DNA of 64,000 nucleotides from Bacteroidota bacterium. Its GTDB lineage: Bacteria > Bacteroidota > Ignavibacteria > Ignavibacteriales > SURF-24. How positions within the stretch are numbered: the first letter of the stretch is position 1; every line of letters begins with the position of its first letter. The stretch covers positions 1 through 64,000 of the forward strand of contig JAUZPB010000011.1 of NCBI GenBank assembly GCA_030706145.1, given 5' to 3'. Positions 1 to 64,000 of the stretch are shown in pieces. The translations under genes and the position numbers were made by a program. The notes beneath the pieces are model-generated. The model was not told where the DNA came from and searched no databases. It saw only the letters and a program-made list of their open reading frames with translations.

Positions 1-134
1 TTTCTACTAGATACACCGGTGCCAATCTTGTTTTCCTTTTCAATTACAAGGATGCGAAGATTATTTCTCGAAAAATATTCAGCTGTTGCCAAGCCGACAA
101 CACCAGCACCTATAACAAGGAAATCAAAATCCAT
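1..134 (-). CDS. FAD-dependent oxidoreductase, N-terminal fragment (cut by window edge)
   Basis: Only the first 44 codons are inside the window. The translation begins MDFDFLVIGAGVVGLATAEY, a Rossmann dinucleotide-binding motif (GAGVVG), followed by an acidic strand end (VIEKE) and then GTGVSSRN. That last stretch is common in LhgO-type L-2-hydroxyglutarate oxidases and other DAO-family flavoenzymes, so the family call is firm but the substrate is not. The gene lies 94 bases downstream of the ROK kinase on the same strand and may be co-transcribed with it. The ATG is at 132-134. Confidence 0.7.
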   Translation of the reverse strand, partial: MDFDFLVIGAGVVGLATAEYFSRNNLRILVIEKENKIGTGVSSR

Positions 135-228
135 ATTGTTTCAATTTTTCTATCTTAATTACAGATTCTCTTTTTAGGAAATAAGTTTCCAGAAAGTTTA
201 GTTCAGTCTAGGCTTCATAAACAAAGTC

Positions 229-1074
229 TTAATTTTTAGTGGCATCATAAAAAAGAGCAGCCGCGCCTAAAATTGCAACCTGCTCTAGTTCAGAGACGTC
301 AATAATGAGTCTTTTCAAAGAATTCGAATAAGCGAAACTCTCTATTGACTTCCACATCGAATCCTTGTAAAACTTAAAGGCCTTACTAACAGATCCTCCA
401 AGAATAATGGCTTCTGGGTCAACTGCATATAGTATAGTTTTGATGGCATTGCCCAGATGTTCACCGAACTCATTGAAAATTGCTAAAGCACGCTCATCCC
501 CTTCTGAGGCCAATTTTGAAACTTCTTCACCAGAAATTTCATATTTATTCTTAAAGAACTGCCCACAGCAATAACTTTCGAAAATACTATCTTTATATGG
601 GATCATTCCAAATTCACCTGCACCACAATTAGTCCCGGAATAAAGTCGTCCGTTTAATATTACACCTGCACCCAAACCTGTTCCGACTATTAGTCCCACA
701 AAGTTGTTAAAGCCTTTAGCTTTTCCGAAATACTTTTCGCCAGTTGCAAAGCAATTCGCATCGTTATTAATATAGACCGGAATGTTATATCTTTTTTCCA
801 TCAAAGACCTTAGTGGTACAGTTTTCCATGAAGGAATGTTTTGAACATCAAAGACTACTCCACTTTCAACATCGACAACGCTCGGGACGCCAATACCAAT
901 ACCTTCAGTATCACTATTTTTAAGATCATCTACCAGGCAGAAAATATCATCTAGAACTTCGTCAATTGAACCATTATTATGAATTCTTCTTGAAAGGACT
1001 TTATCTAGAATATTTCCAGATGAAATTCCAGCTCTAACATTTGTTCCGCCAAGATCGATTCCAATTACACTCAT
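229..1074 (-). CDS. ROK-family sugar kinase
   Basis: The 281-residue protein opens with the ATP-binding motif DLGGTNVRAG (about residues 7-16) and has GTGLGAGVI near residue 130, both hallmarks of ROK kinases, which phosphorylate glucose, N-acetylhexosamines or related sugars in the cytoplasm. A short Cys pair (CCGQ, about residue 168) sits where ROK proteins carry their zinc site, but the full motif is reduced. There is no N-terminal helix-turn-helix, so it should be an enzyme, not a NagC-type repressor. The MFS sugar permease gene ends 26 bases upstream, giving a transporter-kinase pair. The exact sugar cannot be read from the sequence. Confidence 0.85.
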   Translation of the reverse strand: MSVIGIDLGGTNVRAGISSGNILDKVLSRRIHNNGSIDEVLDDIFCLVDDLKNSDTEGIGIGVPSVVDVESGVVFDVQNIPSWKTVPLRSLMEKRYNIPVYINNDANCFATGEKYFGKAKGFNNFVGLIVGTGLGAGVILNGRLYSGTNCGAGEFGMIPYKDSIFESYCCGQFFKNKYEISGEEVSKLASEGDERALAIFNEFGEHLGNAIKTILYAVDPEAIILGGSVSKAFKFYKDSMWKSIESFAYSNSLKRLIIDVSELEQVAILGAAALFYDATKN

Positions 1075-1100
1075 TTTATTTCCACTTTTATTCAGGAATA

Positions 1101-2360
1101 TTAAACTGTTTCAATTTCCTTTTTCTTAAGACTAATTGTTTGGTTATTGATAATTGGTTTAGACCAAATTCCGATGCTGAAGATGTAGCCTAAAGTCAAA
1201 TATAAGAAGAACATTCCATATTTAAGACCAAACAAATCACCTAACCATCCAATTATCAATGGCACTATTGCTCCACCAATGATTGCAGTACAAAGTATAC
1301 CTGAAAAAGAGCCATGATTTTTATCTAATGAGTTCAAGGCCAGCGAGAAGATAATAGACCACATAACAGAAGCAGAAAATCCCATCATAGGGAAGGCAAT
1401 CAAAGCCAAGGTTTTTGTACCGAAGAAAGCAATGCTAAGCCAAACAAAGGCAGAGATAGCAAAACCCAGGAGGACCTTTCTGCTATCAAAAAACTTCAGG
1501 AATATAAGACCAAGCAAGCAACCAGCAGTCATCATTCCCCAGAACCATGAAACAGTCGATGCGCCGGTTGTAAGAGGATCCAAGCCATGGTAGATAAAGA
1601 GGAATTGAGAAATCCAGTTAGCTATTCCCTGTTCAGTACCGACATATGCAAAGACACCGATGAAATAAAGGATCACAGTTTTTTGACTAAAAAGCTTTTT
1701 ATGAGTCTCCCAGGCTCCAGCAATTTCATCTTCTTTTCTTTCAACGACAGGGAATTTTGAAAACAAAACTAAAAGGACCATAATTAGAGCGACAAAAGCA
1801 AAGATCCAATAAAGAGAGACCCAGGATAGGTCCTTAGGAACAACCGCACTGAGAGTTGATATTAAGAATTTATCTGTATTTCCCTTTCCAATGTTGGTGA
1901 CTAAGTAAGAATAGACATAAGGGCTTAAAAACGAAGCTGCTCCGAAAACCAGCTGTGCAGCAACAGAATTAAAGGCAAAATTTTCCTCACCTCCAGCTAC
2001 TCTTAACAGTGGGTTAATGGCCACTTGAAGCATAGCCATTCCGGCCCCGATCAAGAAAATTGAAAACATTGCAACCAGGAATGAAGGAAATAATGCAAAC
2101 AGTAAGGCTCCAGAAAATGCGACAAAAAAAGCAACGAACATGACAGGTTTTTCTTTGTACTTATCTACTAGCATTCCTGAAGGAATTGACATTACTCCAT
2201 AGGCAATAAAAAAGGAGAATGGGAATAATGCAGCCAATGTTAAATTCAGCTTAAAACTAGTTATGATCTCAGGTATAATAGGGCCAAGAATATTTGTCAA
2301 GAATGAAATAACGAAAAAGATAAGAAATATCAGGCCGATTATATAATAGTTCCGCTTCAT
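1101..2360 (-). CDS. MFS sugar transporter, FucP/FHS-like
   Basis: The 419-residue protein is very hydrophobic, with about twelve predicted membrane helices in two halves separated by a charged loop near residue 210 (VERKEDE). The first cytoplasmic loop has the MFS signature GMLVDKYKEK, and the layout resembles the fucose/glucose/galactose:H+ symporter family. It is first in a short minus-strand group with a ROK kinase and an FAD oxidoreductase, suggesting import of a sugar that is then phosphorylated. A 10-base direct repeat lies 15-40 bases upstream of the ATG and could be an operator. Substrate unknown. Confidence 0.82.
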   Translation of the reverse strand: MKRNYYIIGLIFLIFFVISFLTNILGPIIPEIITSFKLNLTLAALFPFSFFIAYGVMSIPSGMLVDKYKEKPVMFVAFFVAFSGALLFALFPSFLVAMFSIFLIGAGMAMLQVAINPLLRVAGGEENFAFNSVAAQLVFGAASFLSPYVYSYLVTNIGKGNTDKFLISTLSAVVPKDLSWVSLYWIFAFVALIMVLLVLFSKFPVVERKEDEIAGAWETHKKLFSQKTVILYFIGVFAYVGTEQGIANWISQFLFIYHGLDPLTTGASTVSWFWGMMTAGCLLGLIFLKFFDSRKVLLGFAISAFVWLSIAFFGTKTLALIAFPMMGFSASVMWSIIFSLALNSLDKNHGSFSGILCTAIIGGAIVPLIIGWLGDLFGLKYGMFFLYLTLGYIFSIGIWSKPIINNQTISLKKKEIETV

Positions 2361-2375
2361 CTTTATCCCGCGTAA

Positions 2376-2400
2376 TTATTTAGAGTTAATTTATTTAGAG
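2376..2400. repeat. Direct repeat upstream of the MFS gene
   Basis: The 10-mer TTATTTAGAG occurs at 2376-2385 and again at 2391-2400, a period of 15 bases, just upstream of the permease start at 2360. Two same-orientation sites here would suit a regulator binding in tandem, but no regulator gene is adjacent, so an operator role is inference. Confidence 0.35.
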
Positions 2401-2649
2401 ATTGTAAATTCCGCTTATTAAATTACCGCACATAATCAGTTGTTAACCAGGATTTAGTAATATGAGAATGAGTAATACAAAAAAAAGTGAAAGAAATATT
2501 ACATGGTCATAATAATAGCGTGACTAAACTACTTACAACACAACAAGCTAAATCATGCTCAAAGATAATAAAATAAAATCTATTTAAATCGGCTGTAAGT
2601 AAATTTTTCAGGTATTTGCGTAATTTTTGCTTTTGTTGTGGCAATAAAG

Positions 2650-2689
2650 AAAAGGCCGGATAACTATTGAAATAATTATCCGGCCTTTT
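2650..2689 (-). terminator. Rho-independent terminator after the sigma/anti-sigma operon
   Basis: A perfect 14-base stem, AAAAGGCCGGATAA (2650-2663) with its complement at 2676-2689, encloses a 12-base loop. On the minus strand it is followed by a short T-rich run. It lies about 80 bases beyond the anti-sigma stop codon. Its symmetry would also let it stop transcription from the other direction. Confidence 0.85.
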
Positions 2690-2769
2690 AGTTTTAATCT
2701 CAGTTTTTGTCAATCTTTTTATTAGTGACATTAATTTTTCATTTTTTAATATAATTGAGGTTACATTTT

Positions 2770-3486
2770 CTATCTATTACCTCTTAGCCACATTTTCTTT
2801 AAAGAGTCCATTCTGGATCTAAGCATATCAAGTTCCCGATCCTGTCCAGGGACAAGATTAAAGCCGCCAAAATTAACGTTTTCACCCGGATTTCCATATT
2901 GGTCTCCGCCATTAGGATCTGGTTTAGCCCTAAGACTTTTATCCAAATTGCTTCCGAAGCCTCCGAAGTCCAAATTCCTTAATCTATTAACATTTCTGTC
3001 ACTAGAAGCAACTTCGTCGTTATTTCTTGTAGCATGAGAATTAAATTTTCCGCTTCTAGAAGATGAAGAAGTGCTTTTCTGCACTGGTTCTTTTTTAATT
3101 ATCACGTCATTAGAAGAAATATTGTTTGGATCAATCAGGAAATTCTTCTTTTTATCATCATTACTTTGCTGGCTTGTAGTTTGAGCAGCATTGTTACGCT
3201 GTGGAGGAATTTTAGTAAATGGATTCTCGAGCTCTGAATGCTTACTTACCATAAAAAAAGCTATGACAGCACATACAGCTAAAGCAGAGGCAGGAACGAG
3301 AGGTCTTTTAAGATTAAAATAATAAAAGAAGCCTTTTTTCTCCTGGTATTTTATGCTGTTTAACTTTCTCTTTAGATTCATCTCAAAATCGGGAGGTGCA
3401 CCTATCCGGGGAAGCTGTTTCAGTAGCTCAATGGTTTCTTTAAACTGTTCGTCTTCAATATTGTAATTGCTTTTTTTCATAGGCAT
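2770..3486 (-). CDS. Putative membrane anti-sigma factor
   Basis: A short cytoplasmic N-terminus containing LPRIGAPPDFEMNLKRKL is followed by a single membrane segment (about residues 65-85) and a long, low-complexity Ser/Asn/Gly-rich extracytoplasmic tail ending in a charged helix. Gene order is the main evidence: it follows an ECF sigma gene directly, the stop and start sharing TGATG. It has no Cys/His zinc-finger motif of the zf-HC2 type, unlike the anti-sigma at 58484, so its mode of sigma binding must differ. The start chosen is ATG at 3484-3486; a GTG one codon earlier is possible. Confidence 0.65.
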   Translation of the reverse strand: MPMKKSNYNIEDEQFKETIELLKQLPRIGAPPDFEMNLKRKLNSIKYQEKKGFFYYFNLKRPLVPASALAVCAVIAFFMVSKHSELENPFTKIPPQRNNAAQTTSQQSNDDKKKNFLIDPNNISSNDVIIKKEPVQKSTSSSSRSGKFNSHATRNNDEVASSDRNVNRLRNLDFGGFGSNLDKSLRAKPDPNGGDQYGNPGENVNFGGFNLVPGQDRELDMLRSRMDSLKKMWLRGNR

Positions 3487-4070
3487 CACTCTCTATAAAT
3501 TGATTTTAACAATTTCTGAAGCTGTGCTCTTCCCCGATTTATCCTGGATTTAACTGTACCGATCGACAGTCCTGTAATTTCCGATATCTCCTCATAGGAT
3601 AAATCTTGAACGTCTCTGAGAATTACCACTTCTCTATAGACCTCTTTAACTTTTGAAAGCGCATTTTGAATTATTTTATTTTTAATTTCACTGTCAGCTA
3701 AAACATCAGGTGTATGGTTCGTATCTGTAATGTCAAAAGCCTGTTCGTCTTCATTATTACCATGAATTGAAAAAAGTCTTTTCCTTTTTCTTCTTTTTAA
3801 TTCATTTTTTGCAAGATTTGTAGCTATAGTGTAAATCCAGGTAGAAAACTTTGCAAAGGATTTATAAGAGTCCTTATGCAAATAAAACCGTATCATTGTG
3901 TCCTGGACAACATCAGTACTAACATCCTTATCACCTACAAAACGAAAGACAAAATTAGTAAGAGGGTCCTTATACCTCTTTACTAATATTTCATAAGCTT
4001 CTGTAGTATTATTTGCCTGAAATTCGGCTATCAATTCTTCGTCTGTAAGTTCAGATAAGTTTTTACTCAA
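3486..4070 (-). CDS. RNA polymerase ECF sigma factor
   Basis: The 194-residue protein has the two-domain ECF layout. A sigma-2 region (about residues 25-95) includes DVVQDTMIRFY and the -10 recognition stretch FSTWIYTIATNLAKNELKRR. A sigma-4 region (about 135-188) carries the helix-turn-helix LSYEEISEITGLSIGTVKSR. No sigma-3 domain is present. The only sensible start is TTG at 4068-4070, because an in-frame stop lies just upstream and the N-terminus then matches the family. It is followed without a gap by a membrane protein that probably controls it. The TGATAACC inverted repeats upstream may belong to its promoter. Confidence 0.92.
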   Translation of the reverse strand: MSKNLSELTDEELIAEFQANNTTEAYEILVKRYKDPLTNFVFRFVGDKDVSTDVVQDTMIRFYLHKDSYKSFAKFSTWIYTIATNLAKNELKRRKRKRLFSIHGNNEDEQAFDITDTNHTPDVLADSEIKNKIIQNALSKVKEVYREVVILRDVQDLSYEEISEITGLSIGTVKSRINRGRAQLQKLLKSIYRE

Positions 4071-4162
4071 TGATATTTATACTCTATAAATTAAAAAATG
4101 TTTCAATTTTGGATAGATAATTTTACTGAAATGAGTCTATAAAATCAAACTAATATTGTACG

Positions 4163-4220
4163 GTGATAACCAGACAATAAAACAATCTAAGCCTTAATGC
4201 AAAAAAACACGGTTATCAAA
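4163..4220. repeat. Inverted repeat TGATAACC / GGTTATCA upstream of the ECF sigma gene
   Basis: TGATAACC near 4163 on the plus strand has its exact reverse complement, GGTTATCA, near 4213. The pair lies in the 228-base gap between holA and the sigma gene, about 90-150 bases upstream of the sigma start. The spacing is too long for a terminator stem. It could be a pair of regulator or promoter -35-like sites facing each other. Confidence 0.35.
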
Positions 4221-4298
4221 AAAATAGGCCTCATATTCCAAAGTAAAATTTTGCCATCAAGACAGAGAAATATATAAAATATTCTCCCTTCTTAATGA

Positions 4299-5312
4299 CT
4301 AAAGAATTTCTGCTAAAAGCATGGTAATTACAGTTTTTGGATCAATTGATGAGGTTTTTATTGTTAGATCAGCATTAAACAGAGCTTTTCCTACTTTTAT
4401 AAGTTTCTGATTTCTATAAAATAGGCTAGCACGCTTATAATCCTTGTAGAAAAAAGAATGTGTTCCAACAATTCTTGCTGCTTCCTGGTCAGAAAGTCCG
4501 TTTTTCTCAAGTTCTGGGATCTGCGCCAAAGCAGTAAAATATCTAGTCAGCATCACAATAATAAAGAGAGCTTCTTTTCCTTTATCGAGAAGGTTATTAG
4601 CTATTTCCACAGCTTTTGTTCTATTTCTAAGGCCAATAGCGTTCTGAAGGTCAAAAATCGTATATTCCTTTAATGCAGAGGACTGCTTTTGAATAATCTC
4701 ATGAGTAATTTCTTTCTCTTCCCCCAGATAAGCAAAAATTTTCTGGAGTTGCATTTCAATAAGGCTCCTGTTTTCCCCGACAATACTAAGAAGCATTGAG
4801 GCATTTTCATGAGAAATAGCTTTTTGCTTGCGTGCTGAATATCTGATAATCCAAGCTATTAGTTCTTCTCCTTTTAATTCATTTGCTTCAAAGATATAGG
4901 AATACTTCCGTAATGATGAGTAAGGTTCAGCCTCAAGATTCGAAATTGCCCCATGTTTTGAAATTACAAGTGTAGTGAAAGAAGGCGGATTTTTGACATA
5001 ATTTGCGAAGATCTTTTTATCGCCCTTTAATTCATCAAAATCCTTCAAAATTATTAACTTTCTCTCAGTTCCAAAGGGGAAAGCAGAGGCCAGATCAATA
5101 ATTTCTGCTATGGTTCTATCTTTTCCGCTAATTATTTCCTTATCGAAGTCTGAAGATAAGAAGGGTTGTACGGCTGTTTCAACGGCTTTAACAGCATTAT
5201 CAATACTATAGGAATCTTCACCAAAAAAGAAATATATTGGGAGCAAAGAATCTTGTTTTAAGAATTTTGATATTAAAAAAATTGATGGAACAGATATTTT
5301 ACTTTTTGCCAT
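4299..5312 (-). CDS. holA: DNA polymerase III subunit delta
   Basis: The protein matches HolA, the clamp-loader subunit that opens the beta sliding clamp. It begins with PIYFFFGEDSYSIDNAV, the degenerate P-loop region of delta, continues through the RKLIILKDFDEL strand, and ends with the conserved all-alpha collar domain. About 337 residues is the usual length. I place the start at the ATG at 5310-5312; an upstream TTG would add three residues. It stands as a single minus-strand gene between the sigma operon and the cyclophilin gene. Confidence 0.88.
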   Translation of the reverse strand: MAKSKISVPSIFLISKFLKQDSLLPIYFFFGEDSYSIDNAVKAVETAVQPFLSSDFDKEIISGKDRTIAEIIDLASAFPFGTERKLIILKDFDELKGDKKIFANYVKNPPSFTTLVISKHGAISNLEAEPYSSLRKYSYIFEANELKGEELIAWIIRYSARKQKAISHENASMLLSIVGENRSLIEMQLQKIFAYLGEEKEITHEIIQKQSSALKEYTIFDLQNAIGLRNRTKAVEIANNLLDKGKEALFIIVMLTRYFTALAQIPELEKNGLSDQEAARIVGTHSFFYKDYKRASLFYRNQKLIKVGKALFNADLTIKTSSIDPKTVITMLLAEIL

Positions 5313-5359
5313 ATAATACAAATTAGAAGAAAAGGTTAATGATCCCAGGTTACAAAAAT

Positions 5360-5393
5360 CCCAGACAAACCTTCTAAAAAGAGTAAGTCTGGG
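5360..5393 (-). terminator. Terminator after the cyclophilin gene
   Basis: CCCAGAC at 5360-5366 pairs with GTCTGGG at 5387-5393. On the minus strand the stem is followed by ATTTTTG. It lies just after the cyclophilin stop at 5414, separating that transcript from holA. Confidence 0.65.
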
Positions 5394-5413
5394 TCAACAA
5401 AAACAAACATCAT

Positions 5414-6130
5414 TTATCTTGCGTCAAAGATACTATTTAGTTTTTTGGTTCTTTTCTCGATTTTAACCTGCTCCATTGCCACAGGGTCGACAGGTTTGCC
5501 ATCAGTAGGAGCTAACTTGGGGATGATCTTACCAGAGGCAATTTTATCAACTACGTTTATTCCCTTAATAACCTTTCCAAAGATAGTATAATTTTTAGGA
5601 AGCTCAGGAGCATCGGCCAGCATAATAAAGAACTGGGAAGAATTTGTATTGGGTCCCCTGTTTGCCATAGCAACAACGCCTCTTTGATAGCCTTCTTTAT
5701 AGCTTTGAGAGCCTGGATCCAATTCATCTTCAAAAGTAGCCCCATATATACTAGTCCCACCAGCGCCACTACCTGAAGGATCACCACCCTGAAGGACATA
5801 GCCTTTGGAAATTCTGTGGAAAATGACATTATTATAATAACCAGCAAGAGAAAGCCCCACGAAATTTTCACAGGTCTTTGGAGCATCCTTTGTATAGAGT
5901 TCGATCTCAATATTACCAAACTTTGTTTTAATTGTAGCGACTGTCATACTATCTGGAGCTTTACTGATCAGCTTATCAATAGCAGCCATATCAACTTCCA
6001 GCGTTTTCTTGTTCGAATCTGCCTGAGCTATAGAACTGTTTGCATTGGCAGAATCATTTTCTGAAGCTTTTTTATTCTGGCACCCCAAAAGAAGAGTCAG
6101 AATAAGGGCTGAAAAAAGTAATTTGTGCAT
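5414..6130 (-). CDS. Peptidyl-prolyl cis-trans isomerase, cyclophilin type, lipoprotein
   Basis: The N-terminus is a lipoprotein signal with lipobox LLLGC (Cys about residue 17), so the mature protein should be anchored in an envelope membrane and act on exported proteins. After a Ser/Asn-rich linker comes a cyclophilin domain (about residues 62-228) with the active-site blocks FHRISKGYVLQGGDP and NSSQFFIML. It contains the extra loop seen in short bacterial cyclophilins. It isomerises Xaa-Pro bonds. It is preceded by uppP on the same strand. Confidence 0.9.
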   Translation of the reverse strand: MHKLLFSALILTLLLGCQNKKASENDSANANSSIAQADSNKKTLEVDMAAIDKLISKAPDSMTVATIKTKFGNIEIELYTKDAPKTCENFVGLSLAGYYNNVIFHRISKGYVLQGGDPSGSGAGGTSIYGATFEDELDPGSQSYKEGYQRGVVAMANRGPNTNSSQFFIMLADAPELPKNYTIFGKVIKGINVVDKIASGKIIPKLAPTDGKPVDPVAMEQVKIEKRTKKLNSIFDAR

Positions 6131-6186
6131 TGTTTTCTCCCAATAAATACGAATAGTTTAACTTTTCAAAGGGCAAATGGACTAAA

Positions 6187-7038
6187 TCAGGCATTAATGA
6201 TATTAAAGCCTATTAGACTTAAAATCAGGACACCTAAAATAATTCTATAATAAACAAAGATAAAGGTTGAATTACGCTTTAGAAATTTCAAGAGAAAATC
6301 AATAGCTAAATATCCAGAGATAAAAGCAGCTAAAGTAGCAACAATAAGATTAAGAGTCATAGATTTATCTAAGTAAGGCAAAGACTCTTTAAGTTCAAGT
6401 AAACCACTAGCAAGAACAGCAGGAATACTCAGCAGGAAAGAGAATCTAGCAGCAGTTTCTCTAGTAAAGCCCAAAAACAGACCAGCAGTAATTGTAGTAC
6501 CAGAGCGAGAAGAGCCGGGAATAAGTGCAAATGCCTGAGCAATACCTACAATGAGTGAGTCGAGCCAGTTAAGATGGTTAATATCCTTCTTAAAAGAACT
6601 AACTTTCTCAGCAATTGCCAGTAAAATTCCAAGAACAATTAAACTGATAGAAATAACTATCAAATTTTTAGTAAAAGCCCCTTCAATATAGTGTTTAAGG
6701 CTAAGTCCTATAACTACGACAGGTAATGTGCCAATTATAATTAGCCATCCCATTTTTGAATTAAGGCTTTGTCCATTAAAAGATTTTCTTTGAAAAAGAT
6801 TATCTTTCAAAAAATCTCTAATAATATTAATAAGATCTTTGCGGAAATAAATTAAGACGGCCAGTAGTGTGCCAAGTTGAATAACAGCCATAAAAGCTGT
6901 CCATCTTTCAGGGTAGTTTTCAATTAAATCATTTACAAAAATTTTCCCTGTAAAAATCAGGTGAGCAGTACTACTGATTGGCAAAAATTCAGATAATCCC
7001 TGAACAATTCCGAAAAGAATGGCCTGCAGTATATTCAT
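6187..7038 (-). CDS. uppP: Undecaprenyl-diphosphatase
   Basis: This 283-residue multi-pass membrane protein belongs to the BacA/UppP family, which dephosphorylates undecaprenyl diphosphate so that the carrier can be reused for peptidoglycan and surface glycan synthesis. Both signature motifs are present: QGLSEFLPISSTAHL (about residues 13-27) and PGSSRSGTT (about 174-182), which form the active site. About eight hydrophobic segments fit the family topology. It follows the beta-barrel gene at a gap of 18 bases and is probably in the same transcript. Confidence 0.95.
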   Translation of the reverse strand: MNILQAILFGIVQGLSEFLPISSTAHLIFTGKIFVNDLIENYPERWTAFMAVIQLGTLLAVLIYFRKDLINIIRDFLKDNLFQRKSFNGQSLNSKMGWLIIIGTLPVVVIGLSLKHYIEGAFTKNLIVISISLIVLGILLAIAEKVSSFKKDINHLNWLDSLIVGIAQAFALIPGSSRSGTTITAGLFLGFTRETAARFSFLLSIPAVLASGLLELKESLPYLDKSMTLNLIVATLAAFISGYLAIDFLLKFLKRNSTFIFVYYRIILGVLILSLIGFNIINA

Positions 7039-7056
7039 CCAAATCCCCTATAGTAA

Positions 7057-7698
7057 TTAGAAATAATAAGATAGACCGAGTCGTAAACCGACAGAAAATG
7101 AGTTAAGGTTTACATTTTGCTCTGCAAAATTGTTCCTGAAGATCCCTTCCTGTGCCTTTGGTTCTCCAACAAAATCCATACGCATCTGTAAACTAATATC
7201 GGCATATAAATTACCGCCAAGCGTAGTATTGCCATCGGCTCTAAGAAGAAAACCAAAGCCAGAGGCTGAATATTTCAAAGCCTGGGAAGAAATACCACCT
7301 ACTTCACTAATTGAAAAATATCTATAGCCAGTTCCACCGCCAAACTTAAACCTATAGCCTTTGCCTGAAATCAGATAATAAGCCAGAATTGAAGGTAAGT
7401 GTCCATTATAGGAAAGGTCATAATACCCTATATTGTTACTATTATAAGAATTCACACTATAAGCATATTCTGCCCCAATCTGCAATCCATCATTTACTAA
7501 GTAGCCAACTTCGCCAAAGAATTCTGCATTAGGGTTAAAATCTGCTCTTCTTTCACCATTTCGTCTGGAAATATAGTCATTTAAGCTTGAGTGATTAGTA
7601 AGATCAACGCCAAGTCCTCCGGTGATGCTAAACTGTGCATATGCCGGTTGAAAGAGAAAGAGAGTCATAAAAGCTAGTAGTGAAAAATATTTTTTCAT
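7057..7698 (-). CDS. Outer-membrane beta-barrel protein
   Basis: A signal peptide (MKKYFSLLAFMTLFLFQPAYA) precedes about 190 residues of alternating hydrophobic and polar strands rich in Gly, Tyr and Asn, ending in an aromatic residue (LGLSYYF), the usual barrel C-terminal signature. The length suggests a small barrel of about eight strands, like OmpX/OmpW-type proteins; no specific family is recognised. Its start overlaps the stop of the YbhN-like gene by 4 bases and uppP follows closely, so it sits inside a co-transcribed envelope group. Confidence 0.7.
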   Translation of the reverse strand: MKKYFSLLAFMTLFLFQPAYAQFSITGGLGVDLTNHSSLNDYISRRNGERRADFNPNAEFFGEVGYLVNDGLQIGAEYAYSVNSYNSNNIGYYDLSYNGHLPSILAYYLISGKGYRFKFGGGTGYRYFSISEVGGISSQALKYSASGFGFLLRADGNTTLGGNLYADISLQMRMDFVGEPKAQEGIFRNNFAEQNVNLNSFSVGLRLGLSYYF

Positions 7699-8771
7699 AA
7701 GCTATCTACTTTTGTTTCCAAAATATCGACCAACTTTTCTGCTTTTCCTGTCTTTTTTACATATTTGTGATTAAGCCAGAAGAAAAAGATTAAGGCTAAA
7801 AGAATAGAGAGTAAATAAGAAACAAACCATGTAATTGTTGCGTAAGCAAGACTAAGCTGACTGCTAAAGCCAAAGAGCAGAACAACTGCTGTTTTTGTAA
7901 TTACTTGATATGAGCCTGTTCCCCCAGGAGTAGGAATTACGACGCCAAAAGAGCTAATGCAATACAACACCCAAGCCAAAGAAAAGCTAATAGGCATAAT
8001 AAGTTGCATTCGGAGTGTATAAAATCCAATGTATGAATTTACTGCATATGATATTGTGATTAGTGCAGTAAAGAAGAAGGTATAAATATAGCTTTTGTAA
8101 TCCTTTAAGGTAGAAAAGCCCTCAATAAGCATCTTGAAAATATAAGACAACTTAAGAGCTATTTTCTCGGAAAACACACCTACAAAACGAATGATAATAT
8201 TATAAAATTTTTCTCTATACTTTATTAGAAGCGAGAGAAATATTATTATTGCAGCCATAAAGATAGCGACAAGATACATGGCAGGTTTTAACCAGGGGAA
8301 ACTGTTATAAAGGTTCCCGTTATAAATAAAGACACTAATCAATACAGCAACAGCCAGTGCAGCCGAATCAATAACTCTTTCGACTATCACTGTCCCTATA
8401 AGAGATGTTCTTGAAATTCCTTCCCATTTTCCAAGTAATATTGGTCTTGAAAGTTCACCCAAGCGGGGGATAATATTATTGACACCATAGCCAATCATCA
8501 ATGAACCGAACAAGTTAATAATAGATGTATCCGGCTTTACCGATTTAAGGATTACCTTCCATCTTAGAGCCCGAAGGAAATGTGAGAAAGTCAAACTTAA
8601 AGCAAGAAGAGCTACCCATAACCAAGAAGCTTTAGAAATATCGGCTATTACGTCTCTTGCCCTAACGCCCCGGAAAGCGATATAAAGGAAGATCGCGGCT
8701 AAAAAAAAAGAAAATACAATTCCTAAGGATTGTTTTATTTTCGATAAGCTTTTGTTTTTATCTAAGGTCAA
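7695..8771 (-). CDS. YbhN/LPG-synthase-TM (UPF0104) family membrane protein
   Basis: This roughly 358-residue integral membrane protein has about eight helices and the family motifs RALRWKVIL, GELSRPILL and PTPGGTGSYQ. Such proteins correspond to the flippase part of lysyl-phosphatidylglycerol synthase without the aminoacyl-transferase domain; many are of unknown function and lipid transport is suspected. The only plausible start is TTG at 8769-8771, inside the last codons of lolA (14-base overlap), which indicates translational coupling. Substrate unknown. Confidence 0.8.
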   Translation of the reverse strand: MTLDKNKSLSKIKQSLGIVFSFFLAAIFLYIAFRGVRARDVIADISKASWLWVALLALSLTFSHFLRALRWKVILKSVKPDTSIINLFGSLMIGYGVNNIIPRLGELSRPILLGKWEGISRTSLIGTVIVERVIDSAALAVAVLISVFIYNGNLYNSFPWLKPAMYLVAIFMAAIIIFLSLLIKYREKFYNIIIRFVGVFSEKIALKLSYIFKMLIEGFSTLKDYKSYIYTFFFTALITISYAVNSYIGFYTLRMQLIMPISFSLAWVLYCISSFGVVIPTPGGTGSYQVITKTAVVLLFGFSSQLSLAYATITWFVSYLLSILLALIFFFWLNHKYVKKTGKAEKLVDILETKVDSL

Positions 8772-9387
8772 CTATTTCACTTCCTTTTGGAGGTTCAAAA
8801 CTAAACATATAGCCTGGAATATTTGTATTTATCTTAATATTTGACAAATTAAAGACATTAGTAAGCCCGGAATTATCAATAAGTTCTACCTTCCTGATCA
8901 AGTTATCGTTATCGGACCAGATTCTAATAGATTTAAAGTTCTCGTAGGCGTTTTTCATTGGAGAAAGACGGATCAAATTGCATTTAGTTCCGTTCACTGT
9001 TTCCTGGCCAAGTGACTCGACTTTGCTTTTTGCAGGATAATCCTGAACAATTTTTTTAAAGGAAAAGGCCGACTTCTCATTTTTAAGATCATTAATGACT
9101 ACTTTGTTAGATCTTTTATTATAATTCCAGAACGTAGAGCCATTTGAAATTAACTGCTGGTTTTTAAATTCAATTCTATATTTGTCATCTTTTTGATAAA
9201 GCAAATGGCCCTTTATTGAAACCGATCCGCCCTGATTTTTCATAGAACTGGATTGTGAAAAATCTGCGCTCAAGTTATTAATTGAATAGAATTTATTCTG
9301 AATTCCTTTAATAATAGGATTTTGAGCATTTAGAATTACAGTTTGCAGAAGTAAAAAAAGGAGAATAAAACCTTTGAAATTTCGCAT
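8758..9387 (-). CDS. lolA: Outer-membrane lipoprotein carrier protein LolA
   Basis: The 209-residue protein has a cleavable signal peptide and the LolA fold: an N-terminal helix with LSADFSQSSSMKN, then the beta-sheet blocks GHLLYQKDDKYRIEF and NGSTFWNYNKRSNKVVI. LolA carries lipoproteins across the periplasm from the inner to the outer membrane. It lies six bases after ftsK and overlaps the following YbhN-like gene. The ftsK-lolA order is common in Bacteroidota and relatives. Confidence 0.88.
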   Translation of the reverse strand: MRNFKGFILLFLLLQTVILNAQNPIIKGIQNKFYSINNLSADFSQSSSMKNQGGSVSIKGHLLYQKDDKYRIEFKNQQLISNGSTFWNYNKRSNKVVINDLKNEKSAFSFKKIVQDYPAKSKVESLGQETVNGTKCNLIRLSPMKNAYENFKSIRIWSDNDNLIRKVELIDNSGLTNVFNLSNIKINTNIPGYMFSFEPPKGSEIVDLR

Positions 9388-9393
9388 GATTGT

Positions 9394-11895
9394 TTATAAA
9401 GCCCTTAAAATTGTTTCTAGTTGTTCTTCATCTTCAATTAAAACAGATCTAACTTTACTTCCCTCGGCACCACCAACTATTCCTGCTTCTTCGAGTTGGT
9501 CAACAATTCTTGCAGCACGAGAATAGCCTAATTTTAATCTTCTTTGAAGCAATGAAACCGAGCCTTGTTGATGTCTTACAATTACTCTTGCTGCATCTTC
9601 AAACATAGGATCCTTATCGGCAAGGAATTCACCCTGTGCTTCTTTTTTCTTTTCATAGAGTGATGGAAGGAAATAGCGTTTAGAATAGCCTTCCTGGGAA
9701 TAAATATAATTAGTTATTTTTTCAACTTCATCTGTAGAAATGAAAGCATTTTGAATACGTATTGGCTTAGGAGTTCCACTAGGCAAAAATAGCATATCAC
9801 CTCTACCTAAGAGTTGTTCAGCACCATTCATATCGAGAATAGTTCTCGAATCGATTTTTGTAGCGACCTGGTAAGCCACTCTTGCGCTGAAGTTTGCCTT
9901 AATCACACCCGTAATTACATTTACAGATGGTCTTTGTGTTGCCAAAACAAGGTGTATACCGACTGCTCTTGCTAGCTGAGCAAGCCTTGCAATTGGTTCT
10001 TCAACTTCCTTTCCAGCTGTAATCATCAGATCTGCCAATTCATCGATAATAACGACAATGTATGGCATTTTATAATGCTGCATTTCATCTGTATCTTTAG
10101 GTTTCTTCTTCGGATCAGAAATCTTAACATTATAATCAATAATATTACGGACGCCAGCCTTCGCTAATTTATTATAGCGTTTTTCCATTTCATATTCAAC
10201 GGACTTCAAGGCCAGCAAAGCATTTTGAGGGCTAGTAATAATCTCTTCTTCCAAATCGGGTGAAACGGCAAGAAAATGCTTGTTCAACTTCTGATAAAAA
10301 GACAGTTCAATTTTCTTAGGATCAACAATTACAAACTTGACATCAGATGGGTCTTTTGCATACAAAAGGCTTGTAATTATCATGTTTATACCAACACTTT
10401 TACCAGAGCCAGTCGAACCAGCAATGAGCATATGAGGCATTTTTGCCAGGTCTGTCACGCAAATATCACCAGCGATTGTTTTTCCCAAAGCCAGAGGTAG
10501 TTCAGCTTTTTCTTCCTGGATCTTTCCAATAACAGATCTTGCATTTACTAAAGCTGCCTTTGCATTAGGGATTTCCACACCAATTGCACTTTTACCAGGA
10601 ATAGGGGCAATAATTCTAATACCTCTAGCTGCAAGAGCAAGAGCGATATCATGCTCAAGGCTAACAATACGGCTAATCTTAACACCAGGAGCTGGAACGA
10701 TCTCATATAAGGTAACAACCGGACCAGGAGTTACAGTTATATCCTCAATTTTAATATCAAACAATGCAAGTTTTTCTTTTAGAAGCTCGGCATTTCTTTT
10801 AAGTTCTTCTTCTGCAACCTGGAAACTTTCCTCGGGTATTGGATCTAGAAGTGTAAGAGGAGGTTTTTTATAATTTATGATCTGTTCCCATTGGTTAGGA
10901 AGTTTTGCTTCTTCATCTTTGTCAATCAGATCAACAATATCATCTTCAGTAATATCGGGCTTTTTCTCCCGTTTTTGATTTGCAGAGGATTTGCTTTCTT
11001 TTGTTTCTTTTGTATCCTTCAGATCTTCAGCAATTGGAATTTCAGGTTCGTTTGTCCGAACGATCTTGATTTTTGTTTCTTCTTCCTGGATGTCTTCAGG
11101 TAAAAGCTCCTGTTGCTCTTCATCAAGTGATTTTCCTTTGGATTTACCGGACTTCCCTTCTTTTATGTCCCTGATCTTGGAGATATTTTTTACTGCTTTT
11201 TCGATCTTATTTTCAGATGAAGCAGGATTCGTATCCTTTACGGATGCTTCGGAATGCTCAAAAAGGCTTTTAGCAAATTCAAGAATTTTGCCAAGTTTGA
11301 TATCAAAAGCAATAATTAAGACAGTTACAATAAGAGTAGCTATAAAAATAAGACTTCCTAAACCTCCAAGAAGTCTTCCCAAGGAAATACCCAGGAATGC
11401 ACCAGCATTGCCAGAGAGTTCATTAACATCATGGAAAACATTAAGCTTAAAACGGACGACGCCAAAAAAGGCTGCAACTAACGTTCCTGTAGCAAGAAGA
11501 AAGTTTGAAATATTAATGGCTAGTTTAATTTCTTTTTTTAGAGTAATTGTATAGCCCCATAAAAAGAGAATAACAGGAAAGATCGCTGAATTATAACCAA
11601 AGATTGAGTTTACAAAGAAATCGGAGACATAAGCCCCAAAGACTCCGAGCCAGTTATGAGTACTTTCAGCCCGTCTAATAAACTCAGGATCAGAGGAAAA
11701 AACTCTGAAGAGGTCAGAAAACTGATAAGTCAGGTTTCCCTGATCATATCGCGAAAATGAGAGAATACTTAGAAGTATTAAAAATGAAAATACAATTAAA
11801 AAAATCCCGAGAATTTTTTTTTTCTTTTCCAGAGAAATAACAAAGTAGCTCGCGCCCTTCGCAGCCGGTTCTTTTTTTTTCTTTACTGAAGCCAT
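9394..11895 (-). CDS. ftsK: DNA translocase FtsK/SpoIIIE
   Basis: The protein is a septal DNA pump that moves chromosome ends to daughter cells at division. The N-terminus has about four membrane segments (residues 30-205). A long charged linker follows (about 215-350). The motor contains the alpha/beta domain and the Walker A motif GSTGSGKS (about residue 490), Walker B in VVIIDELADL, and the C-terminal winged-helix gamma domain (LLQRRLKLGYSRAARIVDQL) that reads orientation sequences. I place the start at the ATG at 11893-11895 (833 residues), not at a TTG eight codons upstream. Confidence 0.95.
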   Translation of the reverse strand: MASVKKKKEPAAKGASYFVISLEKKKKILGIFLIVFSFLILLSILSFSRYDQGNLTYQFSDLFRVFSSDPEFIRRAESTHNWLGVFGAYVSDFFVNSIFGYNSAIFPVILFLWGYTITLKKEIKLAINISNFLLATGTLVAAFFGVVRFKLNVFHDVNELSGNAGAFLGISLGRLLGGLGSLIFIATLIVTVLIIAFDIKLGKILEFAKSLFEHSEASVKDTNPASSENKIEKAVKNISKIRDIKEGKSGKSKGKSLDEEQQELLPEDIQEEETKIKIVRTNEPEIPIAEDLKDTKETKESKSSANQKREKKPDITEDDIVDLIDKDEEAKLPNQWEQIINYKKPPLTLLDPIPEESFQVAEEELKRNAELLKEKLALFDIKIEDITVTPGPVVTLYEIVPAPGVKISRIVSLEHDIALALAARGIRIIAPIPGKSAIGVEIPNAKAALVNARSVIGKIQEEKAELPLALGKTIAGDICVTDLAKMPHMLIAGSTGSGKSVGINMIITSLLYAKDPSDVKFVIVDPKKIELSFYQKLNKHFLAVSPDLEEEIITSPQNALLALKSVEYEMEKRYNKLAKAGVRNIIDYNVKISDPKKKPKDTDEMQHYKMPYIVVIIDELADLMITAGKEVEEPIARLAQLARAVGIHLVLATQRPSVNVITGVIKANFSARVAYQVATKIDSRTILDMNGAEQLLGRGDMLFLPSGTPKPIRIQNAFISTDEVEKITNYIYSQEGYSKRYFLPSLYEKKKEAQGEFLADKDPMFEDAARVIVRHQQGSVSLLQRRLKLGYSRAARIVDQLEEAGIVGGAEGSKVRSVLIEDEEQLETILRAL

Positions 11896-11959
11896 CCTGA
11901 CAATTCTAAGATTAATCAACTAAAAGCTAAAAACATTTACTTAAGTATATTATTATAGA

Positions 11960-12691
11960 CTATGGAATCTTTAAGGGTTTGACCGTACCATTGTTGAAAC
12001 TAGGTAATAAGTCCATTACAGAGACCTGAGCACAGTAGTTAACATCTTCCTGAAAGCCATTTTCGATAAGGAGCTTACCATGTTCGCATTCAGAAAGGAC
12101 TTTTTGAAGATCATTACCATAAGCGTTATCAAGAATAACGCTAGCCTTAGAGGAATCTGTTAGTTCGAGTTCCTCACCTTTAAGGTTCTTTAATTCAGTA
12201 ATCAATCTACCGGCACAGATTGTATCTTCAATACAAAAACTACCTGTCTTACCAGCGCATAAGATTTCGATGTCTTTATTAAGATTTGCAAGATAGGCTG
12301 CAACACTCTTTACATTTAGGAAAGAGCATAATAGCAACGTCTCTGAAAATTTAGCCTTTACAATAGCCTTTGATCCATTAGTGGTAAATAAAATAATAGA
12401 TTTGCCAGAAACAGCTTCCTTAGAATATTCCAAAGGAGAATTACCTAGCTGAAAGCCTTCAATTTTTTTAGTATTCCTTTCACCACCTAAAAGGGTTTGA
12501 CCACCGAAGGAATTAACAGAAACTTTCATTGCGAATTCTACAGAATTAACCGGAATTACTTCCTTAGCTCCATTATGTAAGGCAGCCAGTACGGTAGTCG
12601 TTGCACGCAAGACATCAATAACAACCGTAGTTTTCGCTGTAAAATACAATTCATCCGAATGAAGCGGCGAAAAATGAACATTTACTTTCAT
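11960..12691 (-). CDS. comB: Probable 2-phosphosulfolactate phosphatase, ComB family
   Basis: The 243-residue protein matches the ComB family, which removes phosphate from 2-phosphosulfolactate in archaeal coenzyme M synthesis. Recognisable blocks are VIDVLRATTTVLAAL (about residues 25-39), GERNTKKIEGFQLGNSP and LFTTNGSKAI. Bacterial members are widespread where coenzyme M is not made, so their true substrate is uncertain. It precedes ftsK by about 64 bases on the same strand. Confidence 0.8.
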   Translation of the reverse strand: MKVNVHFSPLHSDELYFTAKTTVVIDVLRATTTVLAALHNGAKEVIPVNSVEFAMKVSVNSFGGQTLLGGERNTKKIEGFQLGNSPLEYSKEAVSGKSIILFTTNGSKAIVKAKFSETLLLCSFLNVKSVAAYLANLNKDIEILCAGKTGSFCIEDTICAGRLITELKNLKGEELELTDSSKASVILDNAYGNDLQKVLSECEHGKLLIENGFQEDVNYCAQVSVMDLLPSFNNGTVKPLKIP

Positions 12692-12804
12692 ATAATCTCT
12701 GTTCTTAAATTATCTGAATTCGATACTTAGTTATAAACTCGTGCTTAATTTATCGTGTTGATAAAAACAAAGAACTTTTAATCAGTTTTAAGTACAAATT
12801 TAAT

Positions 12805-12843
12805 AAAATATAGGGCAGAAATATAATTTCCGTCCTATATTTT
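12805..12843 (-). terminator. Terminator after gcvT
   Basis: AAAATATAGG (12805-12814) pairs with CCTATATTTT (12834-12843), and the stem continues inward through GAAAT/ATTTC around a 3-base loop with one mismatch. It lies about 30 bases beyond the gcvT stop on the minus strand and is followed there by ATTAAATTTG. Confidence 0.75.
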
Positions 12844-12871
12844 AAATTCTTTAAAAGTAAGAATTATTACT

Positions 12872-13954
12872 TTATTTTTTAACAAAAGGCAACTTAGTCA
12901 GCTTTGCTGGAATTTCCTTGTTTCTAATAAGGAAATTCAATTGGGCCTCAACGCCTGCAAAATTTGCATCTACATAACCCATAGCGATAGCTTTCTCTAG
13001 AATTGGGCTAACAGTACCACTTGTAATAGTCCCAACAACTTTGCCATCTGAAGTAATTTCATAGCCATGGCGCGGGAATGCTTTTTCGTCAGAGATGAGC
13101 GCAATTAGCTTTCTTTTAAGACCTTCTGACTTAACCTTTAGGATTGCATCTTTCCCAATAAAGCACTCTTTATTGAGTTTTGTAATCCAACCCAGGCCAG
13201 CTTCCAAAGGATTAGTGGTCTGGTCAATATCATTGCCATAAAGGCAGAATCCCATTTCTAATCTTAAAGAATCTCTTGCCCCGAGGCCTACAGGTTGAAT
13301 ACCAAATTCTTTTCCAGCTTCAAATAGTTTATTCCAAAGGTTCTCAGCTACTGATTCATCACCTTCAAAATAAAGTTCATAACCAAGTTCACCTGTATAT
13401 CCAGTTCTAGATAGAATCATATCTATACCAGCTACCTGAGCTTTGAAGAAATGATAATATTCAAGGTCAATTTCCTTATTGCAAATCTTTGACAGAACCT
13501 CTTTTGATTTTGGTCCCTGGACAGCCAAGAGAGAATAATCATCTGATCTATCGTTAATTTCGACACCAAAGGAATTATTTTTTTTCATCCATTCAAAGTC
13601 TTTGTCTTTATTGGAAGCATTAACTACCAATAAAAACTCGTCATCTGCCAATTTATAGACCAAAAGGTCATCAACAATTCCCCCATCAGGATAGCACATA
13701 GCAGAATACTGGACCCTACCAATAGTAAGTTTAGAGGCGTCGTTAACTGTTATGTTCTGTACGAAGTCAAGTGCTTTTGGGCCCTTAATAAAAATTTCAC
13801 CCATATGAGAGACATCAAAAACACCTACGGAATTTCGAACTGCCTTATGTTCAGCAATAATAGAACTATATTGAACAGGCATTAAATAGCCGGCAAAATC
13901 AATTAGCTTTGCCCCGAGGCCTTCATGGATCTTATAAAGTGTAGTTTTTTTCAT
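12872..13954 (-). CDS. gcvT: Glycine cleavage system aminomethyltransferase (T protein)
   Basis: At 360 residues this is a standard-length GcvT, which takes the aminomethyl group from lipoylated H protein, forms methylene-tetrahydrofolate and releases ammonia. Conserved blocks include GVFDVSHMGEI (about residues 42-52), the folate-binding SRTGYTGELGYEL and GLGARDSLRLEMG. The H and P proteins are not in the window. It starts 11 bases after the transaldolase-like gene, so the two are co-transcribed, and a strong terminator follows. No glycine riboswitch was seen upstream. Confidence 0.95.
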   Translation of the reverse strand: MKKTTLYKIHEGLGAKLIDFAGYLMPVQYSSIIAEHKAVRNSVGVFDVSHMGEIFIKGPKALDFVQNITVNDASKLTIGRVQYSAMCYPDGGIVDDLLVYKLADDEFLLVVNASNKDKDFEWMKKNNSFGVEINDRSDDYSLLAVQGPKSKEVLSKICNKEIDLEYYHFFKAQVAGIDMILSRTGYTGELGYELYFEGDESVAENLWNKLFEAGKEFGIQPVGLGARDSLRLEMGFCLYGNDIDQTTNPLEAGLGWITKLNKECFIGKDAILKVKSEGLKRKLIALISDEKAFPRHGYEITSDGKVVGTITSGTVSPILEKAIAMGYVDANFAGVEAQLNFLIRNKEIPAKLTKLPFVKK

Positions 13955-13965
13955 AATTCCTTCAC

Positions 13966-14610
13966 TTATTTATTTAGTTTTTTCCAATCATTCAGGAAAT
14001 TCTGCAGACCAATATCCGTAAGGGGATGATTGAACAGCTTATCAATTACATTAAATGGCATAGTTGCAACATCTGCCCCCATAAGAGCGGCTTGCACAAG
14101 GTGTATGGGATGGCGAATACTTGCTACAAGAACCTCCGTCGGGAAGCTGTAATTTTTGTAGATCTGCACAATTTGGCCAATCAGATCCATACCATCCTGG
14201 CTAATGTCATCTAATCTACCAACAAACGGACTAATATAAGAAGCACCAGCTTTTGCAGCCAGGAGTGCCTGAGAAGCAGAAAAGCAAAGTGTCACATTAG
14301 TCTTTATTCCCTCATCGCTCAAAGTTTTAACAGCCTTAAGGCCTTCTTTAATCAATGGGACTTTAACAACTATATTTTTATGTATGGCAGAAAGTTCTCT
14401 ACCTTCCTTAACGATCGAATCATAGTCAGTTGAAATTACTTCAGCACTGACCGGACCATCTACAATACTAAGTATCTCATCAAGTAATTTTCTGAAATCA
14501 CGCCCTTCTTTAGCAACAAGTGAGGGATTTGTAGTAACTCCATCTAGAATTCCAAGTGAGGCAGCTTCTTTTATCTCAGAGATCTTAGCAGTATCAATAA
14601 AAAACTTCAT
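13966..14610 (-). CDS. Transaldolase / fructose-6-phosphate aldolase family
   Basis: This short 214-residue class I aldolase begins [13 protein letters not shown] and contains [14 protein letters not shown] and the Schiff-base lysine in [12 protein letters not shown]. The length and blocks fit the small FSA/TalC type, not the 330-residue classical transaldolases. In bacteria lacking a long transaldolase this form usually serves the pentose phosphate pathway; transaldolase against fructose-6-phosphate aldolase cannot be settled here. The start is ATG at 14608-14610, with GGGGAAA a few bases upstream; a longer frame would add 18 residues foreign to the family. Confidence 0.88.
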
Positions 14611-14848
14611 AGCCTGTTTCCCCTGTTTTAAATTTTCATAATCATGAAGATCAACAAATTGCAACTACAAGACCTGCAATTCCTTTGTGCTTCAAACCCT
14701 TCAAAATTCAAGTTCGAAATTACGAAATAATTTTCAAATATGTAACAAGGGGAGATATGCAGGAGCCTTAAAAATTAAAAATACAAAACTAATTGGAAAT
14801 ATATAAGGGAAATAAGCAGGAAACTGAAGTAATGCAGGTGAATAATTA

Positions 14849-14881
14849 AAGGCGCATACAAAAATCATTTGCATGCGCCTT
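14849..14881 (-). terminator. Terminator after the RNase G gene
   Basis: AAGGCGCAT (14849-14857) pairs with ATGCGCCTT (14873-14881). On the minus strand the stem is followed by TAATTATTC, a weak T-tract. It lies 49 bases after the RNase G stop and separates it from the transaldolase-like gene. Confidence 0.65.
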
Positions 14882-14929
14882 AAAACTAGTAAATATCTAT
14901 TAATTATAAGCTTTTAGCTCAAGAAGCTT

Positions 14930-16525
14930 TTAGCTCATAAATTCTTGTGTCAGATCCTTTCCAGTTTTTGCAGATAAAAACTGAAAAGAAGCAGGGCTAT
15001 AAGCTTCCTGCACATTAAGTTTGATCTTGACAAAATACTTAAACTGTAGTTTAGTTATTCTTTTAATTTTTCCTTCTTTTAATTTCTCACCCAAAGAAGG
15101 GTGGACATTTAAAATGAGGAATTTTTCTGATGAGCGTTTTTTGAATCTTTTTAACCAAACTTCTATTTCGTGCATTAGGTTAGATCTCTTTGTAAGCAGA
15201 CCTGTACCCTGGCAAAATGGGCAAACTTCGTTCATTGTATGAAGAATATTTTCCCTAATTCTCTGTCTTGTGATCTGAATTAAGCCAAACTCAGTCATAG
15301 GAAGGACGGAAACTTTTGCTCTATCTTTTCGAAATTCCTTTTTTAGCTCATCATAGATCTTTTTTCTGTTTTTTTCATCTTCAAGGTCAATAAAATCACA
15401 AACAATGAGTCCTCCAATATCCCTTAGTCTAAGTTGACGGGCAACTTCGCGAGCAGCTTCAAGGTCAGTTTTCAGGGAATTTAATTCTTGCTCTTTCTTT
15501 GCAGCATATCTTCCACTGTTAACATCAACTACAACCATAGCCTCTGTATGGTCAATAATAAGGTAGCCACCACTAGGCAGCATAACCTTTCTCCCCATAA
15601 GAGTTTTTATCTGCTCATCAATTTTGAAGGCTTCAAAAATTGATTGCTGTCCCTTAAAAAGTTCGACCTTATCTGCTAAGGCTGGCTGAACTAACTGGAC
15701 ATAATTTTTAATTTGTTTGTATAATTTTCTAGAATCAATAAAGACCTTTGAGATATCTGGTGTAAAAAGGTCTCTTATCACACTTGAAGTAGTACTGAGG
15801 TCCTGATAAAGAAGAGCGGGAGGTTTTTCAGTCTTTAGCTGTGCCTGAATTTCTTCCCAGGTCTTTACCAGATATTTTAAATCGTCAGAAAGTGATTCCT
15901 CACTTTGATCTTTTGCCGCTGTTCTAATAATAAGTCCGCAATTTGAAGGAAGAATTCCTTTAGCAATACTCTTTAGGCGGCGGCGTTCTCTGAACTCAGG
16001 AATTTTCTTTGAGATGCCAATTTTATTATCAAAAGGCAGCAGGACACAGAATCTACCCGGCAGAGAGATTGCCGAAGTCACTCTAACACCTTTATTTCCC
16101 ACAGGTTCTTTAGTAATCTGAATAATAATTTCCTGTCCTTTGTGGAGTTTGGGAACAAAAGGTTCTTTTTTTACATCTTCTTCTGTTTTAACAGCAGAAT
16201 GTCTTACCGAAGGAGCATCTCCTGCGGAAGAATCCTCATCGGCTTCACTTATATCCGAATCCTCATCGTCATCGAGTATACTTTGAAGTTCATCTAATCT
16301 GTCTCCGATATCTGAAAAATGAAGGAAAGCATCATGCTTCATACCGATATCAATAAAAGCAGCTTTGATACCGGGTAAAATACGGGCAACTTTCCCCAGA
16401 TAGATATCTCCAACCATTCTCCTTTTTTCGGGATGGTCAACGAAGAAATCCACCAGGTTGCCGTCTTCAGTTATAGCGACACGATTTTGTGAGGAGGTTG
16501 AATTAATAATAATTTCTTTTACCAT
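14930..16525 (-). CDS. rng: Ribonuclease G/E family endoribonuclease
   Basis: The 531-residue protein starts with an S1 domain (GDIYLGKVARILPGIKAAF) interrupted by an acidic insert (about residues 85-120, rich in Asp/Glu/Ser). It continues into the catalytic domain with the Mg-binding aspartates in VVVDVNSGRY (about residue 328) and CDFIDLEDEKN (about 372), and the zinc-link CPFCQGTG (about 433). It cleaves single-stranded RNA in rRNA maturation and mRNA decay. There is no long degradosome scaffold tail, so RNase G-like is the better name. It follows the Dus gene by 24 bases. Confidence 0.93.
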   Translation of the reverse strand: MVKEIIINSTSSQNRVAITEDGNLVDFFVDHPEKRRMVGDIYLGKVARILPGIKAAFIDIGMKHDAFLHFSDIGDRLDELQSILDDDEDSDISEADEDSSAGDAPSVRHSAVKTEEDVKKEPFVPKLHKGQEIIIQITKEPVGNKGVRVTSAISLPGRFCVLLPFDNKIGISKKIPEFRERRRLKSIAKGILPSNCGLIIRTAAKDQSEESLSDDLKYLVKTWEEIQAQLKTEKPPALLYQDLSTTSSVIRDLFTPDISKVFIDSRKLYKQIKNYVQLVQPALADKVELFKGQQSIFEAFKIDEQIKTLMGRKVMLPSGGYLIIDHTEAMVVVDVNSGRYAAKKEQELNSLKTDLEAAREVARQLRLRDIGGLIVCDFIDLEDEKNRKKIYDELKKEFRKDRAKVSVLPMTEFGLIQITRQRIRENILHTMNEVCPFCQGTGLLTKRSNLMHEIEVWLKRFKKRSSEKFLILNVHPSLGEKLKEGKIKRITKLQFKYFVKIKLNVQEAYSPASFQFLSAKTGKDLTQEFMS

Positions 16526-16549
16526 TTACGTGTCAATTCAATTAATGAA

Positions 16550-17623
16550 CTATTGTTTATCTTCTTCTTTTAGCTTTGAATCAATTATCCAAAAGAGAAC
16601 CCTCTCACTAAATTTCTTATTAATTTCCTCGAAATTCTCTTTGGGATATGAATCATTTTTAATATTCTCAACGTGAGAACAAATAAAGTCTTCAAGTGAA
16701 GATCTATCATTAAGAGAAAAAATTTTTTCAATTAATGAATGGACTCCATTAAAAGACCTAAAATACCAGATCAGATGTTTTCTAGATTTTTTAACCCCCT
16801 GATCTTCACCTGAATCTTTAATCAACAGGTCCAGATGATGAAGTGCAACTTTTGCCACTTCATCTACAGACTCAGACTCTTGTAGTAGTCCAGTCTCCAG
16901 TAATGTGCTAAGTCGCTTAAAGATGAATGGATTACCCAGAGCACCTCTAGCAAGGAAAACCGAATCGCAACCAGTTTCCTGAATCATCTTAAAACAATCC
17001 ACTTCATTAAAGAGTGAACCATTACCAACAACTGGTATTGCGACTGTTTGCTTTACTTTAGCAATCCACTCCCATAGGGGGTTATCCATATAAGAGTCTG
17101 ACCTAGTTCTAGCATGGATTGTAATAAAGGAAGCCCCATTATCCTCAATTATTCTAGCGTTCTCAAGGACATTGATTTTCTGTCTGTTGCGGCCGAGTCT
17201 AATTTTAATCGAGACCGGAATGCCCTCAGCAGCCTTAACCAATGTTTTTACAAGTTTTCCAAGCAGAAGAGGATCATCCAGAATCGCAGCTCCAAGGCCA
17301 TATTTACAAACATTGGAAACTGAGCAACCGCAATTGAGGTCAATAAGATCGGGTTTAAGTGTTTTTATTTCCTGAACAGCTTTTTCAATATAATCAGCAT
17401 CTCTACCAAGGAGCTGGATCCCAATTGGTTTTTCGCTGCGGTTAAAGGCAAGTACCCGGAGTGTATCAAAAGCATTCTCAACTACTCCTTTTGCACTAAT
17501 CATTTGAGTAAAAGTAAGTCCTGCCCCATTTTCACGACAGATCTGCCTAAAGGGAGCATCTGTAACTTCAGCCATTGGCGCCAAAATTGCCCTGCTGCCT
17601 AAATCCAAACTTCCTATTTTCAT
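16550..17623 (-). CDS. dus: tRNA-dihydrouridine synthase
   Basis: This FMN-dependent TIM-barrel enzyme reduces uridines in the tRNA D-loop. The N-terminus has LAPMAEVTDAPFRQICRENG (about residues 15-34). The catalytic cysteine lies in DLNCGCSVSNV, where the usual GCP reads GCS. Flavin-binding blocks NGSLFN and GCDSVFLARGALGNPFIF follow. It is of the DusB-like bacterial type, 357 residues. It lies between pnp (142-base gap with a terminator) and the RNase G gene. Confidence 0.9.
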   Translation of the reverse strand: MKIGSLDLGSRAILAPMAEVTDAPFRQICRENGAGLTFTQMISAKGVVENAFDTLRVLAFNRSEKPIGIQLLGRDADYIEKAVQEIKTLKPDLIDLNCGCSVSNVCKYGLGAAILDDPLLLGKLVKTLVKAAEGIPVSIKIRLGRNRQKINVLENARIIEDNGASFITIHARTRSDSYMDNPLWEWIAKVKQTVAIPVVGNGSLFNEVDCFKMIQETGCDSVFLARGALGNPFIFKRLSTLLETGLLQESESVDEVAKVALHHLDLLIKDSGEDQGVKKSRKHLIWYFRSFNGVHSLIEKIFSLNDRSSLEDFICSHVENIKNDSYPKENFEEINKKFSERVLFWIIDSKLKEEDKQ

Positions 17624-17723
17624 CTTTTTCGCGGTCTTATCTTCCCGGAAAATCTCACTCTAGAAACAAAGCATTAGTCCCTGAGATAAGGATTCCTTAA
17701 AAATCACATCACAAATAACAAAA

Positions 17724-17751
17724 GACGCTGAAGAGTAGTCCCTACAGCGTC
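17724..17751 (-). terminator. Terminator after pnp
   Basis: GACGCTG (17724-17730) pairs with CAGCGTC (17745-17751). On the minus strand the stem is followed by TTTTGTTATTT. It lies 14 bases beyond the pnp stop and ends the rimP-to-pnp block. Confidence 0.75.
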
Positions 17752-17764
17752 ATTATTTAACTAA

Positions 17765-19864
17765 CTATTCTTTATTAACAGGTTTTTCTTCTGTCAACAA
17801 AGCTTTACGGCTAAGGCTCATTTTCCCATTTTCAATTTTTAGGAGCTTTACTTTAACAGTATCGCCTTCCTTGAAAAAGTCTGTTACCTTATTGACCTTT
17901 TTTGAGTCAATCTGCGAGATATGCAGAAGTCCTTCTTTTCCAGGCAAAATCTCAACAAATGCACCGAAATCCATTATTTTGATTATTTTACCCTCATAGA
18001 CCTCTCCAACCTCAGGAGTAGCCGTAAGTAATCTTATGTGTTCTTTACACTTTTTGGCACTTTCTCTGTTTGCAGCAGCGATGTTTACTGTACCATCTTC
18101 TTCAATATTAATATCCACGCCATATTGTTTCTGCAATCCCTGAACAGTCTTACCGCCAGGGCCAATTAGCAATCCAATTTGGTCAGTCTGAATCTTTATT
18201 GTGATCAGGCTTGGAGCAAAAGGAGAGATTGTTTCTCTTGGTTGGACAATAGCGTCATTCATTATTGAGAGAATATGAGCTCTTCCAAGTTTTGCCTGCT
18301 GAAGAGCAGTATCCATAATATCAAAGGAAATGCCCTGGATTTTTATATCCATTTGAATAGCGGTGATACCATCTGTACTACCAGCAACCTTAAAATCCAT
18401 ATCGCCCAGATGATCCTCATTACCAAGGATATCTGACAGGACTCTAAACTGATCACCTTCCTTTACCAATCCCATTGCAATACCAGCAACAGGTTTCTTA
18501 ATAGGAACGCCACCATCCATTAAGGCCAAAGTACCAGCACAAACAGTTGCCATGGACGAAGAGCCGTTAGACTCAAGAATATCCGAATTTAGTCTAATAG
18601 TATATGGGAACAAAGTCTCTTCAGGAATAACCTTTTTGATTGCTCTTTCAGCAAGGTTTCCATGACCAACTTCCCTTCTACCAACACCAGACATTTTTCC
18701 AACCTCACCAACAGAAAAAGGAGGGAAATTGTAATGGAGTAAGAACTTCTTAGTATATTCTTCCTGTAAGCCGTCAATTATCTGCTCATCATTTTTAGTG
18801 CCTAAAGTCAGAGTTGTTAAGCTTTGAGTTTCGCCACGAGTAAAGAGTGCAGATCCGTGAGTTCTTGGAAGCAGTCCAAGTTCAACGGTTATTGGTCTTA
18901 TCTGGGTTAAGTTACGTCCATCAAGTCTTAATCCTTCTTCAAGAATCCTATTTCTCATGAGTTCTTTTTCAATGTCATGAAGAATATTCTTAATTTCTGA
19001 TTCCTGTTCGGGATATTTTTCATTAAGAGCTTCAAGGACCAGCTTATTGAGTTCCTTATTTTTAGCTGAACGTTCTTCCTTTGCCAGAACAGTAGAAACG
19101 ATTTGCCGATATTTCTCATAAGCCAATTGTTTTACATCATTGACCAGATTCTCATCGACAGTCTTTTCCAGAACTTCTTTTTTAGGTTTACCGCATTCAG
19201 CGCGCAACTGGTTTTGCAGATCTACGAGCTTTTTGATCTCGACGTGGGCAAATTTGAGAGCTTCCAATAAATCGGCTTCGCTTATCTCATTTGCTTCACC
19301 TTCGACCATCATAATAGATGATTCAGTACCAGCGACAGTTATTTCCATATCGCTTAAGGCTATCTGCTGGTGAGTGGGGTTTACAATAAACTCATTATTT
19401 ATTCTGCCTACCCTAACTTCACCAATAGGCTCCAGAAATGGAATATTTGAAATTGCAAGAGCAGCTGAAGCACCGACAGCGCCTAAAACATCGGCATCAT
19501 TCTCGTTATCAAAAGAATAAACCAGAGCTACTACCTGTGTTTCGTTCTTAAAAGATTTTGGGAACAGTGGACGAATAGGTCTATCGATAAGCCTAGAGCT
19601 TAAGATTTCCTTTTCTGAAGGTTTACCTTCACGTTTGAAAAAGCCGCCTGGAATTTTTCCTGCAGCTGAAGATTTTTCTCTATATTCAACCGAAAGAGGA
19701 AAGAAGTCCTGATCTTCTTTAGCTTCTTCAGCAGCTACAGCAGTAACAAGTACCATAGTGTCACCATAGCGTACCATAACGGCACCATTAGCTTGTTTAG
19801 CGTATCTGCCGGTTTCAATCGATAGGATTTTTCCCCCAATTTCGACTTCTTTTTTAAATACCAT
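17765..19864 (-). CDS. pnp: Polyribonucleotide nucleotidyltransferase (PNPase)
   Basis: The 699-residue protein has two RNase PH-like halves (about 1-230 and 310-545), a KH domain with IGLLIGPGGKTVQG (about residue 560) and a C-terminal S1 domain (YEGKIIKIMDFGAFVEILPG). It degrades RNA 3' to 5' by phosphorolysis. The Asp-rich catalytic site of the second half is visible in GDMDFKVAGSTDGITAIQMD. It begins 11 bases after rpsO, the order conserved across bacteria. Confidence 0.97.
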   Translation of the reverse strand: MVFKKEVEIGGKILSIETGRYAKQANGAVMVRYGDTMVLVTAVAAEEAKEDQDFFPLSVEYREKSSAAGKIPGGFFKREGKPSEKEILSSRLIDRPIRPLFPKSFKNETQVVALVYSFDNENDADVLGAVGASAALAISNIPFLEPIGEVRVGRINNEFIVNPTHQQIALSDMEITVAGTESSIMMVEGEANEISEADLLEALKFAHVEIKKLVDLQNQLRAECGKPKKEVLEKTVDENLVNDVKQLAYEKYRQIVSTVLAKEERSAKNKELNKLVLEALNEKYPEQESEIKNILHDIEKELMRNRILEEGLRLDGRNLTQIRPITVELGLLPRTHGSALFTRGETQSLTTLTLGTKNDEQIIDGLQEEYTKKFLLHYNFPPFSVGEVGKMSGVGRREVGHGNLAERAIKKVIPEETLFPYTIRLNSDILESNGSSSMATVCAGTLALMDGGVPIKKPVAGIAMGLVKEGDQFRVLSDILGNEDHLGDMDFKVAGSTDGITAIQMDIKIQGISFDIMDTALQQAKLGRAHILSIMNDAIVQPRETISPFAPSLITIKIQTDQIGLLIGPGGKTVQGLQKQYGVDINIEEDGTVNIAAANRESAKKCKEHIRLLTATPEVGEVYEGKIIKIMDFGAFVEILPGKEGLLHISQIDSKKVNKVTDFFKEGDTVKVKLLKIENGKMSLSRKALLTEEKPVNKE

Positions 19865-19875
19865 TTAAATTGACC

Positions 19876-20145
19876 TTACTTTCTAATGTTTAATTCTTTG
19901 ATTATTGTTCTGTATCTGTTAATGTCTTTAGCTGCTAAATAATCCAATAATCTGCGCCTTTTACCAACTAACATCATAAGACCGCGACGGGAATGATGAT
20001 CCTTTTTATGATCAGAAAAGTGAGTTGTAAGGTCGTTGATCCTTTTCGTTAATATAGCAATCTGAACTTCAGCTGTACCGCTGTCTTTTTCATTTTTACC
20101 ATACTTTTTGACTAATTCAAGCTTGTCTTCTTTAGTAACTGCCAT
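19876..20145 (-). CDS. rpsO: 30S ribosomal protein S15
   Basis: The 89-residue protein is the normal length of S15, with the conserved core [37 protein letters not shown] and the C-terminal [13 protein letters not shown]15 binds 16S rRNA early in small-subunit assembly. It lies between ribF (52-base gap) and pnp. In other bacteria S15 represses its own translation through a leader structure, but I see no clear equivalent in the short gap. Confidence 0.97.
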
Positions 20146-20197
20146 TTTTGTTTGACTCCAATTAAGTTATACGATGTAATTCCAGAATTAACCGGAA

Positions 20198-21136
20198 TTA
20201 ATTATTTAAGTAATTTACAATTTCGAGTGCCTTTTTCTTATCAGTTTCCAACTGTTCGACCAAAGCATCCTTAGAATCGAATTTTTTTTCTTCGCGTAAT
20301 TTTTTTATTACCTCAACTGTAAGATTTTCCCCGTAAACATCCCTGTTAAAATTAAAGATATAAACTTCTATAACTAATTCAACAGTATCGCCAAATGTTG
20401 GGCGCATACCAATGTTCATTATACCATAAAAACTTTCACTGTTCAAGAAGAGTTTCACAAGATAAACTCCACGAGCAGGGATCATCTTATGTTTGTTATT
20501 TACGGCAATATTTACAGTTGGGAAACCTAAAGTCCTTCCTCTCATAGCTCCTTTAACGACGCTGCCAGAGAAGGAGTAATTTCTTCCAAGATATTTATTC
20601 GTTCTCTCGATATCACCATCAACAAGAGCATGTCTTATTTTTGTGCTGCTAATAGCATCCTGGTCGACTTTTACAGCATAGACAGGAGTAACCATAAAAC
20701 CAAAGGTGTCTCCAAGTTCACGAAGTTTGTTTTCATCTCCGCCCCTATCGCGACCGATCCTATGGTCATAGCCAATTACAAGTTCCTTTATTCCTATCTT
20801 ATCAACAATTATCTGCTGAATAAATTCATCTGATGTCATTCTTGAGAATTCAGGTGTAAAGTTAATAACCAGTACATTATCGACGCCTGATTTTTCAATC
20901 AAATCCAGTTTTTCCTGGAGTGTAGTCAAAAGTTTCAAATCAAAATCTTTTGAAAGCACACTTCGCGGATGGGGCTCAAAAGTAATAAGAAAACTGCGAG
21001 CGTTTGACTTTTTTGCCTCGATAACCAAATGATCAACTATCTGTTGATGGCCTTTATGAAAGCCATCAAACGTTCCAATTGTAAGAACTGTAGATTCTTC
21101 TTTATTTACCTCATTTATGTCGTAAAATATATTCAT
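20198..21136 (-). CDS. ribF: Bifunctional riboflavin kinase / FAD synthetase
   Basis: The 312-residue protein has an N-terminal FMN adenylyltransferase domain with TIGTFDGFHKGHQQI (about residues 20-34) and the ISSTKIR motif. A C-terminal riboflavin kinase domain follows with GRTLGFPTVNI and GVYLVKL. It makes FMN and then FAD from riboflavin. Its position between truB and rpsO is usual. An unpaired-tail hairpin (GCTAAAATT, 21182-21203) lies in the gap from truB but has no T-tract, so transcription probably continues through. Confidence 0.94.
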   Translation of the reverse strand: MNIFYDINEVNKEESTVLTIGTFDGFHKGHQQIVDHLVIEAKKSNARSFLITFEPHPRSVLSKDFDLKLLTTLQEKLDLIEKSGVDNVLVINFTPEFSRMTSDEFIQQIIVDKIGIKELVIGYDHRIGRDRGGDENKLRELGDTFGFMVTPVYAVKVDQDAISSTKIRHALVDGDIERTNKYLGRNYSFSGSVVKGAMRGRTLGFPTVNIAVNNKHKMIPARGVYLVKLFLNSESFYGIMNIGMRPTFGDTVELVIEVYIFNFNRDVYGENLTVEVIKKLREEKKFDSKDALVEQLETDKKKALEIVNYLNN

Positions 21137-21242
21137 CTATTCAACAAAAAAATCAAAGTTAATTAATATACAGCTTTTTTGGCTAAAATTAAACAATTTT
21201 AGCAATTCCCCATAGGTCTAGTTTACCAGATAAAAAAAACGA

Positions 21243-21962
21243 TCAATTATTCTTAACACCAAAGCAGTCCACAAATTCATCAATAGTAAAGGCCTGGCTT
21301 ACATCATAATTACCGATACGAGTTCTTCTTAGGGCACTTAAAAACGCTCCACATCCAAGTTTTTCGCCAAAATCGTGTGCAATGACCCTAATATATGTTC
21401 CTTTAGAACAGGTAATTTCAAAATGCACATCTGGAAGTTCAATCTTAGTAAGTTCAAACTTAGAGACGTTAACAGTTCTAGGTTCTCTCTTTAATTCAAT
21501 ACCCTTACGGGCATATTTATAAAGTGACTTTCCCTTAAATTTGACGGCAGAATACATGGGAGGAATTTGTTGAATATCGCCAAGGAAGCAATCTCTGGTG
21601 CAATAGATGTCAGATTCAGTAATTCCCTCAATTCCCTTTTCTTCAATAAATTCACTTTCAGAATCCATGGATAAAGTTTTTTTCCCAAGCGTAATGATGC
21701 CAGTATAAGTCTTTATCTGATCCTGAAAGGAGCTGATTTCTTTTGTTTTCTTTCCTGTACAGATAATCAGAAGTCCAGTTGCTTTTGGGTCGAGGGTACC
21801 GGCGTGTCCGGCTTTTTTAATTCCTACAGCTTTACGAATCTTATAGATTACGTTAAAGGATGACTTATTTAAAGATTTATCTATTAAAATAACTTCACCT
21901 TTTTCAAAATCAGCCGCAGATAAGTCAAACTGGGAATTATCAACTGTCGTTTTGGTTATCAT
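21243..21962 (-). CDS. truB: tRNA pseudouridine(55) synthase
   Basis: TruB converts U55 in the T-loop of tRNA to pseudouridine. The catalytic aspartate is in HAGTLDPKATGLL, and later conserved blocks include QIPPMYSAVKFKGKSLYKYA and CSKGTYIRVIAHDFG. I use the ATG at 21960-21962 (239 residues), inside the end of rbfA (23-base overlap) and preceded by a GAGAACGATAAG stretch. The longer open frame would add 26 basic residues foreign to the family. Confidence 0.93.
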   Translation of the reverse strand: MITKTTVDNSQFDLSAADFEKGEVILIDKSLNKSSFNVIYKIRKAVGIKKAGHAGTLDPKATGLLIICTGKKTKEISSFQDQIKTYTGIITLGKKTLSMDSESEFIEEKGIEGITESDIYCTRDCFLGDIQQIPPMYSAVKFKGKSLYKYARKGIELKREPRTVNVSKFELTKIELPDVHFEITCSKGTYIRVIAHDFGEKLGCGAFLSALRRTRIGNYDVSQAFTIDEFVDCFGVKNN

Positions 21963-22314
21963 TATTGTTCTTATCGTTCTCTTTGTTAATTTGTCTAAAA
22001 AGATTTTCCATCTTTTCGACATAATCAGTGGTATCATCAATAAAAAAGCTTAATTCGGGGATAAAGCGCATTTTTATTCTATGCGCTAATTCACCTCTAA
22101 TAAGTCCTTTTACTTCATTAATTCTGGCCAGGACAATTTTCCTATTTTCCTTTTCCAAGACAGAAAAATATATTTTTGCAATTTTTAAGTCAGGGCTCAG
22201 CTTAACATCTGTAATAGTAATAAATCCAAGGGCAGGATCTTTCAATTTGTGTATAAAGATCCAACTAATTTCCTCTTTGATTAAGCGAGAAACTTTATCA
22301 ATTCTATAAGACAT
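21940..22314 (-). CDS. rbfA: 30S ribosome-binding factor A
   Basis: RbfA binds the immature 30S subunit and helps 16S 5'-end maturation. The family start MSYRIDKVSRLIKEEIS is at ATG 22312-22314, giving 124 residues, with blocks LGFITITDVKLSPDLKIAKIYF and MRFIPELSFFIDDTTDY. An AGAG sequence precedes this ATG; the open frame extends 31 codons further upstream without family resemblance. A short Asn/Asp-rich tail ends the protein inside the truB start. Confidence 0.92.
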   Translation of the reverse strand: MSYRIDKVSRLIKEEISWIFIHKLKDPALGFITITDVKLSPDLKIAKIYFSVLEKENRKIVLARINEVKGLIRGELAHRIKMRFIPELSFFIDDTTDYVEKMENLFRQINKENDKNNNDNQNDS

Positions 22315-22415
22315 TTCAACTCTACTTTCTAAAAAAGCATAAGTAGTTATATATAAAGAAATTGCAGAATCCCCAAAATATCGAAATAAAAATGGGAAGT
22401 TCTGCAATTAAAAAA

Positions 22416-25400
22416 CTATGCTAATTTCTTTTTAGTTTCTACAAGCTTATAAGCTTCAATAATATCACCAACTTTAATATCGTTGAAGTTATTAAGGTTA
22501 AGGCCGCATTCATAGCCAGCATCAACTTCACGTACGTCATCTTTAAATCTTCTAAGGGAAGCTAATTCACCTTCAAAAACGACAATTCCCTGGCGTATAA
22601 GGCGGACTTTATTAGTTCTTGTAACCTTTCCTTCCTGGACATAGCAACCAGCGATAGTGCCGACCTTAGGAACCTTAAAGATTTCTCTAATTTCGATTGT
22701 TGCTACAATTTCCTCAGAAATTACAGGAGAGAGCAGACCTTCAAGAGCCGATTTAACTTCGTTTATTGCATCATAAATGACATTATAAAGTCTTATGTCA
22801 ACCTTTTCATTTTCAGCCAGTTTGCGGGCATTTAAGTTCGGGCGAACGTGGAATCCAATGATAATAGCACTCGAAGCAGCGGCAAGAAGGACATCACCTT
22901 CAGAGATACCACCGACTCCCTTGTGGATTACACGTACGATTACCTCTTCGTTTGAGAGTTTCATTAAAGAATCAGATAAAGCCTCAACAGAACCGTCGAC
23001 GTCACCTTTAACAATAAGAGGGAGTTCTTTAATACCGCCCATGCTAATTTGGTGAGCAATTTCATCGAGTGTAATATGGTGGATCTGTCTTTGATCCTGC
23101 TCCCTTTTGAGTTGCTGTCTCTTAATACTAATTTCCCTTGCATCCCTTTCTGACTTAACAGCAACAAACGTATCACCTGCCTGTGGAGCCCCTTCAAAGC
23201 CAAGGACAAGAACAGGAGTAGCCGGAGGTGCAACTGAAATTTTTCTATTACGTTCATCAAACATAGCTCTGACACGGCCGTGATGGACGCCTGCAACAAA
23301 TGGGTCACCAATTTTCAAAGTTCCTTTTGCGACCAAAATTGTTCCAGTAATACCTCTTCCCTTATCTAGCTGAGATTCGATTACAGTACCACGGGCAAGT
23401 CTATCAGGGTTAGCCTTCAGCTCAAGTACTTCAGCTTCAAGCAAGATCTTTTCAAGCAATTCTTCTATATTAAGTCCTGCTTTTGCAGATATTTCGACGC
23501 ATTGATAACGGCCGCCCCAATCTTCAACCAGGATGTTACGGTCTGCCAATTGTTGTCTTATTTTATCTGGATTTGCGCCAGGTTTATCAATTTTATTAAT
23601 TGCAATAATAATTGGTACGCCTGCAGCCTGAGCATGGTTAATAGCCTCGACGGTCTGCGGCATTACAGCATCATCTGCTGCTACAATAAGCACAACGATA
23701 TCTGTAATACTAGCTCCTCTGGCCCTCATAGCCGTAAAAGCTTCATGACCCGGGGTATCAAGGAACGTAATATATTTTCCCTCAGCAACTTCGACCTGAT
23801 AAGCGCCAATATGTTGAGTAATACCACCAGCCTCACCTGCAACAACATTTGTTGAACGTATTCTATCAAGAAGAGAAGTTTTACCATGGTCGACGTGACC
23901 CATTATAGTAACAACAGGTGGGCGAGATTTTAAAGATTCAACCGAATCCTGTATATCTTCAAGTTCTTCAGAAGTATATTCTTGTTCAAATTCGACTTCA
24001 AATCCAAATTCATCTGCAACTAGAGTAATTGTATCAATATCAAGCCTCTGATTAATAGAGACCATAATACCAAGACCAATGCACTTAGCAATTACGTCAC
24101 TTACAGATACACTCATAAGGTTAGCGAGTTCATTTACTGCAATAAACTCTGTAACCTTCAGTTTACTTTTTTCTGCCTGCTCGACCTCTAACCTTCTTTC
24201 CTGCTCTTCCTGCTTTTCTTTCTTTTTCTTCTTTCTTTGGTTAGCTCTTTCAGCAATAGCTGAATCTTCCATGCTAAGAAGAGTTCTTTTAATGGCTTCG
24301 TCAACATCACGTTTATCAATTTCTACACGTTTGAATTTCTTTTTCTTAGTTGCAGAAGTATCTTCAACCGGAGACTCTGTACCTTTAATCTTCTTTTTTG
24401 CCTTCGGTTTTTTCTTTTTCTTTTTCAGATTCTGTTTGTCGTCATTAAGATCCTGCGAAACACCACGGCCTCCAGCAGCTTGTTCAGCAGGTCTGATTCT
24501 AGGAGAAGTAGTACCGTCGGTTCTGTTTCTAGAATCTGGTCTTTCACGTCTTTGATCAGATGGACCAGCAGATCTATCCTCACTTTTTGGACGGCCAGCA
24601 TCGCTTCGATTTCTATCTCCCCTACCCTTTTCTACAGGTTTTGGTCTTTCTGCTTTCTTTTTATGGGCATCAAGATCAATTTTACCTACAATAGTAAGTC
24701 CCTTGTTATTAGCAAGTTCACGTTCGGTTCTAGTCTTAAAGACTTTAACTTCTATTTCATCAGTCTGTAGCAGCGGTTCAGCCGGAGTTTCTGGTTCCTT
24801 AGAAACCGGTTCAGTTTGAGCGACCGGAGCAGGTTCTTTGATTTCAGGTTTCGGCTCTGGTTTCACCTCTTCTTTACTAACTTCTTCAACCGGTTGTGAT
24901 GGTAGCGGCACAGAAGGAGGAGTTGTAGGTGGTACTGGAGTAACTGCAGGAGTTGAATCCTCTACAGTTTTAACCACTTCCGGTTCAACTTCTTTAACAA
25001 CAGGTATTTCAGCAACCTCAGAAGGTAATTGAACAGTAGTAGGAGTAGTAGGTTCCTCAACAACTGTTTCTTCTTCAGCTTTAGGTGAAGGTGTAAGCTC
25101 AGTTTCTACTGTTTCTTCCTGGCCAATTTCTTCAACTGTCTCTATTTCAGGAGCAGTATCAGTAATTGGTTCACCAATCTCTTGTTCAAAGGCCTGGAAA
25201 GGTTCGACCACCTTTTCGGCATCTGCTGCAAGTTTTTCCTCTTTTGGAGCTGCACTACCTTCTTCAATCTTTTCAGATCTTTTCTTGTTAAATTCAGATA
25301 TTTTCTGGTAATGCTTTTCAGCCTTTTCAATATCCTTTTTGAAATGGTTAGCAATATCAGACATCATCTCATCAGAAAGAGGAGACATATGTGATTTCAC

Positions 25401-25508
25401 ATCATATCCCTTTTTTCTGAGGAACTCTACAAGAGAATCCGCTGAAAGATTATACTCCGCTGCAAACTTATAAATTCTTAATTTTTTAGATTTTACTTCT
25501 TCGGTCAT
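22416..25508 (-). CDS. infB: Translation initiation factor IF-2
   Basis: At 1030 residues this is a long IF-2. It has the N-terminal IF2-N domain (IYKFAAEYNLSADSLVEFL), a long low-complexity segment rich in Pro, Glu, Thr and Val (about 80-255), Lys-rich tracts (about 350-375 and 425), a second IF2-N domain, then the GTPase with GHVDHGKT (about residue 534), DTPGHEAF and NKID, and the C-terminal initiator-tRNA binding domains. It delivers fMet-tRNA to the 30S subunit. The linker composition is typical for the group. It follows nusA directly. Confidence 0.97.
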   Translation of the reverse strand: MTEEVKSKKLRIYKFAAEYNLSADSLVEFLRKKGYDVKSHMSPLSDEMMSDIANHFKKDIEKAEKHYQKISEFNKKRSEKIEEGSAAPKEEKLAADAEKVVEPFQAFEQEIGEPITDTAPEIETVEEIGQEETVETELTPSPKAEEETVVEEPTTPTTVQLPSEVAEIPVVKEVEPEVVKTVEDSTPAVTPVPPTTPPSVPLPSQPVEEVSKEEVKPEPKPEIKEPAPVAQTEPVSKEPETPAEPLLQTDEIEVKVFKTRTERELANNKGLTIVGKIDLDAHKKKAERPKPVEKGRGDRNRSDAGRPKSEDRSAGPSDQRRERPDSRNRTDGTTSPRIRPAEQAAGGRGVSQDLNDDKQNLKKKKKKPKAKKKIKGTESPVEDTSATKKKKFKRVEIDKRDVDEAIKRTLLSMEDSAIAERANQRKKKKKEKQEEQERRLEVEQAEKSKLKVTEFIAVNELANLMSVSVSDVIAKCIGLGIMVSINQRLDIDTITLVADEFGFEVEFEQEYTSEELEDIQDSVESLKSRPPVVTIMGHVDHGKTSLLDRIRSTNVVAGEAGGITQHIGAYQVEVAEGKYITFLDTPGHEAFTAMRARGASITDIVVLIVAADDAVMPQTVEAINHAQAAGVPIIIAINKIDKPGANPDKIRQQLADRNILVEDWGGRYQCVEISAKAGLNIEELLEKILLEAEVLELKANPDRLARGTVIESQLDKGRGITGTILVAKGTLKIGDPFVAGVHHGRVRAMFDERNRKISVAPPATPVLVLGFEGAPQAGDTFVAVKSERDAREISIKRQQLKREQDQRQIHHITLDEIAHQISMGGIKELPLIVKGDVDGSVEALSDSLMKLSNEEVIVRVIHKGVGGISEGDVLLAAASSAIIIGFHVRPNLNARKLAENEKVDIRLYNVIYDAINEVKSALEGLLSPVISEEIVATIEIREIFKVPKVGTIAGCYVQEGKVTRTNKVRLIRQGIVVFEGELASLRRFKDDVREVDAGYECGLNLNNFNDIKVGDIIEAYKLVETKKKLA

Positions 25509-25534
25509 AATTCTGAAAACCTGTTTTTAAAATT

Positions 25535-26782
25535 CTATTCTTCCTCTTCAAATTGACCTTTAATTATGTCAATTATTTCGGCAATCTTATCGTCATCAAA
25601 ATCTTCAATTTCTTTTAATTTTTCTGGACCTGCCTTTAGAACTTCCAGTGCTGTATCATAGCGGTGATTAATCAAAATTTCATAAACATCTGCGCCGAGT
25701 TCTTCTTTAATATCAATTAGTTCAATATCTTCCTCGTATTCTTCATATGGCTTTTCTTCTCTTAAGACTTCTATTTCATATCCAGTAAGTTTCATTGCAA
25801 GGCGGATATTGATACCATTTCTACCAACTATCATAGAGATCTGGTCGCTATCGGCAACTACGGTACATTTTTTAGTTTTTGTATCAACGACGATCGATTT
25901 TAACTTGGCAGGAGCAAGAGCTCTTTGAATATAAAGTTCCGGATCATCAGAGAAGCTGATAACGTCAATGTTCTCGTTACTAAGCTCACGGACTATGGCA
26001 TGAATTCTAACTCCTTTCATTCCAACGCATGCACCCACAGCATCAATTCTATTATCCTGTGATTCAACAGCAACTTTAGCTCTTTCGCCGGGTTCGCGAG
26101 CAATGCCCTTAATATCAATTACTCCGTCATAGATTTCGGGGATTTCTATTTCGAAGAGTCTTCTCAAGAAGAGGTTATCTCCTCTTGAAATAATTACAAC
26201 AGGTCCATTAGGAGTTTTCTTAACCTCTTTGACTATAGCCCTTAAGGTTTCTCCTTTTCTATATTTTTCTCTAGGGATCTGTTCATTACGAGGCAAAAGG
26301 AGTTCATTTTTGTTGTGGTTGATCAAAATATCATTTTTTCTGACCTGATATATATCACCAACTACAATTTCACCTACCATATCATTATATTCATTAAAGA
26401 CAATATCTTTTTCCAATTCTCTTATCTTTTGGTTCAGGCTCTGTCTGGCCAGGTTAATGAGTCTTCTTCCAAAGGAGAGTAACTCAAGTCTTTCAGGATA
26501 GACCTCGCCAACCTCAAGTTCATCCTCATTACCCTTAGCATTTACTTCATCAATGCTAATCTCAGTAGCGGGATTCATTACGGTGTCAACTATTTCACGC
26601 TCAAGGAATATTTCAATATCACCTTTATCCATGTTTACGACGACACTAAAATTCGCATCATTTCCATATTTCTTTTTGACCATGATACCGAATATTTCTT
26701 CGATAATACCTGCTAAAACGTCTTTATCTATGCTCTTTTCCCTAACCATCTGGGCAAAAGATTCAACTATCTCAGCATTCAT
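25535..26782 (-). CDS. nusA: Transcription termination/antitermination factor NusA
   Basis: The 415-residue protein has the N-terminal RNA polymerase-binding domain, an S1 domain (about 135-200), two KH domains including GACVGMKGVRIHAIVREL and MIVGRNGINIRLAMKLTGYEI, and one short C-terminal helical repeat ending in acidic residues. It modulates pausing, termination and rRNA antitermination. It lies between rimP and infB, the order seen in most bacteria. Confidence 0.96.
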   Translation of the reverse strand: MNAEIVESFAQMVREKSIDKDVLAGIIEEIFGIMVKKKYGNDANFSVVVNMDKGDIEIFLEREIVDTVMNPATEISIDEVNAKGNEDELEVGEVYPERLELLSFGRRLINLARQSLNQKIRELEKDIVFNEYNDMVGEIVVGDIYQVRKNDILINHNKNELLLPRNEQIPREKYRKGETLRAIVKEVKKTPNGPVVIISRGDNLFLRRLFEIEIPEIYDGVIDIKGIAREPGERAKVAVESQDNRIDAVGACVGMKGVRIHAIVRELSNENIDVISFSDDPELYIQRALAPAKLKSIVVDTKTKKCTVVADSDQISMIVGRNGINIRLAMKLTGYEIEVLREEKPYEEYEEDIELIDIKEELGADVYEILINHRYDTALEVLKAGPEKLKEIEDFDDDKIAEIIDIIKGQFEEEE

Positions 26783-26801
26783 TTTTAGTTTTCCTCCGTA
26801 A

Positions 26802-27425
26802 TCAAAAACTAATTAAAACACGTGCGGTTTTAATATTATTAAAGTTAATTTTTGTTTCTGAATTGTTTAAGCTAAATATCAGCGATTGACCCTCGATGCG
26901 CAAGAGCTTTCCGGTAATCTTTTGTGTTTTAATGCTCTTAGACTTCTGAATTCCCGCCTTTGAATCTCCGAGTACATTTTTCCGAATTTCTCCAGTTTTT
27001 GAATTCACATCAGCCAAGTCATTATTGCCTGGAAGATGTTTTTCAGCGGATTGCTTCAGATCGGAGTTTATTTCTGCAGATTGTTGTTGTTCCGTCTCGT
27101 TACTACTATCTTTTAACAAAAGTTCAAATTTTCTGTTAATATGCTTAGGGAACTGCTCTAGAAACTTAAGAGGTCTGTCAATGCCAGGGGAAGATACATC
27201 CAAGCGATACTTTGAGCTAATCAGATCAGAAGATTCGATAATGGTAGCTACTTCAGAGCTCATCAGTGCACATTCATCAATAGTCACACCCTTTAGACTA
27301 TCGATAAAAATTTCGACAATACGATTCCTGTTATCCCCTTTAAGCGACACTTCAATAAGCAAAAAGCCTAGTTTTTCAGCAACTTGTTCTGCTATTTGTG
27401 TAATATTTTTTTGTAATGGATTCAT
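26802..27425 (-). CDS. rimP: Ribosome maturation factor RimP with an extra insert
   Basis: RimP aids 30S assembly. The N-terminal domain is normal (LGFLLIEVSLKGDNRNRIVEIFIDS in two blocks, then DVSSPGIDRPLK at about residues 79-90). The C-terminal SH3-like domain is split: a polar insert of about 50 residues, rich in Ser, Asn, Gln, Lys and Asp (about 110-165), separates RKFELLLK from ITGKLLRIEGQSLIFSL. This brings the length to 207 instead of about 150. The frame is open throughout, so it is an insert and not a frameshift. A terminator-like hairpin precedes the start. Confidence 0.88.
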   Translation of the reverse strand: MNPLQKNITQIAEQVAEKLGFLLIEVSLKGDNRNRIVEIFIDSLKGVTIDECALMSSEVATIIESSDLISSKYRLDVSSPGIDRPLKFLEQFPKHINRKFELLLKDSSNETEQQQSAEINSDLKQSAEKHLPGNNDLADVNSKTGEIRKNVLGDSKAGIQKSKSIKTQKITGKLLRIEGQSLIFSLNNSETKINFNNIKTARVLISF

Positions 27426-27436
27426 ATAAATAAAAA

Positions 27437-27454
27437 TCGCCCTTAAAAGGGCGA
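27437..27454 (-). terminator. Terminator-like hairpin 12 bases before the rimP start
   Basis: TCGCCCTT (27437-27444) pairs with AAGGGCGA (27447-27454). Read on the minus strand, the stem is followed immediately by TTTTTATTTAT and then the rimP ATG. Sequence alone shows an intrinsic-terminator shape in the leader of a large operon, so it could attenuate readthrough into rimP-nusA-infB or end an upstream transcript. No RNA gene was recognised upstream of it. Confidence 0.6.
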
Positions 27455-27645
27455 ATCAGTGTTTGTAAAGTAACATTATTTCCATGAATTAGCAAGTCAT
27501 TTCGAAAAAAAGAATTATGCAATCGATAATTTTCAGAGAAACTTCAAGTAAAAATGATTCAAAAGATCCATTCCGGCACATATTAGCAACCGGGGAAATC
27601 TATTCCCAGTAAATAAAACTTCTAAACGTTCAGAAATCGTATAAA

Positions 27646-27663
27646 AGTTCCTGAATAGGAACT
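27646..27663 (-). terminator. Possible terminator after the surface-sugar locus
   Basis: AGTTCCT (27646-27652) pairs with AGGAACT (27657-27663) around a 4-base loop. On the minus strand it is followed by TTTATACG, a weak tail. It lies about 50 bases beyond the stop of the sterol-desaturase-like gene, the last gene of the locus. Confidence 0.45.
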
Positions 27664-27713
27664 ATAAAGGAAGCAATGAATTTATCTCACTTAATTTTGC
27701 TCATCAAAGCATT

Positions 27714-28493
27714 TTATTTATCAAATCTTCTGAAAGCAAAAAAGAACTGCCTAAAATAATTTTGGGGGAAATTAACATCACTAAGTCCAAATCTTTGAGC
27801 CTTTATGTCTTTTGGGAAAAAAGCAGTACCAAAAATCCAATCCCAGATTGCAAGTTTTGTAGAAAAATTCTTATTATAAGCCAAGTCATTATCATCTGAG
27901 TGGTGCCAGCGATGCATCTCAGGGCCATTAAAGAAAAGCTGCAATGGTCCAGAATGCACATTAATGTTAGAATGGATGTACATTCCCCAGATAGCACTAA
28001 TAGCCCCTTTATATAGTGCAACCTCAGGAGCCGCACCAAGAAGAACAATGGGTGCAAATTCAATCGTCTGATTAATTAGTATTTCGAAGGCATGTGAACG
28101 TGCCCCAGCAAGCCAATCAATCTGGTTGTTTGAATGATGAGCTTCGTGTATCCGCCAAAGGAATTTTGATTTATGTTGCAAGCGATGGAACCAATATATA
28201 TAGAAATCATGTGTAACCACAAAGAATGCTATTTGTAAGTAGACTGGCCAAGAGGATATGATATGAAGTCTTGAAAGGTTTGTACTTTGATCTATTGCCT
28301 TTATTACCCAAGAGATAATAATCCCAAGAATAAAATTTTGAAGACCATTATAGAAGACAAAATCATCTAAAAGTCCATCGCGGAAAAAACTTTGTCCTTT
28401 GTTATAAGGGAATTTTCTTTCCAAAGCAATCACAATGGCGGCAGCAAAAATAATAACTATTGTAGCAATAAGTTGTTCTTTTGCAAGTAACAT
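27714..28493 (-). CDS. Sterol desaturase / fatty acid hydroxylase superfamily protein
   Basis: This 259-residue membrane protein carries the histidine clusters of the di-iron hydroxylase superfamily: HDFYIYWFHRLQH (about residues 95-107), HEAHHSN (about 116-122) and HRWHHS (about 195-200). Several hydrophobic segments lie between them. The superfamily hydroxylates or desaturates lipids using O2; the substrate is unknown. It starts two bases after the NeuB-like synthase stop, so it is translated with the surface-sugar locus, perhaps modifying a lipid carrier or envelope lipid linked to that glycan. Confidence 0.82.
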   Translation of the reverse strand: MLLAKEQLIATIVIIFAAAIVIALERKFPYNKGQSFFRDGLLDDFVFYNGLQNFILGIIISWVIKAIDQSTNLSRLHIISSWPVYLQIAFFVVTHDFYIYWFHRLQHKSKFLWRIHEAHHSNNQIDWLAGARSHAFEILINQTIEFAPIVLLGAAPEVALYKGAISAIWGMYIHSNINVHSGPLQLFFNGPEMHRWHHSDDNDLAYNKNFSTKLAIWDWIFGTAFFPKDIKAQRFGLSDVNFPQNYFRQFFFAFRRFDK

Positions 28494-28495
28494 TT

Positions 28496-29401
28496 TTAAA
28501 CAGCTTTCATAATTGGTCTACTAGAAAGTTTTCTGCGAAGTTTTTTTAGTGAACTCAGTTCGCTCAGATAAACCTTCTTAATACCATCGCCCATAGATCT
28601 TTCTATATCACGGATACTACTAACTAATCTGAATAATCCAACAATTTCAACGGAAGCTGCTTGATCAGTTCCCCACAAAGCCCTATCTAAAGTAATATGT
28701 CTTTCAATAAAGCTAGCGCCAAGGGCAACTGCAGCCCATGTGGGGGCTAAGCCTGTCTCGTGGCCAGAATACCCAATGGGGATATCCTTATACAAATGTT
28801 TCAAAGTCAAAATCATTTTAAGATTTAGTTCTTCGAGTTTGCAAGGGTAGGAAGAAGTTGAATGAGCAATTAGCAGATTTTTCTTTCCAAATTCTTCTAC
28901 AGCCAGTCTTATTTCCTCCATTGTTGACATACCAGTTGATAAAATTGCGGGTTTGCCGGTTGACTTTATCTTAGAAATAAGTTCAAGGTCAGTCAATGTT
29001 GCAGAGGCAATCTTAAAAATAGAAGGATTAAACTCTTGTATAAAATCAACAGATTCTTCATCCCAACAAGAAGCGAACCAATCTATTCCCTTTGACTTAC
29101 AATAGCGATCTAGTTCAGCATACTGGTCCTTTGAAAATTCAATTTTGCGTCTGTAATCAATATAGGTCATTTTTCCCCAGGGAGTATCTCTTTGTATATC
29201 CCACTGATCTTTAGGTACACATAGTTCCGGAGTTCTCTTCTGGAATTTTACGGCATCACAGCCAGCAAAGGCAGCTCCATCGATCATTTTCTTTGCAATT
29301 TCAATTGAGCCATTGTGATTAATGCCAATTTCAGCTATAATGTAAACAGGTTGACCATCTCCAATAAATCTGTTACCCACCTTGACCTTAGCCTTCTTCA
29401 T
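28496..29401 (-). CDS. NeuB/SpsE-type nonulosonic acid synthase lacking the SAF domain
   Basis: The TIM-barrel of the sialic-acid-synthase family is clear: AEIGINHNGSIEIAKKMID (about residues 23-41), DAVKFQKRTPE, GIDWFASCWDEESVDF, KIASATL, STGMSTMEEI and GYSGHETGL. Such enzymes condense phosphoenolpyruvate with an N-acylated hexose to form a nine-carbon keto acid. The protein stops at residue 301, just after the RRKLSSR stretch where family members normally pass into a C-terminal antifreeze-like (SAF) domain; the SAF domain is absent. The two flanking sides are the KdsC-type phosphatase and the hydroxylase gene. Exact substrate unknown. Confidence 0.88.
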   Translation of the reverse strand: MKKAKVKVGNRFIGDGQPVYIIAEIGINHNGSIEIAKKMIDGAAFAGCDAVKFQKRTPELCVPKDQWDIQRDTPWGKMTYIDYRRKIEFSKDQYAELDRYCKSKGIDWFASCWDEESVDFIQEFNPSIFKIASATLTDLELISKIKSTGKPAILSTGMSTMEEIRLAVEEFGKKNLLIAHSTSSYPCKLEELNLKMILTLKHLYKDIPIGYSGHETGLAPTWAAVALGASFIERHITLDRALWGTDQAASVEIVGLFRLVSSIRDIERSMGDGIKKVYLSELSSLKKLRRKLSSRPIMKAV

Positions 29402-29539
29402 TGTAGCCTCTAAGTTATTTAAGTTCTCCTGTTATAATTCACAATATTATTCACAAGCGCTTAGGAAAATGTTATTAAAAAAAGGTCCTATCTTTCTTAC
29501 TGGGATAAATACTTCATTTAACAACAAACCGTGAATATT

Positions 29540-30079
29540 CTACTTTTCTTGTTTAGAGTTAATGATCATTTCAGCAAATTCACGGAAAGCACCATTTCCC
29601 CCTTTATTTTCACATATAAAATCAACCGATTCTTTTACCAGGTTCATTGCATCATTAGGACAGGCCGACAAACCGACGGCGGAGATTATTTCGAGGTCAT
29701 TGTAATCATCCCCTATATATGCAATTTCTTCTGCAAAAAGATTTTTTTCTACAAGAATAATTTTCAACTTTGCGAGTTTATCTTTACAAAAGAGGTAAAG
29801 ATCAGAAATTTCCAGTTTCTCGGCCCGTCTTTTTACTGCATCGGAACTCTCACCTGTTATTATTCCAGTTGGGATGCCTGCAACTTTTTTTAGTCTTTCG
29901 ACTCCCATTCCATCACGAATTGAAAACCTCTTTAGAGCTTCACCCGATTCACTATAGAAGACTCCTGTATCAGTCAGGACTCCATCGCTATCGGTAAGAA
30001 CGAATTTAATTTTTTTTGCTTTCTCTCTTATTTTTTCTGAAAGCTGAAAATATGATAGATCCTTATTAGTATTTACCAT
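29540..30079 (-). CDS. KdsC-type HAD phosphatase
   Basis: The 179-residue C0-type HAD protein has the nucleophile motif DSDGVLTDTG (about residues 31-40), the threonine motif ITGESS, a lysine in KDKLAKL and the metal motif IGDDYNDLE. Such enzymes remove phosphate from KDO-8-phosphate or from 9-phosphorylated nonulosonic acids. Next to a NeuB-like synthase and a cytidylyltransferase it is most likely the phosphatase acting between condensation and CMP activation. Its start overlaps the SDR stop by 7 bases. Confidence 0.87.
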   Translation of the reverse strand: MVNTNKDLSYFQLSEKIREKAKKIKFVLTDSDGVLTDTGVFYSESGEALKRFSIRDGMGVERLKKVAGIPTGIITGESSDAVKRRAEKLEISDLYLFCKDKLAKLKIILVEKNLFAEEIAYIGDDYNDLEIISAVGLSACPNDAMNLVKESVDFICENKGGNGAFREFAEMIINSKQEK

Positions 30080-30894
30080 GCAATATAGCCTCCGTCAACA
30101 ACTAAATTAGTCCCTGTCATATAGGATGAAGCTTCGCTTGCAAGGAATACTATTGCACCAGCATAGTCTGTAGGAGCGGCCATTCTTCCTAAAGGTGTGC
30201 GTCTAGAGTAGTTTTTCACGAAGTATTCTTTTTGCCTATTGAGGACTCCTCCCGGAGACAAAGTATTCACACGTACTCCTTTATTACCCCAATAAGAAGC
30301 TAAATACTTACTAAAGGCAATAACTGCGCCTTTTGTTGCAGAATAAGCCGGAGGTTTAAAAAACTCCTGCTCTCCCTTTTCATTTTTATAAATTGATTGA
30401 TCCGGGGCCACAATACCATATGTTGAAGCAATATTTATTATGCTTCCGGAGAGCTGGCTTGCCATTTGACTGCCAAAGATCTGGGAACAAAGAAATACAC
30501 CAGTAAGGTTTACATCAATTGATCTTTTCCAGGCATGCAATGGATAATTCTCAAAATTTGATAATTCTTTTGATATCTTAGGGTCCTCAAACATATCGTT
30601 TATTGCGGCGTTATTTACTAAAACATCGATGCGTCCAAACTCTTCTAATATTATTTTTTTTGCATCAATTATAGAATCTGGATTAGTTACATCAAGAAAG
30701 ATCCCAATTGATTTTTCAGAAATAGAATTTTCAGAAAGAGTGCGAGCAAAGTCATATGATTTTTCTTTATCTAGATCACATACAATAACATTTGCTCCAG
30801 CCCTGCTAAGAGCTCTGCAATGTTCTTTTCCAAGTAACCCCAGAGCTCCAGTTACAATTGATACTTTACCTTTAAGTGAAAATAATTCATCCAT
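30073..30894 (-). CDS. Short-chain dehydrogenase/reductase
   Basis: The 273-residue SDR has the coenzyme motif TGALGLLG (about residues 16-23), NNAA, the catalytic Ser in INIASTYG and the YSATKGA Tyr-Lys pair, followed by LSPGGV and the C-terminal VDGGYIAW. Asp after the second strand (VCDLDKE) suggests NAD(H) preference. It resembles PtmA-like SDRs found in legionaminic-acid and flagellin-glycan loci, though that resemblance is from memory and unaligned. It probably oxidises or reduces a sugar intermediate of the locus. Confidence 0.86.
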   Translation of the reverse strand: MDELFSLKGKVSIVTGALGLLGKEHCRALSRAGANVIVCDLDKEKSYDFARTLSENSISEKSIGIFLDVTNPDSIIDAKKIILEEFGRIDVLVNNAAINDMFEDPKISKELSNFENYPLHAWKRSIDVNLTGVFLCSQIFGSQMASQLSGSIINIASTYGIVAPDQSIYKNEKGEQEFFKPPAYSATKGAVIAFSKYLASYWGNKGVRVNTLSPGGVLNRQKEYFVKNYSRRTPLGRMAAPTDYAGAIVFLASEASSYMTGTNLVVDGGYIAW

Positions 30895-30921
30895 ATAAGA
30901 TGTATCTAATAGTTATTGATA

Positions 30922-32262
30922 TTATCTTGCTGAATATTTAGGCTTTGAATTAAAGTTACTCACCTTTCTAAATACAGGTTCAACAGGCTCTCCTTTTAAG
31001 AATTTACGAATGTTATTTTCGTTGACAGCCTTTTTTAATGTAGGGAGCACTATTTCATAGGTCTTTAAAGTATAATCTATATCATTATCAGTATGTGAAA
31101 AGCTCATATTATGAAAAGCCGACCAAAGAATTCCGTTTCGGATCATTTCTTGCTGCATAAGCGACTTCATTTCAAGGGGATTACCCTTTATGGGATCAAA
31201 TGTTACAAGGCTACGGCAATTAAACCCAATACATTTTGTATAATCCATTTTCAGATCCAAGGCAATTTGATTAAACCCATTTTTCAGTTTTTCTCCCTGT
31301 TTTGAGAGATACTCAGGTACATTTTTTTCTTTAATTTCATTTACTGTTGCCAGAGCAGCAGCAAGAGAAAGGGCTTCACCACCAAAAGTAGTATAGAAGA
31401 AGACATCTTTCTCAAATAATCTCATAATATCTTCTCTACCGGTTAATATTGAAATTGGCATACCGTTAGCGACAGCTTTTGAAAAGCAAGCAAGATCCGC
31501 TTTTATGTCAAAATACTCCTGAGCTCCACCGAGTGAAAGTCTAAAGCCAGTCCACATTTCATCAAAGATCAATAGTGTTCCATTTTCCATACAGACTGTT
31601 TTCAGCTTATGCAGGAAATCATCTTTTGGAGCTTCAAAAACAACGGGTTCAAGTATCACGCAAGCAGTATCTTCATCAATTGAATCAATTACAGACTGGA
31701 TATCATTATAATTAAAAGTAAAAGTCATTGCTTTTATCTCATCTGGTATTCCCATATTTCTATCTGTTACACTTATATACCAGTCGTGCCAACCGTGGTA
31801 GCCACAACATAAAACTTTATTTCTCCCTGTAAAAGCTCTTGCTACCCTTATGGCAGCACTTGTTACATCAGCACCAGTTTTACTATATCTAATCATTTCG
31901 GCATTTGGAACCACGCTATGAATAAGTTCAGCCACTTCAAGCTCAAGAGGATGCATAAGTGAAAAAGTAATTCCATCTTCTAGTTGTCTTTTTATTGCCT
32001 CGTCAACCCTGTCATAGGCATAACCCAAAGAGACTGGTCCAATTGCCATATTATAGTCCAGGAATTCATTCCCATCAACGTCATAGACATGAGAGCCCTT
32101 TGCTTTTAAAAGATATTTTGGAGCAATGCCCTTTATATATTGCCCTGGTCCCTTGGCAAGAGTCTGCGTGGCCGAGGGGATCAATTTTACTGCTCGTTGA
32201 TAGAGCTTTTCAGATTGGCTAATATCTGGGAAATCCTGATTTGGCTGAATTTTATTTGCCAT
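30922..32262 (-). CDS. Class III aminotransferase, glutamate-1-semialdehyde-aminomutase-like
   Basis: The 446-residue PLP enzyme aligns in style with HemL: SATQTLAKGPGQYIKG, DGNEFLDYNMAIGP, YSKTGADVTSAAIRVARA, CGYHGWHDWY, LIFDEMWTGFRL, the Schiff-base lysine in ACFSKAVANGMPIS, and TTFGGEALS. Its place between a transketolase pair and an SDR argues for transamination of a sugar, not tetrapyrrole synthesis. The ATG at 32260-32262 is preceded by AGAGGG at a good distance, so it is preferred to an upstream GTG. Confidence 0.85.
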   Translation of the reverse strand: MANKIQPNQDFPDISQSEKLYQRAVKLIPSATQTLAKGPGQYIKGIAPKYLLKAKGSHVYDVDGNEFLDYNMAIGPVSLGYAYDRVDEAIKRQLEDGITFSLMHPLELEVAELIHSVVPNAEMIRYSKTGADVTSAAIRVARAFTGRNKVLCCGYHGWHDWYISVTDRNMGIPDEIKAMTFTFNYNDIQSVIDSIDEDTACVILEPVVFEAPKDDFLHKLKTVCMENGTLLIFDEMWTGFRLSLGGAQEYFDIKADLACFSKAVANGMPISILTGREDIMRLFEKDVFFYTTFGGEALSLAAALATVNEIKEKNVPEYLSKQGEKLKNGFNQIALDLKMDYTKCIGFNCRSLVTFDPIKGNPLEMKSLMQQEMIRNGILWSAFHNMSFSHTDNDIDYTLKTYEIVLPTLKKAVNENNIRKFLKGEPVEPVFRKVSNFNSKPKYSAR

Positions 32263-32355
32263 TTTGTACCCTCTTATTTTAAGCACGATAGAATAAATAA
32301 TAGTATATCATTATATAGTTTATCATTTTTAAATATGAAAAGCTTTTTACTGTAT

Positions 32356-33261
32356 TTAAATCATATCCAATTTATACAGGATCTTTTCAGCAATTTGTCT
32401 TCCAGTAAAGCCTTCATTTACTAATAGATCTCTGTAAAGTGCAGGCTTGAACCATTTGTTCTCAAGAGCTATAGGTAGTACATTTGCAGTCACTTTGTTT
32501 TTTAGTAGTAATTCTGCTACAATAGAGAATAGTCCTCCCGTTAAGAAATGATCTTCAAGAGTAACCAGTAAAGGAGTTTTACTGACAGAAGATAGAATAA
32601 TCTCTTCATCGATAGGTTTTAATGTTCTCAAATTCACAAGACGAACTGAAATGTTTTTTTCACTAAGGATTTTCGCAGCTTCAAAAGCTTCATTAAGTAA
32701 GATCCCATAGGTAAGTATTGTAAGGTCCTTTCCCTCAGAGAGCAGTTCAGCCTTTCCAATTTCAAAATTATTACTATGCAGTATATGGCTTTCAGATTGA
32801 TTAAACCTGATATAAAAAGGTTTTGGGCTTAACAGAACATCTTTTAAGCCAATGAGAAGATCCTGCAGGTCTGCAGGGCAGAATATGCACATAGCTGGTA
32901 TGGCGCGCATTAAAGAAATATCTTCTACTGCCTGGTGAGTTGGTCCGTTTGCCTCTGAAAGAAACCCCGGAACAGCAGCAATGAGCTTAACAGGTAATTC
33001 ACCAATACCTATATCAGTTCTAATAAATTCAAAAGCTCTCATAGTTAGAAAACAAGCCAAGGCATGAACGATAGGGATTCTGCCTCTTAATGCCAGTCCA
33101 GCCGATGAACCAATTAAGGTTTGTTCAGTAATGCCAGTATCAATGAAACGGTTTCCCAGGCTTTTGTTAATATTTCTAATAGCAGCTCTGTTTTCGGCTG
33201 TCATAATAATAAATCTTTCATCACCAAGAGCAATATCTGTCAGGAAATCTTCGTAATTCAT
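32356..33261 (-). CDS. Transketolase-like protein, C-terminal subunit
   Basis: The protein of about 301 residues carries the pyrimidine-binding and C-terminal domains of transketolase. Visible blocks are RFIDTGITEQTLIGSSAGLA (with the catalytic Glu), GPTHQAVEDISLMR and LLVTLEDHFLTGGLFS. It needs the N-terminal diphosphate-binding subunit encoded just upstream to form a TPP enzyme. The pair would transfer a two-carbon ketol unit between sugars. The start is ATG at 33259-33261, with GAG a few bases upstream. Confidence 0.87.
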   Translation of the reverse strand: MNYEDFLTDIALGDERFIIMTAENRAAIRNINKSLGNRFIDTGITEQTLIGSSAGLALRGRIPIVHALACFLTMRAFEFIRTDIGIGELPVKLIAAVPGFLSEANGPTHQAVEDISLMRAIPAMCIFCPADLQDLLIGLKDVLLSPKPFYIRFNQSESHILHSNNFEIGKAELLSEGKDLTILTYGILLNEAFEAAKILSEKNISVRLVNLRTLKPIDEEIILSSVSKTPLLVTLEDHFLTGGLFSIVAELLLKNKVTANVLPIALENKWFKPALYRDLLVNEGFTGRQIAEKILYKLDMI

Positions 33262-33359
33262 TTTCAACTCATTTTATTTATTGTGTTAACAAGCATATTA
33301 CTTAGAATTCTTTTTCAAGTAAGTGTCTCATATGAAATATTTTTTTCAGAAAACTTCAT

Positions 33360-34220
33360 TTATCTAACAATTAGTTTTTCGGATGTCAGTTCAGTTTTCA
33401 AGGTTTTTCCATATAGCTCGTCTATCAGGTTTTCGATCTCCTTATGAGAAAAATTGCAAAACCATCTATCTGCTTTTTCTTCTATGCTTGGCAATCCCTT
33501 ACCCCTTATTGTGTCAGCAATAATTACAGTGGGACGTTTGGAGTTAAAGGATAAGCCTTGAAATGTTTCATCTATTTCCTGAAAGTTATGTCCATCGATT
33601 GAATAAACCTCGAGTCCAAATGCTTCAAATTTGCTTTCAAGAGGTTCGAGAGGTATGAGGCTTTCAGTCTTCATATTAGCCTGAAATTGATTTCTATCAA
33701 TTACCAAAAGTAAATTATCTAATTTGTAAGCATTAGCAACGAGTAAAGCTTCCCAAACCGATCCTTCATTTAGTTCACCATCTCCCAACAGAACTACGAC
33801 TTTATTATTCATTAACCTAATTTTTATATCGAGTGCAACACCAATAGCCACTGAAATCAAATGGCCTAAAGAGCCAGAGTGAAACTCAACGCCCGGGATC
33901 ATTTTATTTGGGTGCCAGTAAATATAGTCGTTCGTTTTTAGGTGATTTAATAATCTTTGTTTTTCAAAAAATCCTAAGTCAGAAAGTGTTGCATATAAGG
34001 CTGGCACATCGTGACCTTTTGAGAGGAAAAAATAATCTCTTTCAATTGAATCTATGGTATTCATATCGATCTTAAGAAACTCACTATACAAGTATACTAT
34101 CAGATCTATGCAGGATAGAGAGGCGCCAAGGAAACATCCTCCATCAGTTGCCATTCTAATAACTTGCTCGCGAGCCGAAAGTGCTCTTTTCTTCAGTATT
34201 TCATGTTTTACATTTTCCAT
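33360..34220 (-). CDS. Transketolase-like protein, N-terminal subunit
   Basis: The TPP diphosphate-binding half of transketolase: FLSKGHDVPALYATL, GSLGHLISVAIGVAL, the metal motif LGDGELNEGSVWEALLVAN and NLLLVIDRNQFQ. Together with the following gene it makes a split transketolase, 98 bases apart. Two ATGs are possible; 34218-34220 has AGG at a good distance and gives 286 residues, while the one at 34242-34244 adds eight residues. The location inside a sugar-nucleotide locus suggests a dedicated role apart from the pentose phosphate pathway. Confidence 0.87.
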   Translation of the reverse strand: MENVKHEILKKRALSAREQVIRMATDGGCFLGASLSCIDLIVYLYSEFLKIDMNTIDSIERDYFFLSKGHDVPALYATLSDLGFFEKQRLLNHLKTNDYIYWHPNKMIPGVEFHSGSLGHLISVAIGVALDIKIRLMNNKVVVLLGDGELNEGSVWEALLVANAYKLDNLLLVIDRNQFQANMKTESLIPLEPLESKFEAFGLEVYSIDGHNFQEIDETFQGLSFNSKRPTVIIADTIRGKGLPSIEEKADRWFCNFSHKEIENLIDELYGKTLKTELTSEKLIVR

Positions 34221-34273
34221 ATCATACCTATTATATATGGCCATTATAATTAGGGAAAACTATTAGTTTTAAG

Positions 34274-35086
34274 TCAGCTTACTATTTTAAGATTAGTCTC
34301 TGAAGGCTTAATTGTCTTAAGCTCGCTTAAGTGGTGTCTATACCAATTGACACCTAGATATTTATTATTAATAAGAGCTATTTCGGGCTTTCTTTCTAGT
34401 AGCTCAAGGATTTCATTTAACCCAAAGAGGGGATTATTTTCATATAACTCATCATATACTTTTGAAATAAACTGATAATCCTCTATATAGTCTAATGTAA
34501 ATCTATGTGTCATAGAAAAATCAAGACCTTTGTCCCAAGTAATGTTACCTATTCGAAACCTTTGCCGATTCTCCCAAATAAAAGGTGTAGCATGCTCACG
34601 TTCAAAGTTCTTTTTGGCTTCTTTCCAAGCTGTCCTCAATGTACTAATTGACATTACTTCAACATCATTTCCATCTGGGAAAGTAGCCGGATGGAGGTTA
34701 CTCACATAATCAAAATCAGAGTAATTGTGCATATAAAATTCCAGTACACTATCAATAATATCAGGATCAATCAGTGGACAATCAGATGGTATTTTAACGA
34801 CTATATCAGCCTTAAATTTGCTGGCGGCCTTGTAATGACGATCAAGCAGATCAATTGGGTGGCCACTAAAGCAATTAAAATTTTCAAGAAGACAAAGCTC
34901 GCGAATTGGATTATCATTGCTTTCAGTTGTCGTAGCCACGACTATTTCTCCAGAAAGTTTAGAAGCCATAACTCTTTCAACTAATCTAGATAGAGCAGTT
35001 TTTCCTGCCAGTGGCATTAAAACCTTTTTGGGAAGGCGGGTAGAACTGGTTCTTGCCTGAATAATCGTAACAATTTTCATATTCAT
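34274..35086 (-). CDS. SpsF-type cytidylyltransferase
   Basis: The N-terminus IIQARTSSTRLPKKVLMPLAGK is the nucleotide-binding signature of the CMP-sugar synthetase-like SpsF family, followed by IPSDCPLIDPDIID, a metal-binding acidic block. Length is 270 residues. In this locus it would activate the keto sugar acid with CTP, although SpsF proteins have also been linked to other substrates. Its ATG overlaps the stop of the GT-B gene by 4 bases, so the two are coupled. Confidence 0.83.
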   Translation of the reverse strand: MNMKIVTIIQARTSSTRLPKKVLMPLAGKTALSRLVERVMASKLSGEIVVATTTESNDNPIRELCLLENFNCFSGHPIDLLDRHYKAASKFKADIVVKIPSDCPLIDPDIIDSVLEFYMHNYSDFDYVSNLHPATFPDGNDVEVMSISTLRTAWKEAKKNFEREHATPFIWENRQRFRIGNITWDKGLDFSMTHRFTLDYIEDYQFISKVYDELYENNPLFGLNEILELLERKPEIALINNKYLGVNWYRHHLSELKTIKPSETNLKIVS

Positions 35087-36075
35087 AATAATTTAATTTG
35101 ATTTTCCTTTAATTTGTCTGTAAGGAGTCTTTTGCCAAGCTCGGCAATACTAAGTGCAGATATTCCCCCATTTTGAACAGGGGCAAGTTTTCTAAGTTCA
35201 GAAGTACTAATATCTGAATGGACCTCTTTCCCAAGTATAACGGCCATAAGGGCGACAGAGGAATACCTTGTTAGAAGCACATTGCAGTTTGCCACCATAT
35301 GATAGATATTTGCGTTGGAAAAGACCAATGCCTTAGGTGCAAGAGTATTTATCTCTTTTGTAGCTCTTTGAATATTCTCGTTTGGATGAAGCTTAAAAAT
35401 AAGAAGCCTTCCATCTGCGATTTTCAGTGCACGATTAATAAGCTTCTTCCGGTTCTCATATTTAAAGGTCTCGCGCATATCTGAAGTAGCAACCAGCATA
35501 AAATTTCTATGAGGGAAATCATTATGCACATAATGCTTAAGGTTGTCGAAATTTGGGATACCTGTTACAACCATTTTTTCAGGTTTTATTCCTTTTTTTA
35601 TAAACAGTTCCTTAAAGCCCTCCGATGCAATACAGAAATAGTCGTATGCATCTGAAAGTCCCGTCATTGCAGTGCTAGCCAGAAATCTAGGCAGCTTTAA
35701 GTAACGTATCAGTTTGTAAGTTATTGTTTCAGGGTCTATCATACCTTCCTGAACTAGAATAAGTTTTTCACCTTTAATATTTTTCGGGACAATAAGATCT
35801 GAACAAGTAAATATGAGATGATAAGCATTATTTTCACCTCTATAATCAATTTTAAGATCATTTTCTCTTAAATATTCTTCGGTTTTTTGTCTGAACTGCC
35901 CCCCTAGTATGCTAAAATCCAACATTCGAAGCTTAGTCATAAGTTTGATTAAGCCATCGCCATAAAATGGAGTAAAGCAGTGTTCATAACCATTTAAGTA
36001 TTTTGAAATCTGATGCATCATCGTTGTTTGATTCAACGAGCCACAAATGAATAATATTTTTTTTGAGGTAACCAT
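35083..36075 (-). CDS. GT-B-fold protein, putative glycosyltransferase
   Basis: The 330-residue protein is not closely recognised. It has an N-terminal Rossmann start (KKILFICGSLNQTTMMHQI), a central VVTGIPNFDNLKHY, then LLIFKLHPNENIQRA and the late Ser/Arg block TRYSSVALMAVILGKEV. That arrangement occurs in CDP-glycerol glycerophosphotransferase-like and KpsS-like GT-B enzymes that build surface polymers. As first gene of the locus, before the cytidylyltransferase, it could transfer the CMP-activated sugar. A UDP-GlcNAc 2-epimerase fold cannot be ruled out. Confidence 0.55.
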   Translation of the reverse strand: MVTSKKILFICGSLNQTTMMHQISKYLNGYEHCFTPFYGDGLIKLMTKLRMLDFSILGGQFRQKTEEYLRENDLKIDYRGENNAYHLIFTCSDLIVPKNIKGEKLILVQEGMIDPETITYKLIRYLKLPRFLASTAMTGLSDAYDYFCIASEGFKELFIKKGIKPEKMVVTGIPNFDNLKHYVHNDFPHRNFMLVATSDMRETFKYENRKKLINRALKIADGRLLIFKLHPNENIQRATKEINTLAPKALVFSNANIYHMVANCNVLLTRYSSVALMAVILGKEVHSDISTSELRKLAPVQNGGISALSIAELGKRLLTDKLKENQIKLL

Positions 36076-36285
36076 CTAAATGATCAAAATTGACTTTCCA
36101 GGGATTATAATGTCTCTCGTTTCGAAATAGGGGAATAATTTAAGGTAAGTTCTTCGGGCAATAAAATCAATATTTTTAGGAAGGGATATATCTAAGGCAA
36201 ATAAGGAACAAAGGCAAATAAGGAGAAAAAGAGGCATTTGCTATTTACCTGCTTAATTGATAGATTTTATTCAAACGGAGTACTG

Positions 36286-36834
36286 ATGAAACGATTCATG
36301 AAATCAATCTGTCATACGCTTGAAGACAAAAACGTATCGATTCCATTTTATACTCTTTTAGGTGTATCGGTTTTTATACTTATAAAGCGTCTTATCTCAA
36401 ATAAGAATCGACATGGGCAGGACAGTTTCAGAGCCGGTTCCACCCAATTTGATAATAAGCAATTAGGTACTTTAAGTCCCACAAATGCACAACTAGAAGG
36501 AAATGACATCCAAGAAGATACAAAATCAAGAGAAGACGAAGGGCAGCTGAAAAGCAACAACGGAGCTGTAACCTTACTAGAAGATACAGTCCCTGATAAT
36601 CCGCAGGCGCATAATGATGAACTAGTTGAAGAAGAGACTTTACTACAAGATGATTTTCAAATTGAAAGTAATGAAATTCCGCAGGATTCGATCATAGAAG
36701 TAATAAACGAAGTAACAGATCCTGCTCTTGCAAACAAGGGGCAATGCAAAGCAATAACAAAGAAAGGTATCAGATGTCGAAATAAGGCCGATAGTAGTGG
36801 CTACTGTTTTCAGCATAGAATGCATCCCCAATAA
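36286..36834 (+). CDS. Membrane-anchored protein with C-terminal Cys/His motif (DUF5763-like)
   Basis: The 182-residue protein has one membrane segment near the N-terminus (FYTLLGVSVFILIKRLI), a long acidic, Asn/Gln/Glu-rich linker, and a compact C-terminal motif CKAITKKGIRCRNKA...GYCFQH. Its C-x8-C-x10-C-x2-H spacing (positions in that motif) suggests a small metal-binding knuckle of the DUF5763 type. The ATG at 36286 follows GGAG and is preferred to a longer frame. It is the first plus-strand gene after 36 kb of minus-strand genes and lies 183 bases before a KAP-type NTPase. Function unknown. Confidence 0.65.
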   Translation: MKRFMKSICHTLEDKNVSIPFYTLLGVSVFILIKRLISNKNRHGQDSFRAGSTQFDNKQLGTLSPTNAQLEGNDIQEDTKSREDEGQLKSNNGAVTLLEDTVPDNPQAHNDELVEEETLLQDDFQIESNEIPQDSIIEVINEVTDPALANKGQCKAITKKGIRCRNKADSSGYCFQHRMHPQ

Positions 36835-37017
36835 TTCTTTCCTTTTTGGGTAAAAATGCCCATTTATTCGCCTTTTTCACTCCTTCTGCAAAAAAAAGAT
36901 TATAAAAAATAATAATTGACAAAATTGGGAAAATATTAGAAGTTTGTACAAGGAAAGTACCATACTTACTTTCAGGGGTTAATAATGCCTTGTTGAAGCG
37001 GATAAACATATAGAAAA

Positions 37018-39393
37018 ATGAATAAAGTGCAGACTAAAGAAGAGAAATTTGAAAATATACAGACGGTTAGCGTGAAAGGCCAGCATCTTAACGGTGGACC
37101 AGAAATTAGTGTGTACAAGACGGATGCCCCTTTAGAGAATCCTGAAGCAGATAAGTTTGACAGATATGATTTTTCCACAAAAATTGCTAAGGCAATCCTA
37201 GGCAGGGGAAATTCTGCTTCAATTGTAATGGGCTTATACGGTTCCTTCGGCACCGGAAAGACAACGGTATTAAATTTTATTAAAAGAGAACTATCGCAAA
37301 ATTCCCGTTGCCTTGTAATGAGTTTTAATGCTTGGCAATATCAGAATGATGAACAGATAGTCAGGGCATTTTTTGAAAATTTATCACAACTTTTCATTCA
37401 GGCCGGATTCGAAAATTCTGATGGTTCTATTGGAAATTTATTGGGCATTTATTCTAATCTGCTTTTACCAGGTAAATACAACATAGACTCTTCTATACCA
37501 TCTAGCAATAGTAAGCATAGCAAGAATACACAAGCTAAAACAATTTATGAAATAGGTCCGGTTAGAGAAAAGATTGAACAAATACTTAAGAATATATGCA
37601 GAAAAGTTATCATTCAAATTGATGATCTCGACAAAATTGACAGATCCCAGCTAAAGACTCTCCTTAGGCTTATTAAGTTAAATGCCAATTTTCCATATAC
37701 TATATTTATTCTGGCCTTTGATGAAGTAGTGGTTGCAAGAATTCTGGATGAAGAAAACGAGAATAAAAAAGAAAGAGGATCAGCTTTAAAGGAAAAGCTA
37801 CTTGATACAATAGTTCAAGTCCCCATAAAGCTTCCACACTTTAGTAGATTAAAGCTTGAAAAGTCATTTATTGAATGCATAAACGAGTTTTTATCAGAAA
37901 ATGGAATAACTCTTCTATTAGAAAAGTACAGAAAATTCCTTCGTACATTTAAGCATGGTTTTGCCTTAAGGGTAAAGGACATAAGAATGATAAAGCAATT
38001 TAGAAATGTCCTTTCTTTTACGCTTCCGATGCTTAAAGGTGAAGTTGATATAGTAGATTTTATTTTATTAGAAGCTTTAAGATATTTTTATCCCTCTGTT
38101 TATGAAGCAATTCAAAGTCAGCCCAGTATTTTCCAGGATTTGGAATCAACTAATACTAAACACTCAGAAAGTGCCAGGAAACTGGCTCAGAAGATTTTAG
38201 ATAAAGCTTTTGAAGATCTGCTTTTTGAAGAAAGAGCTGCTGTTAAATATTTGTTAGTTGTTCTATTCCCTATCCTTAGGAATATCTTTGAGCAGGATAC
38301 AACTGTTTTAATAAGCCAAGGAGCTGGGAAAGATGAATATGCAGCAAAAAGAAATTTTGGATTATTTTTTAATACTTCCGATTCTCAAAGCAGCAAAGCT
38401 GAGACAATTTTGGAGAATTTTTACAATCTCCTGGAATATGAAGACAGTGCAATAATAAAGTCCCAAATTGAAAAGATAAATAAGGATTTAGGAACAGTCG
38501 AGTTTATCTCTTCACTTAAAGCCAGGTTAGAGGCATTCAATGAATCGACCTCCACAGTGCTAATACAAGCACTTGGTCAAGCCGGGGAATGTTTCAGTAA
38601 TCCAGACACTCTATTTTCATTTTCAACTGTTTTTGATCACCCTGCGACTCTTATAAGAGAGCTGTTAAAGAAAATTCCAGATAAAACAAAACGTTTTACT
38701 ATAGCAAAACAACTGCTTAATGAATGTGAATCGGTGAGCTTTGCTTTTGAATGCTATAGGTGGATGTGCAGTTTAGAAAATGAGATGATGGAAGATAGGA
38801 TATTTGGACCACTTTTAGAACAAGAACTTGGAAGATATGTATCTGAAAGAATTGCAGAGTTTTCGAAAGAAGGGCCCATATATAAAAGGGCTCCCGAAGA
38901 ATCTCCTTTTTTACTTTCTGTCTGGGCCTATCTTTCAGGCAAAGACACAACAGGGGAATATTTAAAGAAGACATTTGATGAAGATAAAGACAATATATTT
39001 TTATTTCTCAAAACTTATTTGCCTGAAGACTTTTCAAGTAGTGACTTAAACAAAGATTCTTTTTTAGGCTTAGATCAGTTTAATGAAATTGGTAAACTAA
39101 TTGAGCCAGAAAAAGCATTTACTTCATTACTTGATAGCTTGGGTGAAGATTTTCTTCTTGGTGATAGAAAGGCTGCTCAAATCGGCTTAATACATTCTTC
39201 CACAAATGTACCCATAGAGACTGACAATGATCAAATTGGATTAAAATTTGCCCAAATGTACAAATCATTTGGCTTCATACATTCTTCAAAATCAAATCAA
39301 AAAGACCAAGAGCAGTTCAGAAAAGAAGGACAAACTGATCAAAGAAGAAAAGTCTCTGTAGTAAAAAAAGGCATTTATCGTCCGATAGCCTAA
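37018..39393 (+). CDS. KAP-family P-loop NTPase
   Basis: The 791-residue protein has Walker A GSFGTGKT (residues 75-82), the KAP hallmark FNAWQYQ (about 103-109) and Walker B IIQIDDLDKID (about 198-208), followed by the FILAFDEVVVARIL sensor block. No convincing membrane helices are seen, whereas classical KAP proteins have them inserted in the NTPase domain. The C-terminal 450 residues are helical and unrecognised. KAP NTPases include phage-exclusion proteins such as PifA, so a defence role is possible but unproven. Its neighbour upstream is a membrane-anchored Cys/His protein. Confidence 0.82.
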   Translation: MNKVQTKEEKFENIQTVSVKGQHLNGGPEISVYKTDAPLENPEADKFDRYDFSTKIAKAILGRGNSASIVMGLYGSFGTGKTTVLNFIKRELSQNSRCLVMSFNAWQYQNDEQIVRAFFENLSQLFIQAGFENSDGSIGNLLGIYSNLLLPGKYNIDSSIPSSNSKHSKNTQAKTIYEIGPVREKIEQILKNICRKVIIQIDDLDKIDRSQLKTLLRLIKLNANFPYTIFILAFDEVVVARILDEENENKKERGSALKEKLLDTIVQVPIKLPHFSRLKLEKSFIECINEFLSENGITLLLEKYRKFLRTFKHGFALRVKDIRMIKQFRNVLSFTLPMLKGEVDIVDFILLEALRYFYPSVYEAIQSQPSIFQDLESTNTKHSESARKLAQKILDKAFEDLLFEERAAVKYLLVVLFPILRNIFEQDTTVLISQGAGKDEYAAKRNFGLFFNTSDSQSSKAETILENFYNLLEYEDSAIIKSQIEKINKDLGTVEFISSLKARLEAFNESTSTVLIQALGQAGECFSNPDTLFSFSTVFDHPATLIRELLKKIPDKTKRFTIAKQLLNECESVSFAFECYRWMCSLENEMMEDRIFGPLLEQELGRYVSERIAEFSKEGPIYKRAPEESPFLLSVWAYLSGKDTTGEYLKKTFDEDKDNIFLFLKTYLPEDFSSSDLNKDSFLGLDQFNEIGKLIEPEKAFTSLLDSLGEDFLLGDRKAAQIGLIHSSTNVPIETDNDQIGLKFAQMYKSFGFIHSSKSNQKDQEQFRKEGQTDQRRKVSVVKKGIYRPIA

Positions 39394-39422
39394 AAAGCAG
39401 AGAATTAAAAATTGTAATTTAT

Positions 39423-39456
39423 ATAGCACTTCGAGTGTTATAGTTTTGTTTTTTTT
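39423..39456 (+). terminator. Terminator after the KAP NTPase gene
   Basis: ATAGCACT (39423-39430) pairs with AGTGTTAT (39434-39441) around TCG, with one G-T pair, and a T-rich run follows (39444-39456). It separates the KAP gene from nagA. Confidence 0.75.
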
Positions 39457-39528
39457 ACTGAATAGCTAATCCAGCCCGATTTGCTTAAAGCAGGTAATCA
39501 AATATTAGTATAAATCTTAGGAATTAAA

Positions 39529-40689
39529 ATGAACAAAAGACTAATAATTAAAAATTGCAACATTATCAATACAACTTCAGCAGATGACCAGAATGCAGAC
39601 ATACTTATTGAAGGTGGAGAAATAGAAGATATCAACAAAGGGATAGAATCAAAAGACTGCACAGAAATTGATTCAGAAGGAAGAATTGTGGTTCCAGGCT
39701 TTATAGAAGTTCATATTCAAGGAGCAGGAGGCTCTGATGTTCTTGATAACAGTAAAGAAGCCTTAGAGAATATCTCAAAGACATTAGCAAGGTTAGGAAC
39801 AACAACCTATCTTGGGACAACTGTCGTTAGACCACAAGAAGACAATAAACATTTAAGACTTGCAAGGCAACATGTAAATAAAGATTTAGGAGGGGCAAAA
39901 TTATTAGGATTCCATCTAGAAGGCCCGTTTATCAATCCTAAAAAGAAAGGTGGACTTGATCCAAATTCGATCTATGAACCAAGCCCAAAGGCACTTGATG
40001 AGATTTTAGATGTTCTGGGTGATACACTAAAAATGATGACAATAGCCCCAGAGGTTCCTGGGAACCTTGATTTAATAAAGCTGCTTGTTAAGAATAAAGT
40101 AATAGCATCATTTGCACATTCAGATGCAAATTATGAAGAGACAAAAGCAGGATTTGAAGCTGGCATTAGCCATGTAACTCATCTTTTCAATGCTATGCAA
40201 TCGCTCAGCCACAGAAGTCCAGGGCCGCTGGGGGCAATTTTTGAAAATGAAAAAATCACAGCTCAGCTAATTAGTGATGGTCATCATTTGCATCCTTCGG
40301 TAGTCAATCTTGCCTACAAATTACTTGGAAGTGAGAGATGTATTTGCATAACAGATGGAATGCAGGCGATGGGACTACCTGAAGGCAAATATCTTTACAA
40401 TGGCCGCGAATATATTTCCAAGTCAGGAGCAGCAAGATATCCAGATGGAACTCTAATAGGCTCCACAATGAGTTTAGGAAACATAGCTGTAAAATTCATG
40501 GAATTCACAAAATGCTCCTTCAAGACAGCAATGCAGACAATTACGACAAATCCTGCAAAACTCCTTGGAATTTATGATAAGAAGGGATCGGTTGACATTG
40601 GGAAAGATGCTGATCTGGTTCTTTTAGACAGTGATTACTCAGTGTACATGACAATAGTAAATGGGCAAATTGTTTACAAGAAGAAATAA
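39529..40689 (+). CDS. nagA: N-acetylglucosamine-6-phosphate deacetylase
   Basis: The 386-residue amidohydrolase has the family blocks FIEVHIQGAGG, LGFHLEGPFINPKKKG (metal-binding Glu), the histidines in SFAHSDANYEET and HVTHLFNAMQ, and the catalytic Asp in CITDGMQ. It removes the acetyl group from GlcNAc-6-phosphate, the first committed step of amino-sugar breakdown. AGGAATTAAA precedes the ATG. No nagB deaminase is in the window; the convergent SIS gene, permease and ROK kinase likely belong to the same use of amino sugars. Confidence 0.94.
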   Translation: MNKRLIIKNCNIINTTSADDQNADILIEGGEIEDINKGIESKDCTEIDSEGRIVVPGFIEVHIQGAGGSDVLDNSKEALENISKTLARLGTTTYLGTTVVRPQEDNKHLRLARQHVNKDLGGAKLLGFHLEGPFINPKKKGGLDPNSIYEPSPKALDEILDVLGDTLKMMTIAPEVPGNLDLIKLLVKNKVIASFAHSDANYEETKAGFEAGISHVTHLFNAMQSLSHRSPGPLGAIFENEKITAQLISDGHHLHPSVVNLAYKLLGSERCICITDGMQAMGLPEGKYLYNGREYISKSGAARYPDGTLIGSTMSLGNIAVKFMEFTKCSFKTAMQTITTNPAKLLGIYDKKGSVDIGKDADLVLLDSDYSVYMTIVNGQIVYKKK

Positions 40690-40701
40690 GAAGATATTAG
40701 T

Positions 40702-40735
40702 AAAGCAGGCATTGGAAAGACCGATGCCTGCTTTT
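40702..40735 (+). terminator. Terminator between nagA and the SIS gene
   Basis: AAAGCAGGCAT (40702-40712) pairs with ATGCCTGCTTT (40724-40734), followed by TTTT on the plus strand. It ends nagA and lies in the gap between convergent genes. Confidence 0.88.
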
Positions 40736-40746
40736 TTAATGCAGTA

Positions 40747-41508
40747 TTAAACGTTTGCAATTCTTTTTTTGTATTCAGCCAAAGCCTCATCCAATCTTTC
40801 CTTTGCAGTAGTATCACCAGGTACATTGTGTGAAGGATGGATATAAAGTTTAACTCCTCTGTCAGCCAGGATCTCTGCGACAGTAGTAATAGTCATCCAT
40901 ACGCAAGTAACAAAAGCCAATGTAGAGACAGGGCCTACTTTATCCTTATGATTTTTCAAAGGAACTGAAGCATCTTCAATTGGAGCGCAGGAGTCGACAA
41001 CTATATCAGCTATATCAAATATTGTTTTACCTGAGGAGTGTCTTGTTGTTTTTCCTTTTGCATTTGAAGCTGAGCCAAAGACAATAAGTTTCATACCACG
41101 TTTTTTAGCTTCAAGGGCGACATCGATATTAACATTATTAATACCTGTATGAGAGAATATCCACATACAATCTCTTGGGTCAAAATTATAGCCCTTCATT
41201 ATTTCAACGCCATAGCCTTCAACTCTTTCCAAAAAGACGAACTGATGAACGCCCATTTCTCCTACAATTCTTGTAAAGAAAGTTAATGGAAGCTCGACCA
41301 TAGGGTGAAAGCCCACAAATCCTCCAATACGAGGATACATTTCTTCAACTGGTATAGTTGCGTGTCCGCATCCAAATGTATGGACCCATCTTCCTGCTTC
41401 AATTGTATCAGCCATAGCCTCTGCAGCTTTTCTGATATTATCCATCTGAGTGTTTTCAATATTATCCATTACGCTTCTAGCGTTTTCTAACCATTGTTTA
41501 GCAAGCAT
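40747..41508 (-). CDS. SIS-domain protein, UPF0309 family
   Basis: The 253-residue protein matches the UPF0309 sugar-isomerase-like family: ENTQMDNIRKAAEAMAD, GRWVHTFGCGHATIP, GGFVGFHPMVEL, FLERVEGYG and WIFSHTGINNVNIDVAL. SIS domains bind phosphosugars, and family members lie in amino-sugar and other sugar operons, but the reaction is not known to me. It is the last gene of a minus-strand group with an MFS permease and a ROK kinase, and is convergent with nagA. An isomerase/deaminase-like role on GlcN-6-phosphate is a guess. Confidence 0.82.
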   Translation of the reverse strand: MLAKQWLENARSVMDNIENTQMDNIRKAAEAMADTIEAGRWVHTFGCGHATIPVEEMYPRIGGFVGFHPMVELPLTFFTRIVGEMGVHQFVFLERVEGYGVEIMKGYNFDPRDCMWIFSHTGINNVNIDVALEAKKRGMKLIVFGSASNAKGKTTRHSSGKTIFDIADIVVDSCAPIEDASVPLKNHKDKVGPVSTLAFVTCVWMTITTVAEILADRGVKLYIHPSHNVPGDTTAKERLDEALAEYKKRIANV

Positions 41509-41538
41509 TTTTACTCCTTAGTTAATAAAATATATTTT

Positions 41539-42699
41539 TTAGATTTTTATTTTAGCAGATATTCTTCTTAATACAATTGAAAGAATAAATGACATTAAGA
41601 TTAAACTAATTAAAAGAATTATCGGGAATTGTTTAATTCCGAATGATTGAGAGACAGCCCCAACCAGGTAATTTAGTATTGTATTTCCAATCAGGCCAAT
41701 AACGATGACAATGCTAAAGGCTGTTCCTGAAAGATTTGCATAGATATCGCCAACATATCCAAGTACAACAGGAAACGTTGCAGCGAACCCAATGCCTAAG
41801 AGCACAAGACCAATAATTGCAGAAAATAGTGATGAAGCAAACATCAAACAAAGGCTACCAGCTACTGCAACACCAATACACATAAATAGTACACGGTAAG
41901 AAGGCAGGCGTTTAAGAAGGAAGCCAAGTACTAACCTTGCAACTGTCAGGCCAAGCATAAGATAGGAAAGAGCAATTAGAGCATTTTCAGGAGATAATTT
42001 TACTTCTTGTTGAAGGTGAGTAGTAGACCAATTATTAACAATACCTTCAACACCACTTTCAAGAAATAGGATAAGTCCCATAAGTATTAAAGTTGCATCT
42101 TTTAATAATGCAATGCTCTTCTTTAAGGGAACACCTTGTGGCTGTTTTGGGACAGGAAATTTTATGAAACAGAAGTATAAAACAGGAAGCAATACAAAAA
42201 AGCCGACTGCTGAAATAATAAGAGTATAGGAATAAGTTTTTGACAATAAAGCCAGGATTGCAGGCATTCCAAGAGCGCCTATTCCAAAGAATACGCCAAG
42301 CAGGCTTAAATTAGCGCCTTTACCTTCGGAGCTAATATCAGCAACAAGCGCATTAGTTTCGCCATTTAAGACTCCACCACCAAAGCCAATTAAAAAGATC
42401 GAAATCTGAAGCATAGAGAATGCCTCTGCATAAGCGATTCCCTCAAGTCCAAGAAAGACCAATAATGAACATACGATCAAAAGCATCTTATAGCCATAGC
42501 GGTCAATTATGGGACCAAAGACCACAGAACCGACTAGAATTCCGATTGGAAGAAGAGAGACAAGTGAACCAGCTGTCAGCTTATCCATTGCAAATTTTTC
42601 AGTCAGTGAGGGTAGTATAGAGCCTACGGAAATCATTACGACTCCAAAGAGCAGCATTCCCAGGCAAGCAGCAGTAAAAACTAAATTCTTCTTGTACAT
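41539..42699 (-). CDS. MFS transporter, probable sugar permease
   Basis: The 386-residue protein has about twelve membrane helices, the MFS loop GPIIDRYGYKML (about residues 62-73) and the mirrored second-half loop. It is shorter than the FHS-type permease at 1101 and has no clear sugar signature. It sits between the ROK kinase (17 bases) and the UPF0309 gene (30 bases) on the same strand, so import of an amino sugar or related monosaccharide is likely. Confidence 0.83.
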   Translation of the reverse strand: MYKKNLVFTAACLGMLLFGVVMISVGSILPSLTEKFAMDKLTAGSLVSLLPIGILVGSVVFGPIIDRYGYKMLLIVCSLLVFLGLEGIAYAEAFSMLQISIFLIGFGGGVLNGETNALVADISSEGKGANLSLLGVFFGIGALGMPAILALLSKTYSYTLIISAVGFFVLLPVLYFCFIKFPVPKQPQGVPLKKSIALLKDATLILMGLILFLESGVEGIVNNWSTTHLQQEVKLSPENALIALSYLMLGLTVARLVLGFLLKRLPSYRVLFMCIGVAVAGSLCLMFASSLFSAIIGLVLLGIGFAATFPVVLGYVGDIYANLSGTAFSIVIVIGLIGNTILNYLVGAVSQSFGIKQFPIILLISLILMSFILSIVLRRISAKIKI

Positions 42700-42716
42700 T
42701 TTAACCTCTGAAAATA

Positions 42717-43682
42717 TTAATTCTTATTTTCTAAATTTCTAAGTGCAAGGTAACCTGCTCCAAAAAGTCCTGCATCGCCACCCAGTTTAGAGCCTTCAAG
42801 CTTTACCTGATTAATACTTATTGGCTGAGCCCATTTTCTAGCCTCCTGCATAATTTGTTCCAGGAAGGCAACTGCCGGTCCAAAGACACCACCGCCAAAG
42901 ATAATCTTTTCGGGATTAAACAAGCTTACCAAATTAGCCACTGTCATTCCCCAAAACTCTATTGCAATTTGAAGTGTTTTTACGGCAATTTTGTCATCTG
43001 CTTTATGAGCGCTAAAAACATCATAAGCCGTTAATGACTCAATTGGTTTTTCTCTAAGGACACCTGAATACTCGTGATCTTGTTCAAGAAGTTCCTTTGC
43101 AACTTTTGCAATTCCCTCGCCCGAGGCATGGAACTCAAAGCAACCGCAAGAAACATATTTTGAATAAAATGGTCTATCCAAGGCCAACCACCCTATTGCA
43201 CCAGCAATGTCGTTAGATCCCCTAAGAATATTTCCATCTACAAGTATACCGGCACCGATTCCAGTACCTACGGCTAAGAATATGGCATCTTTACATCCCA
43301 CTGCATTTCCTATCCATGCTTCGCCAAGAATGTAACAAGCCCTGTCACTATCTATCTTTACGATAATACTATCATCTTTAATAATATCTTTAATTTCCTG
43401 AAGCAACGGATAATCTTCCCAGCCAGGAATATTAGGAGCCCAGACCTTACCTGTCTTTGACCAGCTTATACCTGGGATACAGACACCAATTGCTTTTAAT
43501 TTAATTTTATTTTCCTTTGCAAATAAGAGAAATTCTTTCAAGATTTTTTCAATTAATTCTCCTACTTCCCTGCCCTGCCTTTTTTCTAAGGGAAGGATCA
43601 TTTTGTGAAGTATTTCACCCGAATTGCTAAAGACTGCTCCGGCAAGTTTAGTCCCTCCCAGATCAAGCCCTATTACTGCCAT
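42717..43682 (-). CDS. ROK-family sugar kinase
   Basis: A 321-residue ROK protein with DLGGTKLAGA (about residues 6-15), GVCIPGIS, GTGIGAGILVDG and a Cys-Gly-Cys at about residue 182, part of the usual zinc site. No DNA-binding domain precedes it. It is first in an operon with an MFS permease and an SIS protein, convergent with nagA, so N-acetylglucosamine or N-acetylmannosamine is a reasonable substrate. It is distinct from the ROK kinase at 229. Confidence 0.85.
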   Translation of the reverse strand: MAVIGLDLGGTKLAGAVFSNSGEILHKMILPLEKRQGREVGELIEKILKEFLLFAKENKIKLKAIGVCIPGISWSKTGKVWAPNIPGWEDYPLLQEIKDIIKDDSIIVKIDSDRACYILGEAWIGNAVGCKDAIFLAVGTGIGAGILVDGNILRGSNDIAGAIGWLALDRPFYSKYVSCGCFEFHASGEGIAKVAKELLEQDHEYSGVLREKPIESLTAYDVFSAHKADDKIAVKTLQIAIEFWGMTVANLVSLFNPEKIIFGGGVFGPAVAFLEQIMQEARKWAQPISINQVKLEGSKLGGDAGLFGAGYLALRNLENKN

Positions 43683-44085
43683 ACATAACCTCTATTGTTT
43701 TCTTAGATTGTACTTTCTTCAAAAAAAAGGCGCAAAGACCGATTCAAAATTATACCAACATCAATACATCTTATTCAGCCATATTGCCAAATGATCTAAT
43801 CAAGTTCTGACATACCGGACTCATACTAACGCCCTGAAACCTATCATATTGAAAAAGAAATGTCAAGAAGACTATTTTTGTAAAAAAAGTTGTTGACTTT
43901 AAAAAATATTTCACTTATGAAGAATAAACCGGGTCAAATTTATTCTAGAAGGAAGGAGCAATTTCAGAATTAAAAGGAACTTTCAATTGTCTTTTTCTCA
44001 TTAACTATTTATGGATAAAGATATTCGCACTTGATTAGGAGTCTTTAGCAATAGTATCTTACCTTTGAGTTTAACAGGAGGGCTA
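43683..44085. other. Divergent intergenic region (ROK operon / DUF6588-like gene)
   Basis: This gap of about 400 bases separates the ROK operon (leftward) from the DUF6588-like gene (rightward). It holds a candidate promoter at 43893-43921 and an AGGAGG-type ribosome-binding site right before the rightward ATG. No RNA gene, repeat array or other coding frame was recognised. Confidence 0.5.
43893..43921 (+). promoter_or_regulatory. Candidate sigma-70-like promoter for the DUF6588-like gene
   Basis: TTGACT (43893-43898) and TATGAA (43916-43921) are separated by 17 bases, five and four matches to the usual hexamers. It lies about 165 bases upstream of the ATG at 44086. A long leader would result, so the assignment is tentative. 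Confidence 0.35.
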
Positions 44086-45171
44086 ATGTATAGAACTACT
44101 ACTAAATACACATTTATTCTTCTTTTTCTTTTCTCAACTATTTCAGAAGGGCAAAATATCAATGAATCTCTGCAACAGTTGACAGAAACTGCCGCCAGAG
44201 AATATTTGAAGCCTGTAGGAAATGGTTTTGGGGCAAATCTAAATACCGGGTGGGTTACACGTTCACCCAAAGCCGAGCTATATGGCTTGGATATACAAAT
44301 AGGTATAGTTGTAATGGGAGCATTCATGCCAAGTGATTCGAAGTCGTTTTCTGTTACAGGCAATGTGCAGTTTACTGCATCACAGGCAGAAGAGATTATA
44401 AATTCAGTTGACTGGGCGCAGTATAATATGACACCAGAAGAGGAACAGAATGCGCAGAACAATTTAAGGGTCCTATTATTGCAGAATGTTTTTCCAGCAC
44501 AAATTACAGGACCAACAGTAATAGGGAGTAAAAAGGATCAGGTTAGGATCATACTTCAGCAAAGTCAATATAATTACCAGGGGCAGCAGATCTATATCCC
44601 ACAGACTGAATTTTCGACAAACGTAAAGGGAGTTTTAGAAGATTATAACATATTACCATTTGCTGCGCCACAACTTACAGTAGGGACATTATTTGGTACG
44701 CAGCTTACTTTGCGTTGGGTTCCGAATGTAACTTTCGATCCAAGTGTAGGAAAGGTCAATTATTTCGGTTTTGGGATACAGCATAATCCCCTTGTATGGC
44801 TTATGTCACCATTACCAGTGGACTTATCCTTGGGATTCTTCTGGCAACACCTTACATCTGGAGATTATCTAGAAAGTACAGCCACAGAGTTCGGGATTTA
44901 TGCTAGCAAGACATTTGGTCCAACATATACAAATGTCACTCCATATGTTGGTCTTTCATATCAAAATTCAACATCTACCGTAAGCTATGATCTAATACAA
45001 ACTACCAATTTTGGAACAACCTCTAACAGAATATCTTTTGATATGAAAGGAGAGAATTCAAGTAAATTTTTGATAGGTCTGGCATTCAGGTTAGGAGTGC
45101 TTAACTTAAACATAGATTATAATGTAGCAAAATTTAGTACTCTTGGAGGTGGAATTTCTTTTTTATTTTAA
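44086..45171 (+). CDS. Secreted/outer-membrane protein, DUF6588-like
   Basis: A 361-residue protein with a signal peptide (MYRTTTKYTFILLFLFST) and beta-rich, aromatic- and Gly-rich sequence ending in GGGISFLF, an outer-membrane barrel type terminus. The N-terminal LKPVGNGFGANLNTGWV and LYGLDIQIG blocks resemble the DUF6588 family seen in Bacteroidota. Function unknown. The ATG at 44086 follows CAGGAGGGCTA, a strong ribosome-binding site, and excludes the longer TTG-started frame. It is monocistronic and convergent with the EamA transporter. Confidence 0.7.
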   Translation: MYRTTTKYTFILLFLFSTISEGQNINESLQQLTETAAREYLKPVGNGFGANLNTGWVTRSPKAELYGLDIQIGIVVMGAFMPSDSKSFSVTGNVQFTASQAEEIINSVDWAQYNMTPEEEQNAQNNLRVLLLQNVFPAQITGPTVIGSKKDQVRIILQQSQYNYQGQQIYIPQTEFSTNVKGVLEDYNILPFAAPQLTVGTLFGTQLTLRWVPNVTFDPSVGKVNYFGFGIQHNPLVWLMSPLPVDLSLGFFWQHLTSGDYLESTATEFGIYASKTFGPTYTNVTPYVGLSYQNSTSTVSYDLIQTTNFGTTSNRISFDMKGENSSKFLIGLAFRLGVLNLNIDYNVAKFSTLGGGISFLF

Positions 45172-45208
45172 CACAACCATATAAGAATCTAGTTAGTAAT
45201 AATTTTGT

Positions 45209-46051
45209 TTAGGCCTGTTCAACTTCTCTGTTTTGCCAAAGCTGGACAATGCTTCGGAATGTAAGCGATCCGATTACAATAATTCCGCCAATAAGTGCAT
45301 AGATCCCTGGGGATTCTCCTAGAATAAGGAGCACCCAAATTGGATTTAATACAGGTTCAATAACAGGAATCAGGATTGCTTCAATTGCAGCGACATGCCT
45401 TATAGCATAGGCATACAGAACATATGGTATTCCAAGCTGAACAACACCAAGGAGCAACAGGCCGATCCAGCTACTTATATCGATATGTGATCCAAAGACA
45501 AAAGGGACTCCGATTAAGGCTGTTAAGATATTGCCTATTATTACTGAGTCCAGTGGGGATTCATCCTTTTGCTTACGCATCAATAAAACTAGCCAGGCAA
45601 AAGCAATTCCGCTAAAAATGGCAATTACATTTCCAAACATATTACCAGTAGAAAGCTTATCTAAAAAGAAAAGGATCATACCACAAAAGGCTATAAAAAT
45701 CGAAATCCAGTCAACCTTTGAGATCCTTTCCTTTAAGAACCAATATCCCAGAATTGCGACATAAACAGGGGCAGTGTACTGAAGTAAAATTGCATTAGCA
45801 GCTGTAGTAAGCTTATTAGCAGAGACAAATAAAACGACTGTAGCAGCATAGGCAAAACCACCTGCAAGTTTTACAGAAGAAAATTTAACTTTGGGACGAA
45901 AAGCCACAACAATAAATATTACTGATATGAGGCTTCTCATCCCTGCAATAGCTATAGGATTGAGCTTTACCCATTTAATAAGAACACCGCCTAGACTCCA
46001 TAGGAGAGCAGTTGCAATCAGATAGAGTATAGCTTTATTGTGTTGATTCAT
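45209..46051 (-). CDS. EamA/DMT-family transporter
   Basis: About 280 residues in ten hydrophobic segments form two EamA repeats (for example LLWSLGGVLIKWV in the first and FAWLVLLMRKQ leading into the second). DMT proteins export or import small metabolites such as amino acids or nucleotide sugars; the substrate is not evident. The ATG at 46049-46051 is preferred to a TTG six codons upstream. It follows the C1 peptidase gene on the same strand. Confidence 0.85.
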   Translation of the reverse strand: MNQHNKAILYLIATALLWSLGGVLIKWVKLNPIAIAGMRSLISVIFIVVAFRPKVKFSSVKLAGGFAYAATVVLFVSANKLTTAANAILLQYTAPVYVAILGYWFLKERISKVDWISIFIAFCGMILFFLDKLSTGNMFGNVIAIFSGIAFAWLVLLMRKQKDESPLDSVIIGNILTALIGVPFVFGSHIDISSWIGLLLLGVVQLGIPYVLYAYAIRHVAAIEAILIPVIEPVLNPIWVLLILGESPGIYALIGGIIVIGSLTFRSIVQLWQNREVEQA

Positions 46052-46082
46052 CTTAAAATTCAAGCTCAAAATGCTTTACAAA

Positions 46083-47330
46083 TTATTTAGCAAATTTGCT
46101 TAGTAATTCTTTTGCCGCATCCTTATGCACCATAAAATCTATCATCTTCAGTTTTACATAATCCTCTTGATAGAAATAGTAACCAGGATTTTTTGCACTT
46201 TGTGCACCAGCGCCGGAATCTTTAATTAAGTACCAATCCTTTCCGTTTTTTTCCATATAGCCAACAATATGGATACCATGATCATCTGCTGTTGAGCCAT
46301 TATTAAAGCGTAACTGGCGAGCGTTCTCATCAATGTATTCTGCTGGAATATCAAATGAAGGAACAATTGCAACTTCTGAGTGGAAGTCGTATCCTGGCTC
46401 AGAAACATCTCCTCCGATCGCAATTGTATAGCCTTTGCGAACTGCACTTTTGAGTGTTTTCATAAAATCATCCAGGGGAATATTGTAATAATCCGAATCA
46501 TGCCACCAGTTATCAGTAACATTATATTCCATTTTCTGATAATAAGGAGACTGCATAAGGGAAATAAAATCCACATAATCATCCATATTAAGTTTTACAA
46601 CATTATGGAAATACTCCTGAGGAGTCATTTTCTGGCCATCCACAGAAACATAGGCCGGAGGCTTACCGAAATAGTGGTCCATTATTGATTTTATGGTTTG
46701 AATTACGGTTTCTTCATCCCAAGCATTATTTGCTTTTACTTTCTGGAGATATTCATTCATTTCAGCATAAACTTGCCTATGGTCATGATGTTTCTGTCCA
46801 GGAAGTTTTCCCGTATAAGAATCTTCAGGTACAACTCCGTACTGAGACCAGATTCTTCTTACAGCATTTGATTCAGATCCTTCAGCAAACTCAGAGTTTC
46901 CTCTTTGATGGACAAAACGTTTTGCCTTTTCAACGTATTCCCAATAAACTGTATAGATCTCAGAGAGTTTAATTTCTCTTTTTGTCAAACGGTAAATTTC
47001 GGACTCAAAAAAAGATGTTGTTGAAAAACACCAGCAAGTTCCTGTCAAGCCTTGGTTAGTTGGAGGGTTATGCCATTGTCTTGTGAATTCAGTTACGCTT
47101 TTGGGAAGATCCATACCGGAAAAGTCCACCTTAAAAGCCTTTTTAGGTGGATTCTCCTTGTTGTTGAACTCCGAAATTTCTTTCTGCATTTTTTCATAAA
47201 ATGGGCTGTTTTCCTCGGTATATATAGCCTTATCCTGTCCTCTTGATTGAGAATACAAGACGCCTGAACTTACAATTGTTAAGGCAAATATGCCGGAAGA
47301 CAATGTAAGAGCCTGTAAGACACTTTTCAT
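46083..47330 (-). CDS. Secreted C1-family cysteine peptidase (PepC/bleomycin-hydrolase type)
   Basis: A signal peptide (first 28 residues) precedes a papain-like domain. The nucleophile is in NQGLTGTCWCFSTTSFFESE (Cys about residue 98) and the active-site His in DDHGIHIVGY (about 356). Where papain-like enzymes have the catalytic Asn (N-S-W-G), this protein has KDSGAG (about residue 370), an Asp instead of Asn. The long helical insert between Cys and His fits the PepC/bleomycin hydrolase group. It should act in the periplasm or outside the cell. Confidence 0.82.
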   Translation of the reverse strand: MKSVLQALTLSSGIFALTIVSSGVLYSQSRGQDKAIYTEENSPFYEKMQKEISEFNNKENPPKKAFKVDFSGMDLPKSVTEFTRQWHNPPTNQGLTGTCWCFSTTSFFESEIYRLTKREIKLSEIYTVYWEYVEKAKRFVHQRGNSEFAEGSESNAVRRIWSQYGVVPEDSYTGKLPGQKHHDHRQVYAEMNEYLQKVKANNAWDEETVIQTIKSIMDHYFGKPPAYVSVDGQKMTPQEYFHNVVKLNMDDYVDFISLMQSPYYQKMEYNVTDNWWHDSDYYNIPLDDFMKTLKSAVRKGYTIAIGGDVSEPGYDFHSEVAIVPSFDIPAEYIDENARQLRFNNGSTADDHGIHIVGYMEKNGKDWYLIKDSGAGAQSAKNPGYYFYQEDYVKLKMIDFMVHKDAAKELLSKFAK

Positions 47331-47499
47331 ATAATTTCCTTTACTAAATTGTTTATTATTCAGGCATAGAAATTAGTTTATGAATGTAAGAAAATCAAAT
47401 ACATTTTTAGTTAAGCTTAGCAGAGAATCAGTCCTAACATATTAAGTTTAGCAGATAAAAATAGGGGTGGGAAAAGGTGCCAAAAAGAAAGCTTTACGA

Positions 47500-47583
47500 A
47501 CGGATTATTTTCCACGGATTATTGATGATTTAATGGATTAGTTAAAAATTCTTTTCTTCCACAAAAGCACGATAATCCGCGGA
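47500..47583. repeat. Intergenic CCACGGATTATT repeat set
   Basis: ACGGATTATT at 47500-47509 recurs within TCCACGGATTATTG at 47511-47524, and an inverted copy with two differences, CGATAATCCGCGGA, lies at 47570-47583. The set fills much of the otherwise empty 270-base gap between the peptidase and the PRPP-synthetase-like gene. Origin and role are unknown. Confidence 0.5.
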
Positions 47584-47600
47584 TAAACAATAATAAGAAG

Positions 47601-47945
47601 TTACGGTTTATCATCTTCTCTTTTTACTTTTTTCATAAATTCGGCAAACTCCATTCCACTAACCGATGAATAGGCCCCAAATGTATCGACAAGGAGTCCT
47701 TTTGTTCCTGAATTTGCAAAAATTGTATAAAGGACTGACATATCATCAGGATTTGATTCTCCTTCAAATCTATAGACTCCTTTAATTACCAATTCTTCTG
47801 GTTTAAAGACCTCATTTGTTTTCTTGCAAACAAGTCCAAGATCAGTCATTTGGAAATCATACTCATAACCCTTTTCACGCATCTTATTCATCACTTCAGA
47901 CAGGGTGTTCATATGGATTTTCTGATCATCCTTTGGAATATCCAT
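47601..47945 (-). CDS. Conserved small protein ('PRPP synthetase-like' family), function unknown
   Basis: The 114-residue protein has the recognisable blocks LSEVMNKMREKGYEYDFQM, VYRFEGESNPDDMSVLYTI and KGLLVDTFGAYS. This is a short cytoplasmic family common in Bacteroidota and often misnamed phosphoribosylpyrophosphate synthetase; it lacks any PRPP-binding loop. No signal peptide or membrane segment is seen. It stands alone upstream of the peptidase gene on the same strand. Confidence 0.75.
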   Translation of the reverse strand: MDIPKDDQKIHMNTLSEVMNKMREKGYEYDFQMTDLGLVCKKTNEVFKPEELVIKGVYRFEGESNPDDMSVLYTIFANSGTKGLLVDTFGAYSSVSGMEFAEFMKKVKREDDKP

Positions 47946-48097
47946 TTCCTCTCCTAATTATTCATTTTCACTTTTCCATGCATCCTTACTGATTCTAATA
48001 ATATAGACATATAGACCTCAAAAGCAAATGTGCAGCATCTATTTTTTTGTTCTATGTCAAGTAAATGGGAGGTACAACTAAGAAGGAGGGAAAAGCA

Positions 48098-48129
48098 GGA
48101 GAATGCCCTTTTAATCTGAGGCATTCTCC
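48098..48129 (-). terminator. Terminator after lnt
   Basis: GGAGAATGCC (48098-48107) pairs with GGCATTCTCC (48120-48129). On the minus strand it is followed by TGCTTTTCCC. It lies 15 bases beyond the lnt stop. Confidence 0.7.
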
Positions 48130-48143
48130 CAAAGAGAAAGCAG

Positions 48144-49835
48144 TTAAAACTTTTTAGCTAGAAGAGCTACTTTTTTGAACAGAAAGATTAGGACTGTCAG
48201 AATAGAAATAAACGAACAAAATCCTGGAATTAAAAGAGGGTGCCTGGAATAAAATGTAAGCTCTTTTTCAAGAGGGACATCACCAACTAAGTAAGTCTTA
48301 GTATACATTTTTGATTCAGCCAAGGTTCTTCCCAAAGGATCAATAATAGCGCTAATGCCCCCATTAGCTGCTCTAATTACAGCCCTTCTGTTTTCGATAG
48401 CCCTCAAGACTCCGATTTCTTTGTGCTGATATGGGCCGCTAGAATTTCCATACCAGCTATCATTTGTCACTACACTAATCAGCTGAGCTCCTTTTTGTGC
48501 AAAAGCAGCGACAAATGCAGGATATACAGATTCAAAACAAACTAATGAGTTTATTTTTACAGTATCGCTGAAGTAAGAATTTTTCCTTTGGTCTTTAACA
48601 TTTTCGACAGCACTAAAAACGATAGTATCACGGCCAACATTCCATCCTGAAATGCCCACATTCCATTTGATAAGATCCCCAAGAAATGGGAGTGCGTCGA
48701 CAAAAGGTACCCGCTCTCCAAAAGGGACCAGTTTCATTTTAGCATACCTTTCAATATGGTAAGAATGTGGTGAAAACAGCAAGACTGAGTTATAAGTAGC
48801 ATAATACATTTGACTAAGTTTACTGAATTTAGCATCAGGAGGAGCAGAAGATTTATTATCAAAGAACTTAAAATCTGGCATTCCAGTAACAAGAAATACA
48901 TTCTTTTTTTGAATAAAAGTATAAATAGAGTCTATGATATTCCTGTATGATCCATCTCGTAAATAAACCGGAAGAGCAGTTTCAGGCCAGAAAATCATTT
49001 CTGCTCCATTATTTGTAGTTTTACTAGATAGGTCAATATAATCCTTTGTAAGTCCCCAAAGGTCGCCGCCTTTCCATTTTTCCCAGGGATCAAGATTGGG
49101 CTGAATAAGTCCAACTCTTATAGTTTTTTCAGAGTTTTTAAAAGATGAAAAGACATAGGTTCCATAGACAATAGGAAGAAAGAATAAAATCAGAGCAATA
49201 GCGCCAAATGAATAACTTTTCTTTTTTGATTGCCTGAAATATTTTATCGATAGAAAAACTGCCAGGTTAATAAATATAACAAGAAGTGAAAGTCCCATTG
49301 CTCCTAAGATATCAGCAATTTGAACAAAATGGGAGAAATAAGTTAGTCCATTACCCAAGGTTAGCCATGGAAAGCTTGCATCTGTGAGCATATAGAAATA
49401 TTCATATGAGACCCAAAAGAATGGGAAAAGCAGCAAGGCTATCTGGGTATTAAAGACTTTCCTTGCAAAGTAGTATAAAGTTGAAGGGATCAGGAAAAAA
49501 GCTGTATTAATAAAAAGGAGAAGAAAACCTCCAATCATTAAAAACGTATCAGCCTCTTTTGTCCAGCTACCTACCCAATAGATTGTAATTACATTAAAGA
49601 CGAAGAAGCATAGATAAGTAAATCGATTTATGTCAACCAACTTCTCCTTTTTTATTAAGACAGAAAAATAGGGAACAAGCCCAAAGAATAGAAGTAATGT
49701 AAAAGGGAATGGAACAGGAGGAAATGCCAGTCCCATCATTATTCCACTTAGAATTCCGAGTAAGAGTCCCTTGTTTCTTTCCTTTTTTTGCTCTGGAGTA
49801 AGCTGAGCTCTTTTAAATAAATTAATAAATTTCAC
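48144..49835 (-). CDS. lnt: Apolipoprotein N-acyltransferase
   Basis: The 563-residue protein has about six to eight N-terminal membrane helices and a periplasmic nitrilase-like domain with the catalytic triad blocks FWPETALPVYL (Glu, about residue 280), MKLVPFGERVPF (Lys, about 372) and SLVCFESVYPAF (Cys, about 430). It adds the third acyl chain to outer-membrane lipoproteins, which fits lolA elsewhere in the window. The start is GTG at 49833-49835. It is followed by a terminator. Confidence 0.93.
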   Translation of the reverse strand: MKFINLFKRAQLTPEQKKERNKGLLLGILSGIMMGLAFPPVPFPFTLLLFFGLVPYFSVLIKKEKLVDINRFTYLCFFVFNVITIYWVGSWTKEADTFLMIGGFLLLFINTAFFLIPSTLYYFARKVFNTQIALLLFPFFWVSYEYFYMLTDASFPWLTLGNGLTYFSHFVQIADILGAMGLSLLVIFINLAVFLSIKYFRQSKKKSYSFGAIALILFFLPIVYGTYVFSSFKNSEKTIRVGLIQPNLDPWEKWKGGDLWGLTKDYIDLSSKTTNNGAEMIFWPETALPVYLRDGSYRNIIDSIYTFIQKKNVFLVTGMPDFKFFDNKSSAPPDAKFSKLSQMYYATYNSVLLFSPHSYHIERYAKMKLVPFGERVPFVDALPFLGDLIKWNVGISGWNVGRDTIVFSAVENVKDQRKNSYFSDTVKINSLVCFESVYPAFVAAFAQKGAQLISVVTNDSWYGNSSGPYQHKEIGVLRAIENRRAVIRAANGGISAIIDPLGRTLAESKMYTKTYLVGDVPLEKELTFYSRHPLLIPGFCSFISILTVLIFLFKKVALLAKKF

Positions 49836-49929
49836 GATACGACTTAATTTTGAGTAAAAATAAAATGATATGCAGAATAAACAAACAAATAAGAAAAGCA
49901 GGAAATTCCTTTAGAATTATCTTTTCTTT

Positions 49930-50418
49930 CTATTCAGATGCCATCAATAAGACAGTAGCATAAGCTGCAGCACCTTCTTCCTTACCAACAAATCCAAGTC
50001 TTTCAGTTGTAGTAGCTTTAACAGAGACTTGCTCTGTAGAACACTCGAGTAAAGAAGCAATAGTTTGCCTCATACTATCAATGTAAGGTGCAACTTTAGG
50101 TCTCTGAAGTGTTAAAACCGCATCGAGATTACCAATAAGGTAGCCACTGCTTTTTATCAAGCCAAAGACATGCTTTAGCAAAAGTTTACTATCTGCCCCT
50201 TTAAACTTTGGATCAGTATCCGGGAAATGTTTACCTATATCACCCAAAGCCAAAGCTCCTAAGAGAGCATCGGAGATTGCATGAAGGAGAACGTCAGCAT
50301 CAGAATGTCCTAAAAGGCCCTTTTCAAAAGGAATTTCCTGACCACCAATAATAAGTTTTCTATTCTCAGCCAAGGCATGAACATCATAACCGAAGCCTGT
50401 TCTGAATGGTAATTTCAT
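49930..50418 (-). CDS. ispF: 2-C-methyl-D-erythritol 2,4-cyclodiphosphate synthase
   Basis: The 162-residue protein is IspF of the methylerythritol phosphate pathway, converting CDP-methylerythritol 2-phosphate to the cyclic diphosphate. Metal-binding residues are in GYDVHAL (about residues 9-15) and the core is [26 protein letters not shown] read in two blocks, with [13 protein letters not shown] near the C-terminus. It lies between acylphosphatase and lnt on the minus strand. Confidence 0.96.
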
Positions 50419-50493
50419 AGATTTTCAGTAAAATAAGTAATAAAAAGGGTTGCTTAAAAAATGTGAATTTACTTACTTTAATGACGCAATACT

Positions 50494-50781
50494 TTAATGG
50501 CGTATTTCAAATGAAGTAAATTCACCAGTGTACTCAGCCCATGAGATCGAGCAATTTCTAACGTCGGCATGCATTGGGCCTATTTTAAGGATCTTAAAAA
50601 ACTCAGTAATTGTTTGTTTTTTACCTTCAACAACTGTAAGGACTGCATCACCTGAATAAAGGTTCTTAGTATAACCTTTGAGTTCAAGTTTTTGTGCATT
50701 TCTAAGGACAAAATACCTAAAGCCAACACCCTGTACTAGTCCTTCTGAAATGATCTCTGCTCTGGAAAAGTCTTCATTCAT
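50494..50781 (-). CDS. acyP: Acylphosphatase
   Basis: The 95-residue protein has the catalytic loop GLVQGVGFRYFVLRNAQ (Arg about residue 23) and the GYTKNL block with the catalytic Asn (about 40). It hydrolyses acyl-phosphates such as carbamoyl phosphate and 1,3-bisphosphoglycerate. No hypF or other partner gene is adjacent. It precedes ispF by 75 bases. Confidence 0.92.
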   Translation of the reverse strand: MNEDFSRAEIISEGLVQGVGFRYFVLRNAQKLELKGYTKNLYSGDAVLTVVEGKKQTITEFFKILKIGPMHADVRNCSISWAEYTGEFTSFEIRH

Positions 50782-50848
50782 AAAAATAAACTATTAAGCT
50801 AAAATAATTCTTAGTAATTAAATCATACTTAGTAATTAAATCTAACAA

Positions 50849-51832
50849 TCAAGCGTCCAGAGTAATATCTTCTCTTTCAGGGAGGCTCAGTTTTTCCCCT
50901 CTTTGTCTAAAGAATTCAATGAGTTCAGAAACAATAAGCCCTGAAAAGATTAGTATCCCTCCAATAATACCCAAAGTTGAAAGTCTTTCATTCAACATAA
51001 GAAATGCAAAGAGTGCTGAAAACATTGGCTCAAAAGAAAAAATAATACCAGCCTTTGTTGGGCTTACTTCTTTTTGAAAACGAGTTTGCAAAAGGAAAGT
51101 AATAATTGTCCCAAGAAAAGCAGTATAAGCCAAACCGAAGGCTAGGTTACCCGTTAATCTAAAATGCACTTCTTCAATATTAGTCATGGACAGAAGTCCA
51201 GAGAATATAAAAGCCAGAAGTCCAGTTACAACGATCTGAAAAAAAGTTAACAAAAGGAAATCAATTTCTCTACTTATCTTATCAATATAAACGACCTGGA
51301 TGGCAAAGAAAAAGGCACTTGCTAAAGTCAGTATATCTCCTGCATTAAAGCTGCTTCCAAGTTCATAAAAAAGCTGTCCAATAGAAGCATCCTTAGCAGA
51401 CAAGAAAAGTAATCCAGCGACAACAAAAACACTACCTACAAGTGAACCAAACGTTGGCTTTTTTCTTTGAATAATAATCTGCATAAGAGGGGTAAACAGT
51501 ACCAAAGAGCCTGTAATAAATCCGCTTTTTGTAGCCGAAGTATATTTTAGCCCTATTGTCTGAGGTGCAAATCCCAGAAAAAGAAATACACCCAGAAGTG
51601 AGGCCCTAAAGAAAACTTTTTTATCAATTAGTACAAACTTTTTATAGACAAATGGCAACAGAACAAGGGCAGCAATAATAAATCTAATACCAACAAAAAG
51701 CATAGTCGAAACATCCTGAAGAGAATCCTTAACTATGACAAATGTTCCTCCCCAAATTAAAGTACTAAAAAGCAGAGCACTTTCGCTTAAGTATTTTAAG
51801 GGATGCCGGTACTGTTTTAATTTATTCTTCAT
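50849..51832 (-). CDS. EamA/DMT-family transporter
   Basis: About 327 residues with ten membrane helices in two EamA repeats; blocks are STLIWGGTFVIVKDSL, LGVFLFLGFAPQTIGLKYT and EPMFSALFAFLMLNERL, the last a DMT signature. Likely an inner-membrane metabolite exporter; substrate unknown. The ATG at 51830-51832 lies within the last codons of era (11-base overlap), so translation is coupled. An upstream TTG would add five residues. Confidence 0.86.
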   Translation of the reverse strand: MKNKLKQYRHPLKYLSESALLFSTLIWGGTFVIVKDSLQDVSTMLFVGIRFIIAALVLLPFVYKKFVLIDKKVFFRASLLGVFLFLGFAPQTIGLKYTSATKSGFITGSLVLFTPLMQIIIQRKKPTFGSLVGSVFVVAGLLFLSAKDASIGQLFYELGSSFNAGDILTLASAFFFAIQVVYIDKISREIDFLLLTFFQIVVTGLLAFIFSGLLSMTNIEEVHFRLTGNLAFGLAYTAFLGTIITFLLQTRFQKEVSPTKAGIIFSFEPMFSALFAFLMLNERLSTLGIIGGILIFSGLIVSELIEFFRQRGEKLSLPEREDITLDA

Positions 51833-52730
51833 CTGTTGTATAGCCAAAGGTTCTAAGAGATCTAGGATCTGAGCGCCATTTTTCTCTCACTTTTACACGC
51901 AGTTCCAGAAAAACGGGTCTTTGAAGAAAACTTTCAATAGAAGCACGAGCAACTTGTCCAAGTTCTTTAATTGCATTTCCCTGCTTACCAATAATGATTG
52001 GTTTTTGGGATTCTTTTTCTACAATTATTGCAGCCTGAATAAAGTCCTTTCTTCCTTCTCTTTCCTTAAATTCCTCAATGACTACCTCTGTGCTATAAGG
52101 GACTTCCTCCTGGAAATGTTCAAAGATCTTTTCTCTAATAATCTCGGAGACAAAGAATCTTTCGTTTTCATCTGTCAACCTATCATCGGGATAGAATTTA
52201 GGATGAACAGGGAGATAATTCAGAATTAACTGTACTACCGTATCGACATTGAAATTAAGCAGTGCCGAAATGGGTATAATAGCATCAAAAAATTTTAATG
52301 AATCAAGTTTAGCATAGAGATGGTTTACTTTATCCTCATTAGCTAAATCCACTTTATTTATTATAAGAATTTTTTTCTTTTTGCTTTTTTCCAGAGTATT
52401 CTTGACAATTTCATCCTCCAGAGTTCTGCTTCCATCTGGATCTGTGCTAATATCCAAAAGGAACAGAAGAATATCGGATTCTTTTACAGACTGATAAATA
52501 TAATCCAGCATCTTTTCCTGTAAAAGGTAATCTGGTCTCAAAATACCCGGAGTATCCAGAAATATTATCTGATAGTTCTCCTCAGAGAGAATCCCCATGA
52601 TACGTTTTCGTGTAGTTTGAGGTTTATTTGTTGTGATAGAGAGTTTTTCACCCAGAAATGCATTAAGCAGTGTAGATTTTCCGGAATTTGGCTTTCCAAT
52701 TATCGATACGTAACCCGATTTTATTTCCAT
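51822..52730 (-). CDS. era: GTPase Era
   Basis: The GTPase domain has GKPNSGKST (about residues 10-18), the switch TTNKPQTTR, DTPG and NKVD; a C-terminal KH domain has IIGKQGNAIKELGQVAR. Era binds the 3' end of 16S rRNA in 30S maturation. The ATG at 52728-52730 gives the usual length of 302 residues; the open frame runs 41 codons further upstream but that extension does not belong to the family. Confidence 0.95.
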   Translation of the reverse strand: MEIKSGYVSIIGKPNSGKSTLLNAFLGEKLSITTNKPQTTRKRIMGILSEENYQIIFLDTPGILRPDYLLQEKMLDYIYQSVKESDILLFLLDISTDPDGSRTLEDEIVKNTLEKSKKKKILIINKVDLANEDKVNHLYAKLDSLKFFDAIIPISALLNFNVDTVVQLILNYLPVHPKFYPDDRLTDENERFFVSEIIREKIFEHFQEEVPYSTEVVIEEFKEREGRKDFIQAAIIVEKESQKPIIIGKQGNAIKELGQVARASIESFLQRPVFLELRVKVREKWRSDPRSLRTFGYTTDEE

Positions 52731-52982
52731 ATTTCCATATTTATTATAAAAATTATCCCAATCAATATATACAAAGCCGTTCTGAAAGGCAATGGATTCG
52801 ACCTCTACAGGTCCTAAGACTTTACAGATTTTGACATATTCAAATTTTAGCAATGAAATAATAATTGTGAAGAATTAAACAGTTTAATTTTTCATAAGGT
52901 TCTCCGTAATAAGAATTTCGCTCCTTTTTATAAAGATTTTCTTTCGTATTTTTTTTATTTTTAATTTTTGAGAGGACAGATA

Positions 52983-53828
52983 ATGGAAATTGGCAAGTAT
53001 AGCATAGAATCACTTGAAACCGGAAGGTTTGCACTAGATGGTGGGGCTATGTTTGGCATTATACCTAAAGTCTTATGGGAAAGGTCCAATCCAGCTGATC
53101 GTGAAAATCGTGTAGCTCTTACGGCAAGATCGATGCTTTTAAGGAGTAGAAACCGCAACATACTAATAGATACTGGAATGGGAGAAAAGTGGGATGAGAA
53201 GTCTTATTCCATTTATGATATAAACCAAAATAAGGATCCAGTGACCAGTACATTAAAGGACAAAGGACTAAGTCCTGAAGATATTACAGATGTAATTCTA
53301 ACGCATTTGCATTTTGATCATACAGGTGGTTCTACAAAATATGAAAATGGAAAGCTAGTACCAACATTTCCCAATGCTAAGTACTATGTTCAAAAAAAGA
53401 ACTTCGATTGGGCTACAGCTCCCTCCGATAGAGATAAAGGGAGTTATCTGCAAGAGAATTTTACACCTTTAATGCAGGAAGGTATTCTTTATTTTACTGA
53501 AGGAAATACTTTTTTTGACGATGAGATTGAACTTTTGCCAGTAAACGGGCACACATTTGGCCAGCAATTAGTAAAGGTCAGTGACACTGCAAATACGGTT
53601 TTGTATTGCGGGGATTTGATTCCTTTCTCATCTCATGTGCACTTGCCATATATTATGGGATATGATCTTCAGCCTCTTGTAACACTTGAGGAAAAGAAGA
53701 AATATCTTAGACAAGCTGTTGAAGAAAACTGGATACTCTTTCATGAGCACGATCCATTTAATAGTTGCAGTAAAGTTGAAGCCTCTGGAAAGAGTTATAA
53801 AATAAAAGAAAGGATAAAAACTCTTTGA
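52983..53828 (+). CDS. MBL-fold metallo-hydrolase
   Basis: A 281-residue metallo-beta-lactamase-fold protein with the zinc motif THLHFDHTGG (about residues 109-118), the later His in PVNGHTFGQQL, Asp in LYCGDLIPFSSHVHLP and His in FHEHDPF. The length and C-terminal layout resemble N-acyl-homoserine-lactonase-like members, but the substrate is unknown. The ATG at 52983 follows AGAGGA. Its stop overlaps the TTG start of the Rieske gene, linking it to the Rieske-queG group. Confidence 0.83.
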   Translation: MEIGKYSIESLETGRFALDGGAMFGIIPKVLWERSNPADRENRVALTARSMLLRSRNRNILIDTGMGEKWDEKSYSIYDINQNKDPVTSTLKDKGLSPEDITDVILTHLHFDHTGGSTKYENGKLVPTFPNAKYYVQKKNFDWATAPSDRDKGSYLQENFTPLMQEGILYFTEGNTFFDDEIELLPVNGHTFGQQLVKVSDTANTVLYCGDLIPFSSHVHLPYIMGYDLQPLVTLEEKKKYLRQAVEENWILFHEHDPFNSCSKVEASGKSYKIKERIKTL

Positions 53829-54199
53829 TCTTAGAAAAAAACAATTGCAAAGAAGAAAGCAATTACGGAGAAGGAAACAGTTACAAGAGAGTCTGCAAAG
53901 TAAGTGAACTCAAAGAAAAATGGGGAAAGAAGTTTTTTATTGAAGATCAAGAGGTTGCTCTTTTTAAGGTAAACGGTAAAATTTACGCCCTAAGCAATAT
54001 TTGTCCTCATCAGCATGCCTCTATAATTTATGATGGGTTTATTGAAGAAGGTTTTGTTGTATGTCCTGCTCACGGATGGGAGTTCAGTCTTGAGACAGGA
54101 AAGATGAAGACAGGAAGCCGTGGGTTAGATTCATTCCCAGTCAAAATAGTTGGGGATGAGGTATATATTCAAATAATGAAGAAAGAATTGCGCTGGTAA
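53825..54199 (+). CDS. Rieske [2Fe-2S] protein
   Basis: The 124-residue protein is a stand-alone Rieske domain, NirD/ferredoxin-like, with the cluster ligands in CPHQH (first Cys-X-His) and CPAHG (Cys-X2-His). It probably transfers electrons to a partner that is not identified. No ATG exists in the reading frame before the domain; the start is TTG at 53825-53827, overlapping the stop of the MBL gene, with AAGGA upstream. Its stop overlaps the queG ATG (TAATG). Confidence 0.85.
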   Translation: MILEKNNCKEESNYGEGNSYKRVCKVSELKEKWGKKFFIEDQEVALFKVNGKIYALSNICPHQHASIIYDGFIEEGFVVCPAHGWEFSLETGKMKTGSRGLDSFPVKIVGDEVYIQIMKKELRW

Positions 54200-55179
54200 T
54201 GGTAAATCAAGGGAAATTAAGTAATGAACTAGTTACTCAGAAAGCACTAGCTTTGGGATTTGATCTAATTGGGTTTGCAAAGTCAGAAGAGTTAAAGGAA
54301 GAGGTAGAAAGGCTAGAGAACTGGTTAAGGGAAAGATATAATGGCACAATGTCATATATGGAAAGGAATCTTGAAAAAAGATTAAATGTAAAAGAGATTC
54401 TTCCAGAAGCCAAGAGTGTCATATCTCTGGCGTTAAATTACTACACAGATGAAGCTTATTCAAATAAGGCGGGATCTGGGAAAGTCTCCCGATATGCCTT
54501 TGGTACAGACTACCATTATATATTATGGGATAAATTAGAGAAGCTTATTACGGAACTAAAAGAGATAGATCCTAATTTTTCTGCAAAAAGCTATGTAGAT
54601 ACAGGTCCAGTAATGGACAAAGCATGGGCCATACACTCAGGCTTAGGTTGGATGGGCAAACACTCGAATATTATTACAAAAGAATTTGGAAGTTGGATCT
54701 TTCTTTCGACAATTATAACAAATTATGAATTTAGCAACTACGGTAATGTTTTAGGGGACTTCTGTGGGACTTGCACAAGATGCATTGATGCATGTCCAAC
54801 TAGTGCAATTACGGAAAGCTATATAGTAAATGCAAATAAGTGTATTTCATTTCTGACGATTGAAAACAAAGAAGAGATTCCTAATGAACTATCAGGGAGC
54901 TTTGAAAACTGGCTTTTTGGTTGTGACATTTGCCAGGATGTATGCCCATGGAACAAAAAATTCTCAAAAAGGACCAATGAGCCAGGCTTTTTTGTAAAGA
55001 ATAGTAATAAAGAAATTAACCTTGACGAAATAATGGAAATGGACAATATTGAATTTAAGATGAGATTTAAGGACAGTCCAATTATGCGGGCTAAATTAAA
55101 AGGACTTAAGAGAAATGCCTCTTTCCTAAGGGCTGGGACAGATAGAACAATATTAAACAAAACAGGAAAGAACAAATGA
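54199..55179 (+). CDS. queG: Epoxyqueuosine reductase
   Basis: QueG reduces epoxyqueuosine to queuosine in tRNA using cobalamin and two [4Fe-4S] clusters. The cluster ligands are in CGTCTRCIDACPTSAI and CDICQDVCPW. The N-terminal cobalamin-binding part includes GWMGKHSNIITKEFGSW. At 326 residues it is the standard short form without the HEAT-repeat extension. It overlaps the Rieske gene by one base upstream and the next gene by 4 bases. Confidence 0.94.
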   Translation: MVNQGKLSNELVTQKALALGFDLIGFAKSEELKEEVERLENWLRERYNGTMSYMERNLEKRLNVKEILPEAKSVISLALNYYTDEAYSNKAGSGKVSRYAFGTDYHYILWDKLEKLITELKEIDPNFSAKSYVDTGPVMDKAWAIHSGLGWMGKHSNIITKEFGSWIFLSTIITNYEFSNYGNVLGDFCGTCTRCIDACPTSAITESYIVNANKCISFLTIENKEEIPNELSGSFENWLFGCDICQDVCPWNKKFSKRTNEPGFFVKNSNKEINLDEIMEMDNIEFKMRFKDSPIMRAKLKGLKRNASFLRAGTDRTILNKTGKNK

Positions 55180-56129
55180 AATTTGTATTTGAGAAACTAC
55201 TGGAAACAAAAGACAATGTTGTATGTGTTGATGGATTGTTTGAAGCGAAACTTCAATTGAGCCACTGGAGAGACAATGATACACCATACGAGTTAAAAGC
55301 AGATACAACGACTGAAATGGCCTTCAAGCTAATTGAATCCTCTCAGAAAGAAAAGCATCTAAAAGGTATAGATACGGTATCGAACAATCATTTTGATGCT
55401 GACGGTCTAATAAGTGCCTATGTACTTGTTCATCCGGAAATGGCAACAGAATACAAAAGTCAGCTTATTAATGTAGCCAGAACTGGGGATTTTGCAGAAT
55501 TCACTACAGAAGATGCAATAAAGGCTAATGTAGTAATTGAGTCTTTGATGGACATTGAAAATGGTCCTGTAAGAGGTGAGCTAAAAGGTAAAAGTTATCC
55601 GGTAATGATGCAGATAATATATGAAAGGGGTTTTAGCCTTTTGCCAGAACTAATTGACAATATTGACAAATATGAAAGATATTGGAAAAAGGATTTTGAG
55701 CTATATGAGCGTTCAGAGCAATCATTTGAGAATCAGGAGTCAGTTTTTAGTAATTATTCTGATTGCAAACTATCTGTAATTGAATCTCCATATACGCTTC
55801 ATACAGTAAGCAAATTCAGTCATGCTGAATTTGATATAGTCTTATCAGTTGTCAAGACGCAAAGCGGGAATCATTATCAGCTTGAATATAAACCAATAAC
55901 ATGGTTTGAAACATTAAGGAAGAGCAAAGTTGAAAGAAAGCCATTTGATGAAATTGCAAAAAGGCTACAGGAGATAGAAAAGAATAATGAAGGTGAGTGG
56001 AAAATACTAGGCAATGATCCAATTGAAGAATGGGATTACAGGCTTGTTTTTGCTGATGAAAAATTTGTGAGTCAACCAAGCAGCCTTGCGATTTATGAGT
56101 TAGAAAGTTTATTTTTTGAACTTTTATAA
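55176..56129 (+). CDS. DHH-like uncharacterised protein (DUF6687-like)
   Basis: The 317-residue protein has NNHFDADGLISAYVL at about residues 68-82, resembling motif I of DHH phosphoesterases, but I do not see the DHH triplet or the C-terminal DHHA1 glycine-rich end. The rest is not recognised; I associate it with the DUF6687 family, from memory. No signal peptide or membrane segment. It starts 4 bases inside the queG stop and is the last gene of that overlapping group. Possible nucleotide or phosphoester hydrolase. Confidence 0.6.
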   Translation: MKFVFEKLLETKDNVVCVDGLFEAKLQLSHWRDNDTPYELKADTTTEMAFKLIESSQKEKHLKGIDTVSNNHFDADGLISAYVLVHPEMATEYKSQLINVARTGDFAEFTTEDAIKANVVIESLMDIENGPVRGELKGKSYPVMMQIIYERGFSLLPELIDNIDKYERYWKKDFELYERSEQSFENQESVFSNYSDCKLSVIESPYTLHTVSKFSHAEFDIVLSVVKTQSGNHYQLEYKPITWFETLRKSKVERKPFDEIAKRLQEIEKNNEGEWKILGNDPIEEWDYRLVFADEKFVSQPSSLAIYELESLFFELL

Positions 56130-56192
56130 TTCCTTGAAAGAGAAATTTGATGATATTTTTTTATAATAAACATAACTAACGGAGAGTTCAAT

Positions 56193-57194
56193 ATGAGTGT
56201 TCAGGAAAACACAAATCAAACTGATATCCTGGAAAAGATGAAGACTGAAAGCAATCATTTTAAAGTTTTAATAATAGGATCCGGACCTGCAGGTTTGACA
56301 GCTGCGCTTTACAATGCCCGCGCAAATTTAAATCCGGTTGTATTTGAAGGAATGCAGCCAGGTGGGCAGCTAACTATTACGACAGATATTGAAAATTATC
56401 CTGGTTTTGAAGAAGGGATTCATGGTCCAAAACTAATGGACATTATGCGCCGCCAAGCAGCAAAATTCGGGGCGAAGTTCTTTTTCAAGGAAGTTACTTC
56501 AGTAGATCTATCAAAGAGGCCATTTGTTGTTCATTCATATGAAGAAACTTATACATCTGATTCAATAATTATTGCAACCGGAGCCTCTGCAAAACTGCTA
56601 GACCTGGAAAGTATGCGCAAGTTTATGGGTTATGGTGTTTCTGCCTGTGCTACATGCGATGGATTTTTCTTCAAAAATCAGAAAGTGCTTGTTGTAGGCG
56701 GAGGAGATACAGCAATGGAAGAAGCAACTTATCTTACAAAGCATGCATCAGAGGTAATTGTTATTCATCGCCGTAATGAATTTCGTGCATCCAAAATAAT
56801 GTTTGATAGAGCAAAGCAAAACTCAAAGATCAAGTTTATGACAAATAGTGTGATAAAGGAAGTTTTAGGAAAGGAAGAAGATGGAAGGAAATATGTCACA
56901 GGTGCATTACTTCAAAATACAGCAGATGGAAGCACTACTGAGATAAAAGCAGATGGAATTTTTATTGCAATTGGGCACAAACCCAATACTGATCTTTTCA
57001 AAGGTATCCTAGATATGGATGAGGTTGGATATCTGCTGGTTAAGCCAGGAACAACAAGGACTAATATTGAAGGAGTATTTGCTGCTGGAGACGTAGCAGA
57101 TAAATCATACCGCCAGGCTATTACGGCAGCAGGTTCCGGGTGTATGGCTGCTATAGATGCAGAAAGGTGGCTTACTGAACAAGGAATTGATTAA
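56193..57194 (+). CDS. trxB: Thioredoxin-disulfide reductase
   Basis: The 333-residue flavoprotein has GSGPAGLTAAL (FAD), the redox-active CATC (about residues 151-154), the NADPH motif VVGGGDTAMEEA with HRRNEFRAS, and GVFAAGDVADKSYRQ. It reduces thioredoxin with NADPH. It lacks the HRRxxxR-poor variant typical of ferredoxin-linked types. A hairpin terminator follows at 57236. It lies 63 bases after the DUF6687-like gene on the same strand. Confidence 0.96.
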   Translation: MSVQENTNQTDILEKMKTESNHFKVLIIGSGPAGLTAALYNARANLNPVVFEGMQPGGQLTITTDIENYPGFEEGIHGPKLMDIMRRQAAKFGAKFFFKEVTSVDLSKRPFVVHSYEETYTSDSIIIATGASAKLLDLESMRKFMGYGVSACATCDGFFFKNQKVLVVGGGDTAMEEATYLTKHASEVIVIHRRNEFRASKIMFDRAKQNSKIKFMTNSVIKEVLGKEEDGRKYVTGALLQNTADGSTTEIKADGIFIAIGHKPNTDLFKGILDMDEVGYLLVKPGTTRTNIEGVFAAGDVADKSYRQAITAAGSGCMAAIDAERWLTEQGID

Positions 57195-57235
57195 GAAGAG
57201 TAATTAATATAAAAGAAGTTAAAAGCTATAAGAGG

Positions 57236-57260
57236 CGGCACATTAAGAATGTGCCGTTTT
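57236..57260 (+). terminator. Terminator after trxB
   Basis: CGGCACATT (57236-57244) pairs with AATGTGCCG (57248-57256) around AAG, followed by TTTT. It is 41 bases beyond the trxB stop. Confidence 0.85.
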
Positions 57261-57286
57261 CTATTAAAGGCTGTGCAAAATAATAA

Positions 57287-57634
57287 TTATTCTTTACCAA
57301 ATCTCCTACTAATAATATTAGCAACAATAAATCCAAGCCCTGTAAATGCAAAAAGACAAAATGGTATCCAATATTCTTTCGTTGTAAAATCTTCCAGAAG
57401 CATACCAATACCTAAACCAAAGCCAAAGAAAATTGATATTGTTCCAATCTGAGCAAGAAGAAAAGGGTTAGATCTTTTCTTTTCTTCAAAAAAGAGTTTA
57501 ATCTCTTCTGTACTTAAGCCTTTTTCTATCAGCATTTGTTTTTCCCTGGATCTGAAATAAATAACCGATATCCAGATTAAACCGATAGTTAAGAAAAATA
57601 CTATCGGTATAAATGTTGCGATTACTGCTGGCAT
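57287..57634 (-). CDS. Small membrane protein, DUF6249-like
   Basis: The 115-residue protein has three hydrophobic segments: residues 5-27, about 60-80 and 88-108, with a charged cytoplasmic loop between the first two containing REKQMLIEKGLSTEEIK. This layout and the M-L-I-E-K-G motif fit the DUF6249 family, often found beside ECF sigma/anti-sigma genes. It is divergent from the sigma gene at 57921 and two promoter-like TGTAACC sites read toward it. Function unknown; a membrane stress-response partner is likely. Confidence 0.75.
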   Translation of the reverse strand: MPAVIATFIPIVFFLTIGLIWISVIYFRSREKQMLIEKGLSTEEIKLFFEEKKRSNPFLLAQIGTISIFFGFGLGIGMLLEDFTTKEYWIPFCLFAFTGLGFIVANIISRRFGKE

Positions 57635-57690
57635 AACTGACTCCTTTATTTAATTCTTTTCATTTAATTAACTTTTTTCTTTATTGTTAA

Positions 57691-57717
57691 GACTTTATAT
57701 TGTATGAAAAGGTTACA
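57691..57717 (-). promoter_or_regulatory. ECF-type promoter candidate 1 (toward the DUF6249-like gene)
   Basis: On the minus strand TGTAACC (57711-57717) is followed after 17 bases by GTC (57691-57693), 57 bases before the ATG at 57634. An AAC-containing -35 with a GTC -10 is the usual ECF promoter form. Confidence 0.65.
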
Positions 57718-57730
57718 ATTTTCATTTTCT

Positions 57731-57779
57731 TTCAGTAAAAACTTTTTCAGTAAAAACTTTTTCAAAAAAAACTTTTTTG
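57731..57779 (+). repeat. Short tandem repeat in the divergent promoter region
   Basis: The unit TTTCAGTAAAAACTTT occurs twice in a row and a third time with the CAGT replaced by CAAA. It lies between two of the TGTAACC sites and is AT-rich, so it could be a bent or protein-bound spacer, or simple slippage. Confidence 0.5.
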
Positions 57780-57810
57780 TACAACATTATTTTCAACCTC
57801 TTGAACTTAT

Positions 57811-57836
57811 GACAAGTAAAAAGGCAAAAGGTTACA
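57811..57836 (-). promoter_or_regulatory. ECF-type promoter candidate 2 (toward the DUF6249-like gene)
   Basis: On the minus strand TGTAACC (57830-57836) is followed after 16 bases by GTC (57811-57813). It is the same motif as candidate 1, in the same direction and about 120 bases further upstream. Confidence 0.5.
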
Positions 57837-57882
57837 GATTAATCTCTTAAGAGAAATAGTCTTTATCTTTCTACAAGAAAAG

Positions 57883-57909
57883 TGTAACCTTTCTTATTTA
57901 GTTCTTGTC
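57883..57909 (+). promoter_or_regulatory. ECF-type promoter candidate 3 (toward the sigma gene)
   Basis: TGTAACC (57883-57889) is followed after 17 bases by GTC (57907-57909), only 11 bases before the ATG of the sigma gene at 57921. This would make a nearly leaderless, self-activated sigma transcript. Confidence 0.6.
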
Positions 57910-57920
57910 AAAAGTAAACA

Positions 57921-58487
57921 ATGAAAAACTTAAGTGACATAGAAATCATCGAATCGGTAAAGAGGGGCAACCAGGCTGACTTCTCATTATTAGTAGACCG
58001 GTATAAGGAAAGGGCATATTCGCTCTTACGGCGGATGCTAAAAAATGATTTTGATGCACAGGAAGTTTTGCAGGATTGTTTCTTGAAAGCATACCGTTCA
58101 CTTGATTCTTTTAGGCAAGATGCGAAATTTTCCACATGGTTTTACAGAATCGTATATAATTCGGCTTTAACATTTTTATCGAGCAAAAGACGAAAAGAGG
58201 AAAATGAGATGACATCACTAGAGGATGTATTGGAACTAAAAAGCTATGATACACAAATATATGCTGAGAGTGAAAATGCAGCCCAGTTTATTAATAAAAT
58301 GGTAGAAAAACTTCCCGAGAAATACTCTGCAATAATAAACATGTTTTATATGGATGATATGTCCTTAGATGACATCAGTAAAATAACCGGCTTATCGATC
58401 GTCAATATAAAGGTAATACTTCACCGTTCGCGCAATGCTTTAAGAGAATTGATCTTAAAGCATAAATATTATGAGGAGCTATTATGA
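57921..58487 (+). CDS. RNA polymerase ECF sigma factor
   Basis: A 188-residue ECF sigma with sigma-2 region (VDRYKERAYSLLRRML, AQEVLQDCFLKAYRSLDSF, FSTWFYRIVYNSALTFL) and sigma-4 helix-turn-helix (MSLDDISKITGLSIVNIKVILHR). The start ATG at 57921 gives the family N-terminus. Its stop overlaps the anti-sigma start by 4 bases. The TGTAACC-N17-GTC motif just upstream suggests autoregulation. A divergent membrane-protein gene carries the same motif. It is distinct from the ECF factor at 3486. Confidence 0.93.
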   Translation: MKNLSDIEIIESVKRGNQADFSLLVDRYKERAYSLLRRMLKNDFDAQEVLQDCFLKAYRSLDSFRQDAKFSTWFYRIVYNSALTFLSSKRRKEENEMTSLEDVLELKSYDTQIYAESENAAQFINKMVEKLPEKYSAIINMFYMDDMSLDDISKITGLSIVNIKVILHRSRNALRELILKHKYYEELL

Positions 58488-59026
58488 ACCATTTAACTGA
58501 TGAGACATTAAATAAATATATAGACAACGAAATGGATGTTCACGAATTGAACATAGTAAATGAGCACATAAAGACCTGTGAGATTTGTCTGCAAAAATTA
58601 AAAGCTCAAAAGGTCGTCGATACTAATCTTAGAGGTATTAGTCAGTTCAAGCTTCCCGAGGGATTTACGGAAAATCTAATGCAGCAAATAGCTGTTATTA
58701 GACCTGCAGGCATTCATTTCAAGCCTCAAAAAAGTTATCTTTTAAGGTTTATTTTTCTTTTCTTAGGGTTAGCAATTCTGACGTTTTTCATTTTAAGTTT
58801 GTATGAGGTTTCTCAAAGCAGTAGCAGTTTATCAGCAGATAAATTGTTCTGGTATCCGGAATTTTTAAAGAAAATCTCTGTAGAAGTTAATTCTTACAGC
58901 GCATTATTTAAAAGTCAGACTATTTCTTTGATTGGAGGCATTTTTACTTTCATTCTTTTAATCAGTGCATATTTCATCTATGATTCACATAGAGATTTCA
59001 AGAACAGGTTAAACAATCTAAGATAA
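58484..59026 (+). CDS. Zinc-finger (zf-HC2) transmembrane anti-sigma factor
   Basis: The N-terminal domain has the HIKTCEICLQKL motif (H-x3-C-x2-C; about residues 28-39), the zinc-binding anti-sigma signature. Unlike most such proteins it has two membrane segments, near residues 85-107 and 145-165, separated by an extracytoplasmic loop of about 35 residues, and it ends in a basic tail. It overlaps the sigma gene by 4 bases and should hold that sigma at the membrane until an envelope signal releases it. Confidence 0.86.
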   Translation: MNHLTDETLNKYIDNEMDVHELNIVNEHIKTCEICLQKLKAQKVVDTNLRGISQFKLPEGFTENLMQQIAVIRPAGIHFKPQKSYLLRFIFLFLGLAILTFFILSLYEVSQSSSSLSADKLFWYPEFLKKISVEVNSYSALFKSQTISLIGGIFTFILLISAYFIYDSHRDFKNRLNNLR

Positions 59027-59057
59027 GCTACTAAGAATATGCACCTATAAAAATAAA

Positions 59058-59097
59058 AAAAGCCAAAAAGATACATTCCAAACTCTTTTTGGCTTTT
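59058..59097. terminator. Bidirectional terminator between anti-sigma and ferredoxin genes
   Basis: A perfect 14-base stem, AAAAGCCAAAAAGA (59058-59071) with its complement at 59084-59097, is flanked by A-rich and T-rich runs on both sides, so it can end both convergent transcripts. Confidence 0.88.
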
Positions 59098-59129
59098 AAT
59101 AAAATCAGTTATTTAATTATACTGAGTTC

Positions 59130-59462
59130 TTATCTACCCATTGAATCCAATTGTTCCTTTTTTGCCAAAAGTTCATCTTTGCCTTCAACGCGCTCACTAT
59201 CTGGGACACAGCAGTCAACCGGACAAACTGCAGCACATTGTGGTTCATCATGGAAACCTACACATTCAGTACATTTATCTGGAACAATGTAGAAAGTATC
59301 ATTTGAATAAAAACCAGTAGCACCTGAGGGAGCAGCACTACCCTCTCCATATGTCTTTCCTGCGAGAGTCCAATCGCTACCCCCTTCATATATTGCAGAA
59401 TTAGGGCATTCTGGTTCGCAAGCGCCGCAATTAATGCATTCAGCGGTTATCTTAATAGCCAT
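59130..59462 (-). CDS. 2[4Fe-4S] ferredoxin, Chlorobi type
   Basis: The 110-residue protein has the cluster motifs CINCGACEPECP (about residues 10-21) and CTECVGFHDEPQCAAVCP (about 65-82), the second with an enlarged spacing between its second and third Cys and a long insert between the clusters. This form is typical of green sulfur bacteria and their relatives. It is a low-potential electron carrier for ferredoxin-dependent oxidoreductases. AGGAG precedes the ATG. It is a single gene ended by the bidirectional terminator. Confidence 0.93.
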   Translation of the reverse strand: MAIKITAECINCGACEPECPNSAIYEGGSDWTLAGKTYGEGSAAPSGATGFYSNDTFYIVPDKCTECVGFHDEPQCAAVCPVDCCVPDSERVEGKDELLAKKEQLDSMGR

Positions 59463-59734
59463 AGTATAAACTCCTATATTTCGTTAGTATAATTTATTAT
59501 AAATTCGAAAATTTTCAACAAAAAAGCTCAAAATTTTAACAAAAACGTATTCAGTTTGGCAACCATCAACAAATTAGCCACAAATACAGCGGATATTTTA
59601 CTAAAAGGAGCTGATAAATTCAAGACTAAAAAATCTGATAATAAACTTTTTTATTTAAATATTTTTTAGCTTTTGGAAAAAAGTTAAAGATTCAAATGGA
59701 CCTAAAAAAAAGCAAAACACTATCAGCTACCGCT

Positions 59735-60466
59735 CTACCAGCTACCGCTAGAGCCACCTCCACCGAAAGAACCGCCGCCTCCGCTAAATCCGCCAAAGGA
59801 GCCTCCACCACCAGAGCTACCGCCTCCAAAGCCACCAAAACCACCTCCGCCTCCGTAGAAGATAAATCCTCCGCCTCCGCGCCTTCTTCCACCACCTCTA
59901 AAGAACAAGCTTATAATAATAAAAAGAATAATAAGAAATATGGTAGGTAATCCTTTCCCATTTCCTTTTTTCCTTTTTAAATCCGTAGCTTTATATTCTC
60001 CTGCAGTAGCAGCTTTAATGGCATCGATTCCCTGTTTAATACCCTGGTAATAGTCGCCACTTCTAAAATAAGGTCTAACTTCATTTCTAAGGATTGAGCT
60101 ACAAAGGGCATCAGGCATAGAGCCTTCCAGACCGTAACCTACCTCTATTCTTAATTTTCTATCATCTTTGACAACAAGGAACAAAATTCCATTATTATTC
60201 TTTTTTGAACCTATTTTATTTTCTTTTGCAACCTGATAGGAATAATCCTCAATTGGGTAACCATTTAGTGTAGGTATTATTAAAAGGACTAATTGGCTAG
60301 AGGTAGAATCGCTAAAAGCTCTAAGGTCATTATTAAGGTAGTTTAGCTGTTCTGAAGAGAGCGTATTAGTATAATCATTTGCCCAGGCCTGAAGATGCAC
60401 GACTTCAGGTTGCTGAGCAAATAAAAATGTCTGAAGAAAAAGTAAAAAGTAAAATAATTTTTTCAT
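59735..60466 (-). CDS. TPM-domain protein with glycine-rich tail
   Basis: A signal peptide (MKKLFYFLLFLQTFLFAQQ) precedes a TPM domain (about residues 28-150; LRIEVGYGLEGSMPD), a membrane helix near 180-197 (TIFLIILFIIISLFF) and a tail of almost only Gly, Ser and Phe ending GSSGSW. TPM proteins are related to the YgcG group and to photosystem repair proteins; in bacteria the biochemical role is unclear. It directly follows the LemA gene, the standard LemA-TPM pair. The C-terminal low complexity is real, with the frame open to the stop. Confidence 0.87.
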   Translation of the reverse strand: MKKLFYFLLFLQTFLFAQQPEVVHLQAWANDYTNTLSSEQLNYLNNDLRAFSDSTSSQLVLLIIPTLNGYPIEDYSYQVAKENKIGSKKNNNGILFLVVKDDRKLRIEVGYGLEGSMPDALCSSILRNEVRPYFRSGDYYQGIKQGIDAIKAATAGEYKATDLKRKKGNGKGLPTIFLIILFIIISLFFRGGGRRRGGGGFIFYGGGGGFGGFGGGSSGGGGSFGGFSGGGGSFGGGGSSGSW

Positions 60467-60475
60467 ATAAAACTA

Positions 60476-61081
60476 TTAAAACTCAACTTTTGGGGCATTT
60501 TCTGCGCCTGGTTGAGCCTTGAAATACTGTTTTTCGTGAAAGCCAGCGATTCCAGCAAAAATTACAGCTGGAAATCTTTTAACTCTTGTATTATAATCCT
60601 GTACGACTTGATTAAAATTCATTCTAGCCACGGTAATCCTATTTTCAGTCCCTTCAAGCTGAGCCTGCAGATTCAGGAAGCCTTCGTTTGCCTTAAGGTT
60701 AGGATAGTTTTCAACAGTAACAAGGAGTCTAGACAATGCAGAGCCGAGATTTGCCTGTGCAGACTGGAATTTCTGAAAAGCCTTGGGATCGTCAAGAATT
60801 TCAGATGTAGCCTTAATTGAGCCAACACTAGCTCTTGCTTCTGTTACTCTTGTTAAGACATCTTTTTCAAAATTTGCATATCCTTTAACTGTATTTACAA
60901 GGTTAGGGATCAGGTCACTTCTTCTCTGATATTGGTTTTCAACCTGGCTCCAGTTTTGATTAACAGCTTCATTAAGAGAAACTAAATTGTTGTAAACGCC
61001 AACACCCCATCCAACCAAAGCAACAACAATAATCAAAACAACCGCCGCGATTGAACAGCCTACAAGTAGACCTCTTTTCAT
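60476..61081 (-). CDS. LemA family protein
   Basis: The 201-residue protein has one N-terminal membrane helix (residues 5-30) and the LemA helical core with WSQVENQYQRRSDLIPNLVNTVKGYANFEK, read in blocks, and RFPAVIFAGIAGF near the C-terminus. The N-terminal Cys (position 9) is in a membrane segment, so it is probably not a lipoprotein. The function of the family is unknown. The TPM-protein gene lies 10 bases downstream. Confidence 0.92.
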   Translation of the reverse strand: MKRGLLVGCSIAAVVLIIVVALVGWGVGVYNNLVSLNEAVNQNWSQVENQYQRRSDLIPNLVNTVKGYANFEKDVLTRVTEARASVGSIKATSEILDDPKAFQKFQSAQANLGSALSRLLVTVENYPNLKANEGFLNLQAQLEGTENRITVARMNFNQVVQDYNTRVKRFPAVIFAGIAGFHEKQYFKAQPGAENAPKVEF

Positions 61082-61126
61082 TTATCCTCCATCGAAATAA
61101 TTAACAGCTTGAAATATAAAGAGAAT

Positions 61127-62488
61127 TTAATTTGTCAGACTCCTCATTGGAGCCGGAATCCTTCCTCCGCGAAGGACCAGGTTATCACATCTAAGTTCCC
61201 TAACGGGCATAATAGGTGCTTGTCCTAAAAGACCGCCATAGTCAACAAAATCGCCAACTTTTTTCCCATAGGCAGGAATAATTCTGACAGCAGTCGTTTT
61301 ATCGTTAATCATACCTATAGCGCACTCATCAGCAATGATTCCAGCAATTGTTGTTGCCGGAGTATCTCCAGGAACCGCGACCATATCAAGGCCAACCGAA
61401 CAAACAGCGGTCATTGCCTCAAGTTTTTCAAGAGAAAGGTATCCCATTTTAGCGGCATAGATCATACCTGCATCTTCACTTACAGGGATGAAAGCCCCGC
61501 TCATTCCACCTACGGAAGAGCTAGCCATTAGTCCAGCTTTTTTAACACTATCGTTTAACATCGCAAGAGCAGCAGTTGTCCCTGGAGCTCCGACATACTG
61601 CACACCCATGGCCTGAAGTATGTCAGCAATGCTATCGCCTTGAGCAGGAGTTGGAGCAAGAGAAATATCGACAATACCAAATGGAATTCCGTGTTTTTCA
61701 GCAACTTTTCGACCCATTAGTTCACCTGCCCGAGTAATCTTAAAGATTGTTTTTTTAATAACCTCGGCCAACTGTTGAAGGTCGACTTTACCGGCTGTTT
61801 TTATTGCATCGAGGACCACACCTGGGCCGCTAATTCCAACGTTCAAAACGACCTCAGGTTCTGTCACGCCGTGAAAAGCGCCAGCAACAAAGGGATTGTC
61901 CTCAGGAACATTGCAAAAGACAACAAGCTTTGCACAGCCGATTGAATCTCTTTCCTTTGTCTTTTCAGCTGTATCTTTAATAATCTGTGACATCATATTA
62001 ATAGCATCCATATTGATGCCTGCCTTTGTAGAGGCAACATTTATGCTGGAACAAACTCTTCCTGTTTCAGATAAAGCAAAAGGGATAGATTTAATTAGCT
62101 CGAGTTCACCATTAGTAAAACCCTTCTGGACCAAAGCAGAATAGCCGGCCAGATAATCTACACCTACTTCCATAGCTGCTTTATCTAAGACCTTGGCTAT
62201 CTCAACAAATTCATCAGCCTTAAAAGCGTCGCCTACAATAGAAAGCGGAGTAATAGAAATCCTTTTATTTGCGATAGAAATCCCATATTTAGATTCAACT
62301 TCCCGTGCAAATTTGACATGATTACTACCATATTTAGTAACTTTGTCATAGATTTTTTGTTTTGTTACTTCAACATTTCTGTCGGCACAATCTCGTAAGC
62401 TTATTCCCAGCGTAACTGTACGGATATCGAAATGTTCGATTTCCGTCATTTTTATAGTTTCAAGAATTTCATCAAATTCGAATGGCAA
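61127..62488 (-). CDS. UPF0210 (PFL/DUF711) family protein
   Basis: The 453-residue protein is a full-length UPF0210 member, recognised by [28 protein letters not shown] (given here as two overlapping blocks), [19 protein letters not shown] and [12 protein letters not shown]-like sequence. Its structure is related to pyruvate-formate-lyase-like proteins; no glycyl-radical motif is evident and the reaction is unknown. The start is TTG at 62486-62488, because GGAGAG lies just before it and the family N-terminus begins there. It always seems to occur next to a UPF0237 ACT protein, as here. Confidence 0.88.
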
Positions 62489-62538
62489 CTATACTCTCCT
62501 TTTCCTTTTGTTAATATTCAGAAAGAAATACTACAAAA

Positions 62539-62964
62539 TTATATTCTGTGCATGAATCTGAAAATGTCTTCATGCTGCATAAATATTTTTATATTTAGCT
62601 GATTAGCTACACTACTCATTTCATCCTGCAGATCCTTCAAATCTTTTGGACAATTTGTAATGTCGATCAGCATAATCATTGTAAAGAACTCCTGCATAAT
62701 CTTTTGACTGATATCCTGAATATCACAATTTGATTTGCACAAAGCATTTGCAATAGCACTAACGATGCCAGGATTATTCAATCCATAAGCTGTCAGTATA
62801 ACTCGGCCGCTACTAAGATCCTTATCTGTTTTAGGGGCTTCAAATTCAAAATTTGAGACGGACCTTTGAACTACTTTTTTTACTAATTCAGGCGAAGCTT
62901 TTTCACCAAGTTCATCAATTGCCGATAATGTAATTCTTCTAATATCATCTTCAGATAATTTCAC
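62539..62964 (-). CDS. ACT-domain protein, UPF0237 family
   Basis: A single ACT domain (about residues 55-125) follows a charged helical N-terminal extension (LSEDDIRRITLSAIDELGEK) longer than in short UPF0237 members. ACT domains bind small ligands, often amino acids, to control enzymes. The neighbour at 61127 is the conserved partner UPF0210, so it probably regulates that protein. The start is GTG at 62962-62964, overlapping the preceding stop by 4 bases (GTGA). Confidence 0.84.
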   Translation of the reverse strand: MKLSEDDIRRITLSAIDELGEKASPELVKKVVQRSVSNFEFEAPKTDKDLSSGRVILTAYGLNNPGIVSAIANALCKSNCDIQDISQKIMQEFFTMIMLIDITNCPKDLKDLQDEMSSVANQLNIKIFMQHEDIFRFMHRI

Positions 62965-63818
62965 GGTTTTAATCCTTCAAATTTATTCTGTAAGTAATTT
63001 AAGGCTTGATTGGAAATCTCTTTATTTTTTAAGACAGCAAATTTCTCAGCATTTTGAGTATTCCCTCTGTGAAAACGGAAAAACAAACCGGTCATTATAA
63101 ACCCATCAAAGATCCTGTCAGCGGCATAGGCATCAAGAGCAAGATAGCAAAATAATCCGGTCCATCCCAGAGACATAATACCAGAGATGTAATTTCCTGT
63201 ATAAAACTGTCCAAAACCGGGTAGAATATAAGAAATTACTTTGGCAAAAGACACAGAATATTTTTCCTTTTCGATCTCCATGGCCAGAATTTTGAGTGGA
63301 TGATTATCGGAAACTCTGCCAAATTCTACAGAAGCGCTATCCCATTTATCCCAGAAAATATAATTCCAGGCTTTCCAATAGTGAATGTCCATGACCCTTT
63401 CCTTAAAGCGAAAATCACTCTCTATCTGGCCAAGTAAATAGAATGCCTGCTCATTTGTTCTTCTTAAAATATTACATCTTACAACTTCTATTTTCAAGTT
63501 AAACAGTATAGAATCATCAGGAGCATACTTTTGCGCAAGAGAGAAGTATTTAACTGCATCTGAAATTTTTGCTCCAGCCTTATAGCACTTTCCTATCAAA
63601 TAGTTGGTATCAAATCCATATTTCCCTTCTTTATCAAAGAAAGAAAGTCTTTTAAGTTCAGTTATGCAGTCATAGTATTGCTGACTAGTATATAAAGCTC
63701 TGGCATATTCCAATTGAAGCTTTAGTTCGTTCTGTATCTGCTGGGCATTTCCAGGCCTTGGCAAAACAATTACCAAGATGAAAAATAAATACAAAAATCT
63801 ACTTACAGAAATTTTCAT
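62961..63818 (-). CDS. TPR-type envelope protein with C-terminal membrane segments
   Basis: The protein begins with a signal peptide (MKISVSRFLYLFFILVIVLPR) and TPR-like helical repeats (about residues 25-160: YARALYTSQQYYDCITEL, YLIGKCYKAGAKISDAVKYF). It then has a hydrophobic C-terminal region with ILPGFGQFYTGNYISGIMSL, a motif of small-domain inner-membrane proteins, and GLFFRFHRGNTQNAEKF. The ATG at 63816-63818 is chosen over an upstream start that would add 13 residues inside the previous gene. Function unknown; its C-terminus resembles that of the truncated neighbour at 63799. Confidence 0.65.
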   Translation of the reverse strand: MKISVSRFLYLFFILVIVLPRPGNAQQIQNELKLQLEYARALYTSQQYYDCITELKRLSFFDKEGKYGFDTNYLIGKCYKAGAKISDAVKYFSLAQKYAPDDSILFNLKIEVVRCNILRRTNEQAFYLLGQIESDFRFKERVMDIHYWKAWNYIFWDKWDSASVEFGRVSDNHPLKILAMEIEKEKYSVSFAKVISYILPGFGQFYTGNYISGIMSLGWTGLFCYLALDAYAADRIFDGFIMTGLFFRFHRGNTQNAEKFAVLKNKEISNQALNYLQNKFEGLKP

Positions 63819-64000
63819 AATGAGATGAGAAGAAATTATTTGCATTAAGAAATACATTCAGGTCATGTTCAAAATTATAATTTATTCCAGCATTATAAAT
63901 CTGGGCCGAAGCTGCTGAGCCATAAATATTTCCGGCATAGAAGAAAAGACCAAGTCCAGTAAAAACACCTGCCCTGAAGTCATGTTTTGAATGAAAATTG
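63799..64000 (-). CDS. Envelope protein, C-terminal fragment (cut by window edge)
   Basis: The last 66 codons of a minus-strand gene enter at the right edge and stop at TAG (63799-63801), overlapping the next gene by 20 bases. The translation contains FRAGVFTGLGLFFYAGNIYG followed by SAASAQIYNAGINYNFEHDL. The G-L-F-F-x3-G-N pattern recurs at the C-terminus of the next protein, so the two may be relatives or co-evolved partners. No further assignment is possible. Confidence 0.6.
   Translation of the reverse strand, partial: NFHSKHDFRAGVFTGLGLFFYAGNIYGSAASAQIYNAGINYNFEHDLNVFLNANNFFSSHYENFCK

Follow-up and report, generated by a model that had tools for sequence, protein, structure and literature searches.

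A soluble PifA-like KAP NTPase and a single-pass membrane protein ending in a DUF5763 knuckle (hereafter the partner) are encoded as neighbours beside nagA in one Ignavibacteria family, and in this clade the distribution of constraint within the NTPase is inverted. The explanation that we consider best, held tentatively and with somewhat less than even confidence, is that a PifA-type NTPase has been repurposed in this family and is controlled at the membrane by the partner, which would act as a restrainer or positioner with its outer knuckle as the input. Little is understood of how PifA itself is retained at the membrane and set free, and a gene-linked natural partner would allow a direct test; the inverted constraint, seen in no other KAP pair examined, would mark the move of an immune-type protein into a fixed cellular role.

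The window is the whole 64,000-nucleotide stretch of DNA analysed. Its main genes left of 36.2 kb all lie on the minus strand, as the initial annotation had described, and the following features then occur on the plus strand:

36286–36834, plus strand: partner gene; 182 amino acids, single-pass, C-terminal DUF5763 knuckle (ORF, Pfam profile, alignment, structure model)
36334–36384, plus strand: partner membrane segment, residues 17–33, preceded by a conserved basic N-terminal segment (alignment, hydrophobicity)
36742–36819, plus strand: DUF5763 Cys/His knuckle, residues 153–178 (Pfam match; ordered in the model, block pLDDT 82–89)
36847–36862, plus strand: hairpin 3' of the partner gene (z −2.0 versus shuffled sequence)
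37018–39393, plus strand: soluble PifA-like KAP NTPase, 791 amino acids (Pfam, PADLOC, hydropathy, structure model)
37123–38052, plus strand: NTPase domain, residues 36–345, fast-evolving in the clade of the window and its relatives G003 and G004 (alignment, trees)
37240–37263, plus strand: Walker A GSFGTGKT, residues 75–82; F77 is W in 46/46 relatives (alignment)
37606–37626, plus strand: Walker B ending D202-D203, then L-D-K206; R206 in 46/46 relatives (alignment)
38515–39033, plus strand: C-terminal helical core, residues 500–672, the most conserved part within the clade (alignment, model)
39422–39456, plus strand: terminator-like hairpin and U-tract 3' of the KAP gene (sequence, folding versus shuffled sequence)
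39529–40689, plus strand: nagA orthologue, the constant neighbour of the pair (genome comparison)

The partner ATG is preceded by GGAG and aligns with the start of the same protein in both relatives, G003 and G004 (JAAXKQ010000004.1, Ignavibacteria bacterium isolate bin-C14); the window's own genome is G000. The protein had been described as single-pass with a C-terminal knuckle, and this was borne out by a DUF5763 match of 30.6 bits against a gathering cut-off of 26.3. The C-terminus follows the pattern C-x9-C-x9-C-x2-H, so that the residues of a Cys3His site are present and metal binding is putative. Between the membrane segment and the knuckle lies a long acidic linker that is predicted to be disordered; in the alignment of the three proteins this linker is hypervariable while the N-terminal segment and the knuckle are conserved. 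The structure prediction places a helix at residues 21–40 and has a mean pLDDT of 54.8, being poor except in the helices and the knuckle. Given the hairpin that follows the partner gene, the partner and KAP genes may be separate transcripts.

For the second gene, the assignment as a 791-residue KAP NTPase was confirmed by a KAP_NTPase (PF07693) match over residues 52–334 (E 4e-32, 112 bits versus a cut-off of 20), and the best PADLOC model was PifA (E 2e-52, residues 33–663). The structure model, with a mean pLDDT of 78.6, is good over the NTPase and also over most of the C-terminal helical part. Insertion of membrane segments into the NTPase domain is typical of KAP NTPases and not required. 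The window protein has no 19-residue stretch with a mean hydropathy of at least 1.7, i.e. no membrane segment, and in this respect the initial annotation was right; it was mistaken in treating the absence as unusual, as 85 of 98 KAP proteins examined by the same test, the window's included, lack an insertion (two of the 80 named loci yielded no KAP frame for this test). Where a terminator had been proposed, a 9 bp, A/U-rich hairpin with a U-tract does follow the gene, but its folding surpasses that of shuffled sequence only slightly (z −1.5), and a terminator scan did not list it.

Linkage of the two genes was surveyed in 96 genomes (one per species, the window's own included), five of which belong to the bacterial family of the window's genome. 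Full-length matches to both proteins occurred in the same three genomes, G000, G003 and G004, representing two genera; any KAP match was found in nine of the 96, most of them distant, and any partner match in seven, the remaining partner matches covering the knuckle, or the knuckle and linker, only. Three of the five family genomes have both genes adjacent beside nagA and two have neither; the proposal of an accessory pair conserved as neighbours thus held in 3/3 family genomes with KAP, and KAP is not a core gene. In all three, KAP immediately precedes nagA, the two sharing a strand with a gap of 135–212 bp, and the partner lies on the side of KAP away from nagA, co-directional with KAP in the window and divergent from it in G003 and G004; linkage persists despite a change of orientation. 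In G002 nagA adjoins an acyl-ligase gene, and KAP and partner are absent. In G001, from a sister genus, a 1031-residue TPR protein (L028:10151–13246) sits between nagA and the acyl-ligase gene, in the place of the pair. The ligase gene is on nagA's pair side in the other four family genomes and on another contig in G000, and this comparison of flanks indicates that the pair stayed together beside nagA while the far flank rearranged. Its presence beside nagA in two genera looks vertical, not mobile.

These data bear on two rival accounts of the locus. The first, that the genes are neighbours by descent only, owing to one ancestral insertion beside nagA and sharing no joint function, would fit the difference in orientation between the genera, the 181–210 bp between the genes, the hairpin after the partner gene and the hypervariability of the partner linker; we consider it improbable, as both genes are kept or lost together (three genomes with both, two with neither) although the nagA-side ligase gene has moved contig in G000, and as the N-terminal segment and knuckle of the partner remain conserved. 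The second would give KAP a housekeeping role in amino-sugar or envelope metabolism, linked to nagA. The constant position of KAP upstream of nagA agrees with this, as do the SIS-domain, MFS-transporter and ROK-kinase genes that follow nagA in the window, but the terminator-like hairpin separates KAP from nagA in the window and nagA occurs without KAP in two family genomes, making such a role very unlikely indeed. The rate of evolution is higher in KAP and partner than in nagA, the transporter and the ROK kinase.

A typical immune NTPase is expected to combine a conserved motor with a variable sensing part. The relatives of the window protein follow this pattern, with a conserved NTPase and a variable C-terminal part, whereas the window clade does the opposite. 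Residues and identities were compared between the window, G003 and G004 on the one hand and 46 relatives on the other, 47 KAP rows from the 80 loci being present in the structure alignment. Five residues (W77, R206, Y230, F261 and D462) are identical in 46/46 relatives and changed in all three clade members, and the window KAP alone also lacks G258 and K264, each present in 46/46 relatives; G80-K81-T82 of Walker A and D202-D203 of Walker B are kept in all three. Identity between the window and G003/G004 is 0.29–0.30 over the NTPase domain (residues 36–345) and 0.45–0.48 over the C-terminal core (residues 500–672); between G003 and G004 the values are 0.60 and 0.78, respectively. Among the other 46 proteins, by comparison, mean identity is 0.48 over the NTPase and 0.23 over the core, the NTPase being higher in all 1035 pairs and the core-to-NTPase ratio of identities peaking at 0.93. 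In an alignment built by another aligner with 54 other proteins, none of 1431 pairs reached a ratio of 1.

The relatives had been gathered by a pattern representing the Walker A region and hence were chosen for a normal Walker A, a selection that could inflate conservation of the motif itself but would not produce the low identity of the C-terminal cores; seven rows found by profile without the Walker A pattern were added in the second alignment with the same outcome. The bounds of the core were set after viewing the alignment, and plain halves (346–700 versus 36–345) also invert. The pattern rests on three genomes from two genera, which were monophyletic in both an NTPase and a C-terminal tree (support 98 and 99). 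Root-to-tip distances for the clade were 1.80–2.19 in the NTPase tree, versus a median of 0.87 for the others, and 2.12–2.24 versus 1.76 in the C-terminal tree, so that the NTPase domain of the clade evolves at about double the rate seen in relatives; both trees were made by a quick method, and in the NTPase tree long branches are flagged as meeting at the clade. As an argument against repurposing, a fast NTPase and a frozen C-terminus could follow from a relaxed need for ATP hydrolysis, with no new job involved. As a separate observation, a single in-frame stop breaks the KAP gene at locus L110:7959–10190 (Bacteroidetes MAG), which combines a canonical NTPase half with a C-terminal half that matches the C-terminal profile of the window clade.

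Discussion of KAP NTPases has centred mostly on phage exclusion and defence, and the initial annotation pointed out that phage-exclusion proteins occur among them. The main rival to our preferred reading is an anti-phage abortive-infection system, in which KAP would act as PifA does and the partner would recruit it to the membrane or sense phage entry; we judge it unlikely though plausible. The PifA model gives the best PADLOC match, PADLOC matches being by nature matches to defence proteins, and among solved structures the nearest fold is that of RdrA from the RADAR defence system (Z 17.1, rmsd 4.5 over 277 residues); the KAP family is patchy, occurring in 37/395 genomes of the phylum; and on viral contigs the same knuckle is found in exported lipoproteins, one with an integrase as its neighbour, which would fit an anti-phage function in the envelope. 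The flanks of PifA-like soluble KAP relatives moreover include genes of restriction, Gabija and DRT type: 148 proteins from them (at most two each side, none above 900 amino acids, sampled in locus order from 50 usable loci up to a size limit) matched 220 PADLOC families, including GajB, a DRT helicase and Type I methyltransferases. We claim no measured defence enrichment from these flanks, because PADLOC output counts families, not proteins, and there was no matched control.

Against this, none of the 25 neighbours of the window pair matched PADLOC at 1e-10 (seven have other Pfam domains), which led us to reject a defence island around it; the suggested check for nearby defence genes was negative for the window itself, such genes being found in the flanks of relatives. 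The place beside nagA is fixed in two genera, and the conserved part in the clade is the C-terminal region, where an arms race would be expected to bring variation. The defence-type label agrees with the PifA match, but the protein has evolved unlike its KAP relatives. There was likewise no sign that phages, plasmids or viruses carry the pair: KAP had no match among 50,697 phage records, its profile found no relative in viral contigs, the partner had no plasmid match and plasmid KAP proteins are distant (best 28% identity). In our preferred reading, that of a repurposed PifA-type NTPase, the inverted constraint, the fixed place beside nagA and the lack of defence matches among the 25 neighbours together favour a fixed role with the C-terminal domain bound to a constant partner, the obvious candidate being the membrane protein linked to it.

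PifA of plasmid F, which excludes T7, is likewise a soluble KAP NTPase (741 versus 791 amino acids), but it has only 28% identity to the window protein over 189 residues and 32% over 73, it forms a very long branch (2.5) far from the window protein in a tree of rows of at least 550 amino acids where its placement is unsure, and its neighbour in F is the repressor gene pifC rather than a DUF5763 membrane protein. The likeness to RdrA is confined to the NTPase part, at 14% identity; RdrA works with RdrB, a deaminase, and no RdrB was seen among the neighbours of the window KAP. FxsA is polytopic and is not known to carry a knuckle, which sets it apart from the partner. It does offer a parallel for the proposed control, as a membrane protein thought to govern a KAP NTPase through its location: FxsA is reported to hold PifA sequestered at the membrane (PMC8125068). 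A second source counts PifA among abortive-infection proteins, with membrane depolarisation as its presumed mode of action, and considers that immunity may not have been the primary reason for its evolution (PMC8594841). QatA of qatABCD, like the window KAP, is described as a KAP NTPase with a further C-terminal domain (PMC12424860); the window protein scores 61.5 bits against the NCBIfam QatA equivalog cut-off of 600, and no Qat model matched any of the 25 neighbours. Tmn, defined as a KAP NTPase with two transmembrane domains (PMC11846954), differs from the window KAP, which has no transmembrane segment.

How general the association with DUF5763 might be was assessed from other KAP loci. A search of genome contigs with the single protein gave no match, and relatives were then gathered with an alignment. 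A DUF5763 neighbour was found at 0/79 other named KAP loci from many phyla, the only one of the 80 with such a neighbour being L102, which is the G004 genome, and at 0/16 KAP loci from other genomes of the phylum; at L065 one unrelated Cys/His match lies near KAP. DUF5763 as a general KAP partner is ruled out by these counts, and as far as the sampled loci go the pair would be a family-level invention. The suggestion that the partner supplies a location that the NTPase lacks also loses ground, since most relatives have no membrane insertion and none of the 79 loci has such a partner, so that a KAP without insertion needs no partner as its explanation. Two genomes of one distant family have a soluble KAP in a constant, non-defence place (L075:6079–8253 and L076:6672–8780), the neighbours of which we take, from the starts of their proteins, to be ruvC-like and hemW-like genes. 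A C-terminal KGxYRP motif considered as the tag of a network was dropped, as of its two occurrences in the genome one lies in the pair itself and the other has S encoded in place of R.

No literature was found under the name DUF5763 (PF19067). The domain gave 22 matches in 21/294 genomes of the class, and the topology of the proteins was examined at 25 loci (the 22 matches and three further partner-match loci), 24 of which yielded a frame, two being the partner itself. A hydrophobic N-terminus at a cut-off of 2.0 was scored for 21 of the 22 other DUF5763 frames versus 11/39 control frames; the frame at L084 scored 1.88, below the cut-off, and L093, missed by the pattern, has an N-terminal hydrophobic stretch by eye. 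In several of the proteins a lipobox-like motif closes the signal. These exported proteins carry the same knuckle as the partner, mostly at the C-terminus; they have signal peptides or lipoboxes, whereas the partner has a signal-anchor-like segment, a long acidic linker and a KAP neighbour. Given the exported setting of DUF5763 elsewhere, the partner knuckle is probably periplasmic, facing outside the cytoplasm, and could not itself dock the NTPase. Lysine and arginine counts flanking the membrane segment, inner versus outer, are 6 versus 2 and 6 versus 3 in G003 and G004, favouring an N-inside orientation, and even in the window partner (4 versus 4). With the knuckle outside, only the conserved N-terminal segment of about 16 residues could meet a cytosolic NTPase. 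Overall, the conserved neighbourhood, the non-core KAP and the PifA match are supported, while a defence context in the window, mobility and docking through the knuckle are unsupported or weakened.

The mechanism that we infer, comprising topology, physical contact, sensed event and output, would run as follows. KAP would derive from the soluble PifA-like NTPases, a group with members located among defence genes in other bacteria; after repurposing, the ATP-binding core (Walker A and B) would have been kept, the NTPase domain would have drifted and the C-terminal helical domain would have come under constraint. The partner would be anchored in the inner membrane with its basic N-terminal segment inside and its knuckle outside, and the KAP C-terminal domain would dock on the inner segment, so that the partner could hold the NTPase at the membrane and restrain or position it, as FxsA reportedly does with PifA. 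The outer knuckle may then sense an event, possibly free nucleic acid or envelope damage, leading to release of the NTPase. A restraining or positioning role is preferred on account of what the PifA literature says of membrane action and of doubtful primary immunity (PMC8594841).

Two exported DNA/RNA non-specific endonucleases have a C-terminal DUF5763 knuckle, L013:1495–2433 (G022) and L014:1498–2391 (G081), which suggests a role of the knuckle in extracellular nucleic-acid handling. A fuller version of the proposal would have a domesticated defence-type KAP in which the motor has been loosened and the former sensor frozen onto the partner, with its outward-facing knuckle of nucleic-acid type, the two forming a transmembrane switch that reads periplasmic nucleic acid or an envelope breach and controls the ATPase; we put this forward as speculative and rather unlikely in its full form. 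DUF5763 lipoproteins were also observed on viral contigs at L196:3890–4373 and L197:3746–4225, outside the 22-frame count, that at L197 being near a phage-type integrase and a repressor-like gene, and at L032:6002–6493 (G004), where the tail is a PBCV basic adaptor domain. All three share a C-terminal GPRGGxYYINSxGxKxYIKK-like tail, and it is possible that they are prophage-borne surface-exclusion proteins. The G004 lipoprotein is adjoined by L032:4979–5983, which has no Pfam match and the start of which, we presume, resembles SIR2.

What the first reader, a model, noticed from the sequence alone, without database searches (positions are those of the whole stretch)
57691..57909. Three copies of an ECF-like promoter motif between a sigma gene and a divergent membrane-protein gene
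TGTAACC followed after 16 or 17 bases by GTC occurs three times in about 220 bases: twice pointing toward the DUF6249-like gene (57711-57717 with 57691-57693; 57830-57836 with 57811-57813) and once toward the ECF sigma gene (57883-57889 with 57907-57909). An AAC-bearing -35 and GTC -10 are the established form of ECF promoters. The simplest reading is that the sigma factor drives its own gene and a divergent membrane protein, making a small regulon that can be searched genome-wide. The copy before the sigma gene would give an almost leaderless transcript.
Basis: partly seen in the sequence, partly recalled or inferred. Interest (0 to 1): 0.68.

Follow-up and report, generated by a model that had tools for sequence, protein, structure and literature searches.

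The report
Conserved self-controlling ECF sigma-factor promoters
A stress-type sigma factor in an Ignavibacteriales bacterium almost certainly switches on its own gene, a divergent small membrane-protein gene and a few distant envelope genes through one DNA motif kept across the whole bacterial order, and its own mRNA is predicted to begin almost exactly at the start codon.

Summary
TGTAACC-N16/17-GTC occurs three times in 220 bp; 0.02 are expected per 64 kb. In 57 orthologous loci there are 115 copies in 14 kb of sigma/DUF6249 spacer and 1 copy in 325 kb elsewhere. The sigma-facing site is in 57 of 63 loci and a DUF6249-facing site in 59. The refined element is TGTAACC-N17-GTCwwAA. The literal motif is not enriched genome-wide (14 hits against 22 for the reversed control), but hits carrying the extended -10 sit in front of genes. 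One target outside the locus is order-wide: a DUF4097 (Toastrack) gene has the promoter 21-42 nt upstream in 27 of 30 genomes. ECF plus DUF6249 neighbours recur across the phylum. Outside the order the -35 can drift to TGAAAC or TGCAAC on both sides, together with one recognition-helix residue. In this order the sigma -10 lies 9-12 nt before an invariant ATG, predicting a leader of about 0-3 nt; this spacing is not kept elsewhere in the phylum. No transcript was measured. It is a new, well-delimited member of a known kind: an autoregulated ECF sigma, anti-sigma and small envelope regulon.

The parts
57883..57913 (+). Sigma-facing promoter: -35 TGTAACC 57883-57889, 17-bp spacer, -10 GTC 57907-57909, extended GTCAAAA to 57913; predicted start 57918-57921
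   Evidence: same site in 57 of 63 orthologous loci, GTC 9-12 nt from the ATG in 54 of 57
57807..57836 (-). Distal DUF6249-facing promoter: -35 57836-57830, 16-bp spacer, -10 GTC 57813-57811, extended GTCATAA
   Evidence: tandem DUF6249-facing sites in 22 of 63 loci by the exact scan
57687..57717 (-). Proximal DUF6249-facing promoter: -35 57717-57711, 17-bp spacer, -10 GTC 57693-57691, extended GTCTTAA; predicted start about 57682-57680
   Evidence: at least one DUF6249-facing site in 59 of 63 loci
57921..58487 (+). ECF sigma factor, 188 aa
   Evidence: Sigma70_r2 E 7.8e-17, r4_2 E 1.3e-11; nearest solved relatives SigW and sigma-E; one orthologue in 50 of 59 order genomes
58484..59026 (+). 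Anti-sigma candidate, 180 aa: N-terminal H-x3-C-x2-C zinc motif and hydrophobic segments; overlaps the sigma stop codon, so co-transcribed by inference
   Evidence: sub-threshold hits to RsrA (TIGR03988, E 6.3e-6, below cut-off) and zf-HC2 (E 0.0088, below cut-off); an orthologue passes the zf-HC2 cut-off
57287..57634 (-). DUF6249 membrane protein, 115 aa, divergent from sigma; AlphaFold2 model all-helical, three long hydrophobic helices with a short helix between the first two
   Evidence: PF19762 E 1.4e-12; model mean pLDDT 92.7; no PDB fold match

Best explanation
The three sites are promoters of the adjacent ECF sigma factor. When the co-encoded anti-sigma releases it, the sigma factor binds TGTAACC (-35) and GTCwwAA (-10). 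It transcribes its own sigma/anti-sigma operon (positive feedback), the divergent DUF6249 gene from one or two tandem promoters, and a small set of unlinked genes for envelope or secreted proteins, of which a DUF4097/Toastrack gene is the order-wide constant. The sigma promoter lies so close to the ATG that the mRNA should have a leader of about 0-3 nt. Shown: position, conservation, orientation, spacing and co-occurrence with the sigma gene. Inferred: that this sigma reads the sites, the transcription starts, the anti-sigma function, and the envelope-stress role.
For: (1) 115 copies in 14 kb of orthologous spacer against 1 in 325 kb elsewhere. (2) Sites face both genes at promoter distances: sigma 9-12 nt; DUF6249 mostly 22-127 nt from GTC to ATG. 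(3) The extended motif GTCwwAA was derived from the locus alone, yet it separates own-genome hits: 3 of 3 unlinked noncoding hits carry it and at most one coding hit comes close. (4) In 59 order genomes the extended motif has 85 hits against 13 for the reversed control, and at least one hit in 40 of 50 genomes with the sigma gene against 1 of 9 without (Fisher p 1.5e-4). (5) The DUF4097 gene carries the promoter in 27 of 30 genomes, against 1 in the reversed control and 0.5 in shuffles; one of the three lacking it is the only genome of the 30 without the sigma gene; no related ECF gene lies within the fetched flanks. (6) Of 30 DUF6249 loci across the phylum, 29 have an ECF gene beside them (27 divergent, 2 co-directional), most with the same motif. 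(7) In other Ignavibacteria the -35 becomes TGAAAC or TGCAAC on both sides, and the residue aligned with sigma-E S172 is T/A in 7 of 7 there but V in 57 of 61 order proteins and 15 of 15 Bacteroidia.
Against: The bare motif is not enriched genome-wide. Unlinked hits exceed the reversed control only modestly (28 against 13, p 0.014); 6 of the 28 are in coding sequence and 5 are neither coding nor close to a start codon. Each genome returned about 10-35 first-look candidates for the sigma query, so other ECF factors may share some unlinked sites. G022 and G056 have the sigma gene but no motif at DUF4097. The residue-165 correlation may reflect few evolutionary events. There are no RNA data.
Confidence: 0.9

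Rival explanations
1. The motifs are promoters of a different ECF factor (or a shared ECF specificity) that activates this locus from outside; the local sigma reads something else.
For: Many ECF candidates per genome; ECF regulons can overlap, as suggested for the SM6 motif in Flavobacterium psychrophilum (PMC9723704).
Against: The motif tracks presence of this sigma (40/50 versus 1/9), stays with it across the phylum in divergent and co-directional layouts, and drifts together with its recognition-helix residue.
Confidence: 0.06
2. TGTAACCTTT is an operator for a separate DNA-binding regulator rather than a -35 element.
For: The first half is the longest conserved block and is repeated in both orientations in a short spacer.
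Against: A second block GTCwwAA is kept at 16-18 bp, the geometry of ECF promoters, and every site faces a gene start at promoter distance.
Confidence: 0.02
3. The sigma mRNA is not near-leaderless: the main start site lies upstream (for example a housekeeping promoter), and the close site is minor.
For: Basal expression needs some sigma-independent transcription; L049 and L072 have sigma-facing sites at 70 and 149 nt; outside the order the spacing is 14-77 nt.
Against: 54 of 57 sites at 9-12 nt, invariant ATG, strong codon periodicity from codon 2 and few in-frame alternative starts in the first 22 codons.
Confidence: 0.2

Closest known systems
Classical autoregulated ECF sigma/anti-sigma modules (sigma-E, SigW, SigR type)
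   Same: AAC-bearing -35, GTC-type -10, sigma co-transcribed with an anti-sigma, positive autoregulation; these are the stated hallmarks of early-described ECFs (PMC8103513). SigW and sigma-E are the nearest solved relatives.
   Different: -35 TGTAACC rather than TGAAAC or GGAACTT (known consensuses from my own knowledge); divergent DUF6249 partner; near-leaderless sigma gene.
Flavobacterium psychrophilum SM6 / Porphyromonas gingivalis SigP regulons
   Same: ECF regulons in the Bacteroidota/Ignavibacteriota group that involve envelope or secretion genes (PMC9723704; PMC4800418).
   Different: Those targets are T9SS genes. NCBIfam sigma_PG0214 matches the window sigma only below its cut-off (97 versus 130 bits). 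The published SigP motif is unlike TGTAACC-N17-GTC.
PSP/Lia envelope-stress networks with Toastrack (DUF4097) proteins
   Same: A DUF4097/Toastrack protein is an order-wide predicted target; the PSP survey links Toastrack to membrane stress and in one context to a sigma factor (PMC11237479).
   Different: Here the Toastrack gene is unlinked and has an apparent signal peptide, whereas that paper predicts Toastrack to be intracellular; no PspA or LiaRS link was tested.

Membership tests
[quoted passage not shown]
   Pfam Sigma70_r2 and r4_2, 188 aa, no other domain
Autoregulated ECF module | AAC-bearing -35 and GTC/CGT-type -10 upstream of the sigma gene, conserved in orthologues | tested here: met
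   57 of 63 loci; 115 versus 1
Autoregulated ECF module | Cognate anti-sigma in the same operon | tested here: inconclusive
   Overlapping downstream ORF with H-x3-C-x2-C and hydrophobic segments, homologues downstream in most loci, but no family cut-off passed by the window protein
Autoregulated ECF module | Transcription from these sites depends on this sigma | not testable with these tools
   No RNA data or genetics
SigP / GFO_1088 family (NF058625) | Score above the curated cut-off | tested here: not met
   97.1 versus 130 bits
SigW (TIGR02948) / RpoE (TIGR02939) equivalogs | Score above the curated cut-off | tested here: not met
   116 versus 243 and 108 versus 236 bits
Numbered ECF-Hub group | Group profile match | not tested
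   No ECF-Hub profiles were available
Leaderless mRNA | Transcription start at or within a few nt of the start codon | not testable with these tools
   Spacing predicts 0-3 nt; no start-site map

The most novel reading that the evidence does not exclude
Across a whole bacterial order, a stress sigma factor is always made from a leaderless mRNA while its co-regulated genes keep ordinary leaders. The feedback loop would then favour ribosomes or conditions that prefer a 5'-terminal AUG, an added translational control of the sigma factor that arose in this lineage only.
Probability: 0.25. Interest if true: 0.75.

Novelty: new member of a known kind. Interest (0 to 1): 0.52.

Why it matters
It gives a precise promoter code, a small predicted regulon (sigma/anti-sigma, DUF6249, DUF4097/Toastrack) and a lineage-wide near-leaderless sigma gene in Ignavibacteria. 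My searches of the open-licence library found no paper on an ECF regulon there. It also links DUF6249, a domain of unknown function, to one ECF clade across the phylum, and offers a natural pair of promoter drift and recognition-helix change for testing -35 readout.

Tried and rejected
A bare-motif genome scan as evidence of a regulon was rejected, because the reversed control has more hits. A role for the two tandem DUF6249 promoters through a small leader ORF (MLYKKVFFEKVFTEKVFTERK) was rejected: not conserved in 12 relatives. DUF6249 as PspB- or RseC-like: only weak Pfam hits (E 0.04-0.3), no PDB sequence match and no fold match (best E 1.9). Fixed helical phasing between the divergent -35 elements: distances scatter from 20 to 310. 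Filing the sigma in a named NCBIfam equivalog: below every equivalog cut-off inspected. Literature searches for TGTAAC with Bacteroidetes ECF factors, DUF6249 with sigma factor, ECF with anti-sigma and DUF4097, or Ignavibacteria with extracytoplasmic function found nothing.

Full report
Observation. They lie in a 286-bp spacer between a DUF6249 gene (57287-57634, minus) and an ECF sigma gene (57921-58487, plus), which overlaps a downstream ORF (58484-59026) with an H-x3-C-x2-C zinc motif and hydrophobic segments, typical of zinc-type anti-sigma factors. The anti-sigma label is an inference: the window protein has only sub-threshold hits to RsrA and zf-HC2, while an orthologue passes the zf-HC2 cut-off.

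Conservation. The named relatives with the closest sigma proteins are Ignavibacteria, many of them Melioribacteraceae or Ignavibacteriales. In 63 loci a sigma-facing site is found in 57 and at least one DUF6249-facing site in 59; 22 loci have one sigma-facing and two DUF6249-facing sites, as in the window. In 57 loci with both genes the exact motif occurs 115 times in 14,056 bp of spacer and once in 325,422 bp elsewhere. The refined element is TGTAACC, then T-rich, a spacer mostly of 17, then GTCwwAA. On the DUF6249 side a purine follows 10-11 nt after GTC in 57 of 58 sites, a plausible start site.

Near-leaderless sigma gene. In 54 of 57 loci GTC ends 9-12 nt before the sigma ATG. That ATG is invariant in 57 of 57 orthologues, codon-position entropy shows coding constraint from codon 2 (0.54, 0.42 and 1.35 for positions 1, 2 and 3 over codons 2-10), and in-frame alternative starts are rare in the first 22 codons. 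With a start 6-11 nt after GTC the leader is about 0-3 nt; in the window it would start at 57918-57921. DUF6249, DUF4097 and nearly all other predicted targets have 21 nt or more between GTC and ATG. Outside the order the sigma-facing spacing is 14-77 nt, so this is a feature of the lineage. Leaderless mRNAs are rare in sequenced relatives: about 3.7% of B. thetaiotaomicron 5' UTRs are under 10 nt (PMC7366714) and 5.5% of mRNAs are leaderless in F. psychrophilum (PMC9723704).

Genome-wide test. Position and the extended -10 tell hits apart. Of the 11 hits outside the locus, the three noncoding ones all have GTCwwAA and lie 32-51 nt before genes (alpha/beta hydrolase, a 376-aa exported protein, DUF4097), whereas the hits in coding sequence lack it, apart from one near match, GTCTAAG. 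Of 22 control hits 21 are in coding sequence. In 59 genomes of the order the extended pattern has 85 hits against 13 for the control: 57 at the sigma locus and 28 elsewhere. Of the 28, 17 are in promoter position, mostly before genes with apparent signal peptides, 6 are in coding sequence and 5 are neither. Genomes with the sigma orthologue have at least one hit in 40 of 50 cases; those without in 1 of 9. Caveat: unlinked hits exceed the control only modestly (p 0.014).

A conserved unlinked target. The DUF4097 (Toastrack, PF13349 E 7.7e-27) gene was taken from the own-genome hits and sought in the order. A promoter of this type lies 21-42 nt before its ATG in 27 of 30 genomes (15 TGTAAC, the rest one base off; -10 GTCTAA or, once, GTCTTAA). 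The same kind of scan gives 1 of 30 on reversed sequence and 0.5 on shuffles. The three exceptions are two genomes with the sigma gene (G022, G056) and the one genome of the 30 without it (G026). No gene related to this ECF family lies in the fetched flanks.

Phylum-wide. PF19762 is in 43 of 148 phylum genomes; of 30 loci read, 29 have an ECF gene within 1.5 kb, 27 divergent and 2 co-directional. Dysgonomonas, Prevotella and Brumimicrobium loci have DUF6249 upstream of sigma in one apparent operon, with TGTAACC-N17-GTC before DUF6249. In other Ignavibacteria lineages the motif becomes TGAAAC or TGCAAC on both sides (A/A in L203, L211, L212; C/C in L214; C and A in L216). Recognition-helix residue 165, aligned with S172 of E. 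coli sigma-E and with the threonine of SigW, is V in 57 of 61 TGTAAC proteins of the order and 15 of 15 in Bacteroidia, and T or A in 7 of 7 TGAAAC/TGCAAC proteins. That S172 faces the -35 element and that SigW reads TGAAAC are from my own knowledge; the paper could not be read here. Few independent events may lie behind this correlation.

Verdict. The sites are promoters of the neighbouring ECF factor (confidence 0.9): an autoregulated module with a small envelope-type regulon. The kind is known; the family, its motif, the DUF6249 and DUF4097 targets and the lineage-wide near-leaderless sigma gene appear undescribed in what I could search. The function of DUF6249 stays open: an all-helical membrane model with high confidence and no structural match.

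Noticed in passing
window 57725-57785: An A/T-rich near-perfect repeat (GAAAAAGTTTTTACT) lies between the two DUF6249-facing promoters and makes a small ORF, MLYKKVFFEKVFTEKVFTERK, on the distal transcript; not conserved in 12 relatives.
   Followed up: yes
L010:1579-2709 and L173 (predicted target): An exported protein of about 380-390 aa full of GINxGGLA-type repeats has the motif 33-51 nt upstream in two families; the own-genome copy has no Pfam family.
   Followed up: partly
L176 and L178: A 478-481 aa exported protein has TGTAACCAAA-N-CGTCTAAA upstream in two species of one genus; possibly another ECF factor with a CGTC -10.
   Followed up: no
window 59735-61081: A LemA-like gene (60476-61081) next to a gene for a protein with a glycine-rich C-terminus, possibly a TPM-domain protein (59735-60466), just downstream of the sigma operon and convergent with it; domain names by eye only.
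   Followed up: no
L233, L237 and L244, flanks of the DUF4097 gene: In several genomes the DUF4097 gene is followed by a ~235-aa exported protein and/or a gene resembling DUF5103 (by eye), which might be co-transcribed.
   Followed up: no
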